IMG/VR virus record: IMGVR_UViG_3300024265_000005
Span: 1-55,461 of that record
DNA length: 55,461 nt
DNA from: a virus
Strand: one strand, 5' to 3'
This document shows, piece after piece, positions 1-55,461 of the stretch. How positions within the stretch are numbered: position 1 is the stretch's first letter; each line of letters opens with the position of its first letter. Made by a program: the position numbers and the translations under genes. The notes under the pieces are model-generated. The model was not told the DNA's origin. It did not search any database and was given only the letters and a program-made list of their open reading frames with translations.

Positions 1-470
1 GCTTCTGCATCAGGTGACATCGAGTTCACAGCTACTGTAGCGGCGCATAATTATAACCTTGCATCAGCTGCAGGTGACATTGAGTTTATCGGAACTTCTG
101 CAGGACGTATCTTTTGCTTTGCGTCAGTCACAGGATCTTGCGAATTTACGGCAAATGCGACGGCCCACAATTATAATCTGGCGTCAGTCGTAGGTACTAT
201 CGAGTTTACAGGTACAGCAGCTGGAAGAATACTACTCGACGAACTACCACTTGTTATATGGGAAGACGCTGACGTAACGTTTAAGAACACCAACGTCACT
301 TGGTATACTGGATTTGTAGATGCTTCTGCATCAGGTGACATCGAGTTCACAGCTACTGTAGCGGCGCATAATTATAACCTTGCATCAGCTGCAGGTGACA
401 TTGAGTTTATCGGAACTTCTGCAGGACGTATCTTTTGCTTTGCGTCAGTCACAGGATCTTGCGAATTTAC
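1..470. repeat. Terminal direct repeat, left copy (circular-map overlap)
   Basis: Bases 1-470 are identical to 54992-55461 by line-by-line reading. The simplest explanation is that a circular (or circularly permuted) genome was cut inside a repeat-rich gene, leaving an overlap. Both edges coincide exactly with the edges of a 149-bp internal repeat (1-149 = 322-470). That is what an assembler produces when it cannot decide what follows a repeat, and is not typical of a true packaging terminus. Confidence 0.93.
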
Positions 471-1119
471 AGCCACGGCACAAGCAGGAATAGGTATCCA
501 ATTGATGCCTCCAGAAATGCACGAGTCTATAGTTGATCCGTATGCAGGTGGAGCTTGGATGTGGTTGATCAGAATAAACATTCCTGGATACATCCCTTTA
601 TGGTATGCTCGAAATACTGAGAACGTCTTATATGGTGGCAAGAATTACATTAAAAACAACTTCAACATTGGGCTCGCAACGTCATCTGGCGATGGCTCTG
701 TTCCTCGATCTGGCCTTGTAATTGCTCAAGATGCAGATTACACTCTAGAGGATGAGATCAACGCTACGCAGGGAGCGAGTGGCGGTATGGTTAAGGTTAT
801 CCGAGCTCACGAAGACTATTTAGACAAATTTATTCTTGAGTTAGAACAAGAAGTTCAGATACTCGTCGGCAATAGTGACGCAGATAATATTACATTTCAT
901 TTAGGTATGCCGAATCCCTTGTTGCGGAAAATACCACTGCGTAGGTATTCAAGTAAGCGATGCCCATACGCTTTGCCTAGTTTGTTCAAGGGTCCTGAGT
1001 GTCAGTATGCTGGTGCAAATGTTACATGCACTGGCTTATATGAAGACTGTTTCACTAAAAACAATATTGCATTCTGGGGTGGCGAAGCGGGTTTAGACCC
1101 AGCCGTAGCTAGAGTATAA
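1..1119 (+). CDS. Tail tip protein, C-terminal part: repeat region plus gpL-like Fe-S type domain
   Basis: The frame is open from base 1 with no stop before 1119 and continues the frame that starts at 54179 across the circular junction. The joined product would be about 643 aa. The first ~160 codons here are 20-residue repeats. The rest resembles lambda minor tail protein L: a beta-rich domain, then a C-terminal region with four cysteines (codons at 961, 1000, 1027 and 1048) before a GG-containing tail end. In lambda gpL such cysteines hold an iron-sulfur cluster; that is family knowledge, not shown here. It lies directly upstream of the gpJ-like gene, matching lambda order. A shorter product from a TTG at 502 or ATG at 505 is possible, but I see no clear ribosome site there. 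Fusion of a lectin-like part to gpL is unusual. Confidence 0.75.
   Translation, partial: ASASGDIEFTATVAAHNYNLASAAGDIEFIGTSAGRIFCFASVTGSCEFTANATAHNYNLASVVGTIEFTGTAAGRILLDELPLVIWEDADVTFKNTNVTWYTGFVDASASGDIEFTATVAAHNYNLASAAGDIEFIGTSAGRIFCFASVTGSCEFTATAQAGIGIQLMPPEMHESIVDPYAGGAWMWLIRINIPGYIPLWYARNTENVLYGGKNYIKNNFNIGLATSSGDGSVPRSGLVIAQDADYTLEDEINATQGASGGMVKVIRAHEDYLDKFILELEQEVQILVGNSDADNITFHLGMPNPLLRKIPLRRYSSKRCPYALPSLFKGPECQYAGANVTCTGLYEDCFTKNNIAFWGGEAGLDPAVARV
322..470 (+). repeat. 149-bp direct repeat inside the tail gene (unit spacing 321 bp)
   Basis: Bases 322-470 repeat 1-149 exactly, and the same pair recurs at 54992-55140 and 55313-55461. The spacing of 321 bp is 107 codons, so gain or loss of a unit keeps the frame. 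The repeat encodes about two and a half copies of a degenerate 20-residue motif with the pattern ASAxGDIEFTAT followed by AAHNYNL or SAGRIFCF. Confidence 0.93.
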
Positions 1120-1128
1120 GGTGTAAAT

Positions 1129-4100
1129 ATGTGGGAAATATTGTGGTGGATTATCGTATACGTTATTTTACCGGCTGCGTTGGCGTATCTTGGCGGCACG
1201 CTTATGGCGCCAGACGAGCCTGAAGGAGAGGAGCCAAGAAGAAGTGCGCAGAGTACAAGTTGGAACCCTAGATCAACTCAAAGTGAGGGAATACCTAGGC
1301 CAAGAGCTTATGGCAAGAATATGCACCACGGCAATATTGTGTCTAAGTGGACGGATGTCGATGACTCCTACAGCGAAATACTTTACATGGTTGTTGAACA
1401 TGGTGACGGACCTACCGCAGGTGTAGGTGCAAACATAGTCTACCTCAATGATCAACCGGCTTCAAATTTTGGGTCTGTAAACATACAAGAGCGTCTCGGT
1501 ACGATGGATCAGACCGTTATGACTGGGTTTGAGAAATCTAAATTACAGCACAACATTGGCACAGCGTTAGTATACGATGTGGCCCAAACATTTACGACGC
1601 CTAACGACTTCTTCGAAGATATAGAATACACCGTCAGTTTTCCTCAAGGGTTGTACAGACGACAAAAAGATGGAGACATCAAGAGTTCCCAAAATACCCT
1701 ACAAGTGCGTATCCGTGAAGTAGGTGGGAGTTGGTCTGACGTGTCCCCGGCCACATTTTGGTGGCAATCCGTTGACCCGCTGTACTATCTCTTCAAACTG
1801 TCCGATTATACAACGATCAACAAAGGCACTCAGTACGAACTAGAATTCAAGGTGACGTCACCTCAAGGTGAGAGGCATGTCAATAAGATGTCTTTGAGGA
1901 GCGTCCGCGAAGTTTTAGATGTCCCGTTCACTCGACCAGGGAAAGCTTTAGTTGGTATCAGAGCAGTTGCCACATCACAGCTAAGCGGCAACATTGACGT
2001 TAAAGTGGTTCGCCAGGACAGGATCATCAACGTATTTAACGGCGCTGTTTGGTCGCTAGAGTGTTCAAACAATAGAGCGTGGATCGTTTGGGATATACTT
2101 ACACTACCCTGCATCTCGGGAAACGGCGGAGGCACTCCATACGCTATCGAAAGATATGATGGGATGGACCCAGCGTATCTAGACTTAAACTTCTTCCACG
2201 CATGGTCGCTATTCTGTGAAGAAGAGATTCTTGACGGTTATGGTGGGACAGAAGCGAGAGCTGCTTGCAACATAATCGTAGATACTTTCACTGACACTTA
2301 TTCATTATCCCAGAGGATCGCAAGAGTTGGCAGGGCGAATATCTATTGGGCCGGTGATAAGTTGACAGGCTGGATTGACACTGTTGTTACCACACCAATA
2401 GATTTGGTTACTATGGACAACATGATGTTCAAGTCCTGGAAAAACAATTGGGCGATAGTTTCTGAATTGGCAGGCGTAATAGAAGTGCTGTACCAGGATT
2501 CGAGACAGGGATACGAGAAGACCTCCGCAGATTATTCGAGCGAAGACGCCGGTGGATACATGAATATAGTCAGCCTAGAAGGTATAGGTATGACTTCTCG
2601 TGGTCCAGTCATTCACTATGCTAAACATTTGGTTACTCGTAATGCGTTAATTCGAAACAAAAATGAATTCAGGGTGGCCAAAGATGGGTTTCGATATTCT
2701 TTAGGCAACGTGATCCGTCTTCAATCAAGACCTGCGAATTGGGGCCAAGCGTACATAGTTAAAAGTGCAACAGCAGATACAATCACTGTAGGCAGAGATG
2801 TGGCGGGAGATGTAATACCTGGTGATGTGTTGCACATTCGAACATACGATACAGGTACAGAGCAGGTTATTACTGATACGTATACCGTAGATTCAGTACT
2901 GGCTAGAGTTATAACTATAACCGTACCGTGGGATGTCGCACCTATTAAAGGAAATTTAGTCGCCACAGGGGCTGCAACAGATGTGAAGCTGAGGAGGATA
3001 ACCAAACTTCGACCTACAAAAGATAATTATTTCGATGTCACTGTCGAAACTTACGATCCAGATTTGTTCGACGCTGATGACATTGACCCGAATAACCCTA
3101 ATGTGAATTATATTTGGGCAGGAGCGAATCCAGATATAGGTGCTCTAGTTACTCACGCTGATCTGGACGATTTAGTAGCTCAAATAATCCCTGCACAACC
3201 GGACATCAACGTTCCGTGGCCGAGTAATTTAACTTGGACTGGTAGTTTGGGAACGACAGTAGCGTGGAGCAAAACAGACGCCGACTTCGACATTACATTT
3301 AGCTACGCAGGGACTTCCAACATTATCGCGGCTGACTCGACTACTGATTCTTATATCTATTGGGACCCAGCGAGTCCAACAGTGTTTCTCTCGACCAATT
3401 TGATTGGCACGGCACTTGCTCCAGATCACTGGTTGATGTGTATAAACATTGATGGTGTCGTTTCTCAACCTAACCCACAACAGGTTATTCACGCGGCAAT
3501 ATTGTTGGCAGGGACGATCAGGGCTGAGACGTATCTTGAGTTGAGAAACACATACGTCTACAACGGAGATGATAGTTTAGATACTGCGAATCCGTTTGAC
3601 GTACCGTTCAAGATCGTATCGGAAATGATAGCCGTGCGATCTGTCAAGCTTTCGTTTCAAATAAAGCCATATCAGGCTTATTCTACTGCTGCTGCATCAG
3701 GCGGAGGCCAAACTTCTGGCGGAGGTGGGACCGGTTGGTGGCAAACTGAAACAGAATTGGCGACTGCCATTGACGCAAATACAGATTCGTCAAGAGCTGA
3801 TATTTCTTCTTCTGCTCAAACTGATATGGAGGATTTGGACACTCACCGACACACTATGCCTCAACACGACCATAATTTGAGTGGCAGCACTAATTCAGAG
3901 GATGGCACTGGTTCGCACAGCCATGATCTCGGTTTTTCAGCAAATGTAAGTAACGAAGACCCAGGCGACACTGATTTGGAGGATTTAGGTAATCATCAAC
4001 ATGGTCTCCCTGCTGGAACAACAGCTTTTGATGGCCACATACATAGCCAGAATGAACCTATTGGCGGGCACAAACATGACATGCCTGCTCAAGACGACCA

Positions 4101-4359
4101 TGCACATAACGTTGCTAACCATGTTCACGGTATCACTTATGGCCTTTATGAAGAGGACAACGCGCCAGTGACGGTTCACTATCATATCGACAACGGTGGC
4201 GGGTACGGTGGGCCGTCCGGTAATTTCACAACCACTCAGACTGACATCGACATAACAGCATCGATCACTACAGTAGGTTGGAAGTCTATTAGGTTCGACA
4301 CAGATAAAAGATGCCGCATTGCAGCAATCATAGAATGCAAGCTAGACATTGACGCTTAA
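1129..4359 (+). CDS. gpJ-like tail tip / host-specificity protein with His-rich C-terminus
   Basis: This 1076-aa protein follows the gpL-like gene after 9 bp, with AAGGTG upstream of the ATG. A hydrophobic stretch at residues 3-22 precedes a long body whose middle resembles the central hub part of lambda gpJ and similar tip-attachment proteins. Residues ~750-880 look like beta-rich fibre domains. From about residue 905 to 1020 there are nine His-x-His motifs (HRH, HDH, HSH, HQH, HIH, HKH, HAH, HVH, HYH) spaced through Gly/Asp-rich sequence. In T4 gp37, HxH repeats bind metal in the fibre tip, so a metal-stabilised tip is a reasonable inference. Position and size support the tip assignment; the receptor is unknown. 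Confidence 0.8.
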   Translation: MWEILWWIIVYVILPAALAYLGGTLMAPDEPEGEEPRRSAQSTSWNPRSTQSEGIPRPRAYGKNMHHGNIVSKWTDVDDSYSEILYMVVEHGDGPTAGVGANIVYLNDQPASNFGSVNIQERLGTMDQTVMTGFEKSKLQHNIGTALVYDVAQTFTTPNDFFEDIEYTVSFPQGLYRRQKDGDIKSSQNTLQVRIREVGGSWSDVSPATFWWQSVDPLYYLFKLSDYTTINKGTQYELEFKVTSPQGERHVNKMSLRSVREVLDVPFTRPGKALVGIRAVATSQLSGNIDVKVVRQDRIINVFNGAVWSLECSNNRAWIVWDILTLPCISGNGGGTPYAIERYDGMDPAYLDLNFFHAWSLFCEEEILDGYGGTEARAACNIIVDTFTDTYSLSQRIARVGRANIYWAGDKLTGWIDTVVTTPIDLVTMDNMMFKSWKNNWAIVSELAGVIEVLYQDSRQGYEKTSADYSSEDAGGYMNIVSLEGIGMTSRGPVIHYAKHLVTRNALIRNKNEFRVAKDGFRYSLGNVIRLQSRPANWGQAYIVKSATADTITVGRDVAGDVIPGDVLHIRTYDTGTEQVITDTYTVDSVLARVITITVPWDVAPIKGNLVATGAATDVKLRRITKLRPTKDNYFDVTVETYDPDLFDADDIDPNNPNVNYIWAGANPDIGALVTHADLDDLVAQIIPAQPDINVPWPSNLTWTGSLGTTVAWSKTDADFDITFSYAGTSNIIAADSTTDSYIYWDPASPTVFLSTNLIGTALAPDHWLMCINIDGVVSQPNPQQVIHAAILLAGTIRAETYLELRNTYVYNGDDSLDTANPFDVPFKIVSEMIAVRSVKLSFQIKPYQAYSTAAASGGGQTSGGGGTGWWQTETELATAIDANTDSSRADISSSAQTDMEDLDTHRHTMPQHDHNLSGSTNSEDGTGSHSHDLGFSANVSNEDPGDTDLEDLGNHQHGLPAGTTAFDGHIHSQNEPIGGHKHDMPAQDDHAHNVANHVHGITYGLYEEDNAPVTVHYHIDNGGGYGGPSGNFTTTQTDIDITASITTVGWKSIRFDTDKRCRIAAIIECKLDIDA

Positions 4360-4432
4360 GAAGGAAACAATGAGCGCAGAAATAATAAAGAAACTATTGT
4401 AGCAAGTTAGATGAATTGAAAGGAGAAGTAAA

Positions 4433-4891
4433 ATGAACAAAAGAACACTGACATTTGTGCTCACGTTATCACTGCTTGTTGCAGTGGGTGGTTGTGAGGT
4501 AACTAAAACTGTTGATCCAAATACTGGTGAAACTGAAAGGACGTTTAAGTTGGATCAGGAGCAAGCCGATGAAATTGAATCAGCAGCAGAAACACTTATT
4601 ACTACAGGTGCTGCAGCGTCTGGATTCTTGCCTTGGCTAACGCCACTTGTTGCTGCCGCTGCCGCTGGACTTGCGACATGGAGAAAGATAAGGCCAAAAT
4701 TAAATGAAGCAACTACCGCCAGAGATGCATACTTCAAAGGAGGTGAAGTTTTAGCGACCGCCTTAGATGATGTCAAAACTAATCAGCCAGAAGTGTGGGC
4801 GAAAATTGCTCCAGTAATTGAAAGTGCTTCCGGTCCTGTTGGCCACGTCGAGAACGCTATTCGCGGCTTCAGGCACTTGCCGCCTAAATAG
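4433..4891 (+). CDS. Predicted lipoprotein with internal membrane segment
   Basis: This 152-aa protein starts with a typical lipoprotein signal: a Lys/Arg start, a hydrophobic run and a VGGC lipobox near residue 21. A second hydrophobic Ala-rich segment lies at about residues 60-85, followed by a charged tail. The ribosome site AAAGGAG sits 8 bases before the ATG. It is the last gene before a terminator and follows the tail genes, where lysis genes often lie, so a spanin- or holin-related role is possible. Nothing in it is diagnostic. A 10-codon frame at 4370-4402 lies in the gap upstream; I do not call it a gene. Confidence 0.65.
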   Translation: MNKRTLTFVLTLSLLVAVGGCEVTKTVDPNTGETERTFKLDQEQADEIESAAETLITTGAAASGFLPWLTPLVAAAAAGLATWRKIRPKLNEATTARDAYFKGGEVLATALDDVKTNQPEVWAKIAPVIESASGPVGHVENAIRGFRHLPPK

Positions 4892-4912
4892 TATAATTCG
4901 GCGAGCATTCCA

Positions 4913-4947
4913 AGAGACGGTATTCAGGTCAGCTGGCCGTCTTTTTC
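4913..4947 (+). terminator. Intrinsic terminator after the tail/lipoprotein genes
   Basis: AGACGG (4915-4920) pairs with CCGTCT (4937-4942), with weaker pairing inside the 16-nt loop, followed by TTTTTC. It closes the late transcript. Confidence 0.75.
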
Positions 4948-5025
4948 TTTGATCCTAGGCCTCTAGCTGCCCAGCCTACAGACCATCGCATCTCAACTCG
5001 TGCCATCGGCAGGGTCTGCATGTGA
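4948..5025. other. GC-richer spacer, possible RNA fold, no gene
   Basis: No plausible gene on either strand. CAGACC (around 4979) can pair with GGGTCTG (around 5012), enclosing other self-complementary segments. Its composition is clearly richer in G+C than the A+T-rich regulatory DNA that follows. Confidence 0.4.
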
Positions 5026-5164
5026 GAAAATCACAAAATGGTCAAGTCCATCTTTTGGCCTGCATTTTTTCAACGAAAATTTTCACCTGTAAATCCATGG
5101 TACAAAAGGGATTAAGAAAAAGGTCAAAAAATCATTTGCAACTTCCCAATAAATTTGTTACAAT
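5026..5164 (+). promoter_or_regulatory. Promoter P1 with conserved upstream boxes
   Basis: TTGCAA (5136-5141) and TACAAT (5159-5164) are 17 bp apart, a good sigma70 match. Upstream lie the palindrome GAAAATTTTC (5075-5084), a TGTAA..GGTAC stretch and GAAAATCACAAA (5026-5037). The same boxes at nearly the same spacing precede the promoter at 9003, and in part the one at 31715. This suggests a shared regulator or UP-like element. It drives the 5202-8781 genes. Confidence 0.75.
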
Positions 5165-5201
5165 ATAGGGTGTAGATGAGAGCTTTAGAAAGGAAACGCA
5201 C

Positions 5202-5639
5202 ATGAAAGTAGGATTAAAGAGAATTGTCGCCAAGATAACTCAAGGTGATGAGTACGGCGTTTACCGTGAAACTGAAGAACACGATCAATATTTTTTAATG
5301 TTCGCTGTTACTACATACAAAGAAGTAATTAGCTATGGAAAAGGAGTAGCTAAAGTTCTTGGTTTAGCTTTTGAATGTTATGCAGATGAACCAATTTCTC
5401 CAGAAAAAGATGGACAAAAAGAAAAGCAAAAGCAAAAAGAATTGAAAGACAAAGCACAATGGGAAATAACTTTAGATAATTGGTTCAGCAAAGGCAAGTA
5501 TCCTTCATCTAAATTCATGAACGAAAAAAGATGGTCTTATTGGTTTTCGATCGGTGGTGAAAAATCTACAGATGGAAGTAAAACATTCGAACCTCCTAAA
5601 AAGAAAAAGCTCAGAGCAAAAGTGAAAAGGAAAAAATAG
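5202..5639 (+). CDS. Hypothetical early protein, Lys-rich C-terminus
   Basis: This 145-aa protein is the first gene behind promoter P1, with GAAAGGA 7 bases before the ATG. The first ~70 residues look like a mixed alpha/beta domain. The last ~20 residues are strongly basic (PPKKKKLRAKVKRKK), consistent with nucleic-acid binding. I recognise no family. Confidence 0.7.
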   Translation: MKVGLKRIVAKITQGDEYGVYRETEEHDQYFLMFAVTTYKEVISYGKGVAKVLGLAFECYADEPISPEKDGQKEKQKQKELKDKAQWEITLDNWFSKGKYPSSKFMNEKRWSYWFSIGGEKSTDGSKTFEPPKKKKLRAKVKRKK

Positions 5640-5640
5640 A

Positions 5641-5838
5641 ATGTCAGCGTGTGAAAAATGTTGGGCTGATGCAGGTCGTCGAGCTCAAATTTCCGGTCGT
5701 TCTCAAACAGAATGTTATGCTGAATTCCTTGAAGAGCGCAAAAATAATCTTTGTTCAGAAAAAGAACAGAAAGGAGATCTAAATGAAAATTCAATACAAA
5801 AATCTAAAACTACAAAAGAAGACTTCGAAGTTGATTGA
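5641..5838 (+). CDS. Small Cys-containing hypothetical protein
   Basis: This 65-aa frame begins one base after the previous stop and overlaps the next gene by 56 bases. The N-terminus has CxxCWAD and further cysteines, resembling short phage zinc-binding proteins. The C-terminal part overlaps the Mini-A-like start, so the functional part may be only the first ~45 residues. Confidence 0.5.
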   Translation: MSACEKCWADAGRRAQISGRSQTECYAEFLEERKNNLCSEKEQKGDLNENSIQKSKTTKEDFEVD

Positions 5839-6652
5839 GCAAGCGAATGAAATTCTTGCTGAGTACGAAGATCAAGGTTTTATCCTCACTGTTCGTCAAG
5901 TCTATTATCAATTTGTCGCTAGAGGTTTAATTTCGAATTGTCTCAAATCATATGGGTATGTCGGTGCTGCTTTGAACAAAGGAAGATTGGCAGGCTTGAT
6001 CGACTGGTCATTGATCGAAGACAGAACAAGAAATCTTGCAGGCAATTCGCATTGGAATAGTCCTTCTGAAATTCTGATGTCTGCAGCATTTTCATATAAA
6101 CTTGATTCCAGAGAAGATCAAGAATATAAAATCGAAATTTGGATTGAAAAAGATGCTCTTGTTGGAATGATCGAACCAGTTTGTGTAGAACTTGATCTTG
6201 ATTATTTTGCTTGTCGAGGTTTTGTAAGCCTGAGTGAAATGTGGAGAGCAGCACAAAGATTGAAAAATGAAAATTGCATTATTCTTCATCTCGGCGATCA
6301 TGATCCTTCTGGCATAGATATGACCAGAGATATTCAAGACCGACTCGTGACTTTCGGCTGTGATAATCTTGAAGTCAAAAGAATTGCTTTGACTATGGAT
6401 CAGATTAAAGAATTCAACCCGCCACCGAATCCTGTCAAACTTTCAGATTCACGTGCTCGCGATTACATAATAGAATATGGCAGCGAATCATGGGAGCTTG
6501 ACGCACTTGCTCCAGACGTGCTGGAAAAATTGATCAGAAAGCATGTAGCTGATTTCACTGACGAAAGCAAAAGACAGAAATTATTGGATAGGCAGCAACA
6601 AGAAAAAGAACAGCTAGAGCATGTTGCTGAAAATTGGGAGGATTATCGCTAA
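5783..6652 (+). CDS. Spo11/TopoVI-A-like TOPRIM protein (Mini-A type)
   Basis: This 289-aa protein combines a winged-helix-like motif with the pattern T-x-R-Q-x-Y-Y (tyrosines 41 and 42) and a TOPRIM-type acidic set: Glu122 in WIEKDA, and Asp172/Asp174 in GDHDPSG. That order and spacing match the A subunit of type IIB topoisomerases and Spo11, where the tyrosine attacks DNA and the acidic residues bind Mg2+. No B subunit (GHKL ATPase) is found nearby. This fits the stand-alone Mini-A proteins described in mobile elements, whose activity is poorly known. The start has AAAGGAG 6 bases upstream. Roles in DNA cleavage, replication or recombination are inference; the catalytic residues are present. 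Confidence 0.7.
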   Translation: MKIQYKNLKLQKKTSKLIEQANEILAEYEDQGFILTVRQVYYQFVARGLISNCLKSYGYVGAALNKGRLAGLIDWSLIEDRTRNLAGNSHWNSPSEILMSAAFSYKLDSREDQEYKIEIWIEKDALVGMIEPVCVELDLDYFACRGFVSLSEMWRAAQRLKNENCIILHLGDHDPSGIDMTRDIQDRLVTFGCDNLEVKRIALTMDQIKEFNPPPNPVKLSDSRARDYIIEYGSESWELDALAPDVLEKLIRKHVADFTDESKRQKLLDRQQQEKEQLEHVAENWEDYR

Positions 6653-7011
6653 TGAAAAGGATTGGAATAATTGGATCACGAAAAAGAAATAGTGGCAATG
6701 ATTATCAAAAAATCAAAAATACTTTTATGCGTGTAGCAAATGCAGATGACATTATTGTAAGTGGAGGTTGTCAAGAAGGAGGTGATCATTTTGCTGAAAT
6801 AATAGCAGCACAATTCAGTATACCAACAGAAATTTTCAGACCTGAATGGAAAAAGTACGGTCGCAGTGCAGGCTTTATTCGGAATACTGACATTGCAAAA
6901 ACAAGCGATATACTGATTGCGTGCGTTGCTGTCAATCGAAAAGGTGGTACTGAAGACACAATAAAAAAATTCAAGAAGTTTCATCCTGAAGGCAGGTTGA
7001 TTTTATGCTAG
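6652..7011 (+). CDS. SLOG-superfamily protein, YspA-like (DUF2493)
   Basis: The ATG overlaps the previous TAA, with GGGAGGA upstream; I prefer it to an in-frame start at 6634. The 119-aa protein reads as a YspA/DUF2493 Rossmann fold: GSRxR near the start, SGGxxxGGDxxAE in the middle, PxWxKYGRSAGxxRN, and GGTxxTIxxF at the end. SLOG proteins bind or process nucleotide-derived ligands. The ligand here is unknown. It is common in phages beside nucleotide genes. Confidence 0.75.
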   Translation: MKRIGIIGSRKRNSGNDYQKIKNTFMRVANADDIIVSGGCQEGGDHFAEIIAAQFSIPTEIFRPEWKKYGRSAGFIRNTDIAKTSDILIACVAVNRKGGTEDTIKKFKKFHPEGRLILC

Positions 7012-7322
7012 GAAAGAAAGGACAGATTATTGATAAATCGCATTCACAAGGTCTCGGAGTCTGTCAGATGTGGATGAAACTTTTCGAAGAGAATGAAGAA
7101 TATTTTCATGCTAAGCAATACGACAAAGTTAAGACGGACAAAGAAATTACTGCAAGCATGCTGACTTTTTTTCCTAATCGTAAAACTTCTAAAATATTTC
7201 AGTTCGTTCACAAAGTACGAGGACGATACAATCGTGGATGCTTGCTTAAAGATATGAAACCGAAAATTCAAAGCTTTAAATATTTCTACAATAAAAAAGG
7301 CAAAATAGAAAGGAGAAGGTGA
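7005..7322 (+). CDS. Hypothetical protein sharing a domain with the 9779 gene product
   Basis: This 105-aa basic protein overlaps the SLOG gene by 7 bases. Its middle matches the C-terminal half of the basic protein encoded at 9779: GLGV..W..LF..N, then (L)TDxEI, FPxR, IF..V..R.RYN.G.L and a final P..(V/I).S..Y. The two are therefore paralogues of an unrecognised helical domain. DNA binding is likely from charge and company, but unproven. Confidence 0.65.
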   Translation: MLGKKGQIIDKSHSQGLGVCQMWMKLFEENEEYFHAKQYDKVKTDKEITASMLTFFPNRKTSKIFQFVHKVRGRYNRGCLLKDMKPKIQSFKYFYNKKGKIERRR

Positions 7323-7323
7323 A

Positions 7324-7509
7324 ATGAAGAATCAAATCATAACTATTGAAAAGACGTCTAAAATATATAAAGGCGCTACAGCCATTGGCGTCTGCATGAT
7401 TATCGGCGGTATCATGACAATGGCTTCATCAATTGGAGAAGTCCTTGTGATGCTTGGCGTCATACTTTGTATTTACAGTTCGATTGGTGCGTGGTGGAAT
7501 AACGGTTAA
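7324..7509 (+). CDS. Small two-segment membrane protein
   Basis: This 61-aa protein has two hydrophobic stretches, residues ~18-35 and ~40-57, joined by a short turn and preceded by a charged N-terminus. AAAGGAG lies upstream. The hairpin topology would suit a small holin-like or envelope protein, but no family is evident. The hammerhead ribozyme begins 19 bases downstream. Confidence 0.65.
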   Translation: MKNQIITIEKTSKIYKGATAIGVCMIIGGIMTMASSIGEVLVMLGVILCIYSSIGAWWNNG

Positions 7510-7527
7510 ATTCTGCTTGCACCTTTA

Positions 7528-7584
7528 AGTCGAAACGCGATACGGAGATCGTGTCCACAAGTAGAAGCTTGTGCTGATGAGACT
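7528..7584 (+). ncRNA. Type II hammerhead ribozyme
   Basis: All core elements are present in order. Stem II 3' strand AGUC is 7528-7531. GAA is 7532-7534, with A15.1 at 7535 paired to U7554. Stem III is 7536-7541/7548-7553 (six pairs, one G.U, 6-nt loop). The cleavage nucleotide is C7555 (context GUC). Stem I is CACAAG/CUUGUG, 7556-7561/7568-7573, with a 6-nt loop. CUGAUGA is 7574-7580, and stem II 5' strand GACU is 7581-7584. The open helix is stem II, hence type II. Predicted cleavage is between 7555 and 7556, in the untranslated gap between the membrane-protein gene and the lipoprotein gene. Hammerheads are known in phages and metagenomes; activity here is inferred from sequence. Confidence 0.88.
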
Positions 7585-7595
7585 CAGTAAGTCTT
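7579..7595 (+). promoter_or_regulatory. Hairpin competing with hammerhead stem II
   Basis: GAGACU (7579-7584) can pair with AGUCUU (7590-7595) around a CAGUA loop, using the same GACU strand that forms ribozyme stem II. The identical hairpin (closing pair G.U changed to G-C) occurs at 8037-8053. It could switch the ribozyme or control access to the GGAG ribosome site at 7609-7612. Confidence 0.5.
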
Positions 7596-7620
7596 ACGAA
7601 TACTTATAGGAGATAAAAGG

Positions 7621-8007
7621 ATGACTACTCAAGAAAACAGATGGGCGTTTATCGCTATTGTGTGTGTTTTGATCTGTTTTATGACTCTATGTAGCGGCTG
7701 TGAGCCAATGACAACAAGACAGAAGTGGATGTTCGGTAGCATGTGTATGGCGCAGTGGGCTGACTACGAGAGTACTAGAAAAGGTCACCTGGAAAGAGAT
7801 GATGGTCCTTGGAAAGAGGCCAGTCCCTTCCTTGACGATCATCCCAGCCGGGATCAGGTGTTCCTGCTGAAACTTGGAGCAGTCGCGTTCTTCTGGGGTC
7901 TCGGTGAATTGGACCCGGACCACCGGGAACTCTACTATACTGTCGGGATCGTAAGCGGTGGAGTTAACGCGATACGTAATGATCACATATATGAAGATCG
8001 GTTTTGA
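7621..8007 (+). CDS. Predicted lipoprotein of unknown function
   Basis: This 128-aa protein has a signal peptide with hydrophobic residues ~9-26 and lipobox LCSGC (Cys ~27), so the mature part should be lipid-anchored outside the inner membrane. A second hydrophobic stretch lies around residues 80-95. AGGAGAT is 9 bases before the ATG. The leader carries the hammerhead ribozyme. The stop codon lies two bases before a related RNA leader. With the barrel gene downstream it looks like a two-gene envelope cassette, for example surface change or superinfection exclusion (inference). Confidence 0.65.
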   Translation: MTTQENRWAFIAIVCVLICFMTLCSGCEPMTTRQKWMFGSMCMAQWADYESTRKGHLERDDGPWKEASPFLDDHPSRDQVFLLKLGAVAFFWGLGELDPDHRELYYTVGIVSGGVNAIRNDHIYEDRF

Positions 8008-8009
8008 AA

Positions 8010-8053
8010 AGTCCGTTGCTACGAGGCGGCGCTGATGAGACTCAGTAAGTCTC
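8010..8053 (+). ncRNA. Hammerhead-derived leader lacking the GAAA/stem III half
   Basis: AGUC (8010-8013) is followed directly by a six-pair arm, 8014-8019/8026-8031 (two G.U pairs, 6-nt loop), then CUGAUGA (8032-8038) and GACU (8039-8042). This is the hammerhead at 7528 without its GAAA, stem III and UC. The arm has a different sequence but the same pairing and loop length, while the 22 bases from 8031 are identical to those from 7573. Without GAAA it should not self-cleave by the standard mechanism. The GAGACU/AGUCUC hairpin (8037-8042/8048-8053) is an alternative fold before the ribosome site. Confidence 0.6.
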
Positions 8054-8076
8054 GCAAATGATTCATAGGAGATAGA

Positions 8077-8781
8077 ATGATGAAAAGAATGATAGCAACA
8101 ATTTGTTTAGTACTGGCACAGAGTGCAGTCGGTCTGACACCGATTGGAAATCCGACAGTAAAACCAAACGACGGATGGCAAGCAGCTTTCAATTATGTGC
8201 ATTCTTCGCAAGACGTGGAACTGTCTGGCTACGGATTGACCGGAACAGGAGACATCACGGTTAATGATTTCCTAGGAGAAATTGGTGCAAACGTAACGGA
8301 AGATTGGTATTTGGCATTTCTTATAGGGCTTGGAAAAGCGGATATCGATGATGTTGAATTCAACGGCGTAAAGATTGGTGCTCGTGCAAAGCACACGTTC
8401 ATTCGTCAAGAAAAAGTTGATTGGTCTTCTTCGTTCAACATATTTCTTTCCAATTTCGCCGAGGACGTATCTTTGCCTGATATTCATCGAAAGGTTCAAG
8501 TCGATGTCACTTATATGGAGATGACTGTTGCAATTGGTCCGACCTTCCACATAACGGAGGATGTAGATTTATACGGCGGACTTGGACTTCATTATTTGAC
8601 TGGAGAAATGGATGTCAACGTTCCAGGGCCGAATCTATCTTTCAACATAGAAAAGGATTTCAATTTAGGAGGCTTCATCGGATTATCTGTCGCAGCGACT
8701 AAGCATATCAGCCTTGACATCGAGGCTCAAATGTTCGAAGATGCGAAGGCAATAGCATTCCGATTTAGCTATCGTTTCTGA
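8077..8781 (+). CDS. Predicted outer-membrane beta-barrel protein
   Basis: This 234-aa protein has an N-terminal signal (basic MMKRM start, hydrophobic core, cleavage likely after ~20 residues). It then has alternating amphipathic strands with many aromatic ends and terminates in RFSYRF. A C-terminal Phe is the usual barrel-assembly signal of outer-membrane proteins. Size fits a small 8- to 10-strand barrel of the OmpA/OmpW/Lom sort. TAGGAG precedes the ATG. Phage-borne barrels such as lambda Lom alter the host surface or block superinfection; which applies here is unknown. It is the last gene before the terminator. Confidence 0.7.
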   Translation: MMKRMIATICLVLAQSAVGLTPIGNPTVKPNDGWQAAFNYVHSSQDVELSGYGLTGTGDITVNDFLGEIGANVTEDWYLAFLIGLGKADIDDVEFNGVKIGARAKHTFIRQEKVDWSSSFNIFLSNFAEDVSLPDIHRKVQVDVTYMEMTVAIGPTFHITEDVDLYGGLGLHYLTGEMDVNVPGPNLSFNIEKDFNLGGFIGLSVAATKHISLDIEAQMFEDAKAIAFRFSYRF

Positions 8782-8803
8782 AACTGTAAGAATCCAGAGA
8801 ATG

Positions 8804-8867
8804 AGTGGGCGGTTGCAGCTAAAAAAGTATGACGCAATTCTGTGAGCTGCGCCGCCTACTTTTCTTT
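8804..8867 (+). terminator. Intrinsic terminator of the P1 unit
   Basis: A long hairpin: 8804-8812 pairs with 8852-8860 (one G.U) and GCAGCT (8815-8820) with AGCTGC (8845-8850), leaving a small internal loop, followed by TTTCTTT. Confidence 0.85.
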
Positions 8868-8890
8868 GAAAAAACAAGGTTAATATCCCA

Positions 8891-9031
8891 GAAAAAAATC
8901 ACAAACTCGCAGTGCGGTTTAAATTCCTTCTAAAAAAACAGAAAATTTTCCACTTGTAAGTTGAGGTACTTGCTTGAATTAGAAAATAGTTCAAAAATTC
9001 TTTTGCTTTGTTCGCATAATTGTGTTATAAT
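8891..9031 (+). promoter_or_regulatory. Promoter P2 with the same upstream boxes as P1
   Basis: TTGCTT (9003-9008) and TATAAT (9026-9031) are 17 bp apart. GAAAATTTTC (8941-8950), then TGTAA, GGTAC and TCAAAAA, follow the order and spacing seen at P1. An ATCACAAA box lies at about 8898. The transcript would start near 9038 with a leader of about 300 nt. Confidence 0.8.
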
Positions 9032-9037
9032 TAGGTT

Positions 9038-9266
9038 AGTTGTTTGACAAGTTCATAATACGATGGTTGCTGCAAACGGCATCCAAAATTCTGGCAAATC
9101 CGAATGGGCTGTAGTCGGGCGAAAATTCAGGGCTGGAATAAAACGATTTTCTGGGCTGTACGAAACCACACCGAGTTGCTCGGTTTAGGGATCGCGGAAT
9201 GGGCAAGCCACGCTTGAGCTTGTGGGCATGAAGCGGTTGGACGGTTAACGGCAGAGCGGAAAGCCA
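9038..9266 (+). other. Long structured leader of the P2 unit, no gene
   Basis: No supported reading frame. ACCGAG/CTCGGT form a tight hairpin near 9170-9184. A (C/G)(C/G)GAATGGGC motif recurs near 9100, 9194 and 9271. GTTGG (near 9236) can pair with CCAAC (near 9264), competing with the minihelix that follows. I tried to fit a complete tRNA and could not. Confidence 0.4.
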
Positions 9267-9313
9267 ACTCCGAATGGGCAAGACTGGCGGTTCGATTCCG
9301 CTGCGGAGTTTTA
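9267..9313 (+). ncRNA. tRNA-like acceptor/T-arm minihelix 1
   Basis: ACTCCG (9267-9272) pairs with CGGAGT (9304-9309). Inside lies a T-arm with stem 9286-9290/9298-9302 and loop TTCGATT, a consensus T-loop. The seventh acceptor pair is an A.G mismatch, and the 3' end is T-TTA rather than CCA. Only 12 nt replace the D and anticodon arms. Such minihelices are minimal substrates for tRNA-processing enzymes, so a processing signal is a plausible role. Confidence 0.6.
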
Positions 9314-9335
9314 ACTTTTTGAAGGAGAACGAATC

Positions 9336-9629
9336 ATGGCAACAAAAATAAAAGAAACATGTTGTGAAGAGATAATGGATGGATTTCATTTGCGTAAATG
9401 CGACAAACCTGCTGGACATGGTCCTGATAAAAAGCACTGTTGGCAGCACAATCCGGCAAGGATAGAAAAACAAGCAAAAGAAAAAAATCAACAACGGGAA
9501 GAGAAAATTTGTAAAGAAATGCATATGCTAGCAGAAAGAGAAGACCGACGTCTCCGCATCTCTATTCTTCTTTCCCTTGCCGAAGGAATTTCTACGAAGA
9601 ATTTGAAAGAATGTCAGTTGATAAGTTAA
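9336..9629 (+). CDS. Hypothetical Cys/His-containing basic protein
   Basis: This 97-aa protein has a ribosome site GAAGGAG 9 bases upstream. The N-terminal ~45 residues carry CCEE, CDKPAGHG and CWQH, a spacing that could bind one zinc ion. The rest is a charged helix (EKQAKEKNQQREEK). It is flanked on both sides by tRNA-like minihelices. No family recognised. Confidence 0.6.
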   Translation: MATKIKETCCEEIMDGFHLRKCDKPAGHGPDKKHCWQHNPARIEKQAKEKNQQREEKICKEMHMLAEREDRRLRISILLSLAEGISTKNLKECQLIS

Positions 9630-9637
9630 AAGAAGCA

Positions 9638-9679
9638 GCCCTGAACGGCTCGCAGGTTCAACTCCTGCACAGGGCATTA
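9638..9679 (+). ncRNA. tRNA-like acceptor/T-arm minihelix 2
   Basis: GCCCTG (9638-9643) pairs with CAGGGC (9670-9675). The T-arm stem is 9652-9656/9664-9668 with loop TTCAACT, again a perfect T-loop consensus. The seventh pair is A.A, and the 3' end is A-TTA. The linker is 7-8 nt, so D and anticodon arms are absent. Same architecture as minihelix 1 with unrelated stem sequences, which argues for selection on structure. Confidence 0.62.
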
Positions 9680-9767
9680 TGAGAGATCAAATTGATTCGA
9701 AGCCACCGGGCGCACTTCGGCTAGTTCTTCTTTTAGTCAGAGTCTCTCATACGCCCGGTGGCTTTTT
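9678..9767 (+). terminator. Pseudoknot-capable terminator/attenuator
   Basis: Two perfect helices interleave. 9678-9686 pairs with 9743-9751 (9 bp), and 9701-9712 pairs with 9752-9763 (12 bp). The two 3' strands are contiguous, so they could stack as one 21-bp helix. The second helix is followed by TTTTT and directly by AGGAGG, the ribosome site of the 9779 gene. Termination, attenuation and translation control are all possible. Confidence 0.7.
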
Positions 9768-9778
9768 AGGAGGCTCAT

Positions 9779-10417
9779 ATGAAAGCCAAGAAGAAAAAAT
9801 CTGAACTCCAAGAAGCAATGCAGGAAGTTGGCGATTTAGTTCTCGCTAAAAAAAGGACAAGAGAATATCCTTTCAAGACGAAATGCAAAAATTGTGGACA
9901 CGAAGATGGCATGGCTTCGGATCGTACCGGACTCAATCATCTAGTTTGTTTTAAATGTGGAAAAGTTGGAACAACATCTTACAAAAGGAGCAAGATCATG
10001 GCAAAGAAAAAGGTAAAAGTAAAAAGAGCGAAAGCAAAGAGAGTCAAAAAGGCAAAGACAAAAAAGGCTACACACACAGTTGCACGAGCAGTCGGCAGGA
10101 ACGGCCTCGGCGTTATCGCAACATGGGTTACGTTGTTCAAAGACAACGCCAGAGAAAAATTGACCGACGAAGGCATTAGCAAGGCGATCAAGAAGAATTT
10201 TCCGGGACGTGAATCGGCTATTTTCGACCATGTTCAGGCAGTTCGATATCGTTACAACAAGGGTGCTTTGACGAAAGGCAAAACGCCTGTCGTCGAATCA
10301 GTTCGTTATGGCGCAGACGGCAACGTAGCATCCGCCAGAGGCAAGTCTACTAAGAAGAAGGTTGCCAAGAAGAAGGTTGTCAAAAAGAAAAAGACCAAGA
10401 AAGTCAAAAGAGCCTAA
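9779..10417 (+). CDS. Histone-like basic protein with N-terminal zinc ribbon
   Basis: This 212-aa protein has a zinc-ribbon pattern (CKNC ... CFKC, residues ~40-60), then a Lys-rich segment like eukaryotic H1 or bacterial Hc1 (repeated KKxKxKRAK), then a folded domain, and ends in another Lys-rich tail (KKKVAKKKVVKKKK). The folded domain, residues ~108-185, is shared with the protein at 7005. Nucleoid-like DNA binding is likely. AGGAGG gives the long start. A second in-frame ATG at 9998 has its own AAAAGGAG, so a shorter 139-residue form without the zinc ribbon is probable. Confidence 0.75.
   Translation: MKAKKKKSELQEAMQEVGDLVLAKKRTREYPFKTKCKNCGHEDGMASDRTGLNHLVCFKCGKVGTTSYKRSKIMAKKKVKVKRAKAKRVKKAKTKKATHTVARAVGRNGLGVIATWVTLFKDNAREKLTDEGISKAIKKNFPGRESAIFDHVQAVRYRYNKGALTKGKTPVVESVRYGADGNVASARGKSTKKKVAKKKVVKKKKTKKVKRA
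9984..10000 (+). promoter_or_regulatory. Internal ribosome site and start for a short isoform
   Basis: AAAAGGAG (9983-9990) stands 7 bases before an in-frame ATG (9998-10000) whose product begins MAKKKVKVKRAK, a typical start for Hc1-like proteins. This is as good a start signal as the upstream one at 9779. Confidence 0.6.
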
Positions 10418-10422
10418 CAGCG

Positions 10423-10455
10423 AAGCCTGCGTTCTTCGGAGCGTAGGCTTTTCTT
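10423..10455 (+). terminator. Intrinsic terminator of the P2 unit
   Basis: AAGCCTGCG (10423-10431) pairs with CGTAGGCTT (10442-10450) with one G.U, loop of 10, followed by TTCTT. Placed just after the 9779 gene stop. Confidence 0.85.
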
Positions 10456-10620
10456 ATGCGCGCAGATATGGCAGTTCCAAGCACCAGCTTCGACGCTGCT
10501 GAGATTAAGCCCTGCCTCTGGCACGATTGCCTCAAACTCAGACGAAACGGCTTAGGCTGGAGGCTGCAGGCGTGCGATTTATCGTTGTTTTCGGCTGGAA
10601 CTAGCTGATTTGACAAATTC
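10456..10620. other. Structured G+C-rich spacer, no gene
   Basis: No supported reading frame. AGTTCCA (10473-10479) and TGGAACT (10596-10602) can close a 130-nt multibranch fold, inside which CCTG..CCTC (about 10511) and GAGG..CAGG (about 10560) are complementary. No promoter stands immediately before it, so it may be DNA structure rather than RNA. Confidence 0.4.
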
Positions 10621-10632
10621 CCGAAAAAACAT

Positions 10633-10661
10633 TTGCAATTTGGTCGAAAATGCTTTATAAT
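10633..10661 (+). promoter_or_regulatory. Promoter P3
   Basis: TTGCAA (10633-10638), 17 bp, TATAAT (10656-10661). The core and the TTTGG after the -35 match the promoter at 31715, but the GAAAATTTTC upstream box is missing. Confidence 0.8.
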
Positions 10662-10693
10662 AGAAGTGGTTTGACGGACGGATCCTGGAATTT

Positions 10694-10750
10694 AAAAGCA
10701 GCGTCGGTGCCAATTCTTTGTCCGGTGAACCAGCCGACGCTGCTTTTTTT
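10694..10750 (+). terminator. Terminator about 30 bases behind P3 (short RNA or attenuator)
   Basis: A 14-bp perfect stem (10694-10707/10734-10747, GCAGCGTCGG core) with a 26-nt loop is followed by seven Ts. Transcription from P3 (start near 10668) would give an RNA of about 80 nt unless it reads through. CGGAC near 10676 can pair with GTCCG in the loop, a possible antiterminator or tertiary contact. Confidence 0.8.
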
Positions 10751-10767
10751 ATTGAAAGGAACTTATT

Positions 10768-10905
10768 ATGCGAACGCAGATACACTTCAGCGAATCACAC
10801 AGGCGATCTGTCCTTCCTCATTTCCGCTGTTGCTCGAATCTCTCAAAGTTGTTGCAACAAAACAGATTGCTTTATTCGCTTTGCTCTGTGTTCTCACTTT
10901 TTTGA
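10768..10905 (+). CDS. Small hypothetical protein behind the attenuator
   Basis: A 45-codon frame starting MRTQIHFSES, with GAAAGGA about 8 bases before the ATG and a second gene closely downstream. It is rich in Leu, Ser, Cys and Arg and has no recognisable motif. A longer overlapping frame exists from 10650, but it would start inside the P3 core. Confidence 0.35.
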   Translation: MRTQIHFSESHRRSVLPHFRCCSNLSKLLQQNRLLYSLCSVFSLF

Positions 10906-10917
10906 AAGGATAGTGTG

Positions 10918-11103
10918 ATGAAATATTATCGATTGTCTCTCGAGGGCAAAATCATTGGTTTTAGACGTAAGTCGAAACTAGGAACTGAGAGTGAATATCT
11001 GGCCATGGCAGGTCACAATTGGAACCTGAAAAAGCTTAATTACGACGCCGAAGTTTGGCTCGGAACACCACCTGTAGGAATTGCTCATCTGAAAAGATCA
11101 TGA
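10918..11103 (+). CDS. Small hypothetical protein
   Basis: 61 aa, ATG preceded by GAAAGGA. I prefer this ATG to a GTG three bases upstream. Beta-rich, with several basic residues and aromatic positions; no family recognised. Confidence 0.55.
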   Translation: MKYYRLSLEGKIIGFRRKSKLGTESEYLAMAGHNWNLKKLNYDAEVWLGTPPVGIAHLKRS

Positions 11104-11243
11104 AAAAACTTTACCGACAAGAATATGCTTGGAAGGATGATGAACAAATATAAAGGTTAGGTTTATCCGCATTTGAATTGGGTACCGTAATTAAGAAAAA
11201 GAATAAACCGATTTATTGGAGGTTATTGAAATGGCAATATTGA
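11100..11243 (+). pseudogene. Possible interrupted small HTH-like frame
   Basis: The ATG at 11100 overlaps the previous stop (ATGA) and opens MKKLYRQEYAWKDDEQI, then meets TAA at 11151-11153. The same frame stays open for 29 more codons (RLGLSAFELGTVIKKK and onward) to 11243. Read through, the pattern W..DE......LGLSA.ELG resembles short phage helix-turn-helix proteins. It may be a decayed gene, a sequence error, or a real 17-residue peptide. Confidence 0.25.
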
Positions 11244-11545
11244 CAGCAAATTATGACATAATTGATCCCAGAGATCAGCTTATTATAGTTAAGTCGCAGA
11301 TCAAAATTGAAACGTATTTGATTTCAGCTTTTATAGCTGATTTGTATGACGCTGATGAAGAATTTGCTGCGTCAATTGAGATTGAGGACTTTCGGATTAA
11401 AGAATGGGATGACAGGGAATGGATAGTTCGGCTCATTGATCAAGATCCAGTGGAATGCCAAGAGATTCTTGAAAAGTTACTTGAGCGTCAATCTGGTTGG
11501 GGTTCTACAAATTGGTCTTGTTCAATGTTGCTTAAAGAAGTATAA
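11231..11545 (+). CDS. Hypothetical acidic protein
   Basis: 104 aa, starting at the ATG that has GGAGG 8 bases upstream, not the in-frame TTG at 11216. Strongly acidic, with a mixed alpha/beta pattern. No motif or family recognised. It sits 5 bases before the HNH gene. Confidence 0.6.
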   Translation: MAILTANYDIIDPRDQLIIVKSQIKIETYLISAFIADLYDADEEFAASIEIEDFRIKEWDDREWIVRLIDQDPVECQEILEKLLERQSGWGSTNWSCSMLLKEV

Positions 11546-11550
11546 TTGAA

Positions 11551-11829
11551 ATGCCTAAGCTTAAACTTGACTGGAGCAAGTGGAAAATAATCAGAGCCAA
11601 GATTCTGGAGCGAGATAACTATCAGTGCCAGTATTGCAAAGTCACAATGGAGCAGTTGGCTAAGATTAAAGGTAGAACGGATCGCTTGTTGCTTGTTCAC
11701 CATATTTTCAACATGGGTGGCGACAACGAAGAGAATTTGGTAACGCTTTGTTATAAGGGTCATTACTCCGCTGGCATACTTGGCAGCAAAGTTTCAGAAG
11801 CAATGTTAAGAAGAAGAGGTTGCAGGTAG
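11551..11829 (+). CDS. HNH endonuclease, small
   Basis: 92 aa with the HNH layout: RDNYQCQYC (first zinc Cys pair), HHI at the catalytic His position, N/D residues, and NLVTLCYKGH giving the second Cys and last His. Only one Cys is visible in the second zinc half (LCYKGH), as in many phage HNH proteins. It could act in packaging or as a free-standing homing-type nuclease. It is far from the terminase, so the latter or a recombination role is more likely. Confidence 0.75.
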   Translation: MPKLKLDWSKWKIIRAKILERDNYQCQYCKVTMEQLAKIKGRTDRLLLVHHIFNMGGDNEENLVTLCYKGHYSAGILGSKVSEAMLRRRGCR

Positions 11830-12090
11830 AATCAGCAGCAACATTGTTATGAGCCAGCCAGCCAGTTATGTCAGCCTTTATAGTGTTTTCAATTCAAAAA
11901 GCCGAAAACCGGTTAACCCAGCCTAAAGCATGCCCAAATTCGACATGAGGCTCGCCGCTGGCCGGTTTTCAGCCTTGGGCCGGTGCGATTGGGCCGGACT
12001 GGCTGCGAATCAGCTGGGCGAGACGCTGGGGTCGTTGGAATTTGATGGCCACAAATCAAGGTAAATGACCGGGTTGAGAAATTCCAAGCA
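11830..12090. other. Structured G+C-rich spacer with repeats, no gene
   Basis: No supported reading frame. GAAAACCGG (11904-11912) pairs with CCGGTTTTC (11962-11970), a 9-bp stem. AGCC/CCAGCC and GGGCCGG occur several times. The composition contrasts sharply with the A+T-rich genes around it. It could be a regulatory RNA, a replication site, or the remains of an inserted element. Confidence 0.45.
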
Positions 12091-12138
12091 GGAATTTGAG
12101 AAATTCCATTTGCCGCATAGGTGGAAATGCCTTAAGAT
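12091..12138 (+). promoter_or_regulatory. Promoter P5 with adjoining dyad operator
   Basis: TTGCCG (12110-12115), 17 bp, TAAGAT (12133-12138). Directly upstream is the perfect dyad GGAATTTgagAAATTCC (12091-12107), and TTGAGAAATTCCA occurs twice (near 12074 and 12096). A protein bound at the dyad would touch the -35 region. It drives the helicase and the genes behind it. Confidence 0.6.
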
Positions 12139-12170
12139 GGCTCTAAGTCCATGAGAAAAAAGGAATAAAG

Positions 12171-13535
12171 ATGCATCAAAGAAAATTATATGATTACGAA
12201 CAAAGGGCATTGACTTGGGCATTTCCACGTAAATTAATTGTTCTTTTTATGGAGATGCGACTGGGAAAAACTTTAATAGCTATTCGTTGGGCTTCGCAGT
12301 TGTTCGGCAGGATTCTTGTAGTTGCTCCTTTGGCCGTCTGTCCTGTTTGGCAACAAGAGCTTTTTCTTGAACAACACTCTTCAGCTTTGCTTACAGGCGA
12401 TTGGAAAACTAAAAATCAAATTCTTGAAGACGATGATGTGAACTGGTTCATTACAAATTACGAAAGCCTTCATCAAAGCAGAAAGCCTTCAGCTATTTTT
12501 GACTATCGTTGGGATTGTGTTATTCTTGATGAATCAACATTTATTCGAAATCCAAAAGCACTTAGAACTAAAATGTGCCTCAAGTATTTTGATGAAGTTC
12601 AATATCGATGTATTTTAACTGGTCTTCCTAATCCAGAAAGCGCGATGGATTATTTCGAACAAATGGCTTTTGTTTATGGCGATTTTTTAGGATGCCGAAA
12701 TTTTTGGGAATTTCGTCACAAATATTTCAGACAACAAGGAACACAATGGAACTGGCAACCTCGTAAAAAAACGATTTCGAAAATTAAAAAAAGCATTTCC
12801 GTGAATACTTTTTCTTTGACACGAAAGCAAGCAGGCGTTGGTTCGAAAAAGATCTATCAAAAAAGATACGTGACATTACCTTCGCATATACGAAAAGAAT
12901 ATGATAATATTGAAAAAGATTTTGCTTTAGGCAACAGAGAAACAAAATGGACTATTGTCACAAGAGTTTGGCTTGCAAGATTAGCTGGAGGACAACCTGA
13001 AGAAGCAGAATATTGTTCGCCTCACAAAGCAAAAGAAATCAGTGGATTGTTACAAAATGAATTAGCGGATCAACAATGTGTGATCTGGTTTAGATTTACA
13101 TCTGAAATATTGTTCGTTCATCATTGGCTGAATACGAAGCATATTTCAAACGATTTTATTAATGGTGACGTTAGCCCTGCTGAACGTGAAAGAACAATAA
13201 AAAGATTTCGAAAAGGTAAATTTCGATGCTTGCTTGTTCAATTAAAATGCGGCAAGTTTGGACTTGATTATTCTTGTGCCTCAACAGCAATTTATTACAG
13301 CAACAGTTTCGAGCATGAAGAACGAAGACAATCTGAAGACCGAATAATTCATCCCGGTAAAGTAGAACCTGTGTTGATAATTGATGTACTCACAGAAAAT
13401 ACAATTGATGAAGATATTTATTCGGCTCTTAGAACTAAAAATATGAATGCGAAATTATTTGCGCATAAAATTATTGAAAATTTTGAAAAAAGAATAAGGA
13501 GAAAACTAAAATGGCAAAGGCAGAAAATACAGTAA
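12171..13535 (+). CDS. SNF2-type DNA helicase/ATPase
   Basis: This 454-aa SF2 enzyme shows motif I EMRLGKT (a GxGKT variant usual in phage SNF2 proteins), motif Ia VVAPLAVCPVW, motif II LDES, motif III LTGLPNP, and C-terminal motifs V and VI, the latter RRQSEDRIIHPG (the Q..DR..R.G arginine-finger region). Phage members act in replication or recombination. AAAAAAGGAATAAAG precedes the ATG. It opens the DNA-metabolism block. Confidence 0.9.
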   Translation: MHQRKLYDYEQRALTWAFPRKLIVLFMEMRLGKTLIAIRWASQLFGRILVVAPLAVCPVWQQELFLEQHSSALLTGDWKTKNQILEDDDVNWFITNYESLHQSRKPSAIFDYRWDCVILDESTFIRNPKALRTKMCLKYFDEVQYRCILTGLPNPESAMDYFEQMAFVYGDFLGCRNFWEFRHKYFRQQGTQWNWQPRKKTISKIKKSISVNTFSLTRKQAGVGSKKIYQKRYVTLPSHIRKEYDNIEKDFALGNRETKWTIVTRVWLARLAGGQPEEAEYCSPHKAKEISGLLQNELADQQCVIWFRFTSEILFVHHWLNTKHISNDFINGDVSPAERERTIKRFRKGKFRCLLVQLKCGKFGLDYSCASTAIYYSNSFEHEERRQSEDRIIHPGKVEPVLIIDVLTENTIDEDIYSALRTKNMNAKLFAHKIIENFEKRIRRKLKWQRQKIQ

Positions 13536-13699
13536 CAACGACATTGACGTTGAAAAAGGAATGCACAAAAGTTGCACGATATGATAATCCAGATGAGGAC
13601 AGTGAAGTCGGTAAAGGATTTTATTTGCACAATAAATCTTATGAACAGTTAGGCAAGCCGAAACAAATCGAAATAACAATAAAAGCGCATACAAGTTGA
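13511..13699 (+). CDS. Small hypothetical protein
   Basis: 62 aa, overlapping the helicase end by 25 bases, with AAGGAG upstream of the ATG. Its Thr/Lys-rich beta pattern (TTTLTLKKE ... IEITIKAHTS) suggests a small beta-sandwich. Function unknown; its position between helicase and resolvase suggests a DNA-related role. Confidence 0.6.
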   Translation: MAKAENTVTTTLTLKKECTKVARYDNPDEDSEVGKGFYLHNKSYEQLGKPKQIEITIKAHTS

Positions 13700-13706
13700 G
13701 AATATT

Positions 13707-14192
13707 ATGCTAACAAAGTCACTGCTCGCGATTGATCCAGGAATTGTTTTAGGATATGCGTATTGGCCGAAAAATCGAAAGTATCCTACGAGATGCGGAA
13801 TCGTTAAACCGCATAAACGTTCCAAAGATTTCTTTCGAGACACCCATAGTACGATACATCAGTTGGGTGACATTATTTCAAAATTGAAACCTGATGCTAT
13901 TGCATGCGAATGGCCTGCTCATTTTAGTTCGGCTGGTGGAGAAGTTGCTGCCGGTAGTGGAAGCATAGTTAAATTGGCTTTTAATGTTGGACAAATTGCT
14001 TTGGCAGCTGATGCTTATAAATGTGAATTCCTTCCTGTTGGAGTGAATGCATGGAAGGGAAATTTACCGAAAAAAATTGTCAAAAAACGCATCCAAAAAA
14101 TCTTGCTGAAATCAAGACTTGAATATTTGAAACCTGAAAGCCATGCTTATGACGCGATTGGCATAGGTCTCTATGTACGAGGAATTTTCTAA
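13707..14192 (+). CDS. RuvC-like Holliday-junction resolvase
   Basis: 161 aa. The RNase H-like acidic residues are visible: Asp in LAIDPGIVLGYA (strand 1), Glu in ACEWPAHF (mid-protein) and Asp in HAYDAIGIG near the C-terminus. In RuvC these bind two Mg2+ ions and nick crossed strands. Expected to resolve recombination or replication branches before packaging, together with endonuclease VII at 26115. Confidence 0.85.
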   Translation: MLTKSLLAIDPGIVLGYAYWPKNRKYPTRCGIVKPHKRSKDFFRDTHSTIHQLGDIISKLKPDAIACEWPAHFSSAGGEVAAGSGSIVKLAFNVGQIALAADAYKCEFLPVGVNAWKGNLPKKIVKKRIQKILLKSRLEYLKPESHAYDAIGIGLYVRGIF

Positions 14193-14359
14193 TGAAAAAA
14201 TTAATACACAAATTGTTATGCAAATTAAATATTCACTGGACTGTCATTCAAGGTGGTGGAGCTCATTTTGGAGATGATCTTTGGACTTGTACTAGTTGCG
14301 CACGAAAAAAATACCCTGAAGTTTTTGGCGGTATCGTCATTAGAAAAATCAAAAAATAA
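14192..14359 (+). CDS. Small Cys-pair protein
   Basis: A 55-aa frame whose ATG overlaps the resolvase stop (TAATG). Basic at both ends, with CTSC in the middle and one earlier Cys. Tight coupling and spacing to the next ribosome site (GGAGG) support a real gene. No family. Confidence 0.55.
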   Translation: MKKLIHKLLCKLNIHWTVIQGGGAHFGDDLWTCTSCARKKYPEVFGGIVIRKIKK

Positions 14360-14371
14360 GGAGGTGGACTG

Positions 14372-14563
14372 ATGAGAATAGAAATACTTGCTAAAATAAT
14401 ATTGACAGTACCTAAACCTGCAGCAGAAGAGACTCCTGAAGATTTTGCGCTTGCTGCTGAACGGCACTTGAACAGTCTTCCACTTTGCATAATGGAAAAG
14501 TCCGCGACACAGGTAGGCGTCAGAGTACATATAGGCGGAAAGGCACCGAAGATTCTGCGATGA
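14372..14563 (+). CDS. Small hypothetical protein
   Basis: 63 aa with GGAGGTGG 6 bases before the ATG. An Ala/Glu-rich helix is followed by a beta pair. Its stop overlaps the nuclease start (ATGA), so the two are translationally coupled. Confidence 0.55.
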   Translation: MRIEILAKIILTVPKPAAEETPEDFALAAERHLNSLPLCIMEKSATQVGVRVHIGGKAPKILR

Positions 14564-15624
14564 AAATAAAAAAGAAAAAAACTAAGCAGAAAGGCTGGGA
14601 TTTCAACAGAGATGGGGTCAGTCAAGGTTTCATCCATTCTTACATCAATTGTCGCGAACAAACTCGTCTCAGATACAAAGAACTTTGGACATCAAAAAAT
14701 GACCCAATCTTTCGAGAATTCGGTTCGTGCTTTCATTGGTTGATTCCATGGTCTTTGCAGAAACAATTTAAAAAACCTTCAGGAACAGCATCAATTAAAC
14801 GTGCTGTTGATTCATATTATTGTCTCTGGAAAAAGCAGAATCCTAAACTGACAGTTAAAAAAACCGAACAAATGGATTATGTTCTTGGTCTCGCAGAAAA
14901 AGTTCTGCCTGCGTATTTAAAACGATGGCGAGGAGATTATGCCGACCAGAAATATACAATGGGGTGCGATGTTGTTCGTGTGAAGAAATGGATGTCCTTT
15001 GAAGAAACCTGGAAAGAACCATATGAATTCAAAGTTCAACAACTCGATGCTCTTGGTAAAGTGATAACGAAAATTATTCAGCTTTTTCTACGAGGCAAGT
15101 TCGATGGAGTCTTCATAGATAAGAAGAGCGGCTTATGGCTTTTTGAAACTAAATGCTTATCAGTAATTAAAGAAGATGAAATCATGGAACTTCTGCCTCT
15201 TGATATTCAATGCATGCTTTATCTTCTTGCCATAAAACTGAAGTACAATAAAAAACCGAAAGGAGTTTTATATAACATTGTTCGTCGTCCAGGATTACGA
15301 CAAGGTAAAACTGAAACGCTCAAACAGCTTCTTGGTCGTGTCGAAAAAGATGTCAATGATCCGAAAAGACAAGATCATTATTTCAAAAGAATCGAAATGG
15401 TAATTGACTGGTCAGAAGTCGAAGAATGGCAAAGAACTTTTCTGGATCCTGTTCTCAAAGAAATTCGAGCATGGTCACAAGGAGAGATTAAAACTTGGAT
15501 GAATCCAGATGCTCTGACTTCGAAATACGGTCGATGTGAATTGTATCATTTGATCGTACATGCTGCCAAGCAGAATTTCTTCCAGAGAAAATGTGTATAT
15601 AACGAACTCGCAGATAATATTTAA
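14560..15624 (+). CDS. PD-(D/E)XK superfamily exonuclease (RecB/Cas4-like)
   Basis: About 354 aa from the ATG that overlaps the previous stop; an upstream in-frame start at 14485 is less likely. It starts with a Lys-rich segment, then CREQTRLRY and FGSCFH as in the RecB-nuclease fold, GKFDGV (motif II Asp), LFETKC (the E-x-K motif) and QCMLYLLA (motif IV helix). Phage proteins of this sort pair with Sak-type annealing proteins for recombination, and one follows at 15762. Confidence 0.8.
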   Translation: MKIKKKKTKQKGWDFNRDGVSQGFIHSYINCREQTRLRYKELWTSKNDPIFREFGSCFHWLIPWSLQKQFKKPSGTASIKRAVDSYYCLWKKQNPKLTVKKTEQMDYVLGLAEKVLPAYLKRWRGDYADQKYTMGCDVVRVKKWMSFEETWKEPYEFKVQQLDALGKVITKIIQLFLRGKFDGVFIDKKSGLWLFETKCLSVIKEDEIMELLPLDIQCMLYLLAIKLKYNKKPKGVLYNIVRRPGLRQGKTETLKQLLGRVEKDVNDPKRQDHYFKRIEMVIDWSEVEEWQRTFLDPVLKEIRAWSQGEIKTWMNPDALTSKYGRCELYHLIVHAAKQNFFQRKCVYNELADNI

Positions 15625-15645
15625 TACCAGCAGGGACAGCGACGT

Positions 15646-15774
15646 ATGAAAAATGCAGTAACAAGTCTGGAAGCCGAAGTAACTGAACTTGATTCAGTCA
15701 ACCTTGTTGAAACTGTTGCTTCCTACCTGTCTCGCTGGCACCTTTTGAAAGGAGAATTAAATTGGCAAAACTAA
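15646..15774 (+). CDS. Small helical hypothetical protein
   Basis: A 42-codon frame beginning MKNAVTSLEAEV and overlapping the next gene by 13 bases. Heptad-like Leu/Val spacing suggests one coiled helix. Its ribosome site is weak (GGGACAGCGACGT). Confidence 0.35.
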   Translation: MKNAVTSLEAEVTELDSVNLVETVASYLSRWHLLKGELNWQN

Positions 15775-16643
15775 AACTAAGTAGTACGAGAGTAAGCGCA
15801 AAAGGAAAAAAGCGCACGAAGAGAACTCAGATAAAGGTTTCGATTCCTAAAAGACCATCTAAGATAAGCAATGATCTTCGAAACTACAGTGTGCTTCTTC
15901 ATGGCGAAAAGAAAATAGGCAAAACAACATTGTGGGCACAAGAAGAAGACGCATTCTTTTTGACGTTCGATCCTTTGCAAATTGGTCAATCACTTTATCA
16001 AAGACATGTTCCTTCATGGCCACACTTTCTGGCATATATAAATCTGCTTGAAAAAGATTCTCGGAACGTGAAGACTGTTGTTATTGATGGTGCTGACATT
16101 GCTTATCATCTTTGTTTCAATTGGTCTTGCGAAAAAATGGCAATCGTTCATCCTCACGATGAAAACGATTATGGAAAAAGTTGGAATTTCATTCGTCATG
16201 AATTTGAAAGTGCGGTGTTACGTCTGCTTGCTTTAAATGAAAAAGGAATCGCACCGCGATTTAACTGCCACTCGAAATGGGCAGAAATTAAAACACGTGG
16301 AGGAGGCAAGACCGATAAACTTGTGACTTATTTAACTACGCAAGCAGAAGAAGTTCTGAATGGACGAATTGATCTTTGGGCAGCATACACTTATGTGGAC
16401 AGAAAGCGTGTTTTGATTATCGAAGGCAATGAAGAAATTGGAGCAGGTCATCGAATTGATACAGCTTTCCGTACACCAGATGGTGAATCGATTGCAGAAA
16501 TCGATATGGGCAGATCGCCTAAACAAGCATATCAGAATTTATTGGAGGCATTCGCGAATGAACAAACATATACCGCCATAGACGAACTGACACCGAAGAA
16601 GAAAAAGAAAAAGAAGAGAGTCAAAATCAAAATCAAGAGATAA
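15762..16643 (+). CDS. Sak4-like RecA-fold ATPase (AAA_24)
   Basis: 293 aa starting at TTG, chosen because AAAGGAG lies 7 bases upstream and the product starts MAKLKLSS. Walker A is GEKKIGKTT (residues ~50-58) and Walker B is VVIDGAD (~105-111). A compact RecA-like core ends in a Lys-rich tail (KKKKKKRVKIKIK). Sak4-type proteins promote single-strand annealing with a phage SSB. The next gene encodes such a partner and the preceding one an exonuclease, giving a full recombination set. Confidence 0.82.
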   Translation: MAKLKLSSTRVSAKGKKRTKRTQIKVSIPKRPSKISNDLRNYSVLLHGEKKIGKTTLWAQEEDAFFLTFDPLQIGQSLYQRHVPSWPHFLAYINLLEKDSRNVKTVVIDGADIAYHLCFNWSCEKMAIVHPHDENDYGKSWNFIRHEFESAVLRLLALNEKGIAPRFNCHSKWAEIKTRGGGKTDKLVTYLTTQAEEVLNGRIDLWAAYTYVDRKRVLIIEGNEEIGAGHRIDTAFRTPDGESIAEIDMGRSPKQAYQNLLEAFANEQTYTAIDELTPKKKKKKKRVKIKIKR

Positions 16644-16673
16644 GTTGTTGTTTTCCAGAAAAGGAACAAACTG

Positions 16674-17810
16674 ATGGCAAAAAAGAAAAGAAGTTTCAGC
16701 AATCGTAAAGCAGGCATCGGTAAAATGTTCAGCGATGCTAAAAAGCAATTCGAAGAAGAAGGTGATCCTTTTGGTATGAGTGTACCGAATGGTCCGTATA
16801 TCGCTACATTGACTGCGGCAGAAAGGAAAGAGTCAGGCAATGATCGATATATCAGCTGGCAAGCAATTGTCGAAGAAGGCGAACAAGAAGGGCAGGACAT
16901 CAACTGGAGATCAAATCTTACGACTGATGAAAATCTCAAATGGTTGCTTATCAATTTCAGTCGTTTCGGCGTTGATGTCAGTGATTTGGAAATTCAAGAC
17001 GATGGAGATCTCGATCAGATCTTAACTGAATTGGTCGACGCTGCGCCGAAAGTTCGTCTCACTTGCAATAGCGATTCAGGCTATCAGAACGTTTTCATCA
17101 ACAAGTTTATCAGTGCCGAAGGACCAGCTGAAGACGAACCTGACGAGCTCGAAAAAGGTGACAAGGTCGAAGGCGACATCGACGGAACATCGTATCCGGG
17201 TACAGTCAAGAAGATCAAAGACGACCAGATCACTATCGACTTCGATGATGACACCACAGAGACGCTCGATGTTTCAGACGTGACGAAGCTCGAAGAGTCA
17301 GCTTGGTTGGACAAACAAGCTGGTTACAAAAAAGGCAAGACGCTTTATGTCGGTACCATCACAGAAGTCGACGAAGATGCTGGCACTTTCGTGATGAAAA
17401 CGGAAGAAGACAAGACAGTGAAAGGTGACATCGACGATCTTGAAGAACCTGAAGCAACTGAAGACGAACCTGACGAGCTCGAAAAAGGTGACAAGGTCGA
17501 AGGCGACATCGACGGAACATCGTATCCGGGTACAGTCAAGAAGATCAAAGACGACCAGATCACTATCGACTTCGATGATGACACCACAGAGACGCTCGAT
17601 GTTTCAGACGTGACGAAGCTCGAAGCAACTGAAGAAGAGGAAGAAACAGTGGATCTCGAAATCGGAGCAAAAGTCGAAGTCACTTACAAAGGAAAGGAAT
17701 ACACAGGCAAAGTCAAAGCAACCAATGAAGATGACGAAGAAGTAACAGTCTATGTGACAAAACTCAAAAAGAAAGTCACTGTGCCTGTTGATGATATCGC
17801 CATCCTCTAA
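16674..17810 (+). CDS. DUF669-like ssDNA-binding protein with duplicated Tudor/KOW-like tail
   Basis: 378 aa. The first ~150 residues match the DUF669 pattern found beside Sak4 proteins (PNGPYIATLTAAE.., ISWQAIVEEGEQ.G). The rest is acidic and carries small beta-barrel units of the KGDKVEG..G..YPGTVK type, like SH3/Tudor/KOW folds. Two of these are encoded by a perfect 168-bp duplication, with a third, diverged unit between them and a fourth at the end. The acidic tail resembles SSB tails that recruit partners. RBS AAAGGAAC. Confidence 0.75.
   Translation: MAKKKRSFSNRKAGIGKMFSDAKKQFEEEGDPFGMSVPNGPYIATLTAAERKESGNDRYISWQAIVEEGEQEGQDINWRSNLTTDENLKWLLINFSRFGVDVSDLEIQDDGDLDQILTELVDAAPKVRLTCNSDSGYQNVFINKFISAEGPAEDEPDELEKGDKVEGDIDGTSYPGTVKKIKDDQITIDFDDDTTETLDVSDVTKLEESAWLDKQAGYKKGKTLYVGTITEVDEDAGTFVMKTEEDKTVKGDIDDLEEPEATEDEPDELEKGDKVEGDIDGTSYPGTVKKIKDDQITIDFDDDTTETLDVSDVTKLEATEEEEETVDLEIGAKVEVTYKGKEYTGKVKATNEDDEEVTVYVTKLKKKVTVPVDDIAIL
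17128..17295 (+). repeat. 168-bp perfect in-frame duplication, copy 1
   Basis: Identical to 17458-17625, offset 330 bp (110 codons). It encodes one whole KGDKVEG-type beta unit of 56 residues. Absence of even silent differences means the copy is recent or kept identical by conversion. Confidence 0.95.
17458..17625 (+). repeat. 168-bp perfect in-frame duplication, copy 2
   Basis: Second copy, same frame as copy 1. The 162-bp stretch between them encodes a related but diverged unit, so the duplication inserted around it rather than in simple tandem. Confidence 0.95.
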
Positions 17811-17849
17811 ACTGAAACTGAAACTGAAACTTTTAACACTATACGGTTA

Positions 17850-17899
17850 AGTTAGGCTTGCGTTATTTCATGATTTTTTTCGCAAGCCTAACTATTTTT
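17850..17899 (+). terminator. Intrinsic terminator before the nucleotide cluster
   Basis: A 13-bp perfect stem (17850-17862/17881-17893) with an 18-nt loop, followed by ATTTTTA. Just upstream, CTGAAA is repeated four times (17814-17833 region). The ribosome site of the next gene follows within 12 bases, so read-through would still permit translation. Confidence 0.85.
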
Positions 17900-17917
17900 A
17901 GAAAGGAGTATTGTACA

Positions 17918-18475
17918 GTGAGCTTACAAATATATATCGCAGGACCATTTTTCAATAAGCAGAGCAAAGAAATATTGCAGGCAATTTTGGATAAACTGGA
18001 ATTGCTTGGGCACACATGCTGGGCACCGATGCGTGATGGAATTACATGTCCGAAAAATGCAAACGCGGAAACGAGACAAAAAGTGTTCCAGTTAGATTGT
18101 GAACAATTGCATTGGGCAGAATGCGTTGTAGCTTTACTTGACTATCCGTTACCGCCTTATGAACAATTAATGCTGAAGACACAAACTCCAGAAGGAAAAA
18201 TCGATTTCATAGATGCGCACTTGCCTGATCCTGGAACTGTTTTTGAAATCGGATTTGTGAATGGGTTGAACGAGTCAAGGAAAGATCCTTACAGATACAT
18301 TATTGGATACAGCGAGATTTCTGGTTTCAATTTAATGGTATCTGAAGGTTGTGATTGTGTTGTTTCCAGTCTTGCTCAGCTTGAAAGAATAATGGAATTC
18401 GTTGAAAATAAAGACTATAAATCATTATCACTGCTCAAACTTCAGTGCAAACAAGGAGATTTAAACGAATTGTAG
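17918..18475 (+). CDS. Nucleoside 2-deoxyribosyltransferase
   Basis: 185 aa from a GTG with GAAAGGAG 9 bases upstream; the frame upstream to 17858 runs through the terminator and is not used. Motifs of the family: IYIAGPFF at the start, WAPMRDGI, an aspartate in VALLDYP, and GTVFEIGFVNG with the catalytic Glu. These enzymes swap bases between deoxynucleosides or hydrolyse deoxynucleotides. Alongside YfbR-like and ThyX-like genes it would tune or remodel the pyrimidine pool. Confidence 0.85.
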   Translation: MSLQIYIAGPFFNKQSKEILQAILDKLELLGHTCWAPMRDGITCPKNANAETRQKVFQLDCEQLHWAECVVALLDYPLPPYEQLMLKTQTPEGKIDFIDAHLPDPGTVFEIGFVNGLNESRKDPYRYIIGYSEISGFNLMVSEGCDCVVSSLAQLERIMEFVENKDYKSLSLLKLQCKQGDLNEL

Positions 18476-18490
18476 AAAGGAGTCTTAATT

Positions 18491-19111
18491 ATGTTGGACT
18501 TAAGGGAATTACTTGTAGGTTACTCAGTTAGGCTTCGATATGTGAATCGTTTTTCAACATGTCGAGTTTCGAATCCTGAAACTGTGGCAGAGCATTCGTT
18601 TTTTGTTGCTTATTATGCTCTTATGATTGCGAAATGGTGTGATATACAACAAACGGCTAGACTGTGTCCTTTAGATTACAAGAAACTTCTCACAAGAGGA
18701 TTGCTTCATGATATCGATGAAGCAACAACAGGAGATATACCTCGCACATTTAAGTATTCAAATGCTAAATTGAAACAATTATTGAACACTGTAGCAGAAC
18801 ATGGAGTTGAAAATCTCGCTGATCGATTATGGCCTTCCAGTCCTGTCAGTCTTGCTATAAGCGAGGAATGGAAAACTGCAAAAGATGACAGCCTCGAAGG
18901 TCGAATTCTTGAGTTTGCTGACTTTCTTTCTGTCCTTTCATTTTTATATGAAGAAATTCGTGCTTCAAATTTCATTATGCGAGAGCATATATCTGCGATG
19001 CGAGAATATTATGATAGATTCAAGCATCCAGGATATGATTTTCTTCGTCCATTGATCAAAGAAGCAGGAACAATTCTCTTCGAAGAAATACTTGCTGATG
19101 AAACTAAATGA
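18491..19111 (+). CDS. YfbR-like HD-domain 5'-nucleotidase
   Basis: 206 aa. The HD metal site is clear: RVSNPETVAEHS (first His), LLHDIDEATTGDIP (the HD pair) and a later ADFLS aspartate. YfbR removes phosphate from dNMPs. Next to the deoxyribosyltransferase it suggests salvage or removal of particular deoxynucleotides. AAAGGAG precedes the ATG. Confidence 0.85.
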   Translation: MLDLRELLVGYSVRLRYVNRFSTCRVSNPETVAEHSFFVAYYALMIAKWCDIQQTARLCPLDYKKLLTRGLLHDIDEATTGDIPRTFKYSNAKLKQLLNTVAEHGVENLADRLWPSSPVSLAISEEWKTAKDDSLEGRILEFADFLSVLSFLYEEIRASNFIMREHISAMREYYDRFKHPGYDFLRPLIKEAGTILFEEILADETK

Positions 19112-19388
19112 AGAAGAGCGAAAGATTTTCGAGCAACGTCAAAAAAGATATGGTAATTTTGTCGATGCACATGAAAATCTTGGATTGATTTGGACTGGTT
19201 TAATACAGAATTATTTTCAAATCAAATTACCTGAACCAATTCCTTCTCATCTTGTACTTTTAATGATGGCAGCAAGCAAACTCAACAGGGCAGTTGCTGA
19301 AAAAGATTTGATTGATTCTGACAATTATGATGATGCCAAAATATATGCTGAAATGGCTAAAAAAGCGAAGGAGACACATGAAAAATAA
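19098..19388 (+). CDS. DUF6378-like phage protein
   Basis: 96 aa, overlapping the YfbR end. Pattern QKRYGNF ... LIWTGLIQNYF ... LMMAASKLNRA ... DNYDDAKIYAEMA, typical of a widespread small phage family found beside nucleotide genes. All-helical, possibly MazG-like, but the catalytic set is not evident. Role unknown. Confidence 0.65.
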   Translation: MKLNEEERKIFEQRQKRYGNFVDAHENLGLIWTGLIQNYFQIKLPEPIPSHLVLLMMAASKLNRAVAEKDLIDSDNYDDAKIYAEMAKKAKETHEK

Positions 19389-20193
19389 AAATCTCAAACA
19401 TTGGCAAAGCAGATGTCCTGGAAAACAACAAGCAAGAACAAGTCTTTCTGCTGTTCTATTGGATTGGACAGAATTTCCTTTCCATATGATTCATCAACTT
19501 TATTTTTACAACAAGCACGGTACGAAAATGAAAAGATTTCATTCGGCAACCAGATCAGAATTCGAATTCGTTATGGAACTTCTAAAAGAAGATTGGTGCG
19601 GCTTGCTTGAAATGCCAACATTTGTCTGGGCTTTTGTTTTACCTCGAAGCTTGCATGCACAAATACGAACACACAGGCATTGGTCTTTCTTTTCTGAAAG
19701 CCATCAACTTTCTTTGCCTATCGAATTTGCTGATCAGGATGATTACTTTCACATTCCTGGAAAGAGCAGTATTGCAAAAGCAGTTGAACAAGTGGCCATG
19801 AAAGATTCACAAGACCATTACCAAGAATTGCTTGAGCTAGGAGTTTTGCCTTCACTGGCCAGAGGAGTCTTGCCGATGCATATCAATCTTGGCTTGACTG
19901 CTGGATGCAATTTACGTGCTATGTTCCAAACAATAGTTTTGAGGAATTGTAACATTTTGCAATCTACGTATTGGCAACCTTTATTGGAGCAAATGGAAAA
20001 AGAACTTTGCAAGAAAGTAGATGAGCGATTTTCAGAATTGTTTAAACTCAAACCTTGCAATATCAATAAGCGTTGTCTTTCTTCTATAGAGCAGAAGCTT
20101 CGAATAGCTGGACAAGATCCGCATAAACCTTGTAAATACTATTTAGCGAAATTCGCAGATGAAAAAGATTGGAAGATTATTGATGAAAATTAG
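19378..20193 (+). CDS. thyX: ThyX-like flavin-dependent thymidylate synthase, copy 1
   Basis: 271 aa from the ATG with GAAGGAG 6 bases upstream; the frame before it overlaps the previous gene. The ThyX signature region reads RTHRHWSFFSESHQLS, a variant of RHRxxSxNxxSxR. The C-terminal part has ARGVLPMHINL, NLRAMFQT and the following helix as in ThyX. It should convert dUMP to dTMP using FAD and methylene-tetrahydrofolate. The odd signature and a second ThyX-like gene at 22906 leave room for a different C1 transfer, such as hydroxymethylation. Confidence 0.75.
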   Translation: MKNKNLKHWQSRCPGKQQARTSLSAVLLDWTEFPFHMIHQLYFYNKHGTKMKRFHSATRSEFEFVMELLKEDWCGLLEMPTFVWAFVLPRSLHAQIRTHRHWSFFSESHQLSLPIEFADQDDYFHIPGKSSIAKAVEQVAMKDSQDHYQELLELGVLPSLARGVLPMHINLGLTAGCNLRAMFQTIVLRNCNILQSTYWQPLLEQMEKELCKKVDERFSELFKLKPCNINKRCLSSIEQKLRIAGQDPHKPCKYYLAKFADEKDWKIIDEN

Positions 20194-20205
20194 AGAGGAG
20201 TCGTA

Positions 20206-20316
20206 ATGTGGCATTTTCTAGCAGGATTAGTAATCGGCAGTTGGATAGGATTTGGAGTTTTTGCGGTATGTAGAAAGGGTCGTGACGATCGAAATCAGAA
20301 AAGAGTTGAAAGATGA
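20206..20316 (+). CDS. Small single-span membrane protein
   Basis: 36 aa, with GAGAGGAG upstream and a stop overlapping the NADAR start (ATGA). One hydrophobic segment (residues 4-21) is followed by a charged tail, so the C-terminus is probably cytoplasmic. Too short for family assignment. Confidence 0.55.
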   Translation: MWHFLAGLVIGSWIGFGVFAVCRKGRDDRNQKRVER

Positions 20317-20768
20317 AGATTAATGAATTTACGAATCGATATCGATTTTTGAGTAATTTTTTTACTTGCTCTATTGTCTATGATGGACAGAAATGGAAAA
20401 CTGCTGAACATCTATTTCAAGGATTGAAAACAGATAATTCAATAATGAAAGAAAAGATACGACGTGCAGCAACTCCGGGACAAGCTAAAAAATTAGGGAG
20501 GAGAGTTTGGGATCTTAAATCAAATTGGAAACAAAAAAGAAATCTGCATATGCTTGTCGTTCTTAGGTTGAAATTTAGACAGAATGCAAGATTGGCTATT
20601 AAATTATCTGCAACTGAAGATGCCATTTTAGAAGAAGGAAATCATTGGCACGATAATTACTGGGGCAATTGTTTTTGTCTGAAGTGCGAAAGCATTAAAG
20701 GTAGGAATCAACTTGGGAAACTGTTGATGCAAATTCGAAAGGAATTAAAGAATGAAGATTCGCGATGA
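20313..20768 (+). CDS. NADAR-family (YbiA-like) N-glycosidase
   Basis: 151 aa. The family pattern is clear: FLSNFF at the start, KWKTAEHLFQ, an AATPGQAKKLGR stretch, and HWHDNYWGNC near the end. NADAR enzymes cleave N-glycosidic bonds; some remove ADP-ribose from guanine in DNA and so counter DarT-type toxins. A phage copy may protect its DNA or act on NAD-derived metabolites. Which substrate applies cannot be read from sequence. Confidence 0.85.
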   Translation: MKINEFTNRYRFLSNFFTCSIVYDGQKWKTAEHLFQGLKTDNSIMKEKIRRAATPGQAKKLGRRVWDLKSNWKQKRNLHMLVVLRLKFRQNARLAIKLSATEDAILEEGNHWHDNYWGNCFCLKCESIKGRNQLGKLLMQIRKELKNEDSR

Positions 20769-21768
20769 TATCAAATTGTATGCTAAACTTGCTACTGCTC
20801 AAGTTGGTTATGTATCTGGGCAAATAGAAGTTACAAGTAAATGTTATCAACACTGCAAATATTGTTCCAGTTGGCGTGATACTGATTATCGCCACAAAGA
20901 ATTAACTCTTCAACAAATACAGAAAATTGTTCAAGAATTGCTAAACGATTTTCCAATGTTCGAACACCTTACGATAACTGGCGGTGATCCGCAGAAATGG
21001 CAATGGTTAGATAAGTTCTTGCTTTGGTGGCAAGTAGAAAAGATTGATATTGATCTTCAAGTCAGTACAGCATTAGCAAGAGATATTAAGCATCCTGATC
21101 TGTGGCGAACAACAATTAAAGATTTTCGTGTTTCTCTTGATGCTCTCACTGCTCAAACTTATACTTTTATACGAGGCGATCATCAAAATTGTCCAGATAC
21201 AATTTTAACTCGTTTGAAAGAACTTAATCATCCGAATTTGGCAATTATCATTACGATATATCCATCAACTATAAAACAATTATTTCCTCTCTTGGCTTTA
21301 CTTGATACTTTACAATTTAAAGGATTAGCAATCCGTAAAATCATAATAATGGCAGGAATAGGCATGGAGCTTGACAGAAAATTCTGGGATGATTGGGAAC
21401 AGGCTCAAGAATTTGCAACTAACGCATCGGTCGCAACAAGTTTTACTGAAAGCATACCTGAGACAAGAAAGGAATGTGAATCTTCCGTGAACCAGCATGT
21501 TCGTTGTTGGGCAAGTCGGCTTGGATTCCACATAAAACCGAATGGCGATGTTTTTCCATGTTGTCTGGTTGGTGGAGAAGCAATTACAGTCCAGAAAAAA
21601 TTCTGTATGGGCAATATTTTTGAACAAGATCTAATAGATATTTATAATTCGTATACACCAACTACTTATGGCATGGAGTTGACATGCCGAGAATTTTGTC
21701 AGTACAAACAACTATGCATCAATCTTGCTAGTGATCTTGCTGATAAAACGAAACTTGCAATTCCATAA
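20752..21768 (+). CDS. Radical SAM / SPASM-domain enzyme
   Basis: 338 aa, overlapping NADAR by 17 bases. The radical-SAM cluster motif is CYQHCKYC (CxxxCxxC) near residue 31, followed by TITGGDP, which contacts SAM. The C-terminal part (RCWASRLGF.I.PNGDVFPCC, then CREFCQYKQLC) is SPASM-like and would hold one or two more Fe-S clusters. SPASM enzymes usually modify peptides or proteins. In this nucleotide cluster, base modification is an alternative. No typical RiPP precursor is visible. Confidence 0.85.
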   Translation: MKIRDDIKLYAKLATAQVGYVSGQIEVTSKCYQHCKYCSSWRDTDYRHKELTLQQIQKIVQELLNDFPMFEHLTITGGDPQKWQWLDKFLLWWQVEKIDIDLQVSTALARDIKHPDLWRTTIKDFRVSLDALTAQTYTFIRGDHQNCPDTILTRLKELNHPNLAIIITIYPSTIKQLFPLLALLDTLQFKGLAIRKIIIMAGIGMELDRKFWDDWEQAQEFATNASVATSFTESIPETRKECESSVNQHVRCWASRLGFHIKPNGDVFPCCLVGGEAITVQKKFCMGNIFEQDLIDIYNSYTPTTYGMELTCREFCQYKQLCINLASDLADKTKLAIP

Positions 21769-21780
21769 GAAAGGACAAAA

Positions 21781-22041
21781 ATGAAGAACAATATATTTGA
21801 GATCGATACAAATTGTAGATTGGTTGTTAAAGAGACTCATGAAATTGTACCTCTCGATGAACCGGTTTTTATTTTACGAGCTAAAGACAAAAAAGCTTTA
21901 GCAGCAATAGTTGCTTACCGAAGTTCTTTCAATCCTTTCAGCCAAGAGGAAAGACAGATTCAAAAAATCATTAACGAGTTCAGGGAATTCAAGCAAGAAA
22001 ATGCTGACCTTATGCAAGACCCAGAAACGGCCTACAATTGA
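21781..22041 (+). CDS. Small hypothetical protein behind the radical SAM gene
   Basis: 86 aa, 12 bases after the radical-SAM stop, with AAAGGAC before the ATG. It contains LDEPVFILRAKDK in the middle and a Gln/Glu-rich helix at the end. The DEPVF.LRA.D pattern recurs in small phage and bacterial proteins of unknown role. It is not Cys- or Gly-rich, so I do not call it a RiPP precursor, though a partner role for the SPASM enzyme is possible. Confidence 0.6.
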   Translation: MKNNIFEIDTNCRLVVKETHEIVPLDEPVFILRAKDKKALAAIVAYRSSFNPFSQEERQIQKIINEFREFKQENADLMQDPETAYN

Positions 22042-22140
22042 TTTCGTCACATTTTGAGACCATTGCACAGGAGCAGGTCAGATATGAGAGCAGTCAAGAG
22101 TCTGGTGCTTAGAAATAGATGATATAAGAGGTGTAGGATC

Positions 22141-22506
22141 ATGGTAAAGACCAAGAGCTTGTTTGACAAATCAGAACTCAGTGATGGCAAACGGATTGTT
22201 GTTAGTTATAAGCTGCCGTCAAAATATTATCTTTCTACTCACAACGCAGTATGGGAAGTATATCTGCCTCCTTATCAGCATATGGTTTACGGATACCGTG
22301 CGGGGCAGATAACCTGGGAGAAGTACACTGAGTTATACCTGCTCAAAATGAAACTCCCGCGAGCAGCGCAAGCTATCAAGAAGCTAGCCACATTGTCGTT
22401 GATTCAAGACATAACTTTATTGTGTTATGAAAAGGAGGACAATCCACATTGTCACAGACATTTATTGAAAGCTCTTATCGACCAAGTAGCCAGTGAACTC
22501 AGTTAA
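22141..22506 (+). CDS. DUF488-family protein
   Basis: 121 aa. The end of the protein shows the family hallmark: ITLLCYEKEDNPHCHRHLL, after WEKYTELYL and a LATLS helix. DUF488 proteins are small alpha/beta proteins of unknown biochemistry, frequent in phages and islands. RBS AGGTGTAGGATC. The ~100 bases before it hold only a 12-codon frame I do not support. Confidence 0.75.
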   Translation: MVKTKSLFDKSELSDGKRIVVSYKLPSKYYLSTHNAVWEVYLPPYQHMVYGYRAGQITWEKYTELYLLKMKLPRAAQAIKKLATLSLIQDITLLCYEKEDNPHCHRHLLKALIDQVASELS

Positions 22507-22520
22507 GAGGAGCGCAGAAG

Positions 22521-22727
22521 ATGAACTTAGGCCCAAGAACTAAATCGCACATTGACTCGCTGAGCCATTTTGATTTGCTCAAAGGTCTCCGGTTCGCCGC
22601 TGCAGGCGATCCTTGGTTTCAGAGCGAAACTGGTCGCTATTGGATTAAGCGATTGAAGCAACTCAGAACAAAAAATCCAGCAGCAGCTGTTGCAGATTCT
22701 AAAAGTATTGGATGGGATATAAGATGA
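22521..22727 (+). CDS. Small conserved-type phage hypothetical protein
   Basis: 68 aa with GAGGAGCG upstream. The pattern LRFAAAGDPWFQSETGRYWIKRL ... SKSIGW is of a type common among small phage proteins. Its stop overlaps the next start. Function unknown. Confidence 0.6.
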   Translation: MNLGPRTKSHIDSLSHFDLLKGLRFAAAGDPWFQSETGRYWIKRLKQLRTKNPAAAVADSKSIGWDIR

Positions 22728-22909
22728 AAACTAACTCATTAAAATCAAAGCGAATATTTCAAGAAAAATGCACAGCTTGTGAAAAAGGATTCGTTTTCGT
22801 TGCGAGAATTGTTCTCCGAGGCGGTCAAGAAGAATTAAAAGCTTTGAGACTTTGTCGAAAATGTAAAGATATATTAATCACTTCAATTGGAAAGGGAAAA
22901 ATAAAATGA
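22724..22909 (+). CDS. Small zinc-ribbon protein
   Basis: 61 aa from the ATG overlapping the previous stop. CTAC and CRKC pairs are separated by about 30 residues, a zinc ribbon. Its stop overlaps the start of the second ThyX-like gene, so it may be made with it. Confidence 0.6.
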   Translation: MKTNSLKSKRIFQEKCTACEKGFVFVARIVLRGGQEELKALRLCRKCKDILITSIGKGKIK

Positions 22910-23862
22910 AAGTCACACTACTAACTAAGACAGAGAACATGGAATCGAATCTTTGGTTGATCTGGCAGTTAAGCCGAGGCCAAGAATCGCTGGGAAAAAT
23001 TCGCAATCAACTTTTGGAAAAAGCAGATCTCAACAAATTCTTCGAACGAATTATTAACGAAGATATTCCTCTGGCGGAAATGATTGATTTCATTTTTGTG
23101 CTTGAGGATATTCCAATTTCACTTAGAGAACAACTTGTCCGTCACAGAATTGGCGTAAAGGTTGCTGGTCAAGAATTCTGCGATCTCGTACCTGATTTGG
23201 CTGACTCAAGTTTCTGGTCCCAGAGTATGCGTGTTTTGGACATGAGCAATTTCGAATACTTTGTCCCTGAAAGCGTTCAAAAGGGTACAGATCCGTATGG
23301 CATTTATGCAAAACATATGCTCAATACCAGAATAACATATTCAAAACTTGTTGCTGCTGGTATCCCTCGTGAAGATGCTCGCAATATTATTCCTCTTGGC
23401 GCTGCTCACCGTATCGTTTGGAAATTAAATTTGGCAGCAATCAGACACATCATGAGCAAACGTGGCTGTTGGATTTTGCAGCTTGGTCTTTGGAGGCCTG
23501 TGATTGAAGGTATGGTGAATGAATTATGTAAGTTCAATCCTGTTTTCCGTCAGCTGGTTACTCCGCCGTGTATGCGAGGCGACGAATTTCATGGCTGCTT
23601 GTTCTGCGAAAATAATTATGCTCGGATCGAAGGTGATGTTGATCCGTTGCCACCTTGTCCTCTGTTCTTGAACCATTACCATGAAGAAGCATTGGATTGT
23701 TCCAACGAAGTTTTTCCAGAAAGTACAACTTGTTGGTTCTGGCAATCAGATACAAATAAATGGACTTGTTGTGCTGAAAATCAAATGCCTTTAAAGGAAA
23801 AAATGCGTGTTGATTATGGAAAGTTATGGCAGCGTAATGTTGATACCGGAGAAAAAATATGA
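22906..23862 (+). CDS. ThyX-like protein, copy 2, with Cys-rich tail
   Basis: 318 aa. The first two thirds look like a divergent ThyX: SLREQLVRHRIG gives the RHR element, and FWSQSMRV gives the distal S-x-R element, but about 25 residues separate them instead of the usual compact motif. The following helices (GIPREDARNIIPLGAAHRIVWKLNL) match ThyX. The last ~100 residues add many cysteines (CLFC, PCPLF, CWFW, CCAEN) that could bind zinc or Fe-S. This may be a specialised paralogue acting on a different nucleotide or C1 group. Confidence 0.65.
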   Translation: MKVTLLTKTENMESNLWLIWQLSRGQESLGKIRNQLLEKADLNKFFERIINEDIPLAEMIDFIFVLEDIPISLREQLVRHRIGVKVAGQEFCDLVPDLADSSFWSQSMRVLDMSNFEYFVPESVQKGTDPYGIYAKHMLNTRITYSKLVAAGIPREDARNIIPLGAAHRIVWKLNLAAIRHIMSKRGCWILQLGLWRPVIEGMVNELCKFNPVFRQLVTPPCMRGDEFHGCLFCENNYARIEGDVDPLPPCPLFLNHYHEEALDCSNEVFPESTTCWFWQSDTNKWTCCAENQMPLKEKMRVDYGKLWQRNVDTGEKI

Positions 23863-24077
23863 TAACCTACACGATTGTTATTATTGGAGGCAGCATTCAT
23901 AAGCCTTTTATAGCGCTTCAGTGGGGAACTACTGCGTTGATATTAGAGTGTGCTCCACTTAGAGATCTCATACAAGCAGCGAAAGAAAAGAGCATATACA
24001 GCGTACTCGAAAGAATTCCGGAATGTCAACGTGAAATTCTGGCTTTTATCTATGAAGAATACCATGATAAACTATAG
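23859..24077 (+). CDS. Small hypothetical protein before PolA
   Basis: 72 aa, coupled to the ThyX-2 stop (ATGA) and overlapping the PolA start. Hydrophobic N-terminal half, charged helix at the end. No family recognised. Confidence 0.5.
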   Translation: MITYTIVIIGGSIHKPFIALQWGTTALILECAPLRDLIQAAKEKSIYSVLERIPECQREILAFIYEEYHDKL

Positions 24078-26118
24078 GGAATTCACTTGTGCTAAAGTAC
24101 TCGCGATCGACACGGAAACTACCGGAGTAGAAGTTTGGAATGGCGATCAGCCTTATGCTATAAATTTTTTCAATGAAGACGGAAATGCTTTATATTTCGA
24201 GTGGTTTGTTGACGAATGGACACGTACTGTTATTCCAGATCCATTTGAGCTTGAACTCTGCGCTGACATTCTAGGCAATAAAAAAATCAAAAAAGTTTTC
24301 TTCAATGCTAAATTTGATATTCGTATGATGCAAGAAGGGCACGGAGTCAAGACAGTATTCCCGATTGACGACGCTATGTTCATGTCGCACGTGTTCAATT
24401 CTGCTGAACAGCATGCATTGAAACCTCTTAGCGAAAAATACTTAGATTATTCTAGTGATGATCAACAACTGCTGAAAAAAGCAACGATCAAATGTCGGAG
24501 ACAAGCAAAAAAATTAGGCTGGCAAATTCACGAAGATGTAGAAGGTGATTATTGGCTCAACAGGAAGTTGAATCCTGAAAATAAATTATGCGAAATATAC
24601 AACATCAATGATTCAGAACGGACATTCCTTTTAGAAATGTTCTATCGAGAAGCTCTAGAAGAAATGGGTTTAATGCACGTTTATGAAAGGGAAATGGAAC
24701 TCTGGCCTGTAACATATGCAATGGAAAGTCGAGGAATTCGAACTGATCTCGATGTTGTTGAAATTGAAACAAAGAGACACCAAGAAGCAGCTGAATATTG
24801 GCAACATATTGTCGAACATGCGGCATGGCCTGATTTCGATATTAAATCTCCGCAGCAATGTGGAAAGCTTATTTACAGCAAACTAAAATTACCAGTAACA
24901 AGACGAACAAATCCTTCCAAGAAATTTCCTGATGGACAACCTCAAGTAAATATTGATGCTTTGTATCAGTATGTAGCTCATCCTGTGGTCAAAGCTTTAT
25001 TCAAATATCGAGCATCAGCTAAAGCTTTGAGCAACTTCTTTCTAAAATACGAATACTTTGCTCGTCACGACACAATATCTCCAGAAGAATATGTCATTCA
25101 TCCAGACTTCAATCAGGTCGGACCAGCAACAGGCAGATTTTCTTGTCGTCGTCCGAATTTTCAAAACACAGCAGATGCTTTAACTACAAGATCACCTGAA
25201 CCAATTCAAGCTAGAGAGCCTTTTGGCCCTCGCGAAGGATATGTCTGGTTTCATTTTGATTGGAAAGGTCAAGAGCCGAGAATTTTTGCAGAAGTATCTC
25301 AAGAAAAGATTTTACTTGATGCAATCGCAAAAGGACTTGACATACATACTTTTACCGCTAACAAGGCATGGGGCGGAAAAGATAATCCACGTGCTATTGA
25401 TGCTGCTTCGCATGCTCTGGAACTAGATGGTACTGGTGATGGCCAGAATGAAGATGTGCGCAAGCTTTGGAAAAAATATGAAATCAAAAAAGTTTCAGCT
25501 TTGGATGATGATGATAAAATTTTAATCGCAGCAGATTGGATGTCTGATTTCGCTTGGGACATTGAAAGAGCAGAAGCTAGTCTTCATAAAAAGACATGTC
25601 GAGCAAGAAGCAAAATGATTTTCTTTGCTAAGATTTTCGGAGGTGGAGCGAATGCAATCATGGATCTGCTGAAATGTTCCTATCTTGAAGCCATACAATT
25701 TCTTGATGATTATGCAAAGCTTTATCCTCGGATTGATGAATATATTACTGAATTATCAGATCAAGCAAGAATGGATGGTTATATCATTAACGCGTTCGGC
25801 CGAAGACTTGTAATTAATCGGAGCAAACCTTACATCAGTGTGAACTATATGGTTCAGGGAAGCGCAGCAGATATGATGAAAATTAGTCTGACTCGTGTTG
25901 CTAAATATCTGAAAGAACTGGAACTAGACATTCATTTGGTGATGACAGTTCATGATGAACTTGTTCCGGAGTTTTGGAAAAAACATGTATTCAAAAGTGT
26001 GCTTTTAGAAATCAAACGAATCATGGAAGATTTCGATGATGTTTTCCCGATAGGAATGATTGTTGATGTAGAGAAATGTGTTAAAAGATGGAATGAAAAA
26101 ACAAAGGTAATATTGTGA
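24064..26118 (+). CDS. polA: DNA polymerase I (family A) with 3'-5' exonuclease
   Basis: About 684 aa; the ATG at 24064 is chosen because the exonuclease motif LAIDTETTG follows 13 residues later (24052 is an alternative). Exonuclease residues are DTE and the NAKFD motif. Polymerase motifs are RFSCRRPNFQN, motif A FDWKGQEPR, the O-helix RARSKMIFFAKIFGGG, and motif C VMTVHDE. Aligned to E. coli Pol I, R754 and K758 are kept, position 762 is Phe and position 766 is Phe instead of Tyr. This is the replicative polymerase and lies in the same block as the primase-helicase. No 5'-3' exonuclease domain. Confidence 0.93.
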   Translation: MINYREFTCAKVLAIDTETTGVEVWNGDQPYAINFFNEDGNALYFEWFVDEWTRTVIPDPFELELCADILGNKKIKKVFFNAKFDIRMMQEGHGVKTVFPIDDAMFMSHVFNSAEQHALKPLSEKYLDYSSDDQQLLKKATIKCRRQAKKLGWQIHEDVEGDYWLNRKLNPENKLCEIYNINDSERTFLLEMFYREALEEMGLMHVYEREMELWPVTYAMESRGIRTDLDVVEIETKRHQEAAEYWQHIVEHAAWPDFDIKSPQQCGKLIYSKLKLPVTRRTNPSKKFPDGQPQVNIDALYQYVAHPVVKALFKYRASAKALSNFFLKYEYFARHDTISPEEYVIHPDFNQVGPATGRFSCRRPNFQNTADALTTRSPEPIQAREPFGPREGYVWFHFDWKGQEPRIFAEVSQEKILLDAIAKGLDIHTFTANKAWGGKDNPRAIDAASHALELDGTGDGQNEDVRKLWKKYEIKKVSALDDDDKILIAADWMSDFAWDIERAEASLHKKTCRARSKMIFFAKIFGGGANAIMDLLKCSYLEAIQFLDDYAKLYPRIDEYITELSDQARMDGYIINAFGRRLVINRSKPYISVNYMVQGSAADMMKISLTRVAKYLKELELDIHLVMTVHDELVPEFWKKHVFKSVLLEIKRIMEDFDDVFPIGMIVDVEKCVKRWNEKTKVIL

Positions 26119-26630
26119 AATGCAAAGTTAAAAGTTGCTCAAGAAAAAGATGGGGTAAAAAAGAGTATTGTCGCACACATTATAGAAGGTGGAAAAATTA
26201 TGGCGATGCATATGCTGATATACTCATAAAAGATGGCAGCAAGTTGTCTTTGGCAAATCAAAGAAAAATTTTACAAGCCAAACCAGGATATCAATACTGT
26301 CAACAATGTGAAAAATACAAAAAGACTGAAGAATTTCCTGAAGCTAGACCTTGCATGTGCAAATACTGCGAAAGAAACATTGGATTGAAAAAAATATACG
26401 GTATTGACAATGAAGACTACAATAAACTTTTGAAAAAACAAAAAGGCAGATGTGCATTATGCGGAACAAAAAATCCTGGTCGCAGATACAATTTCTTTTG
26501 TATTGACCATGATCACAAAACAAGAAAAGTGCGAGGATTATTGTGTTGGATTTGCAATGCACATGTAATAGGCGGTATTGAAGCAAGAAAAATACCTGTT
26601 GACCGTATAGCGAAATATTTGCAAAGATGA
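26115..26630 (+). CDS. Recombination endonuclease VII-like HNH nuclease
   Basis: 171 aa starting at a GTG that overlaps the PolA stop, with AAAGGT upstream. The N-terminal third carries extra zinc ligands (CKVKSC ... YCRTHYRRW and YCQQC...CMCKYC). The C-terminal part is endonuclease VII-like: KQKGRCALCG, FCIDHDHKTRKVRGLLCWICN and GG. T4 endo VII resolves branched DNA. Together with the RuvC-like protein this phage has two candidate resolvases. Confidence 0.85.
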   Translation: MKCKVKSCSRKRWGKKEYCRTHYRRWKNYGDAYADILIKDGSKLSLANQRKILQAKPGYQYCQQCEKYKKTEEFPEARPCMCKYCERNIGLKKIYGIDNEDYNKLLKKQKGRCALCGTKNPGRRYNFFCIDHDHKTRKVRGLLCWICNAHVIGGIEARKIPVDRIAKYLQR

Positions 26631-26881
26631 AAAAAGTAAAGACCCATATTGTACCGGAAAACAATGCGTTATTCGGAGGAGTAAAAAAACAAAAAGCACA
26701 TAAAATTTCAATGCGAAAATTGGGAAAAATACATATTTTCTTGACAGAACCAACGAGATTATTATGTCACACCAAAGCATGTGGAAAATGTCGAGTTTCA
26801 TTGAAAAGTTTTAAAGAAATTCATCATCCAAAAATGTGGTGCAAAGGTTGTTTAAAGAAATATAGGAGAATGACATTATGA
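26627..26881 (+). CDS. Small Cys-rich basic protein
   Basis: 84 aa, ATG overlapping the previous stop. CHTKACGKC and WCKGC make a likely zinc site in the C-terminal half; the rest is Lys/His-rich. Probably nucleic-acid binding by composition; family unknown. Confidence 0.55.
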   Translation: MKKVKTHIVPENNALFGGVKKQKAHKISMRKLGKIHIFLTEPTRLLCHTKACGKCRVSLKSFKEIHHPKMWCKGCLKKYRRMTL

Positions 26882-27153
26882 AATCAGATAAAGAAATAAT
26901 TGAACAAAGTGCAGCAATTTACGAAGCTTTACGACGAAGTGAAATTCAACCTTCAGCCAGTCAAACTTTGTTGTTCGAAGCTTCTTGTGCTCTTAAACGT
27001 TATGAAGACCAGTCACGAATGACTATTTCTAATAAGATAATTGGTGAATTGAAAGTACTATCAGGCATGCTTGTTGCATCACCGCAATTCAGTTCAGCCG
27101 GTAAAATCTTAATTGAAATCTTCAGAGAAGAAGGGATTGATCTTGTATCATGA
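26878..27153 (+). CDS. Small helical hypothetical protein
   Basis: 91 aa, coupled to its neighbours at both ends by overlapping stop/start codons. Predicted mostly helical; no motif recognised. Confidence 0.6.
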   Translation: MKSDKEIIEQSAAIYEALRRSEIQPSASQTLLFEASCALKRYEDQSRMTISNKIIGELKVLSGMLVASPQFSSAGKILIEIFREEGIDLVS

Positions 27154-27608
27154 TTAAAATTGCGATTGTTTCAGAATTATTGTCTGATACAGAAGAGATC
27201 CATAAACTTCTAGCTAAGCATTACATAATTGAAAAGACAATTACTGGAAAAAGCGATACTTTTTTTACGCAAACAATTACAATAATAGATTCTCCGGGAC
27301 AAGCAATAGACTTGTTGTGTACTGCAACGGGAATTGATCCCAGAAAGAGATCTAAAAGAAGAGGCGCAATATGCGTTGCTTGTGCAGCATGTTATCTGCT
27401 TCGATATCGATTTCATTTGTCACATGAAATGATAGCTAAACGGTTGCATTATGTGAATCGTATAAGTTCGATCATACACTGCAAGCATATGCCTGAAATA
27501 GACGTCGATAGAAAAACTGTTCCTATTGAACTTGCAATAGAACGTGTATTTGAGAAAGCGAAAAAATATCCACCAACAGATAATAGAGGACAAGGACAAC
27601 GAAAATGA
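27150..27608 (+). CDS. DnaA domain IV-like DNA-binding protein
   Basis: 152 aa. Residues ~60-115 resemble the C-terminal DNA-binding domain of DnaA: a DPRKRSKRRG basic entry, a helix of small residues (AACYLLRYR), LSHEMIAKRL and a helix ending SSIIHCKH, in the place of DnaA's signature GGRDHSTVLHA. No AAA+ domain. Directly upstream of the primase-helicase, it is a good candidate for the origin-recognition or helicase-loading step. Similarity is by pattern only. Confidence 0.6.
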   Translation: MIKIAIVSELLSDTEEIHKLLAKHYIIEKTITGKSDTFFTQTITIIDSPGQAIDLLCTATGIDPRKRSKRRGAICVACAACYLLRYRFHLSHEMIAKRLHYVNRISSIIHCKHMPEIDVDRKTVPIELAIERVFEKAKKYPPTDNRGQGQRK

Positions 27609-27949
27609 AATTCAAAGTGACAGATGCAACTAATTTTTTGAGAGTATTCTGTGTGCCTTCGATATTTCCATCAGGTTATTGTTTTGATGGAGGTCATGTA
27701 GTTCCTTTTGTAATGGTAGATTGGTTCAATGCTCTTGATCCAATGGCAGAATTACCAATTGAATTCAGAAACACTGATGAATGGTACTTGAAGCACATTG
27801 AAAAATTGAAAACATTTATAAAAGGAAAGAAGTATTTCAATCCAAAACTCACCTACATGATATTGACTGATTATGGAGACGTATTCTTGGTAAATCCAGA
27901 ATTAAGAGCAGAAAAATTGCAGAAACAAATGGATGAACTCAAACAGTAA
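27605..27949 (+). CDS. Hypothetical protein
   Basis: 114 aa, coupled to the DnaA-like gene. A folded alpha/beta protein judging by the spread of aromatic and hydrophobic residues. No recognised motif. Position suggests a replication accessory. Confidence 0.6.
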   Translation: MKFKVTDATNFLRVFCVPSIFPSGYCFDGGHVVPFVMVDWFNALDPMAELPIEFRNTDEWYLKHIEKLKTFIKGKKYFNPKLTYMILTDYGDVFLVNPELRAEKLQKQMDELKQ

Positions 27950-27961
27950 AAGGATTAGCAT

Positions 27962-30025
27962 ATGGACGTGTCAAGGAAGATAAAACCGTATCTCTGTTTT
28001 GGATTTAATCAGGCCAAAAAGTTAGGCGATGAATATGTTGGACGTTGTCCGCTTTGTGATAGGAAAGATCATTTTTATGTCAATGAAAAAACAGGACTTT
28101 TCAGCTGCAAGAGTTGTAGTGAAGAAGGCAACACTTATACTTTTTTGAAAACATATTCAAATCTTGTATACGAATCAACAACGACTGAAGAGTACCGAGA
28201 GTTGGCCAAACACCGTGGTCTTCCAGTCAAAGCTCTGCGTGATTGGCGGTTAGGCTGGAATGGTGAACATTGGCTCCTGCCTGTCCTTTCGGAAAAAAAG
28301 ACTTGTCGAGATATTCGACGATGGAATCCGAAAGACAAGAAGAATCCTATGAAATCAACTGCAGGGTGCAAGGCTCAACTCTATGGATGGTACAGGGCTT
28401 CACGGTTGGATGCAGGCTCGACGATATACATCTGTGAGGGCGAATGGGACGCGATCGCTCTATCATGGCTCTTGTGGCGAGCAGGAGTCGTTAACGTAGG
28501 CGTTGTAGCAGTGCCTGGCCAGAACACTTTCAAAGATGAATGGATTGACGATTTGAAACCTTATCACATTATTCTTTGTTATGATAACGATTCTCCTGGA
28601 GAGGCAGGAAGCGTTAAAGCCTTCCATAAACTCAAAGACAATCCTGAAGAGATCGAAGTACTCTCATGGCCAGCAAGATTCCCTAAAAGTTATGATGTTC
28701 GTGATTTCATCCGAGAACAAATCCAAGAAAAAATAGGCCCAAAGAAAATCCTCAAAAATTTGAGAGCATACGTTGTCGAACCTGAAGAACTCTCTAGGTA
28801 TCTCGATGAAGAAGATCAAGTTGAAAAGGAGGAAGACATTCTTGAAAATCCTCCAAGTTTCAATGAAACTTTAACTGTCTATAAAAAATGGGCAGACATG
28901 AGTCCTGATCTTGTCAACGCTCTAAAAATTATGTTCGCTGTTGTTCTCTCGACAAAAATGGCAGGCGATCCTCTCTGGATGTATATTGTAGGTCCGTCAG
29001 GATCAGGTAAAACTATGTTGCTGATATCGTTGAGGAGGAATCCTCAATCTGTTTTTGTTAGCAACGTTACTTCGAAATCAATAGTTTCAGGATTCAAGAC
29101 CAAGCCTGATCCAAGTTTACTTCCGAAGTGGAACAACAAAACCTGTGTATGGAAAGACTTTACTGAAATTCTTGAAAGCAGAGATAAAGACGAAATCTAT
29201 TCAACCTTGCGAGGAGCTTTTGATGGTCAGGTCCACCGGACTTTCGGCAATGCTGTTGAACGTATTTATGACAACCTGCATTTCTCAATGCTCGCAGGTG
29301 TTACTCCCGCAGTTCACGGTGATAAAAAAGCCATGTTAGGAGAACGATTTCTGAAGTTCGAGATCTTTAAAAACATCAATGAAGATACTACTACCCAGAT
29401 TGAAGCAGCAATGAGTGACAGTGGCAAGGAAGATTTAATGGCCAGAGAGTTGGAACTCGCAGCCAAGAATTTCTTAGCTCGCAAGATAGATTTGCCTCGC
29501 CTTCCTGAGTGGGTTAAGAAAAGAATTATTGCTCTCAGCCAGCTGACTTCGATGCTGACTACTGTTATTGACCGCGAGCAATTCGGTAATCGCGAAGTTT
29601 CGTATATGCCCTCTCCACAAATTGGTACACGAATTGCAAAACAGCTTGCCAAACTTGCGAGGTTTATAGCCTTAGTAATGGGGCATAAATCCGTTCAATA
29701 TGAGGACTATTTACTTGTTGAAGATACAGCTTTCAGCACATCCAGAAAGATGTATTTATTGATTTTATCGACCATCGCAAAAACTGGTGGTTCGGCCACA
29801 ATTAAGGAAATCCAGTTAAGGACACGATTAGGATGGTACACAATTTCCAGTCAAATCAATGATTTACACCTGTTGGGAATCATCGATCAAGCGTCGATTG
29901 AGCATACAAAATTAAAAGGGCGTCCTAGCATAAAATGGAAATTGACGAAAAAGATGGAGTCTTTATTCGCTTTCGTTAAACTTGGTGAAAAACTACTTAA
30001 AGCTAGAAGGAGAAAAGACTTATGA
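27962..30025 (+). CDS. Primase-helicase (zinc finger, TOPRIM, P-loop ATPase)
   Basis: 687 aa. Domains in order: a CHC2-like zinc finger (CPLC ... CKSC, residues ~29-53); a TOPRIM domain with YICEGEWDAI (~157) and CYDNDSPG (~208); a P-loop ATPase with GPSGSGKT (~343) and a Walker B-like VWKDFTEIL; then a winged-helix-like C-terminus. It should prime and unwind at the fork for PolA. The helicase part is of the AAA+/D5-like sort rather than a DnaB RecA fold, by motif impression. RBS AAAAGGA. Confidence 0.85.
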   Translation: MDVSRKIKPYLCFGFNQAKKLGDEYVGRCPLCDRKDHFYVNEKTGLFSCKSCSEEGNTYTFLKTYSNLVYESTTTEEYRELAKHRGLPVKALRDWRLGWNGEHWLLPVLSEKKTCRDIRRWNPKDKKNPMKSTAGCKAQLYGWYRASRLDAGSTIYICEGEWDAIALSWLLWRAGVVNVGVVAVPGQNTFKDEWIDDLKPYHIILCYDNDSPGEAGSVKAFHKLKDNPEEIEVLSWPARFPKSYDVRDFIREQIQEKIGPKKILKNLRAYVVEPEELSRYLDEEDQVEKEEDILENPPSFNETLTVYKKWADMSPDLVNALKIMFAVVLSTKMAGDPLWMYIVGPSGSGKTMLLISLRRNPQSVFVSNVTSKSIVSGFKTKPDPSLLPKWNNKTCVWKDFTEILESRDKDEIYSTLRGAFDGQVHRTFGNAVERIYDNLHFSMLAGVTPAVHGDKKAMLGERFLKFEIFKNINEDTTTQIEAAMSDSGKEDLMARELELAAKNFLARKIDLPRLPEWVKKRIIALSQLTSMLTTVIDREQFGNREVSYMPSPQIGTRIAKQLAKLARFIALVMGHKSVQYEDYLLVEDTAFSTSRKMYLLILSTIAKTGGSATIKEIQLRTRLGWYTISSQINDLHLLGIIDQASIEHTKLKGRPSIKWKLTKKMESLFAFVKLGEKLLKARRRKDL

Positions 30026-30114
30026 ATTATATCGAAAAACATGGTAACTGTATAGGCATATGTATTGTCTTGTGGGTAACATGCAAGGTGGCCTTTTTTG
30101 AAGTTCCCATTTAA
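30022..30114 (+). CDS. Small single-span peptide
   Basis: A 30-codon frame whose ATG overlaps the primase stop (ATGA). MNYIEKHGN is followed by a Cys/Val/Ile-rich hydrophobic run, so it may be a membrane microprotein. AGGAG lies 9-13 bases upstream within the primase gene. Confidence 0.4.
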   Translation: MNYIEKHGNCIGICIVLWVTCKVAFFEVPI

Positions 30115-30217
30115 AAAAGATGAATTAAAATTAATTATCATTAAACGTGACCGTAATTTCTTTTTTTCTTGGAAGTTCAAAAAGCCTATTCCCTTAGGGG
30201 GTTTACTATATAATTGA
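30098..30217 (+). CDS. Small basic peptide, TTG start
   Basis: A 39-codon frame beginning at TTG with AAGGTGG about 8 bases upstream; product rich in Lys, Phe and Ile (KRDRNFFFSWKFKK). It fills the gap between the primase and the next gene. Plausible, but supported only by spacing and composition. Confidence 0.3.
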   Translation: MKFPFKKDELKLIIIKRDRNFFFSWKFKKPIPLGGLLYN

Positions 30218-30231
30218 TGGAGGCAAGCGAC

Positions 30232-30612
30232 ATGTTAGATAATTCTGTTTTTCAAAACATAAATTTTAAATCAATAGCGTTGTTAGCTGAAAAGCATTCT
30301 ATGGAAGATTTAATTGATTGGGAGAAACAAACAAGAGGAATAAAGAAATATTGTAAGTTGCACGCGAAAATAAAGAATGCGATATGGAGAAAAGAAGAAT
30401 GGATTTTTAGACAGATGTCTTTAGCAATCAAAGAAGGAATGATACCTTTACGCAACGGAAGTAAAATTCCTCTCCGACTCACATATCGATGCTTATACTG
30501 TGGTGAATGGTTTTCACAAGTAGGAGCAGAAAAACATTTTGGAAAAACCCGAATGGAATATCATAAAAAGAAATTAACAGGAAAAGATTCTGGAATAGAA
30601 ATAGAAATTTAA
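30232..30612 (+). CDS. Hypothetical protein with C2H2-like end
   Basis: 126 aa from the ATG with GGAGG 8 bases upstream; in-frame codons from 30214 are before the ribosome site. A helical N-terminus is followed by YRCLYCGEWFSQVGAEKHFG, a single Cys-Cys...His zinc-finger-like pattern. Possibly a DNA-binding regulator. Confidence 0.6.
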   Translation: MLDNSVFQNINFKSIALLAEKHSMEDLIDWEKQTRGIKKYCKLHAKIKNAIWRKEEWIFRQMSLAIKEGMIPLRNGSKIPLRLTYRCLYCGEWFSQVGAEKHFGKTRMEYHKKKLTGKDSGIEIEI

Positions 30613-30623
30613 AGGGATGTAGC

Positions 30624-30809
30624 ATGAAAAAGGAATTCGATGAAGGCATGTGTGCGTTTAATCGAGGGACGAATTATTGTACAAGTCCATATACTTCTTG
30701 TACGATTGAATTTGTTTGTTGGAAAATGGGATGGGAAGAAGCGTTGCGACATACACTTGCAATAAATGAGAATCCGATACAATTAGATTGTAAGGCATTA
30801 GACGAATGA
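30624..30809 (+). CDS. RMF/CrpP-like small protein
   Basis: 61 aa. The pattern FDEGMCAFNRG ... SPY ... CWKMGWEEALRHT resembles ribosome modulation factor and CrpP relatives common in phages and plasmids (GxxA...G....PY....W..GW..A). RMF dimerises ribosomes; whether phage copies do so is unknown. Confidence 0.55.
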   Translation: MKKEFDEGMCAFNRGTNYCTSPYTSCTIEFVCWKMGWEEALRHTLAINENPIQLDCKALDE

Positions 30810-31003
30810 AATGTAAATTAAAGAAATACAAGTATATTTTCACAAGCACAAGTTTTTGTGGACAGAAAATATATTTTGAAAGTACAGGCAGACATAATGT
30901 TGATGCTGCTTACAAGACCGTGGTTCATGACTGGATGCACCGAACAGCATCGTTAGACATGACAAGGGCAGACGTGCAAATAGTCTTGAACTGGAGACGT
31001 TGA
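30806..31003 (+). CDS. Small hypothetical protein
   Basis: 65 aa, coupled to the previous gene (ATGA). Basic, aromatic-rich beta N-terminus, then a helix with HDWMHRTA. No family recognised. Confidence 0.5.
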   Translation: MKCKLKKYKYIFTSTSFCGQKIYFESTGRHNVDAAYKTVVHDWMHRTASLDMTRADVQIVLNWRR

Positions 31004-31010
31004 GACATGC

Positions 31011-31319
31011 TTGCGGTGCAATGGGTTCAATTGGATGCGATATGAGCTACATCTGGACGCTGGGTGCTTTAAATTGGATGTAATCAAGGAGATTGAAAGG
31101 GCTCTTGTATCTCAGTCAATGGTTAGTCTATGGAGATTATGTAAAATTATGTCAAAGATAAGAAATAAAAAAACAAGGAAGTTTTTTGTAGGCTATGTGA
31201 AAACGAACAAACCGCTGTGGACATCAAAGTTCTCTGATGCTCTTAAATGTTCGAAAGCAGAAGCAAAACATTATCAAGTACGGTTGAAATGCCAATCTCA
31301 AAAGACTGAAATTTTATAG
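31011..31319 (+). CDS. Small basic hypothetical protein, start uncertain
   Basis: The frame is open from 31011 (TTG). In-frame ATGs at 31035 and 31119 are alternatives. None has a strong ribosome site, but AAGGAGATTGAAAGG at about 31086-31100 favours the later start, which would give a 66-residue basic protein (RNKKTRKFF, KSKAEAKHY). Function unknown. Confidence 0.45.
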   Translation: MRCNGFNWMRYELHLDAGCFKLDVIKEIERALVSQSMVSLWRLCKIMSKIRNKKTRKFFVGYVKTNKPLWTSKFSDALKCSKAEAKHYQVRLKCQSQKTEIL

Positions 31320-31330
31320 GAGACAGAACA

Positions 31331-31615
31331 ATGGTTGGATTTGGCGATGTGATGGAAGTGATAAGTCAAGTTATCATCAATCAACAGGACGAAGAAATAA
31401 AACTATATCAAGAACTTTACAAGACGATGAAAAAACATCGTTGGATACTCATAGAAGAAAAGTTACCGGAAAAAAACAAATGGGTGCGTTTGTCTGATGG
31501 TAAAATAGAAGTCAAAGGCAAAAGGATCAATGACAAGGAATGGTTCGGTCCAGAAATAACTGCTGCACTTGAAAAGAGGCTCACTCACTGGCAAGAAATA
31601 ATTTTGCCAATTTGA
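31331..31615 (+). CDS. DUF551-like protein
   Basis: 94 aa, TAGGAG upstream. The last ~55 residues match the DUF551 pattern: W..I.EKLPE...WVRLSDGKIEVKGK ... WFGPEI ... LTHWQEI, a short beta protein widespread in phages. Role unknown. Last gene before the late promoter. Confidence 0.65.
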   Translation: MVGFGDVMEVISQVIINQQDEEIKLYQELYKTMKKHRWILIEEKLPEKNKWVRLSDGKIEVKGKRINDKEWFGPEITAALEKRLTHWQEIILPI

Positions 31616-31646
31616 ATGTGAGGTTGAGATCTTTTTTCAAATTCCT

Positions 31647-31744
31647 GAAAAATTTTTAGTCCATGTAAATGCGGAGGTTAAGGGTTATATCTGCAAATAG
31701 CCCTATGATTTCTTTTGCAATTTGGCGTGGAAGTGGGTTAAAAT
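31647..31744 (+). promoter_or_regulatory. Late-gene promoter P4 with upstream box
   Basis: TTGCAA (31715-31720) and TAAAAT (31739-31744) are 18 bp apart (TTAAAA at 17). GAAAAATTTTTAG (31647) and CATGTAAATGCGGAGGTTA echo the P1/P2 boxes. The TTTGCAATTTGG core is shared with P3. The first gene behind it is the terminase small subunit-like gene at 31760. Confidence 0.7.
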
Positions 31745-31759
31745 GGAGCCATATATTGA

Positions 31760-32176
31760 ATGGACTCGACTATGAAAGCAAGGAAGATAACAACTAAGCC
31801 TGCAAAGACTGGTAACAAGCAGCGCAAGAAAAGTAAGCCTGTTGTATCTCCAGAAGATCGGCGGAAGAACGGACAGTTCGTCAAAGGCGTTTCAGGTAAT
31901 CCTGCTGGCCGAGCTAAAGGACCAGGCAGAATACAAGAATTAAAGGAAGCAATCAAACGAGTCGAAACGAAACTTAACAACAACTGGTTACAACACCAGA
32001 TAGAAAAAAGTTACGATGACACCGCACTTGCCATTGCACTCATGGGAAGGATATACCCAAGCCTCAAAGCAGTTGAAGTGGTTGGCGGATTAGCTGTCGG
32101 CAAGATGTCGGAAGAAGAGTCTAGCGAGATTCAAAACGTACTAAGGCAACGGTATGAAATTGATACTAAGTCTTGA
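31760..32176 (+). CDS. Putative terminase small subunit / DUF5681-like protein
   Basis: 138 aa. After a Lys-rich start comes KGVSGNPAGRAKGPGR, the DUF5681 signature seen in proteins encoded immediately before phage large terminases. Directly overlapping TerL, it probably recognises DNA for packaging. The basic N-terminus fits DNA binding. Confidence 0.7.
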   Translation: MDSTMKARKITTKPAKTGNKQRKKSKPVVSPEDRRKNGQFVKGVSGNPAGRAKGPGRIQELKEAIKRVETKLNNNWLQHQIEKSYDDTALAIALMGRIYPSLKAVEVVGGLAVGKMSEEESSEIQNVLRQRYEIDTKS

Positions 32177-33461
32177 ACAAATACGAAAGGTTGGTAGAGC
32201 TATTGCTTTGCATCAGCCACTTAGCGCGGATCAGCGGCGCTTTGCTATGTCGTTGGCTTATGTCCGCTGGCTATTTGGAGGTAACCTGTCCGGCAAGACA
32301 TATCTCAATATGATGGACCTCGCCCAAATCGTTCTTGATGTGCATCCTTTCAGCAAAGTTTCTACCGGCATTCATTGGGTCGCCATTGAGACATGGGAAC
32401 AAGTGCGAGATATTCTGTGGGAAGAATATTTGAAGAAGATGATTCCTGCGTACCATATTGTTGACATTCGTTACGGTCAAGACAAAGTACCTCGTAAGGT
32501 GTCTTTGGATACTGGGCACCTCATCGAATTCAAAGCATTCAACCAAGGACGAACATTGTTTCAAGGTAGGCCGGGTATTCAATCTGCTCATTACGACGAA
32601 CAGTGCCTTCACGACTTCCAAGGTATACTTGACGAAACCCAAACAAGATTAATGAGGACGTCAGGCACGCTTAGTTGGAGTATGACACCAATTGTTCCTC
32701 AAACTCTGTTGGAAGAAAGGATAGAGGAACTACCTGCCACCGACGAAGTGTTTCATCTCAACTTGAACGACAACCGAAAGAGTCGAGGTGGATACATAAC
32801 TGACGAAAGAATTGACGAAAAGATTGCTGAATGGCCAGAAGAAGTGCAGGCAACCAGGATTGAAGGATTGTTCGCAAGTTATTACGGAGCAGTATATAGA
32901 AGTTTCAGCCGTAAGGTACATGTCATAAAGCCTTTCAAGATTCCATCCGACTGGACTTTATATCGCGGAATCGATTTCGGCTTTACGAATCCTTTCGTTT
33001 GTTTATGGGTGGCGAGAGATAAGGATGAGAATTGGTATGTGTATCGCGAATACTACCGCGCCAAAACAGGCATTCAGGAGCATATCGCTAATATGAAAGC
33101 GAGAAGTGTTGGCGAAAGATATGAAAGAACTTTTGCTGATCCTGAAAATGCTGAGGACCGGAACGAGTTGCGGACAGCTGGTATACCTACTTTCACTGCA
33201 AGGAAAGATGTAGCTCGTGGGATTGAACTTGTGCAAGGTAAGCTTAAAGTTAAGACGAATGGCAAGCCGAGTCTTTACATTGTCAACACTTGCCGCAATA
33301 CAGCGAGAGAGTTTGCTATGTACCGATATCCAAAAGGTTCTGTTTCAAGAGATCCAGCAGACATTCCTCTTGCGAAGGATGATCATTGTCTCGATCCTTT
33401 GCGGTATATTCTGTATACTGTTCTAAGACCAAGAAAGAAAGGAAGCGTGGTGGCGGCATAA
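32154..33461 (+). CDS. terL: Terminase large subunit
   Basis: 435 aa. The ATPase has Walker A-like GGNLSGKT (residues ~42-49) and Walker B HYDEQ. The nuclease domain has YRGIDFGFTNP (first catalytic Asp), FADPENAE (middle Asp) and DDHCLDPLRY (last acidic residues). It pumps DNA into proheads and cuts it. Overlaps the small subunit gene by 23 bases. Packaging type cannot be told from sequence alone. Confidence 0.93.
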   Translation: MKLILSLEQIRKVGRAIALHQPLSADQRRFAMSLAYVRWLFGGNLSGKTYLNMMDLAQIVLDVHPFSKVSTGIHWVAIETWEQVRDILWEEYLKKMIPAYHIVDIRYGQDKVPRKVSLDTGHLIEFKAFNQGRTLFQGRPGIQSAHYDEQCLHDFQGILDETQTRLMRTSGTLSWSMTPIVPQTLLEERIEELPATDEVFHLNLNDNRKSRGGYITDERIDEKIAEWPEEVQATRIEGLFASYYGAVYRSFSRKVHVIKPFKIPSDWTLYRGIDFGFTNPFVCLWVARDKDENWYVYREYYRAKTGIQEHIANMKARSVGERYERTFADPENAEDRNELRTAGIPTFTARKDVARGIELVQGKLKVKTNGKPSLYIVNTCRNTAREFAMYRYPKGSVSRDPADIPLAKDDHCLDPLRYILYTVLRPRKKGSVVAA

Positions 33462-33622
33462 TGGCAGCTACAAGTTATCCAAATAGTACATCTGAGTGGA
33501 CGTATTCTAAAGAGTCTTGGTGGCAGAAGTATTGGCTTTATATTTGCTTGCCTCTATCGATGGCAGCTATACTTCCTGTTGTATATTTGTTCGCTAAATG
33601 GCTTGCAGGAAACTCAGCATGA
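33461..33622 (+). CDS. Small single-span membrane protein
   Basis: 53 aa, ATG overlapping the terminase stop (TAATG). One hydrophobic segment (residues ~26-46) after an aromatic-rich N-terminus. Could be holin-like by position and form, but there is no specific evidence. Confidence 0.55.
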   Translation: MAATSYPNSTSEWTYSKESWWQKYWLYICLPLSMAAILPVVYLFAKWLAGNSA

Positions 33623-33711
33623 AAAAGAAGCCTTTTAAAATTGTTTATGTGAAAGTGCTGAAGAAGATAGCTCGGCGAATAGCTGTGTTGGCTGCGCAGC
33701 TCAACAAGTAG
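33619..33711 (+). CDS. Small cationic peptide
   Basis: A 30-codon frame coupled by ATGA: MKKKPFKIVYVKVLKKIARR then a short Ala/Leu tail. Amphipathic and strongly basic, so it may be membrane-active or nucleic-acid binding. Confidence 0.4.
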   Translation: MKKKPFKIVYVKVLKKIARRIAVLAAQLNK

Positions 33712-33724
33712 GAGCTAGAAAGCT

Positions 33725-34006
33725 ATGACCCTAACAGAAGCTATAAGTATTTTAGACTTGAAGATAGTTTCAGCGGACGCTATCAAAGAGGCTTATCGAA
33801 AGAAAGCCAAACTGCTGCATCCAGACAAAGGTGGGGATGAATCAAAATTCAAGAGGCTGGTTGCTGCCTATGAGCTGCTAACCGGAAAAAACAAACCTCG
33901 GCGATCGGTAGTGCTGAGACCTGTTGTTGTGCGGCGGTATGTATGGGTTCAAACAGTAGGGTATAATACGACGACAACAGGATTTCAAGGAACTAAACTA
34001 TGTTGA
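33725..34006 (+). CDS. J-domain (DnaJ-like) protein
   Basis: 93 aa. A J-domain covers residues ~1-55: AIKEAYRKKAKLLHPDKGGDESKFKRLVAAYELL, with the HPD tripeptide that stimulates Hsp70 ATPase. (Residues are shown in two blocks: AIKEAYRKKAKLL and HPDKGGD onward.) The short tail is basic. Lying between terminase and portal, it may recruit host DnaK to head assembly or protein folding. Confidence 0.8.
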   Translation: MTLTEAISILDLKIVSADAIKEAYRKKAKLLHPDKGGDESKFKRLVAAYELLTGKNKPRRSVVLRPVVVRRYVWVQTVGYNTTTTGFQGTKLC

Positions 34007-34200
34007 AAGAGCAAGAAATAGATTCTGACGGGTACATAGACCCGAAGCCAGCAGGACCACCTTGTAATGAGTGTGATGAATGTGAAACCAATCCAGAAGT
34101 AATGGAATTAGTTCCATGGTGTTGGAAACGAAGCATGCAAGTGAATCCTTTAGGTACTTGTAATCATCACCAGGAGAACGAGAGTATCGATAATGGCTGA
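34000..34200 (+). CDS. Small Cys-rich acidic protein
   Basis: 66 aa, overlapping both neighbours. CNECDEC and later Cys/His residues could form one metal site. Function unknown. Confidence 0.5.
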   Translation: MLKEQEIDSDGYIDPKPAGPPCNECDECETNPEVMELVPWCWKRSMQVNPLGTCNHHQENESIDNG

Positions 34201-35551
34201 AGAAAAGAAAAAAGGTCAAGTCTTTGTTCAAACAACTAAAGGCCTCTATGCTTACGATCTTCTTGTTAAAGCGAAAAAGGAAAGCTCCAAGCAGCTTAAG
34301 CAAGAACAGAAGTTCCTGAGCCAGATGGGTTTAGTTAATCCACCTTTTCCTCCTTCAACCTTTTTGACTCTGCTTGAATCGAATCCTATATTCGCTCGTT
34401 GCGTTAGACAGATCGCTATCGATGTTGCCGGACTTGGTTGGTCAGTCCAACTGAAAGATGGTAAGAAGGATAATACAGCAGAACTCGAAAGGATCAATGC
34501 TTTTTTAACTCACCCTAATCCAGAGAGCTCCTTTCGTGCTGTGCTGAAAGAATTACTTATCGACTTTGGCTCGGTTGGTTGGTTTGGATTGGAAGTTATT
34601 CGAGATAAAGTTGACGGCGTAGCAGAAGTTTATCATGTACCTGCTTACACTCTGAAGGTTCATCAAGATAAAAATAAGTATTGCCAAATTCGTAATACCA
34701 AAAAGGTTTGGTTCAAGCGATTCGGTTACGAGAAAGACATTACATCGAAGGATGGAAAAGAGACATCTGGTAGTGCTGACAAAGCTAATGAATTGATATT
34801 TCACAAGAACTATTATCCTCGTTCTGATCATTATGGTGCACCAGATGTGCTTTCTGCTATTGGCGACGTAATGGGAGCGATAAGCCAACGAGATTATAAT
34901 TTAGCATTCTTTCGGAACTTCGGCATGCCTTCTGCTATTATCATCTTAGAAGGGGATTGGGATGAGGGTGCAATAGATGTAGTAAAAAGTTTCGTGAAGA
35001 ATAGTACTGTTGGAACCGAGAATGCACATAAGACGTTAGTAGTAACTCAGCCGGAAGGAGTTACTTTCACTTACAAACCGCTAACCTCAGAACTACCTAA
35101 GGATGCCAGTTTCAAAGGGTACGAACAAGAACGTCGAAGCAATATTATGATAGCCTACTCAATGCCTCCAGAAAGAATAGGCGTTCGACTGGTTGGCAAG
35201 TTAGGAGGCAACGTTGCAGAAGAGGCAACGAAGATTTACATAGAAGGAGTCGTTGAACCTTTGCAGCAAGATATGGAGGAGATTATAAATGAGAAGCTGT
35301 TGCGCTCAGAAATATATCAATTCAAGTTCAATGATATTGACCTTCGCAATTATAGTGCTGAGATAGAACAGCATGCGAGCATGATTGCACATGGCATTGA
35401 AATGCCGAACCAAGCAAGAACGGAGCTGGGTAAAGGTGAACCTTATCTGGAAGGTGACAAGTTTTATATAGGCACATCTTTAGTTATTGTGGGAGAGCCA
35501 AACGAACCGTTAAGTAAAGCAGAACAGGAATTGTTAGACGATGTCTTGTGA
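34193..35551 (+). CDS. Portal protein
   Basis: 452 aa. Near residues 60-100, a helix of the type NPIFARCVRQIAIDVAGLGW begins the portal core. Later come PRSDHYGAPDVLSAIGDVMGAI and YSMPPERIGVR, which are typical of PBSX/HK97-type portals. It forms the dodecameric DNA gate and terminase dock. TerL-portal-MuF order fits the usual module. AGGAG lies 10 bases upstream. Confidence 0.9.
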   Translation: MAEEKKKGQVFVQTTKGLYAYDLLVKAKKESSKQLKQEQKFLSQMGLVNPPFPPSTFLTLLESNPIFARCVRQIAIDVAGLGWSVQLKDGKKDNTAELERINAFLTHPNPESSFRAVLKELLIDFGSVGWFGLEVIRDKVDGVAEVYHVPAYTLKVHQDKNKYCQIRNTKKVWFKRFGYEKDITSKDGKETSGSADKANELIFHKNYYPRSDHYGAPDVLSAIGDVMGAISQRDYNLAFFRNFGMPSAIIILEGDWDEGAIDVVKSFVKNSTVGTENAHKTLVVTQPEGVTFTYKPLTSELPKDASFKGYEQERRSNIMIAYSMPPERIGVRLVGKLGGNVAEEATKIYIEGVVEPLQQDMEEIINEKLLRSEIYQFKFNDIDLRNYSAEIEQHASMIAHGIEMPNQARTELGKGEPYLEGDKFYIGTSLVIVGEPNEPLSKAEQELLDDVL

Positions 35552-35808
35552 GTGTGAACGAAATGTTGAAGCTTGAAACTTATGTGTGTGATGATTGTGG
35601 AGCAGAATTTCAGAGTGCCTGTTTTGCGGAGTTCAAAGAAAAGGAGAAGAAGCATAAATGCAAATTAGTCAACAAAAGAGTTGCGAGAACTAATGAGCGT
35701 AAACAAAAGCAAGTAGCACAAGGATGGGAAGATTCAGTTGCTGACGTGATCGAACAGTGTAATTTCAATAATTTAGTTCGACAAGGAGTAGTTGTTTGCA
35801 TACAATAG
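35548..35808 (+). CDS. Small zinc-ribbon protein, GTG start
   Basis: 86 aa from a GTG overlapping the portal stop (GTGA). CDDCGAEF followed by HKC suggests a zinc ribbon at the N-terminus; helical C-terminus. Unknown role in the head module. Confidence 0.5.
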   Translation: MSVNEMLKLETYVCDDCGAEFQSACFAEFKEKEKKHKCKLVNKRVARTNERKQKQVAQGWEDSVADVIEQCNFNNLVRQGVVVCIQ

Positions 35809-36053
35809 TTGAGACAACTCAGATATGTATTGGGCTTTGCGGAAGAGAACTTCTTGTGAATGCTGAGAATTTTTATCGCGCTCACAGCTGTAGGTCAGGG
35901 TTTAGCCATAAATGCAAACGATGTGCTAGAGCAGCGGATAAAATCAAGTTTCAGAAAGCTCAAATCAATCTTTTCGATGAAGCAGCCTGGGACGATAAAC
36001 AACGAAGATCAAAGCAGTCTATATTTATTTCGGTGCATAAAGCATGTTCATAA
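35796..36053 (+). CDS. Small zinc-ribbon protein, TTG start
   Basis: 85 aa from a TTG with AAGGAG upstream. CIGLCGRELLVNAENFYR...G.SHKCKRC is a recurrent small phage zinc-ribbon layout with one Cys pair on each side of an F-containing segment. Overlaps the MuF gene start. Confidence 0.55.
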   Translation: MHTIVETTQICIGLCGRELLVNAENFYRAHSCRSGFSHKCKRCARAADKIKFQKAQINLFDEAAWDDKQRRSKQSIFISVHKACS

Positions 36054-37912
36054 TAGCCAAAACAATTCAAAGCGATCTGGGCGAGTTGGCAGACAAGAAC
36101 GAGCGAATTCTTCTATTGGCTTTGCGCGATTGGATGGCGATTGTTGTTCAGCAAATTCAGTCTGATCTAAGAACTAAGTATGCGAAAAGCATTGCATCCG
36201 AATTAACTGATTGGGAGATGATCGAAGAATATGGCAAGAACGCCATGAAGCCAGCGACTTTGAAGGTGATGCAAAAAGGCGGAAATGCAGCTTTCAAGTC
36301 GCTGGCGATTTCTGGTAGTTTCGATGTGCTCAACGTCCAAGCTGTGAAAGCAGCAGACAAGTTCGTTGCCAAGCTAGTTACGAATGTCACAAAAGAAACA
36401 AAAGCAGGCATACGAAATTTTATCAGCACAGGAATCAAAGAAGGCAAATCAATGCCGAAGATCGCTCGTGAGCTTCGTCCGATAGTCGGCTTGACGAAAC
36501 CGCAAGTGCAATCAGTTGCGAATTATCGTAAACTGCTGGGCGACAAAGAAAAGTTTCCGAAGCTGACAGCTGGAGACGTTGACCGCAAAGTGCAACGATA
36601 CACAGACAAAACACATCGAAGAAGAATGGACACTATCGCACGAACCGAGACTGCACATGCGCAGAACATTGGGTATGTCCAAGGTTTGGCGGAGAACGGT
36701 GTTACAGAATTCGAATTCGAATCAGAACTTGATGCTTGTCCTGAATGCACTGCTTTGAAAGGTGATAAATTTCCTGCTGAGGAGGCACAAGACATTATTC
36801 CTGTTCATCCAAGGTGTCGTTGTGCTATGCTTCCTGTCATCGGCGAGAAGACTGTAGGAGATAAAGGCAAATATGACCGTGACGAGTTGCCTGCAACAAT
36901 GCAAGCGCCAGAGGGTTTGCCTGCTTGGAAGAAGTACAACGCAATGCATCCTGAGCAGACCAGCCAAGAGAGTCTCTATGATTGGTACAAGCTTAAGTAT
37001 GAAACTGATGGTAAGCTTGCACCAAGTGCAGCAAGATTTTTGAAAACGAATGCGAACAGATTTGAAGCGAAGTCAGTCAAGATCATGAAGCCTGTTCCTG
37101 GAGTTTCAACAACAACGATAACGCCCGCTGAGGTTAGAGTTCTTCCGAAGCCAAAGCCTGAAGGAGTTCTTCCGGAAAGTTATTTCAATGAAACTAAAGG
37201 ATGGGAAGAGAGACTTGTATCACACAAGGCTTCTTTGCAAGAACGTATCGGCGTTGATTTCAAAGCTTTGAAGACACAGCGAACTGATCTTCCTGAATAT
37301 AAAGAAGCTTTGGCAAAATTCGAATCTGCAATGAAGTCTGGAGCAACAAGCAAAAAGATACCTTCTGCAACTCGCAAGCCGACTTATAACGGACTTGCAG
37401 CTAAAAAGCCTGCAGCGACAAAGAATCTAAATGCATATTATGACAGACTTGAAGAAGTTGGTAGTGATGATTTAATTAGACATTATGAAAACCAGAAGAT
37501 TTCAATAACTACGCACACAGGTAATTTTCGTGCCAAAGCAGACTCTAGATGGTTCGATATTGACATGGCAACAAGTGATCAAGTTAAGATTTATTTTCAC
37601 GAGCTTGGACACTTGATGGAACACAACAGCAACATTGCTGTTAAAGCCAAAGCATGGATACGAGCAAGAGGAGGAGGCATAGGTAAATCTGTGCCTTACA
37701 ACAAAATTGCTTCATGGTCTAAAGATACTCAAATGGCGTACAAGGATAAGTTCATAGATCCTTATGTTGGCAAATATTATCGAAGTGGTCATACAGAAGC
37801 AATCTCAATGGGCATGCAGCAGTTTACTTCTTACAGCCAGATGATGCGTTTCGCCAAAAAGGATTTCGATCACTTTGCTTTTATTCATGGGATACTAACC
37901 GGTGCAATTTGA
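36044..37912 (+). CDS. MuF-like head protein fused to an HExxH metallopeptidase
   Basis: 622 aa. Residues ~150-270 form the MuF/SPP1 gp7-like domain: TIARTETAHAQNIGY, then CPECTALKGDKF and HPRCRC. After a Pro/Lys-rich linker, the C-terminal domain (~430-622) carries HELGH (519-523) and a downstream Glu585 in HTEAISMG that could be the third zinc ligand, as in gluzincins. Polymorphic MuF proteins often carry toxin or enzyme domains at this end and may be injected with DNA. Whether the peptidase acts in head maturation or in the host is unknown. Confidence 0.82.
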   Translation: MFIIAKTIQSDLGELADKNERILLLALRDWMAIVVQQIQSDLRTKYAKSIASELTDWEMIEEYGKNAMKPATLKVMQKGGNAAFKSLAISGSFDVLNVQAVKAADKFVAKLVTNVTKETKAGIRNFISTGIKEGKSMPKIARELRPIVGLTKPQVQSVANYRKLLGDKEKFPKLTAGDVDRKVQRYTDKTHRRRMDTIARTETAHAQNIGYVQGLAENGVTEFEFESELDACPECTALKGDKFPAEEAQDIIPVHPRCRCAMLPVIGEKTVGDKGKYDRDELPATMQAPEGLPAWKKYNAMHPEQTSQESLYDWYKLKYETDGKLAPSAARFLKTNANRFEAKSVKIMKPVPGVSTTTITPAEVRVLPKPKPEGVLPESYFNETKGWEERLVSHKASLQERIGVDFKALKTQRTDLPEYKEALAKFESAMKSGATSKKIPSATRKPTYNGLAAKKPAATKNLNAYYDRLEEVGSDDLIRHYENQKISITTHTGNFRAKADSRWFDIDMATSDQVKIYFHELGHLMEHNSNIAVKAKAWIRARGGGIGKSVPYNKIASWSKDTQMAYKDKFIDPYVGKYYRSGHTEAISMGMQQFTSYSQMMRFAKKDFDHFAFIHGILTGAI

Positions 37913-38159
37913 AAAGTCATTCAAAATTTGGATAAATCGAGAAGACACAATTTCTCTTGAAGAAGCTCTGCGAATTGCAAAGCGAGAACTCTGTGATATG
38001 GTTTACGATCCATTAGGGATTGACGGATCTGATTCATGGTGGTGGTGTGTTGCTGTACTTGAAGTACTGCAACAAGAAGATTGGATTCGTGAATTCAATA
38101 TTCTGAAAGAAGCTCCAAAGGATCAGCAGATTGAAGCGAAAGCTGGAGTTGTTTATTGA
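37902..38159 (+). CDS. Small acidic hypothetical protein
   Basis: 85 aa from a GTG overlapping the MuF gene end; weak ribosome site. Trp-rich centre (DSWWWCVAVLEVLQQEDW). It might be an immunity-type or chaperone partner for the metallopeptidase domain next door; that is a guess from position. Confidence 0.5.
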   Translation: MQFEKSFKIWINREDTISLEEALRIAKRELCDMVYDPLGIDGSDSWWWCVAVLEVLQQEDWIREFNILKEAPKDQQIEAKAGVVY

Positions 38160-39658
38160 TGTTCGAAAAGATCAACAACAAGATTGAATCAGTTGAACCG
38201 CCTGAAAAAGTTGTGGTTTTGCAAGAGTATGAAGCTGAGGTAATGACCCAGAAGCAGGCGATGAAGATCAGCATGGAATTGCGTGAAACTTATGCGAAGA
38301 AGTTGGCTACAAGAAATTATGGTGAGATGGAAAACGCTGTCCTTTCTTATGACTCAGCACGCACTTTGGCTTTAGTTGATAAGCAAATAGTCGGAGCTAT
38401 TTCTTTTCAGTGGGATGAAGTATCTAAAGTTGTTTTTATCAGCCATGTTGGAACGTTGAAGGCTCCCAAAGGCACTGGTGCTGAATTAGTTCGTACAGCA
38501 GTTGAAACTGCTTATAAGGGTAAATGGGGCATGGCTCTGGAATCAACTTATGAAGCTATACCCTTTTGGAAACGGCTTGGATTTGTGCCAGATAAAAAAG
38601 TGCCTTATGTATTTGGTGCTGACTTTAAAAGAGTAACCCAAATAAGAGAAGCTCTTGGTGCTAAAAAAAAATTGAATAGAGACGATAACATGTTCGACAA
38701 ACAAAAACTGCGTATAGAGAATTTAGACCAAGAACAGTTGAATAAAGCTTCTGACAGAGAACTGGCAGTATTCAGACTAAGGTTCGGACAACTTTGGAAT
38801 AAACATTTCCAGAAGTGCGATGACATTATCGTCGGAAGTCTCAATCGTTACGATCTCATTACCAAGTATCGAATGCTTCTGAAAATGATGCGTAAGCGAG
38901 ATCTGGAACACAGCACTGAAGCTATAGACCGAGAAGCTTTCAAGAGAGCAATGCAAATCAAAAAGGCTGGTCTTGATATCGCTCAATTAGAACCAGTTGT
39001 TCTTTGTGCGAATGCTGTCTTTATCAAGGAGGATTTTCTTCAGGATGAAGATGATGAAATAGAAGTTATCATAAAATCAGATATTGAAGAACCAAACGAA
39101 GCCTTAGAAGAAGCGATCACTGAGATGCTTGGTGGACAGCTTGATAGGGCTTGCGTTTTTATTTATACAAAAGATTTTAGCGGCAGTTGTATTCCATTGT
39201 TTCATGATGTCTTAAGTCCGGTTCTTGAAATAGAGAAAATAGAAATGCAAGAAAGGACAGATTTTTCGGAACTTGGTGAACAGAAGTTCGAAAGAAATGT
39301 TCCTATTGTTCCTCTTCTCAAAGGTAAAGTTGAGGAACGCATTGTCTACGGTATTGTGTATGAACCGGATACGGAAGACAGTCAGGGCGACGAAGCGAAT
39401 GCTGAAGAAATCCGTAAAGCTGCATATCAGTTTATGGAAGAGTGTCAGACCTTCAAAGTGATGCACAAAGGTAAGAATGTCAAGGTGCGAATACTGGAGA
39501 ATTATATTGCTCCTGTAGACTTTACGATCGAAGGAAAGTCGGTCAAGAAAGGCTCATGGGTACTCGTTACCAGAATTCTTGACAACAAAATTTGGAAAGC
39601 AATCAAGAAGGGAAAGCTCACAGGGTACTCGATGGCAGGTTATGCAAGAACAGCGTAA
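38159..39658 (+). CDS. GNAT-like domain fused to XkdF-like prohead protease
   Basis: 499 aa from the ATG overlapping the previous stop. Residues ~35-155 look like a GNAT acetyltransferase: KQIVGAISFQW, GTLKAPKGTGAELVRTAV (acetyl-CoA loop) and YEAIPFWKRLGF. A helical middle follows, and residues ~385-499 match the XkdF-like serine protease family (YGIVYEPDTEDSQGD ... AAYQFMEE ... GSWVLVTRI ... GYSMAGYA). XkdF-type proteins cleave scaffold and capsid. The next gene is scaffold-like. The GNAT fusion is unusual. Confidence 0.72.
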   Translation: MFEKINNKIESVEPPEKVVVLQEYEAEVMTQKQAMKISMELRETYAKKLATRNYGEMENAVLSYDSARTLALVDKQIVGAISFQWDEVSKVVFISHVGTLKAPKGTGAELVRTAVETAYKGKWGMALESTYEAIPFWKRLGFVPDKKVPYVFGADFKRVTQIREALGAKKKLNRDDNMFDKQKLRIENLDQEQLNKASDRELAVFRLRFGQLWNKHFQKCDDIIVGSLNRYDLITKYRMLLKMMRKRDLEHSTEAIDREAFKRAMQIKKAGLDIAQLEPVVLCANAVFIKEDFLQDEDDEIEVIIKSDIEEPNEALEEAITEMLGGQLDRACVFIYTKDFSGSCIPLFHDVLSPVLEIEKIEMQERTDFSELGEQKFERNVPIVPLLKGKVEERIVYGIVYEPDTEDSQGDEANAEEIRKAAYQFMEECQTFKVMHKGKNVKVRILENYIAPVDFTIEGKSVKKGSWVLVTRILDNKIWKAIKKGKLTGYSMAGYARTA

Positions 39659-39669
39659 GGAGTTTTGTA

Positions 39670-40662
39670 ATGAAAAAGAGTAGAAAGATGAAAGATATTA
39701 CTACCAAGGAAATGTCTCTTGTGGACAGACCTGCGAACAAGCGACCTTTCCTATTGTTCAAGCAAGAAGGGAAGTCAATTGATGATTCCCTCTTGAAAGC
39801 GAAAAAGAAGATCAACATTGAGATAGCAAGTGACGGGACTAAGGGAGGTACTTCGATTTCCGTGAATGGAGATAAGATAACCAATATGAAGAGTTTCAAC
39901 TTCAGCATTTGGAGTGAAGTTGATGATAAGTCTTCTGTTAGTTGCTCTTATTCCAAACTCGTCGAATCTGAAGGAGGCTTCCAGCGGACCGAATCTTATT
40001 ATCTCGCAAAAGGAGATGGTCAAATGGATAAGAGATTACAGAAGTTATTGAAAAATTTTCTTGGCGATAGTTTCGAAAAGGTTGAACTCAAGCCTGACGA
40101 GCTTAACGAGGCAACAATAGTGGAGCTTGAGAAAGCTTTAACGACTCTCAACGAATACAAGAAAGAGTTTCCACCTGATCTTGGCGCTGCAGTTGCCCTG
40201 CTAGCAATTCATGCGAGCCAAGGCTATAAGCAGCCAGAGCCAGTAGAAAAAGCAGGTGCTAAGCTTTCCAAAGACACAATGGCGAAAGTAAAAGCTATTG
40301 TAGCTGCTGCGAAAGCTTTAGAGTCGTTGTTACCAAAAGATGACGCTACCAGTACCGAAAAGAGCGATGGCGGCACTGAGAATTCGGAGCTTCAGAAGAC
40401 TGTTGAAAAGTTAGCTGAAGCTGTAACAGTTATTGCCAGCAAGCTGGAAAAGAGAGAAGCTTCAGATGAGATAGCGAAAGTCAGTGATGCTGTTACGAAA
40501 ATTGCTGGCAGAATCGAATCTCTCGAGAAGCAACCTGCTTCAACCAAGAAGAGTATTGAGCAGGGAAATGATCAGTCACCCAAGAAAGAAGTGCAGAAGG
40601 ACAGTGAAGGCCGTGTGATAGGTAACTGGCCAAGTTTTACAATTGAAACAACTGACGAGTAA
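39670..40662 (+). CDS. Putative scaffold protein
   Basis: 330 aa from the ATG with AAGGAG 9 bases upstream. The N-terminus reads ITTKEMSLVDRPANKRPF, typical of proteins that follow XkdF proteases. The second half is helical with Glu/Lys-rich coiled-coil stretches (KTVEKLAEAVTVIASKLEK), as expected of internal scaffolds. Located directly before the capsid gene. Confidence 0.7.
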   Translation: MKKSRKMKDITTKEMSLVDRPANKRPFLLFKQEGKSIDDSLLKAKKKINIEIASDGTKGGTSISVNGDKITNMKSFNFSIWSEVDDKSSVSCSYSKLVESEGGFQRTESYYLAKGDGQMDKRLQKLLKNFLGDSFEKVELKPDELNEATIVELEKALTTLNEYKKEFPPDLGAAVALLAIHASQGYKQPEPVEKAGAKLSKDTMAKVKAIVAAAKALESLLPKDDATSTEKSDGGTENSELQKTVEKLAEAVTVIASKLEKREASDEIAKVSDAVTKIAGRIESLEKQPASTKKSIEQGNDQSPKKEVQKDSEGRVIGNWPSFTIETTDE

Positions 40663-40727
40663 AAGTGCGTTAGGCTGTAGTCGAAGAGTAAATGAATTGA
40701 CAAATTCAACCCAATAAGGAGTTAGAG

Positions 40728-42005
40728 ATGTTTACAAACAAACAGCTATTGATGCCTGCTAACAAGACGGCCTTTATGAAGATGGTCAGTTTACCGACTA
40801 TCTCTCTTGAGGCAGAAGAGGCGGATCAATTTATTGATTACATTGTCGATGAGTCGATCATGAAGAACAGTGTTCGATACGTCAAGATGAAGAAAGAAAC
40901 TAAGGACGTCCGAGCATTAGGTCTTGGTGATGATCGGTTCTTGTACCCGGCAGGGACGTTCACTTCTTCGAATTATCAGAAAACTTTGTCTGATCAGAAG
41001 ATTCCGTTGATTACCAAGAAGATGCGTGGTGCTGTTGCTATCTACGATGATGATCTGGAAGACAACATCGAAGGCAACGCTTTTGCAGATCACGTAATGC
41101 GAATGGTTACAGCGAAGGTTGCGAACGAACTTGAAGAAATTTTTTGGATCGCCGATACTGGAAGTATTGGTGGATTCGGAGCGACGGATACTCGCAGCTT
41201 GTTCGACGGCTTCCGATATCGTATCGTCAATAGTCAAGGTGCTACTGGTTCATATTTGACAACGCATTACAATGACGTGTCTGGAAGAGCTACGCTGATT
41301 ACAGCTTTGGATCATGCTGATTGGGCAACGACTCCGGGTGCAGGAGGTACTGCTACTCAAGGGATGATGTGCGAGCCTGATACTGCAAATGGGTTCATCT
41401 ACATCTGTACCGTTGCAGGAGTGGTTGGTGGAGCACATCCGACTTGGCCGACTACACTAGGACAAACCGTAGTTGACAACTTGGCAACATGGAGATGCCA
41501 TGCGTATGACTGTACTCTGGCTGGAACTATTGCACAGCAAAACGGTACGGCACCATATAACTGGGAATTCAAATACAGCCAGATGTTGAGACGCTTGCCT
41601 TCTAAATACAAAAAGGTTGGTATGGCCAATTTGCGGTTCTTCAACTCGGATCAGATTACACAAGACTATGTTGAAGCGTTGGCTGCTCGATCAACAATTC
41701 TTGGCGACAGTGCGATTCTCGGCAAGGCACCGCTTCAGTATGGAACCGTTCCTATTGTATCCTGTCCTACGATGTCAGTAACCATGTCCGCTGCTGCTCA
41801 GGGTGTTCTTGGTGGTGGTGCTTATGGCGACTGCTTGCTGACTCCAAAGGGCAATCTGATTATCGGTATTCAGAGAGCCATTAAGATCGAAGCCCAGCGG
41901 GTTGCTGCTGACGAAGCCACTTATTGGTTTTACAGCATTCGAGCTGACTGTGCAATTGAAAACGTTAACGCTTGTGTGCTGCTTGAAAGACTAACTACAA
42001 CTTAA
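40728..42005 (+). CDS. Major capsid protein (HK97-fold) with inserted surface domain
   Basis: 425 aa, strong AAGGAG. Order of elements: an N-arm, an E-loop-like region with KKMRGAVAIYDDDLEDN, and a C-terminal A/P-domain region with GTVPIVSCPTM and GNLIIGIQRAIKIE. Residues ~210-262 are an extra domain (PDTANGFIYICTVAG, PTWPTTLGQTVVDN, TWRC) of the G..Y.C..AG..G..PTWP..G..V.D....W.C type seen on phage surfaces. It is probably an insertion-domain decoration. Cleavage of the N-arm cannot be judged. Confidence 0.85.
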   Translation: MFTNKQLLMPANKTAFMKMVSLPTISLEAEEADQFIDYIVDESIMKNSVRYVKMKKETKDVRALGLGDDRFLYPAGTFTSSNYQKTLSDQKIPLITKKMRGAVAIYDDDLEDNIEGNAFADHVMRMVTAKVANELEEIFWIADTGSIGGFGATDTRSLFDGFRYRIVNSQGATGSYLTTHYNDVSGRATLITALDHADWATTPGAGGTATQGMMCEPDTANGFIYICTVAGVVGGAHPTWPTTLGQTVVDNLATWRCHAYDCTLAGTIAQQNGTAPYNWEFKYSQMLRRLPSKYKKVGMANLRFFNSDQITQDYVEALAARSTILGDSAILGKAPLQYGTVPIVSCPTMSVTMSAAAQGVLGGGAYGDCLLTPKGNLIIGIQRAIKIEAQRVAADEATYWFYSIRADCAIENVNACVLLERLTTT

Positions 42006-42032
42006 TCTTAATCAAATAATAAGGAGGTTACA

Positions 42033-42617
42033 ATGTCAGAACGATTTTTAATTCGGAACTATGGTCCTTCAAGGAATCTTCCGGATGGTCACGGTTCGTA
42101 CATCTTTATCGAACATGAAAGAGTGCGATCTACAAGTGATCCGGAACTGGCGAAGTTGTTTACAACGTATCCGCAAATACATGTGACAGATAGAGGTGAA
42201 GAAGCTTTTCCTGCGCCCGTATTACCTGAACCACCTGTAGGACCGGAACCTCCTGAAGATGAAGATGAAGCCGAAGATGAAGATGAAGATGAAGTCGAAG
42301 ATGAAGTCGAAGATGAAGTCGAAGATGAAGCTGCTGATTATTCAGATTTGGCTGTTAAGGATCTTCGCGAGATAGCACAAGAACGTGATATCCCTATTGT
42401 TGGTCTTCTCAAAGCAGACTTGATCAGAACACTTCAAGAAAATGATGCTGCTTCAACAGATGAGTGGCGAGTTGGCCAACCTGTCAAGTATGAAGACGAA
42501 GATGAAATTTACCATATTGTTTCAGTTCCAGAAGAAGCAGATGGTGAATTCATCATCAAGAATGATGAGCAGGAAGAGTATTCTGCTTTGGCGGATCAAC
42601 TTGCTGTTGTTGAATAA
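42033..42617 (+). CDS. Head-associated protein with acidic linker and SAP/HeH-like domain
   Basis: 194 aa. An N-terminal ~60-residue domain, then a Pro and Glu/Asp linker encoded by a 12-bp repeat (gaagatgaagtc, 42285-42330), then YSDLAVKDLREIAQERDIP with a following LLKADLIRTL helix, the HeH/SAP/Rho-N type found next to capsid genes, and a small beta end. AAGGAG upstream. Role in head completion likely, but not specified by sequence. Confidence 0.6.
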   Translation: MSERFLIRNYGPSRNLPDGHGSYIFIEHERVRSTSDPELAKLFTTYPQIHVTDRGEEAFPAPVLPEPPVGPEPPEDEDEAEDEDEDEVEDEVEDEVEDEAADYSDLAVKDLREIAQERDIPIVGLLKADLIRTLQENDAASTDEWRVGQPVKYEDEDEIYHIVSVPEEADGEFIIKNDEQEEYSALADQLAVVE

Positions 42618-42656
42618 ATTGTATACTAATTACAAAAAGTTCAAGGAGTAGATAAA

Positions 42657-43502
42657 ATGAGTAAATGGAATCTAGCGACAATGGATCGTGATATCGGGCA
42701 GATGATTGGCCGACCTCTTCAAGAGGCGATGGCTCACGGTATCAACAACGATATTATTCACGGAGGTATGGTATCTGGCCAAACTGCCCTCCAGAGTGTT
42801 TATGCGATGAGTGCAACGAAGAACTGTACTCTCGGAACAAAGCTGCGAGAAAAAGAGACGGGCAGAGAGTTCGATTATGCAAGAGCAGGTGGTGTCAATC
42901 TGTCCAAAGCCCTAATGACGCAATCGGCTGTACCTGTTGCGAATTATCTTGAACAGGTACAGACTGCTTATGGTTGGGCAGTTGGTGCTACTTCCGGTTA
43001 TATTCTGATTACAACCGGAGCTACACCGGCAGTGGATTATTTTGCTGATGGCAATGTAGTGGTCAATCAAGGCACTGGTATCGGTGGAATGTTTCCGATA
43101 TTGTCCAATACTTCACATGCAACTATTCTTTATGTTGAATTGAAACCTGGACATCCTGTCAACGTTGCATGGGTTGCAGCTTCGGAGCTTTCGCTTATCA
43201 AGAATCCGTTTTCGGATACGATCGTTTGTCCAGTGACGACCTTGACCGCTCCTCCGGCTGGTGTTCCAATTATTGACGTTACGGCTTGCTATTATTACTG
43301 GTCGCAAGTTAAAGGTCCGTGCCCGTTGCTTGTTGATACTGGTGACACGATAACTATTGGTGAGCCTGTTGGTGCTGCAGGTACTAATGCTGTTGCCGGT
43401 GCGATTGGTGTCGCAACTACAGTTGAAGGTCATTATGGCCGAGCTATGACCATTGCAACGGCTGGCGAACCTGCCATTATTAACCTTGACCTTGGCCTAT
43501 AA
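42657..43502 (+). CDS. Virion protein A1 (paralogue of 43538)
   Basis: 281 aa. Shares with the next gene product the motifs NDII.GG, LGTKLR, LQTAYGW, VLITTGATPA, NQGTGIG, NNTSHATI, YYYWSQ.KGP and INLDLGL at the C-terminus. Small-residue-rich beta protein. Position after the capsid suggests a decoration or head-fibre protein. A short signal-less N-terminus and strong AAGGAG upstream. Confidence 0.65.
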   Translation: MSKWNLATMDRDIGQMIGRPLQEAMAHGINNDIIHGGMVSGQTALQSVYAMSATKNCTLGTKLREKETGREFDYARAGGVNLSKALMTQSAVPVANYLEQVQTAYGWAVGATSGYILITTGATPAVDYFADGNVVVNQGTGIGGMFPILSNTSHATILYVELKPGHPVNVAWVAASELSLIKNPFSDTIVCPVTTLTAPPAGVPIIDVTACYYYWSQVKGPCPLLVDTGDTITIGEPVGAAGTNAVAGAIGVATTVEGHYGRAMTIATAGEPAIINLDLGL

Positions 43503-43537
43503 GCTATTTGTCAATTTGTTAAGAAAGGAAGGTTAAT

Positions 43538-44374
43538 ATGCCTAAACAATTAACAACAAGTATAAATCCAAACCTATATCCCGGATTATCAGATTTGGTG
43601 CATCAGATGCTGACTTTGGGCATTGATGGCAATATCATATCCGGTGGGATGCTAGGCAATGATATACCTAACGTCTATGGGGAAAGTGTAACGCAGCTTG
43701 CGACTATTGGAAGTAAGCTTCGGATGAATGATAGTCGTGAATTCATCTACAGTAAGAATGGTAGCGCTGAGATTGGCCACGCTCTAATGGCTCAAGCCGA
43801 AGCCGCTACTTCGCAGTGGTACGATCAATTGCAGACTGCGTACGGTTGGACAGCGGGAGAACAGGCGAATACAGTGCTTATCACTGCGGGTTCAACTCCT
43901 GCTGCTAACGAGTGGGCCGAAGGTTGGATGTTTGTTAATGTGGGAACGGGCCTAGGATATACCTATAAAATCCTAAACAATACTTCTCATGCGACAATTC
44001 CAACAGTTACTATTGCTGAAGTTGATGGGGTTGTCGCTGACATTCCAGCAGCTTCGGAAGTGACGATTCTCAAGTCCAATTTCCAGGATACAATTCTTGT
44101 TGCTACCGGAGGTCTAACGGCTATTGCAATTGGCGTTCCGTTGATTACTGTTACTGCAGAGTATTACTATTGGTCTCAGACTAAAGGACCTGCTGCTATG
44201 ATAGTTGATACAGATGAATCATTGACCATTGGATTGCCTGTAGCTTGTCCTGCGACTTGTGCTGTTGCTGGCGCAATTGGACCAGCCGTTACCTTGGAGC
44301 CTCATTACGGCGTATGCATGCGAGTTGGTGCAGCAGGCCAACTTGCAATGATCAATCTTGATCTAGGACTTTAA
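43538..44374 (+). CDS. Virion protein A2 (paralogue of 42657)
   Basis: 278 aa, diverged tandem copy of A1 with all the shared motifs kept in order, while the N-terminal 30 residues differ completely. Two different copies rather than one suggest either a heteromeric shell decoration or alternative receptor-facing surfaces. RBS GAAAGGAAGG. Confidence 0.65.
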   Translation: MPKQLTTSINPNLYPGLSDLVHQMLTLGIDGNIISGGMLGNDIPNVYGESVTQLATIGSKLRMNDSREFIYSKNGSAEIGHALMAQAEAATSQWYDQLQTAYGWTAGEQANTVLITAGSTPAANEWAEGWMFVNVGTGLGYTYKILNNTSHATIPTVTIAEVDGVVADIPAASEVTILKSNFQDTILVATGGLTAIAIGVPLITVTAEYYYWSQTKGPAAMIVDTDESLTIGLPVACPATCAVAGAIGPAVTLEPHYGVCMRVGAAGQLAMINLDLGL

Positions 44375-44393
44375 TTCCAGAAAGGAGTTCAGT

Positions 44394-44963
44394 ATGGACC
44401 AGATACAAATTGTTTCTGGTGGTGGCAATGATATGGTCGGTGTCAATAGTAGAAATCAGTTGTTGACCCGAAGTATTGTTGTACCTGCCATTCACGAGGC
44501 TTCACTTCTCGGTAAAGCGTATTCGTGGACAGCTGTCAATGCTGATATTAACGCTGGTGACACTGCTCTGTTAGTAGCTAATCTTTCAGATGCAGAGGAT
44601 CTTGTTATTAGTCGGATGTATCTTTGGACGGATACAGCGGCTCAGATCAAGATTCATGTTCCTGCGTACGCTGCGTTTGACGGAACGGTAGTTGTTGGAA
44701 ATAATCTAAACCGTAACTTCGCAAACAACGCACCTGCTTTAGCTCACGCTGATGACGATCAAAATGCTTTTGTTGCAGGTAATGTGATTGAGACAGTTTA
44801 CTCACAAGTGTCAGTTAACGGTCAGGTTACTACGGCAGTTGGTGTTCCCATTGATTTCATGGATGCTTTGATTCTGGGACAAAATGACGTTGTTGCAGCT
44901 GATCTTATAACGGAGACTGGAGCATTTGAAATAACTATAGTTGGTTACTTTATTCCAAAATAA
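44394..44963 (+). CDS. Virion protein B1 (paralogue of 45284)
   Basis: 189 aa. Shares with B2 a nearly invariant block (LLTRSI.V.AIHEASLLG.AYSW, then TAVNAD), a central LNRN.ANNAPA motif and the C-terminal TIVGYF.PK. Beta-rich; probably a virion surface protein. About half of its residues are identical to B2 by eye. Confidence 0.65.
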   Translation: MDQIQIVSGGGNDMVGVNSRNQLLTRSIVVPAIHEASLLGKAYSWTAVNADINAGDTALLVANLSDAEDLVISRMYLWTDTAAQIKIHVPAYAAFDGTVVVGNNLNRNFANNAPALAHADDDQNAFVAGNVIETVYSQVSVNGQVTTAVGVPIDFMDALILGQNDVVAADLITETGAFEITIVGYFIPK

Positions 44964-45056
44964 GTGTGCCTCCTTCAGAAACGGCTTTGGCGGTTGAGCC
45001 GGGAAAATTAACCGTCGCCTTTTGAATTGTAATTTGAGTCAGAAAGGATGTGTGAC

Positions 45057-45269
45057 ATGATAATAAGCCAATTGCTAATTGAAGTGACAAGCACAGGTAT
45101 AATAACAGACTGGGCATCATTATGTCCTTCAAATTTGAAAGTGCCAGTTTTCTGCAAAAGGATAGTAGAGTTGCTTGTTCGATTACCTGATCACGTCTGT
45201 ATGATAAAAGTTCCTGGAACAAATTATACGATTGATCGAAATGATATCGAGTCAGTCAAAGTAAGCTAA
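45057..45269 (+). CDS. Small hypothetical protein between B1 and B2
   Basis: 70 aa from the ATG with GAAAGGA 8 bases upstream; an ATG three codons earlier lies inside that site. Mixed beta protein, no family. It splits the B1/B2 pair and may be an insertion after their duplication. Confidence 0.5.
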   Translation: MIISQLLIEVTSTGIITDWASLCPSNLKVPVFCKRIVELLVRLPDHVCMIKVPGTNYTIDRNDIESVKVS

Positions 45270-45283
45270 GAAAGGGATTCAAG

Positions 45284-45859
45284 ATGGAACAGATGCAAAT
45301 AGCTTCAGGATCGGCTACATATCTTGCCGAAGTTAACGCTCGAAGACAATTGCTAACACGAAGTATTAAAGTGTCAGCTATCCATGAAGCTTCGTTGTTA
45401 GGTCGTGCGTATTCTTGGACAGCTGTCAATGCAGACCTTGGTATCAATGACACTGCTTTGCTGGTATCAAACACTTCCAACACTATGAACTTGGTTATAC
45501 AACGAGCATATATTTGGGTTGATATTGCAACTCAAGTTCAGATTCATCTTCCTGTTCCCGGAATATATACAGGAACAGCCGTTGTTGGTGTTAATCTGAA
45601 TCGCAATTATGCCAACAATGCACCTGCGGTTGCTTTTGTTAACGAAACTGTCAACGCTCTAGTTGCCGCACAGGTTATTGAATCACTTTATATTCGTCTT
45701 GATACAAATGGCGAAATTACTACAGCTGCAGGTGTTCCTGTCGATTTTAAAGGTGGGTTGATTCTTGGTACGAATGATGCGATTGCTATTGACATTTCAA
45801 CTGAACCGACAGGATTTGAAGCGACGATAGTTGGGTATTTTGTTCCTAAAGAGGGGTAA
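45284..45859 (+). CDS. Virion protein B2 (paralogue of 44394)
   Basis: 191 aa, second member of the B pair, with AAAGGG upstream. Differences from B1 concentrate in predicted loops (residues ~65-115) while the N-terminal and C-terminal blocks are conserved, as expected for a shared fold with different exposed faces. Confidence 0.65.
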   Translation: MEQMQIASGSATYLAEVNARRQLLTRSIKVSAIHEASLLGRAYSWTAVNADLGINDTALLVSNTSNTMNLVIQRAYIWVDIATQVQIHLPVPGIYTGTAVVGVNLNRNYANNAPAVAFVNETVNALVAAQVIESLYIRLDTNGEITTAAGVPVDFKGGLILGTNDAIAIDISTEPTGFEATIVGYFVPKEG

Positions 45860-45860
45860 C

Positions 45861-46757
45861 ATGGCAGCGTCAGGGAATTACATAGTCGAGGCGGATGTGG
45901 ATAACTGGCCAGTTGTAATTGATGCGTCAGAAACTTTTGCGACTACTGATGTAGATACTGCTAATGACCGAATCACTGTTGTCAACGACATTCCTACAGG
46001 TACGGAGTTGAAGTTTAGTTCAACCGGTGTCATACCTGCTCCGCTTGTAACTGGAGTGGTCTATTACGCTATACGCGTAGACGCAACCCATATTGAAGTG
46101 GCTACAACTCCGGTTACGGCGGCAGCAGGAACAGCAATTGACCTTACGGATGACGGCTCAGGAACACACACGTTAGATATTGGCAGCGGTAGTAGCGAGA
46201 CTGATCGTCAAGCAATAATTGATCGAGCAGAACAGTTTGTTGAAAATCTTACTAAGGATTATTTCTACTCCAAGACTTTCAGCATCTATAGAGATGGAAA
46301 TGGGCAGGATCAACTCACGCTTAACCTACAGCCTTATATTCTTACCGTCACTGAGATACTACTTCATGGTATCGCCATAAACACTAGTTGGTGGACTTAC
46401 AATGTTAATTCGGTTTATCTTGATCCAGAATCTGCAACTGGGGGCATTGATGATCCAGAATTGCTCTTGAGATTGAAAGGTAAAAGAGGGTTATTTTCCA
46501 AGGGAATAAACAATATCAAGGTTACCGGTACGTATGGGTACACTGCTTGTCCATCGGCAATCAAACGTGCAACTATAATTCTTTGTCGTTATGAGAACGA
46601 TGAAACGCTTTACACTGCTTACGATGACGTTGTTTCTGACAAACTGGATGATGCTGCTTATAGCCGTGGAACTAAAAAATTCCTTACCGGCATTCACGAG
46701 GCGGACAAATTTATTCGAAACTATATTCGCAAGAAGCCCATGCTCGGAGTTATTTGA
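45861..46757 (+). CDS. Head-tail adaptor with inserted beta domain
   Basis: 298 aa from the ATG behind GAGGGG. Residues ~30-105 form a beta domain of the tail-fibre type (GTELKFSSTG, PAPLVTGVVYYAIR, DGSGTHTL). The remainder (ETDRQAIIDRAEQFVENLTKD onward) resembles HK97 gp6/SPP1 gp15-like adaptors: a helix pair, a beta sheet and a C-terminal helix. It would sit below the portal, with the extra domain on the collar surface. Confidence 0.65.
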   Translation: MAASGNYIVEADVDNWPVVIDASETFATTDVDTANDRITVVNDIPTGTELKFSSTGVIPAPLVTGVVYYAIRVDATHIEVATTPVTAAAGTAIDLTDDGSGTHTLDIGSGSSETDRQAIIDRAEQFVENLTKDYFYSKTFSIYRDGNGQDQLTLNLQPYILTVTEILLHGIAINTSWWTYNVNSVYLDPESATGGIDDPELLLRLKGKRGLFSKGINNIKVTGTYGYTACPSAIKRATIILCRYENDETLYTAYDDVVSDKLDDAAYSRGTKKFLTGIHEADKFIRNYIRKKPMLGVI

Positions 46758-47065
46758 TGCAAAATAATTCAAAAGTCAATATTCTTAGGATAGCAAAAGC
46801 AAGCAATGGTATGGGAGGTTGGACTGAAGCTGAAAATGTTTCACATAACAATCTGCCTTGTCGAATTGTTTGGAAGAAAGGTTCTGAAAAGATCCAGTTT
46901 AGCAAGGACACACATTATCGTGATGCTAAATTATTTTGTAGGATTGTTGATGTTACAACAAGAGACAGGGTCGTATATGAAAGCAAGAAATATGAAATAG
47001 TTGATGTTAGTAATCCTGATAACAAGAACAAGCGGTTGGTGTTGGATTTGAAATTGATAGAATGA
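46757..47065 (+). CDS. Head closure / head-tail joining protein
   Basis: 102 aa from the ATG overlapping the adaptor stop. Small beta barrel pattern (VNILRIAKASNGMGGWTE ... CRIVWKKG ... YEIVDVSNPDNKNKRLVLDL) as in SPP1 gp16/HK97 gp7-like stoppers. Its place between adaptor and gp10-like protein supports this. Confidence 0.7.
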   Translation: MQNNSKVNILRIAKASNGMGGWTEAENVSHNNLPCRIVWKKGSEKIQFSKDTHYRDAKLFCRIVDVTTRDRVVYESKKYEIVDVSNPDNKNKRLVLDLKLIE

Positions 47066-47604
47066 CCATGAAACAAGAAAAGAAACTTGACAGCTTAATC
47101 AATCAGGTTGTCAAGGTGATCAGTGAATTGCATGAACTTGAAATGACGTTTAGCCGATTGAAAAATGAAAGCGAAGAATTGTTGCGAAAACTGTTAACCA
47201 AAAAAATGGCTAAAATAGAAGACCATACCAGAGACGTGTTGTGTGAAGTCGATAAAAGGATTAGCAAGAAGCTTAAAATTGCGGCTTTAATGGTTGAACG
47301 TACAGCCAGATCCAAAGGCTACTGTCCTGTGCTGACAGGTACGGCACGACGTAGTATATTATCGAATTGGTACGGTGCAGTTGGTTCACGCAGTTTTATG
47401 TGGCCAGCAGATCCAAAGAAAGGGATCAGAGCAGGTAAAACTGAAATTGAAAGTCAAGCTAAAAAGCAAGCTATAATCGGAAGTAACATCGAATACTTTC
47501 CATATATTGAATTAGGAACAAGTAAGATGGCTGCCAGATCGCCTCTGCGACGAGCACTGGAAGCTAACACAGCTGAAATTCAGAGATTGTTTAACTCACT
47601 ATGA
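47062..47604 (+). CDS. HK97 gp10-like tail component
   Basis: 180 aa. A long N-terminal helix precedes the typical GYCPVLTGTARRSI and IGSNIEYFPYIELGTSKM...SPLRRAL motifs of the gp10 family. It acts at the head-tail joint or tail end. The N-terminal coiled helix is longer than usual. Confidence 0.8.
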   Translation: MTMKQEKKLDSLINQVVKVISELHELEMTFSRLKNESEELLRKLLTKKMAKIEDHTRDVLCEVDKRISKKLKIAALMVERTARSKGYCPVLTGTARRSILSNWYGAVGSRSFMWPADPKKGIRAGKTEIESQAKKQAIIGSNIEYFPYIELGTSKMAARSPLRRALEANTAEIQRLFNSL

Positions 47605-47990
47605 AAACACTTTTTCAAGCTATTTACGCGACATACGAAGCAAGCGATTTAGCAGCTTCGTTGACGGGCTTGTACAACACGCAAGCTCCTGCTGATGCTG
47701 TATTCCCATATAGTGTGTATACGCTCGTTAGTAACGTGCAAGATTTTACTTTCACAGAAAATTTCGAAGACTGCCTTGTGCAGTTCAGCTTGTTCAGTGA
47801 TGTCATGTCAGACTCAACACAAGTTTGTGATTTGTTCGAGTTGCTTAAAACAGCATTCGATTTTTTGTTGGACTTAGGAGTAGCAGGGTACGCAACCATC
47901 AGCATCGTTAGAGAGATTGCTAATCTCATCAAAGAAAAAAACGTTTGGCATTATGCTGTGACTTATCGAATATTGTTACAAGAAGATTAG
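47601..47990 (+). CDS. Tail terminator-like protein (DUF3168)
   Basis: 129 aa, coupled to the gp10-like gene. QAPADAVFPYSVYTLVS near the start, a beta sheet with FTENFEDCLVQFSLFSD, and a C-terminal WHYAVTYRILLQ strand match DUF3168/lambda gpU-like terminators that cap the tail tube. Confidence 0.78.
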   Translation: MKTLFQAIYATYEASDLAASLTGLYNTQAPADAVFPYSVYTLVSNVQDFTFTENFEDCLVQFSLFSDVMSDSTQVCDLFELLKTAFDFLLDLGVAGYATISIVREIANLIKEKNVWHYAVTYRILLQED

Positions 47991-48001
47991 GAGATACGAT
48001 T

Positions 48002-48736
48002 ATGACTGTGAAAGCAGGTTGGAAAGGTGCCGTGTATATTGGAGGTACAAAGATTGGTGGTTCGACGTCCTGGACCTATTCAGGTGAAACTCGCAACATG
48101 CAGGACATCGACGAGTTTCAAGACGAAATTGTCAAACAGTTGCCGTTGCAGATCGTCGGCGGTGATATCGAGATCACTGGCAACTACCTCTTGGATACAG
48201 ATGTCGGCCAGAAGTTGCTCAAGACTAATTTCGATGCCAAAACAGAGATGGATAACGTTCAGTTGCATACCGATTATTCTACGATTTACTTGGTACCGGA
48301 TGGTAGTTCGCATTGCGTCATTACCAAGGTTAACGCTACTGGTACGGACAAGAGTGGCGTTGGTACATTCAGTTGTACGATGCATGTCAATGGCCAGCTT
48401 GAGCAAGCAGGTAGCACCACTGTTGTAACCTTTGATACGGTCGGTGTTCACAACGTTTCCGCTACTGAAGCTGAATTTATTGGTAGGCTTCTCCATGCAG
48501 GCGGACTCGGCGATATCACTTGTTACTTCGAGTATGGTACAACTGTTGCTTATGGTACCGATACATCTGGTACAGCCGACGTGATGGATGCTGCTGCAAT
48601 AGTTCTCGGCGGACTGTTCGAGCAAACGTCGGCCTTACTGGTGACGGCTACGCTGTATCACTGGCGTATACATGCAACGCATACCGCTGGTGCTGTACAT
48701 GTTGTCGGACCTGATCAAACGTTTACTACACCGTAA
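48002..48736 (+). CDS. Major tail protein with C-terminal Ig/Fn3-like domain
   Basis: 244 aa from the ATG with TAGGAG upstream. Residues 1-150 match TP901-like tail tube proteins (KAGWKGAVYIGGTKIGG ... ETRNMQDIDEFQDE). Residues ~155-244 are a fibronectin-like domain (VHNVSATEAEFIG, YFEYGTTVAYGTDTS, LYHWRIHATHTAG, TFTT), as on lambda gpV and others. The tube would be studded with this domain, which may bind surfaces. Confidence 0.82.
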   Translation: MTVKAGWKGAVYIGGTKIGGSTSWTYSGETRNMQDIDEFQDEIVKQLPLQIVGGDIEITGNYLLDTDVGQKLLKTNFDAKTEMDNVQLHTDYSTIYLVPDGSSHCVITKVNATGTDKSGVGTFSCTMHVNGQLEQAGSTTVVTFDTVGVHNVSATEAEFIGRLLHAGGLGDITCYFEYGTTVAYGTDTSGTADVMDAAAIVLGGLFEQTSALLVTATLYHWRIHATHTAGAVHVVGPDQTFTTP

Positions 48737-48849
48737 GTGCAGCCTAAGCGTTTTATTGCATTTTTGAGGCAATGGGTCCGATGCGATGCGATATCATGCT
48801 AGGCTCGTGGCTAGGTGGCTAGAATTGAAGATTGAAAGGAGTATTACGA

Positions 48850-49275
48850 ATGCCATTTTTTGACATAAAGAGCAAAAATGAATGGTGCTATTTTGACTCT
48901 GCAAAAGAAGCGCTTGGCGGAGTATGCTTGCGAGTACCGACAGCCGAGGAAACTGAGCGGATTGAGAAGTTAACTGTTGCCGTCAAGAAGAAGTTCAAAC
49001 GTGGGGTATGGCGTGAGGACAAGACGACAAATACCGAACTGGCTTCGAAGTTGATGTGGGATTTTTGCATCGTCGACTGGAAGGAAGTTGTTCTCGACAA
49101 AGATGCACCTCCAGCAGAGTGTACAAGTGAGAACAAAGTCCGTGCGGTAAAGAACTGGGAATTCTTAAGGTTCGTCAACGATAAGTTGGATGAACTGATG
49201 GAAGCAGATACTGCAATTGAAGAGGCGCGAGCAAAAAACTTAAAGGATTCATCAGATGGCGATGTCGACCTTTAG
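48850..49275 (+). CDS. Tail assembly chaperone G
   Basis: 141 aa from the ATG with GAAAGGAG upstream; the earlier in-frame TTG lies inside that site. Lies between tail tube and tape measure, like lambda G. Near its end the heptamer AAAAAAC (49233-49239) lies in the X-XXY-YYZ register (GCA AAA AAC), giving a longer GT product by -1 frameshifting. Chaperones the tape measure during tail assembly. Confidence 0.8.
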   Translation: MPFFDIKSKNEWCYFDSAKEALGGVCLRVPTAEETERIEKLTVAVKKKFKRGVWREDKTTNTELASKLMWDFCIVDWKEVVLDKDAPPAECTSENKVRAVKNWEFLRFVNDKLDELMEADTAIEEARAKNLKDSSDGDVDL

Positions 49276-49559
49276 ACTGTCCTGGTTGCGTCGATCTTTA
49301 TCTAGGTCAACTTAGGGAACCGCCATGTGATGAGTGTCATGTAGAACTTGATCCAGCTAATGCTGAAACGGTAAGGATCTACATGTTAGTTCATGACCAA
49401 GTACGCGTAGCGTCTTCGGGCGATATAATAGGACTAGATTATGGTGCAGTGTTAGATGTTGTAAAGTTTTATGTTGCTGATAGCGATGTTAAAAGAATCT
49501 TTGAGAACGTCATAATGTGTGGCCAGATTGAACAAGAATTCAGTAAGGAAAACGAATAA
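49233..49559 (+). CDS. GT frameshift extension (tail assembly chaperone T part)
   Basis: After slipping on AAAAAAC the -1 frame reads on from CTT at 49239 without a stop to TAA at 49557-49559, adding 106 residues for a fused product of about 236. The extension begins LKGFIRWRCRPLDCPGC and contains CPGC and CDEC pairs, typical of T-type extensions. No start codon or ribosome site serves it independently. This accounts for the stretch between G and the tape measure. Confidence 0.82.
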   Translation, partial: KKLKGFIRWRCRPLDCPGCVDLYLGQLREPPCDECHVELDPANAETVRIYMLVHDQVRVASSGDIIGLDYGAVLDVVKFYVADSDVKRIFENVIMCGQIEQEFSKENE

Positions 49560-51715
49560 TGAATTTTCTTACGGCTGACGTTGCTATAAAAGTTGAAGAC
49601 AAACAATTGCCTGCTCAGCTTGCTAAGGTGAAATCTACCGTTACAAGAACGGTGGATAAAATTAAAACATCTTTCAAGAAGATGTCAGCTTCTTTCAAAG
49701 CTGCTTTCGATAAAATAGTGAAAGTAGCGAAATGGGCAGCGCTTGCCATTGCAGGTAGTTTAGCATTTGCTTCAAGAGCGGCTATGAGACAAGAAGATGC
49801 TATTTTCGGATTAGTAGCTGCTCTGAAGGTAGCTGGAGAATACACTCCTCAAGTTACGAAAAGATTGACTGATTTTGCTTCAGCTATGCAGAAAATTACT
49901 ATCTTTGGAGATGAAGCCACAATTGAACAAATGGCATATGCTTCTGCACTTGGAGTAAGTGCTGATAAAATGGAAGAAGCAATGAAAGCTGCAATGGGAC
50001 TTGCCGTCATTACCAAGAGTCTAGAAACGGCCACGATGTTAGTTGCTCGCGCTGCTGGCGGTCAAACTTCAATGTTGACTCGTTATGGCATAATGCTTGA
50101 TGAAACTTTATCACCACAGGAAAAATTCAATGCTTTGCTAAAAAAAGGAGCAGAACTTTTTGACCTTGCAACCGCTAAAGCTGAAACAACCTCAGGCGCA
50201 CTGAAACAAATGTGGAATGCGATTGGAGATGTTGCCGAAGTAATCGGAGCAGCTTTGTTGCCAGGAATAAAAGCAGCAGGGACATCAATCAAAGAGTGGT
50301 CGGAAAGAAACCAGGAACAAATAGGTCGTTGGGCTGAAATTGTTGTAGCCCATATTACTTTTGTGAAAGATATTTTCACCAGTTTTGTCCTTTATCTTGT
50401 CGGGGATTGGATGTCCGGATTGAGCTTTACTTTGAACATTGCTATCGAATTGTTCAGAGGTTTTGGAAATGCCCTTGTTGCTACTGTAGACTACGCTATT
50501 GATAAGATTATAGCAACAACTGGGACAAAATTGATAGGTGGTTTGACAGATAAAATAGACTGGGCAATTGCGTACATGCAAAAAAAGTGGGAGATGGGCA
50601 TTCTCTATATGACTGCCAGCCAAAAGAAAGCAGCCAGAGCATACGCAGATGAAATCGTAGCTGGCATGAGGAAAACACGAAGTATGCAAGGTGAACTTGC
50701 AGTTGAACCATTGTCTGGCAGACTGAAAAAAGTTACATCAGGGGTTGCTCAAAGTATAGAGGAACTTACTCCTCCAGAAATGGCACAAAATTGGGATGCA
50801 GCATTAAGTGTTTTGCAGGATCGTCTGGCAGGGATAGATAAAGGAGCTGAAGCTGCAACTAAGACATTAGAAGGGTTAAGCAGTGTAGGCAAGCAAGCTC
50901 AAGCTGAGATCGTCGCAATTGAAATGCTCTTAGCAGAAAATGCGCAGCAGATTGCTGCAAACAATGTGAAACTTGCAGAGGAAGCAGCTAAAAAAATAAG
51001 TAGTGCTCGCTTAAAGTGGGCACAAGAAAGCATCGACCAAATCCGCAGTTTAGATATGAAGACTCACACTGAGCGATTGCAACTGATGGATGAGTTGATG
51101 GAAAGAAAGCATGAAGACTGGGCCGAAACATCTGAAGCGATGGCTCTGTTGGCTGAGGAGCGAAAAAGATATGCGGACCAACACAAAGAAGGTTGGGAAG
51201 CTGTTAGGCAGACGATGAGTATATGGTTCCAGGACGCTTCTAATTGGGGTAAGAACCTGGGCAACATTCTGACAAATGCTTTTGATCGTGCCGCTGACTC
51301 GTTTGCTGATATGCTTATGAAACAAAAGGTGGATTGGAAAGCCTTTGGAGTTATGTTTATCAAAGAGTTAATTGCAATGATTATTAAGTTGCAAATGGCT
51401 ATAATTCTTCAAGCTATATTGGAAAAGAGGGCACCTAATATACCAAGTGGACCGATAGGACCAACAGCTTCTGGCGGTAATATTCAACAAGCGGCCGAGG
51501 GCGGGCACGTCGCAGAGTCGGGCCTTGCAGTAATCCACAAGGGAGAGGACATCATCCCGGCAGGTGGAAGTGGCTTGACTGTAAATGTAATCGACAACGT
51601 CGGAGTCGGTGTCGCCGTTGAAGAAAATCAGGATGAACGAACATACAGTGTGATCTTAACTGCTTTAAGTGGTGACGGTCCTTTGAGGAGAGCTGTTAAA
51701 CAAGCGGCGAGATAA
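49559..51715 (+). CDS. Tape measure protein
   Basis: 718 aa; ATG overlaps the GT stop (TAATG). Long helical protein with a hydrophobic segment around residues 55-75, further Ala-rich membrane-like helices (~255-300 and ~605-640), and a C-terminal GGHVAESGLAVIHKGEDIIP motif common at tape-measure ends. It sets tail length (718 residues predicts roughly 105 nm at 1.5 A per residue, a known rule of thumb) and passes into the host at injection. Confidence 0.9.
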   Translation: MNFLTADVAIKVEDKQLPAQLAKVKSTVTRTVDKIKTSFKKMSASFKAAFDKIVKVAKWAALAIAGSLAFASRAAMRQEDAIFGLVAALKVAGEYTPQVTKRLTDFASAMQKITIFGDEATIEQMAYASALGVSADKMEEAMKAAMGLAVITKSLETATMLVARAAGGQTSMLTRYGIMLDETLSPQEKFNALLKKGAELFDLATAKAETTSGALKQMWNAIGDVAEVIGAALLPGIKAAGTSIKEWSERNQEQIGRWAEIVVAHITFVKDIFTSFVLYLVGDWMSGLSFTLNIAIELFRGFGNALVATVDYAIDKIIATTGTKLIGGLTDKIDWAIAYMQKKWEMGILYMTASQKKAARAYADEIVAGMRKTRSMQGELAVEPLSGRLKKVTSGVAQSIEELTPPEMAQNWDAALSVLQDRLAGIDKGAEAATKTLEGLSSVGKQAQAEIVAIEMLLAENAQQIAANNVKLAEEAAKKISSARLKWAQESIDQIRSLDMKTHTERLQLMDELMERKHEDWAETSEAMALLAEERKRYADQHKEGWEAVRQTMSIWFQDASNWGKNLGNILTNAFDRAADSFADMLMKQKVDWKAFGVMFIKELIAMIIKLQMAIILQAILEKRAPNIPSGPIGPTASGGNIQQAAEGGHVAESGLAVIHKGEDIIPAGGSGLTVNVIDNVGVGVAVEENQDERTYSVILTALSGDGPLRRAVKQAAR

Positions 51716-51717
51716 CA

Positions 51718-52080
51718 ATGGCTACGTTTCCAGTACTCACACGAAAAGGAAGTAAAGCCGGTTACTTAGAGGTACACAGTAAAGATGCGGTGCATGTGGC
51801 GAGTAAAGCCTCAGGTCTACCCGTAGTTAACAAACTGTTCACGTTCGATCCGATGACGTGGAAGTATAGTCTCAAGCTGGTTACGAATGCAGATAAGGCT
51901 ACTTTGATGACGTTCTATAATGCGAACGAGGACGTTCCGTTCGACTGGTTTAATCCACAAGATGGCAATACTTACGAAGTGATATTCAACATGCCGCCAC
52001 AATGCATAATGGATGGATCAGACGGCACGAATATATATTGGAAGATTGTATTGAATTTAACGCAATATTCACCTTTATAG
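51718..52080 (+). CDS. Minor tail protein, gpM-like position
   Basis: 120 aa, two bases after the tape-measure stop. Beta-rich with FDPMTWKYSLKL, VPFDWFNPQDGNTYEVIF and a closing strand, resembling small proteins located right after tape measures (lambda gpM-like or distal tail components). Family call is by position and the FDW.NPQDG motif. Confidence 0.6.
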   Translation: MATFPVLTRKGSKAGYLEVHSKDAVHVASKASGLPVVNKLFTFDPMTWKYSLKLVTNADKATLMTFYNANEDVPFDWFNPQDGNTYEVIFNMPPQCIMDGSDGTNIYWKIVLNLTQYSPL

Positions 52081-52090
52081 GAGCAGAGCT

Positions 52091-52492
52091 ATGGCATCGA
52101 ACTTAGCATTGTACGCCGAGAATAAGGTACTTGAATTACTTGTAGGCAAGACAGCTTTCGCCACACCTACTACATACATTGGGTTGTTCACCGGCATACC
52201 CGATGAAGACGGGGCTGGCGGAACAGAAGCTTCGTTAGGTAACTACGAGCGTAAATCAACTGCTGGTGCAGACTGGGCTGCTGCCGCCGCCGGAGCTATT
52301 ACCACCGCTAACGACCTCACGTTCATCGAGGCTGCCGCAGCTGCATGGGGCTTAATCGTAGGTATTGGTATTTGGGATGCAGCTTCCGCTGGTAATATGA
52401 TATTCTGGATGCCTCTGGACGATAATAAGCAAGTTGACATCGGTGATACGTTCAGACTTGAAGCTGGTGAAATTGACATAACAGCTGCGTAA
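52091..52492 (+). CDS. Small phage tail/virion protein
   Basis: 133 aa, TAGGAG upstream. TYIGLFTGIPDEDGAGGTEASL then NYERK, an Ala-rich middle, WGLIVGIGIWDAASAGN and GDTFRLEAGEIDI form a recurrent layout of a short virion-associated protein in many siphophages. Exact role unknown. Confidence 0.6.
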   Translation: MASNLALYAENKVLELLVGKTAFATPTTYIGLFTGIPDEDGAGGTEASLGNYERKSTAGADWAAAAAGAITTANDLTFIEAAAAAWGLIVGIGIWDAASAGNMIFWMPLDDNKQVDIGDTFRLEAGEIDITAA

Positions 52493-52503
52493 GGAGAAGT
52501 GAG

Positions 52504-53730
52504 ATGGCTAACGACTTTTACGGCGCCATTAGTTTGACAGGTGGTACAGAAGGTGCCTTGGATAATATCGACGGCACAGACTTGGCTGACGGCGACGGCG
52601 CGGTTGTTATCACGGCTACACACAATTACGTTTATATATTGGACGACGATTCTGCGGCTGGCGAGTCTTCACCTGATATTATTGAGCCTGATGCCAACGG
52701 AGGAACTAAGCGATGGATACTGGTGGCGATGTCCGATCAGGATGTGTCCAAGCTATCTGTACCTACGCACGCCGGAATTAACTTAGAGGATTCTGGCCTT
52801 ACAAACCCACTGACCAGCCTTTTTTATACCATCAACACTTGGTTTCAAGTTACTCAAGAAATAGATAACCAGGGGGGTGCGAACCTCAGAGCCATCTCCA
52901 CGAACTCCGCCGCAACTGGCCCAATACGTATCCAGGGAGTTTTTGGTGAAAGTAATCCCGTCGACGCTGTTCCTGCTGTCGTATTAGATGGTTCAAAAAG
53001 AGCTGGAACCTCATGGGTCGCTCTAGGTGCGGCAGAGACGGTACTCCAAATTAAGAGTATTGCAAGTATTTTTGCCACCGTTCTCGGGAATGGATATACA
53101 GGCTTCGGCACTGTTATCCCAGCTGCAAAAATTCACGTTGTTGGTGATGCACGTATTGGAGATCAGGCTACAAATTATACACAATTTTCGGCTACTGGTG
53201 TTCAAACGATGGCAGGCACCGCTAGAATTAACCAACATTTCAGAATAGGTGCTTCATCGTTCTTTAAGAAAGACAACCCGCCTGAAAACGACCTTGTGGG
53301 TATCATACCGGTTTTGAAATTTGATGCTGGTGTTACTGATGAGCAAGCTTATTACAGTGATATTGTGCCGTTCAAAATGCTCGCAGGTAGTGCTATTGTA
53401 GCGTCGGTAGACTGGTGTTACGAAGGCGGTGCAGACGCTGGCACAGTAGTGTGGGGAATCGAGTTTATTAACGTAGCGACTGGTGAAGCAGTCGCTGGAG
53501 GGACTACCACCATTACAGGTAAATCAGCAGGTACACACACTAGTGGTGCATTGGTTAGCACAGCAATAGACGACGTGGCTAACATCACCGGAGCAGTCGC
53601 AGACGACGTCTTAGCTCTTAGAGTTTTCAGAGATTCAAGCGACGGGGTGAACGATACCTTGGCGGTTGACGCTTGTCTTGTTCAAGTTCATCTACACTTT
53701 ATAATGGATAAACTGGGTGAAGCAACTTAA
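52504..53730 (+). CDS. Putative tail fibre/appendage protein
   Basis: 408 aa, AAGGAG upstream. The N-terminal ~80 residues (GTDLADGDGAVVI, YVYILDDDSAAGESSPDII, KRWIL) are a type found at the attachment end of fibres from environmental phages. The middle resembles thin fibre segments with NYTQFSATGVQT. The C-terminal ~170 residues look like a beta-sandwich head (VPFKMLAGSAIVASVDWCYEG onward). Likely host-contacting; target unknown. Confidence 0.6.
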   Translation: MANDFYGAISLTGGTEGALDNIDGTDLADGDGAVVITATHNYVYILDDDSAAGESSPDIIEPDANGGTKRWILVAMSDQDVSKLSVPTHAGINLEDSGLTNPLTSLFYTINTWFQVTQEIDNQGGANLRAISTNSAATGPIRIQGVFGESNPVDAVPAVVLDGSKRAGTSWVALGAAETVLQIKSIASIFATVLGNGYTGFGTVIPAAKIHVVGDARIGDQATNYTQFSATGVQTMAGTARINQHFRIGASSFFKKDNPPENDLVGIIPVLKFDAGVTDEQAYYSDIVPFKMLAGSAIVASVDWCYEGGADAGTVVWGIEFINVATGEAVAGGTTTITGKSAGTHTSGALVSTAIDDVANITGAVADDVLALRVFRDSSDGVNDTLAVDACLVQVHLHFIMDKLGEAT

Positions 53731-53765
53731 CAGGAACTCTATACTCTAATTAAGGAATAGTAACT

Positions 53766-54179
53766 ATGGCTGACACAGGATATAATTGGGGCGCATGGAC
53801 GCAGTGCGGAGTCGAGGCAGTAGTCTTGACCGTGGCTGGCACGATTCTCGAAGTTAGCGACGAGATTGATCTTGATAACATAGCGGCGTGTGAAGTATCT
53901 ATCGCCGCGACTTATTCGGATCACGTTAAAGCTACAGGTGGACTTGAAATAAGTATTCTCGCCGACAATAACGGAACGTGGCAGGAACAAGCTGACGTAG
54001 GTGCAGGGATAGAAATGCTCTTTACTCAGAACGATACGAGACTATTTAACTTTCCTGTTGATCCGAAATATTTTGGCAAGTTTAAAGTCAATCATGATTG
54101 GAACAATACCACCGGGAGCTCTACTGCAACTATTACAACCAGGTACAGGACAGCAACGGTTCCACCGGCAAGTGTATAA
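53766..54179 (+). CDS. Small fibre-associated beta protein
   Basis: 137 aa. Beta-rich sequence with alternating hydrophobics (VVLTVAGTILEVSDEIDLD, VSIAATYSDHVKATGG, LEISILADNNGTWQ) and a final ITTRYRTATVPP. It lies between the fibre gene and the LamG gene and overlaps the latter's ATG (TAATG). Probably a small tail appendage; no family. Confidence 0.55.
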   Translation: MADTGYNWGAWTQCGVEAVVLTVAGTILEVSDEIDLDNIAACEVSIAATYSDHVKATGGLEISILADNNGTWQEQADVGAGIEMLFTQNDTRLFNFPVDPKYFGKFKVNHDWNNTTGSSTATITTRYRTATVPPASV

Positions 54180-55461
54180 TGATTATAAAACCGCCATACG
54201 GAGTTCAGCTTAATCGCTCCCATTCCTTAGGTAGGGATGTCGTAAGTGCGTGGTTGTTTAATGATTTGCCCCAGGTTGCAGGAATTACACATGATCTTTC
54301 TGGCAACGGCAATCATGGAACATTTACTGGAGATGCTCATTCAGTTGCGGGTAAGTTTGGTGCTGCATTGAACTTGGGCGGAACCGGCTATGTGGAGATA
54401 GGGGCTGATGCTAGGTATGGAGGGTCTGTTTATTTTATTAGTTTTTGGATTAACCCGGATAGTGTCACTAGCAGTCAGTACATAATGGACAATCGGGCTA
54501 ACGGCAATGGAAATGACAGAGCGATCATAGTCGGGTTTCAAAGTGGCTATTTCAATTTTTATGATGGGGATTACCCAACCGGATCGGCAAATGATACTCG
54601 TTTTGTGGCGACAGCTGGTGTGTGGCAGCATGTGGTAATGGGGACGGACGGTACCTCGGTCTTTGCATATCTCAACGGGGTAAAGGTTATTGAGCAAACG
54701 GGGACCTGGTTGGTTAATGATATTCATCAAGCTTTCATAATCGGCGGTCGAGCAAATTCGCCTCCGATCAATCTGTTTACCGGCCAAATCGACGACGTCC
54801 AAATTTACAACCGAGTCCTCGCTGTTAGCGAGATAATGGAACTGAACCGTGATCCGTTCCAGATGTTCGAGCGATCAAGCATTGAACTATGGTCAGCAGC
54901 TTCACAAGACGTAGGAGGTGTATTTGTAAACGGTTCGGCTACAGGATCTTGCGAATTTACAGCCACTGCAGCAGCGCATAATTATAATCTCGCTTCTGCA
55001 TCAGGTGACATCGAGTTCACAGCTACTGTAGCGGCGCATAATTATAACCTTGCATCAGCTGCAGGTGACATTGAGTTTATCGGAACTTCTGCAGGACGTA
55101 TCTTTTGCTTTGCGTCAGTCACAGGATCTTGCGAATTTACGGCAAATGCGACGGCCCACAATTATAATCTGGCGTCAGTCGTAGGTACTATCGAGTTTAC
55201 AGGTACAGCAGCTGGAAGAATACTACTCGACGAACTACCACTTGTTATATGGGAAGACGCTGACGTAACGTTTAAGAACACCAACGTCACTTGGTATACT
55301 GGATTTGTAGATGCTTCTGCATCAGGTGACATCGAGTTCACAGCTACTGTAGCGGCGCATAATTATAACCTTGCATCAGCTGCAGGTGACATTGAGTTTA
55401 TCGGAACTTCTGCAGGACGTATCTTTTGCTTTGCGTCAGTCACAGGATCTTGCGAATTTAC
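54179..55461 (+). CDS. LamG-domain tail protein, N-terminal part (runs off the window, continues at 1)
   Basis: The ATG overlaps the preceding stop. Residues ~15-225 form a LamG/concanavalin-like lectin domain: VVSAWLFND, GNGNHGTFTG, GKFGAALNLGG, FISFWINPD, WQHVVMGTDG, VFAYLNGVKV, FTGQIDDVQIYNRVL. After a short linker, 20-residue repeats (ASA.GDIEFTATVAAHNYNL type) continue to the end with no stop. The junction is in frame with base 1, so it joins the gpL-like part. LamG folds bind glycans or proteins, so this may be the adhesion module at the tail tip. Copy number of the repeats is uncertain. Confidence 0.78.
   Translation, partial: MIIKPPYGVQLNRSHSLGRDVVSAWLFNDLPQVAGITHDLSGNGNHGTFTGDAHSVAGKFGAALNLGGTGYVEIGADARYGGSVYFISFWINPDSVTSSQYIMDNRANGNGNDRAIIVGFQSGYFNFYDGDYPTGSANDTRFVATAGVWQHVVMGTDGTSVFAYLNGVKVIEQTGTWLVNDIHQAFIIGGRANSPPINLFTGQIDDVQIYNRVLAVSEIMELNRDPFQMFERSSIELWSAASQDVGGVFVNGSATGSCEFTATAAAHNYNLASASGDIEFTATVAAHNYNLASAAGDIEFIGTSAGRIFCFASVTGSCEFTANATAHNYNLASVVGTIEFTGTAAGRILLDELPLVIWEDADVTFKNTNVTWYTGFVDASASGDIEFTATVAAHNYNLASAAGDIEFIGTSAGRIFCFASVTGSCEF
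54992..55461. repeat. Terminal direct repeat, right copy
   Basis: This is the second copy of the 470-bp terminal repeat, identical to the first 470 bases of the window. It lies inside the open frame that begins at 54179 and stays in the same frame as the left copy, so joining the ends gives one uninterrupted gene. Confidence 0.93.

Follow-up and report, generated by a model that had tools for sequence, protein, structure and literature searches.

Does the leader between two small genes of this phage encode a self-cleaving ribozyme, and what would become of the message, and of the leader itself, once it had been cut? The window, by which we mean the whole stretch of DNA that was analysed (55,461 nucleotides), is a single record among the IMG/VR viruses, that of a tailed phage whose likely genes lie on the + strand; besides those listed below they include helicase, DNA polymerase, primase, terminase, portal and head genes. 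An earlier note on this DNA had placed a complete type II hammerhead between a small membrane-protein gene and a lipoprotein gene, and the open reading frames on either side (61 and 128 amino acids) agree with that placement.

1129-4359, + strand: J-like tail fibre gene
5783-6652, + strand: topoisomerase gene
7324-7509, + strand: upstream gene, 61-amino-acid hydrophobic (membrane-like) protein (open reading frame)
7608-7612, + strand: Shine-Dalgarno-like AGGAG of the gene at 7621 (direct reading)
7621-8007, + strand: downstream gene, 128-amino-acid lipoprotein-like protein (open reading frame)
8077-8781, + strand: gene, located after the half copy described below, for a 234-amino-acid outer-membrane beta-barrel protein (PF13505, E 5.7e-8)

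The N-terminus of the 128-amino-acid protein is a hydrophobic stretch ending in LCSGC that resembles a lipoprotein signal, which makes the label plausible, but the protein has no family match; a search of IMG/VR found no relatives of it, and for the beta-barrel protein none were found in IMG/VR or in phage records. Elsewhere in the window, a 125-amino-acid open reading frame (6634-7011) matches a YspA/cpYpsA-related SLOG domain (PF10686, E 6.2e-7), and one of 500 amino acids (38156-39658) matches head maturation protease families in its C-terminal quarter and nothing in its N-terminal part.

Direct reading of the letters gives a complete type II (GSC-order) hammerhead at 7528-7584 on the + strand, composed of the following parts, where R1 is a covariance model introduced below.

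7528-7531, + strand: stem II 5' strand AGUC (direct reading, descriptor scan, model R1)
7532-7535, + strand: core G12 A13 A14 and A15.1, GAAA (direct reading, model R1)
7536-7553, + strand: stem III hairpin CGCGAU-ACGGAG-AUCGUG (direct reading, comparison with L251 and L252)
7554-7555, + strand: U16.1 and C17, with predicted cleavage after C7555 (direct reading, model R1)
7556-7573, + strand: stem I hairpin CACAAGU-AGAA-GCUUGUG (direct reading, descriptor scan, covariation)
7574-7580, + strand: core CUGAUGA (direct reading, model R1)
7581-7584, + strand: stem II 3' strand GACU (direct reading, model R1)

The arms of stem III are CGCGAU (7536-7541) and AUCGUG (7548-7553), with a single G.U pair at 7537-7552; those of stem I are CACAAG (7556-7561) and CUUGUG (7568-7573), and U7562.G7567 lengthens this stem to 7 bp with an AGAA loop. 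Both the 15.1-16.1 pair (A7535-U7554) and the G10.1-C11.1 pair (G7581-C7531) are present, the cleavage triplet (GUC, 7553-7555) fits NUH, and this copy holds CUGANGA, GAAA and an NUH triplet together. Stems I and III are closed by loops and stem II is open, in GSC order, and the R1 alignment finds every core base and 17 of 17 model pairs intact. The letters are exactly as the earlier note had described them base by base (arms, GAAA, UC, CUGAUGA, one G.U), and its assignment to type II is borne out by the open stem II, the full core and the R1 match. The predicted cut at 7555^7556 agrees with the hammerhead layout, and cleavage between C7555 and C7556 is what established hammerhead chemistry leads one to expect. 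Pseudoknots between loop I and the 3' tail occur in the majority of published type II hammerheads and are not obligatory; by eye, no 4-bp pairing is visible here between loop I and 7585-7600.

When both strands were scanned with descriptors of all three circular permutations (types I, II and III), the window yielded no hammerhead besides the 7528 copy. Type II matches with 18 paired bases arose twice in 4800 window-sized first-order Markov genomes, and the descriptor match alone is strong, yet not beyond chance in a large survey. A search with Rfam covariance models had been proposed in the earlier note, which held that the lack of a covariance-model hit, together with a lack of self-cleavage in vitro, would speak against the ribozyme. 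At gathering score, Rfam returned no match of any family across the whole window, and a threshold relaxed to E 10 brought up no hammerhead in the 161-base neighbourhood; with the query cut to 65 bases, the Hammerhead_II model (RF02276) reached 21.2 bits (E 0.0096), short of its gathering score of 37 bits, which is a database threshold and no defining trait of the ribozyme. The independent covariance model R1, built from 44 short-loop phage type II hammerheads with the window excluded, matched the 55-kb window at 51.9 bits and an E-value of 8.5e-15 (R1 E-values are rough), its sole match at E <= 10. The lack of a hit thus applies to the Rfam gathering score only, and similar hammerheads elsewhere are missed as well. 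Of the 13 phage loci tried that have type II matches, 12 belong to the short-loop class, and the Rfam gathering cut-off is passed only by the pseudoknot-class locus L134, so that the RF02276 cut-off does not delimit the type II class; Rfam 15 at gathering score reports zero short-loop type II hammerheads in the 12 loci that hold them (from L057-L130). The silence of Rfam on the window therefore reflects the limit of a model cut-off and is not counter-evidence.

An exact 20-mer of the repeat had no match in IMG/VR, a DNA similarity search of phage records returned no match, and a pattern search of cellular genomes found no window-like hammerhead. A narrower pattern with CTGANGAGACTCAG led, within IMG/VR, to two distant phages, L251 (IMGVR_UViG_3300031566_000036) and L252 (IMGVR_UViG_3300004481_000037), whose proteins are only 21-36% identical to the matching proteins of the window. 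Within the stretches read, R1 matches rows of six or seven hammerheads in L251 and five in L252, nearly all of which precede an AGGAGA-type ribosome-binding site and none of which Rfam reports. These leaders resemble that of the window in a near-identical core, CUGAUGAGACUCAG and the AGGAGATAG binding site, and L251a shares its ACGGAR stem III loop, the stems of the two differing by compensatory changes; unlike the window, the rows place seven and five copies within one operon. Across the twelve copies, 12 of the 17 pairs have changed on both sides, 95.9% of the cells are paired (67% in shuffles), and covariation stands at 0.685 compared with 0.155 in shuffles and 0.05-0.11 (maximum 0.113) in slid controls, an effect whose size leaves little doubt even with an alignment that was fitted to the model. 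The compensatory arm changes for which the earlier note had suggested searching related phages are thus present. Reading 7528-7584 as a genuine type II hammerhead is well supported by all sequence criteria, and the ribozyme very probably cuts the phage mRNA just ahead of the lipoprotein-like gene.

Phage type II hammerheads have been known since 2011, when several copies were described around prophage genes with a function then unknown (PMC3088659; later reviews PMC6155905, PMC7761336), and the window copy belongs to this known kind. Bacterial type II hammerheads cleave in vitro, those of the Agrobacterium tumefaciens triple arrangement cleave also when cloned and transcribed in E. coli, and pseudoknots are found in about 40% of all hammerheads (PMC3088659). 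The window copy shares with the type II hammerheads (RF02276; PMC3088659) the GSC order, invariant core, closed stems I and III, open stem II and location between phage genes, and differs in its 7-bp stem I with a 4-base loop, the lack of an evident loop I pseudoknot, its score of 21.2 bits only and a downstream competing hairpin. The non-circularly permuted type, SGC, has the same core blocks in a different order (PMC10085705). A pattern scan of IMG/VR without a pairing rule yielded >120 stretches; in the collected loci, 169 distinct type II matches, among them the window copy, pass a pairing filter, and 117 of the 169 precede a Shine-Dalgarno site and an open reading frame of at least 30 codons, with a median of 28 nt from core to start codon. 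On each of three single phage contigs (L100, L149, L173), consecutive gene leaders bear type II hammerheads, five to eight per contig. The short-loop class (44 in R1) is like the window in its mostly U.G-closed 7-bp stem I, 4-bp stem II and short leader before the Shine-Dalgarno site, whereas its loop I is mostly of 3 bases (AGAA in the window) and most members are without the competing hairpin.

Behind the lipoprotein-like gene, the window holds part of a second copy.

8011-8054, + strand: half copy (copy 2), 3' product half only (direct reading, folding, locus survey)

It consists of GUC (8011-8013), a stem I hairpin (8014-8031), CUGAUGA (8032-8038) and a competing hairpin (8036-8054), followed by the binding site of the beta-barrel gene. 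Its 7-bp stem I, CGUUGCU-ACGA-GGCGGCG, is unlike that of the 7528 copy in sequence and has the same build (U-ACGA-G). Reading, descriptor scan and locus survey found neither a GAAA block nor a stem III, and without these the half copy would not be expected to cleave. No GAAA block fits on either side, for which reason a type III or any other complete hammerhead was rejected here, and the missing block also distinguishes the half copy from the SGC permutation (PMC10085705). It is the one half copy against 245 full hammerheads in 2.67 Mb of loci, mostly chosen for hammerheads. A possible 5'-half relic, AACGCGATACG, lies inside the lipoprotein gene ~40 bases upstream of copy 2; equally good matches occur in 7 of 2000 shuffles and 5 of 986 genome stretches, and the relic is suggestive, and only that, of the decay of a former full copy. 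The persisting half-copy hairpins fit a function as product leader, and recent decay explains them equally.

In the complete copy, the bases directly downstream can form a structure that excludes the active fold.

7578-7596, + strand: competing hairpin UGAGACU-CAGUA-AGUCUUA (folding; conservation is partial in L251, L252 and window copy 2)

Here N7, G8, A9 and the stem II 3' strand (7578-7584) pair with 7590-7596. The leader's minimum-energy structure contains this hairpin; the active fold, when imposed on the 102-nt leader, lies 5.8 kcal/mol higher, which, with a stem II of 4 bp, makes misfolding possible. The core is finished before 7590-7596 is transcribed, so cleavage can come first. Minimum-energy folding of the predicted 3' product yields the pair of hairpins for each of the window copies as well as for L251a and L251b. 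The 3' arm of the competing hairpin carries two differences in copy 2 (UUA to UCG) with pairing kept, reads AGUUUCA in L251a and L251b and is paired again there, and in L252c N7 is C and its partner G; among the L252 members two need a bulge, two are without the 10.4 pair, and L252a favours another core-trapping fold. This conservation, drawn from seven sequences, lends modest support to refolding, and the folds suggest that after cleavage the downstream hairpin may trap N7-G8-A9 and stem II.

As a general type II feature, a core-trapping hairpin was rejected (median p 0.6 and 0.75 in two loop classes), and over all type II matches the own tails pair no better with the core than shuffled tails do. 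A subset has a trap of another form. In a sample not chosen for it, UCAG occurs at a fixed distance after stem II far above the expected 1 in 256, and a dedicated scan for such hammerheads returned 77 stretches. N7 and N', the base that precedes UCAG, were compared across 65 distinct stem I sequences: they are T-A in 53, C-G in 9, C-A in 2 and T-G in 1, a covariation with a Fisher p of 1.7e-8 that ignores relatedness. Because N7 and N' covary, the used core could close into CUGAN(G)...N'UCAG in this subset (L063, L070, L086, L087, L127, L139, L177-L246).

The full consensus, the covariation, the leader position and the homologues together make it very likely that 7528-7584 is an intercistronic-leader type II hammerhead of a tailed phage that cuts between C7555 and C7556 and splits the message; cleavage, refolding and purpose are what we infer from them. 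Once the polymerase had passed 7584, GAAA and CUGAUGA would become enclosed by stems III, I and II as the nascent mRNA folded, and the RNA would cut itself between C7555 and C7556. The upstream message would then carry the stem III hairpin followed by a terminal 2',3'-cyclic phosphate, and the lipoprotein message would begin with a 5'-OH at 7556, directly at the stem I hairpin. When 7590-7596 had been made, 7578-7584 might pair there instead of with 7528-7531, which would free the upstream piece, block re-ligation and leave a two-hairpin leader before the ribosome-binding site. The likely purpose would be to split the polycistronic message and so set mRNA ends and stability gene by gene.

Several other readings of the locus were weighed. 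An ordinary two-hairpin leader that happens to fit the hammerhead core would account for the silence of Rfam at gathering score, for the roughly 2 matches with 18 paired bases per 4800 random genomes and for a half copy in which hairpin and CUGAUGA stand without the remainder; set against the R1 match and covarying homologues that occupy comparable positions in two other phages, such a coincidence is the least probable of the readings considered. The half copy also raises the thought that its neighbour is a decaying hammerhead that no longer functions, since copy 2 has lost its 5' half and there is one full copy here against seven in L251 and five in L252, but decay is very unlikely given that the core and all model pairs of the 7528 copy are intact. 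Regulation would give the competing hairpin a different role, as an off-state held by a ligand, a protein or translation, with cleavage switching expression of the lipoprotein gene; the hairpin does exclude the active fold, is energetically favoured in the full leader, and is retained by the two leaders of the window and, in part, by those of L251 and L252. Against this, the polymerase reaches the 3' arm (7590-7596) only after the core has been completed, which gives the ribozyme the first chance; no aptamer-like element was noticed, and Rfam finds no riboswitch in the window at gathering score, which leaves this reading unlikely, though not negligible.

Cleavage might instead free a ribosome-binding site masked by complementary bases 5' of the ribozyme. 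Such a complement does precede the first hammerhead of the L251 row (~2420-2500, minus strand; AATCTCCTA/TAGGAGATT) and of the L252 row (930-1040; TCTCCTA/TAGGAGA), whereas the window offers only 5 bp (CCTTT/AAAGG), beside the Shine-Dalgarno site. As a general role this was rejected: over 182 type II matches there is no enrichment, complementarity being 10.76 compared with 10.93 with swapped partners, and for the window such release is highly improbable. For the type II hammerhead that would split the message, a broader proposal can be made, tentatively and at less than even probability: that it belongs to a class of 'cut and refold' leaders, in which downstream bases have been selected to trap the spent core, making the cut irreversible and leaving a two-hairpin 5' end. 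The 3' product would itself be functional, hence the retention of half of copy 2, and the trap would come in two versions, N7 to 10.4 (window, L251, L252) or C3 to N7/G8 with a covarying N'UCAG. The competing downstream hairpin, the lone half copy and the N7-covarying N'UCAG are new here; the novelty lies in the refolding idea, which is a proposal.

The locus adds a well-supported predicted site of phage mRNA self-cleavage that lies below Rfam's curated threshold, and the Rfam model largely misses a short-loop class that is common among phage type II hammerheads. The core-trapping covarying hairpins and the lone half copy lead to a testable idea, that the refolded leader of the 3' product may be part of the function of these ribozymes.
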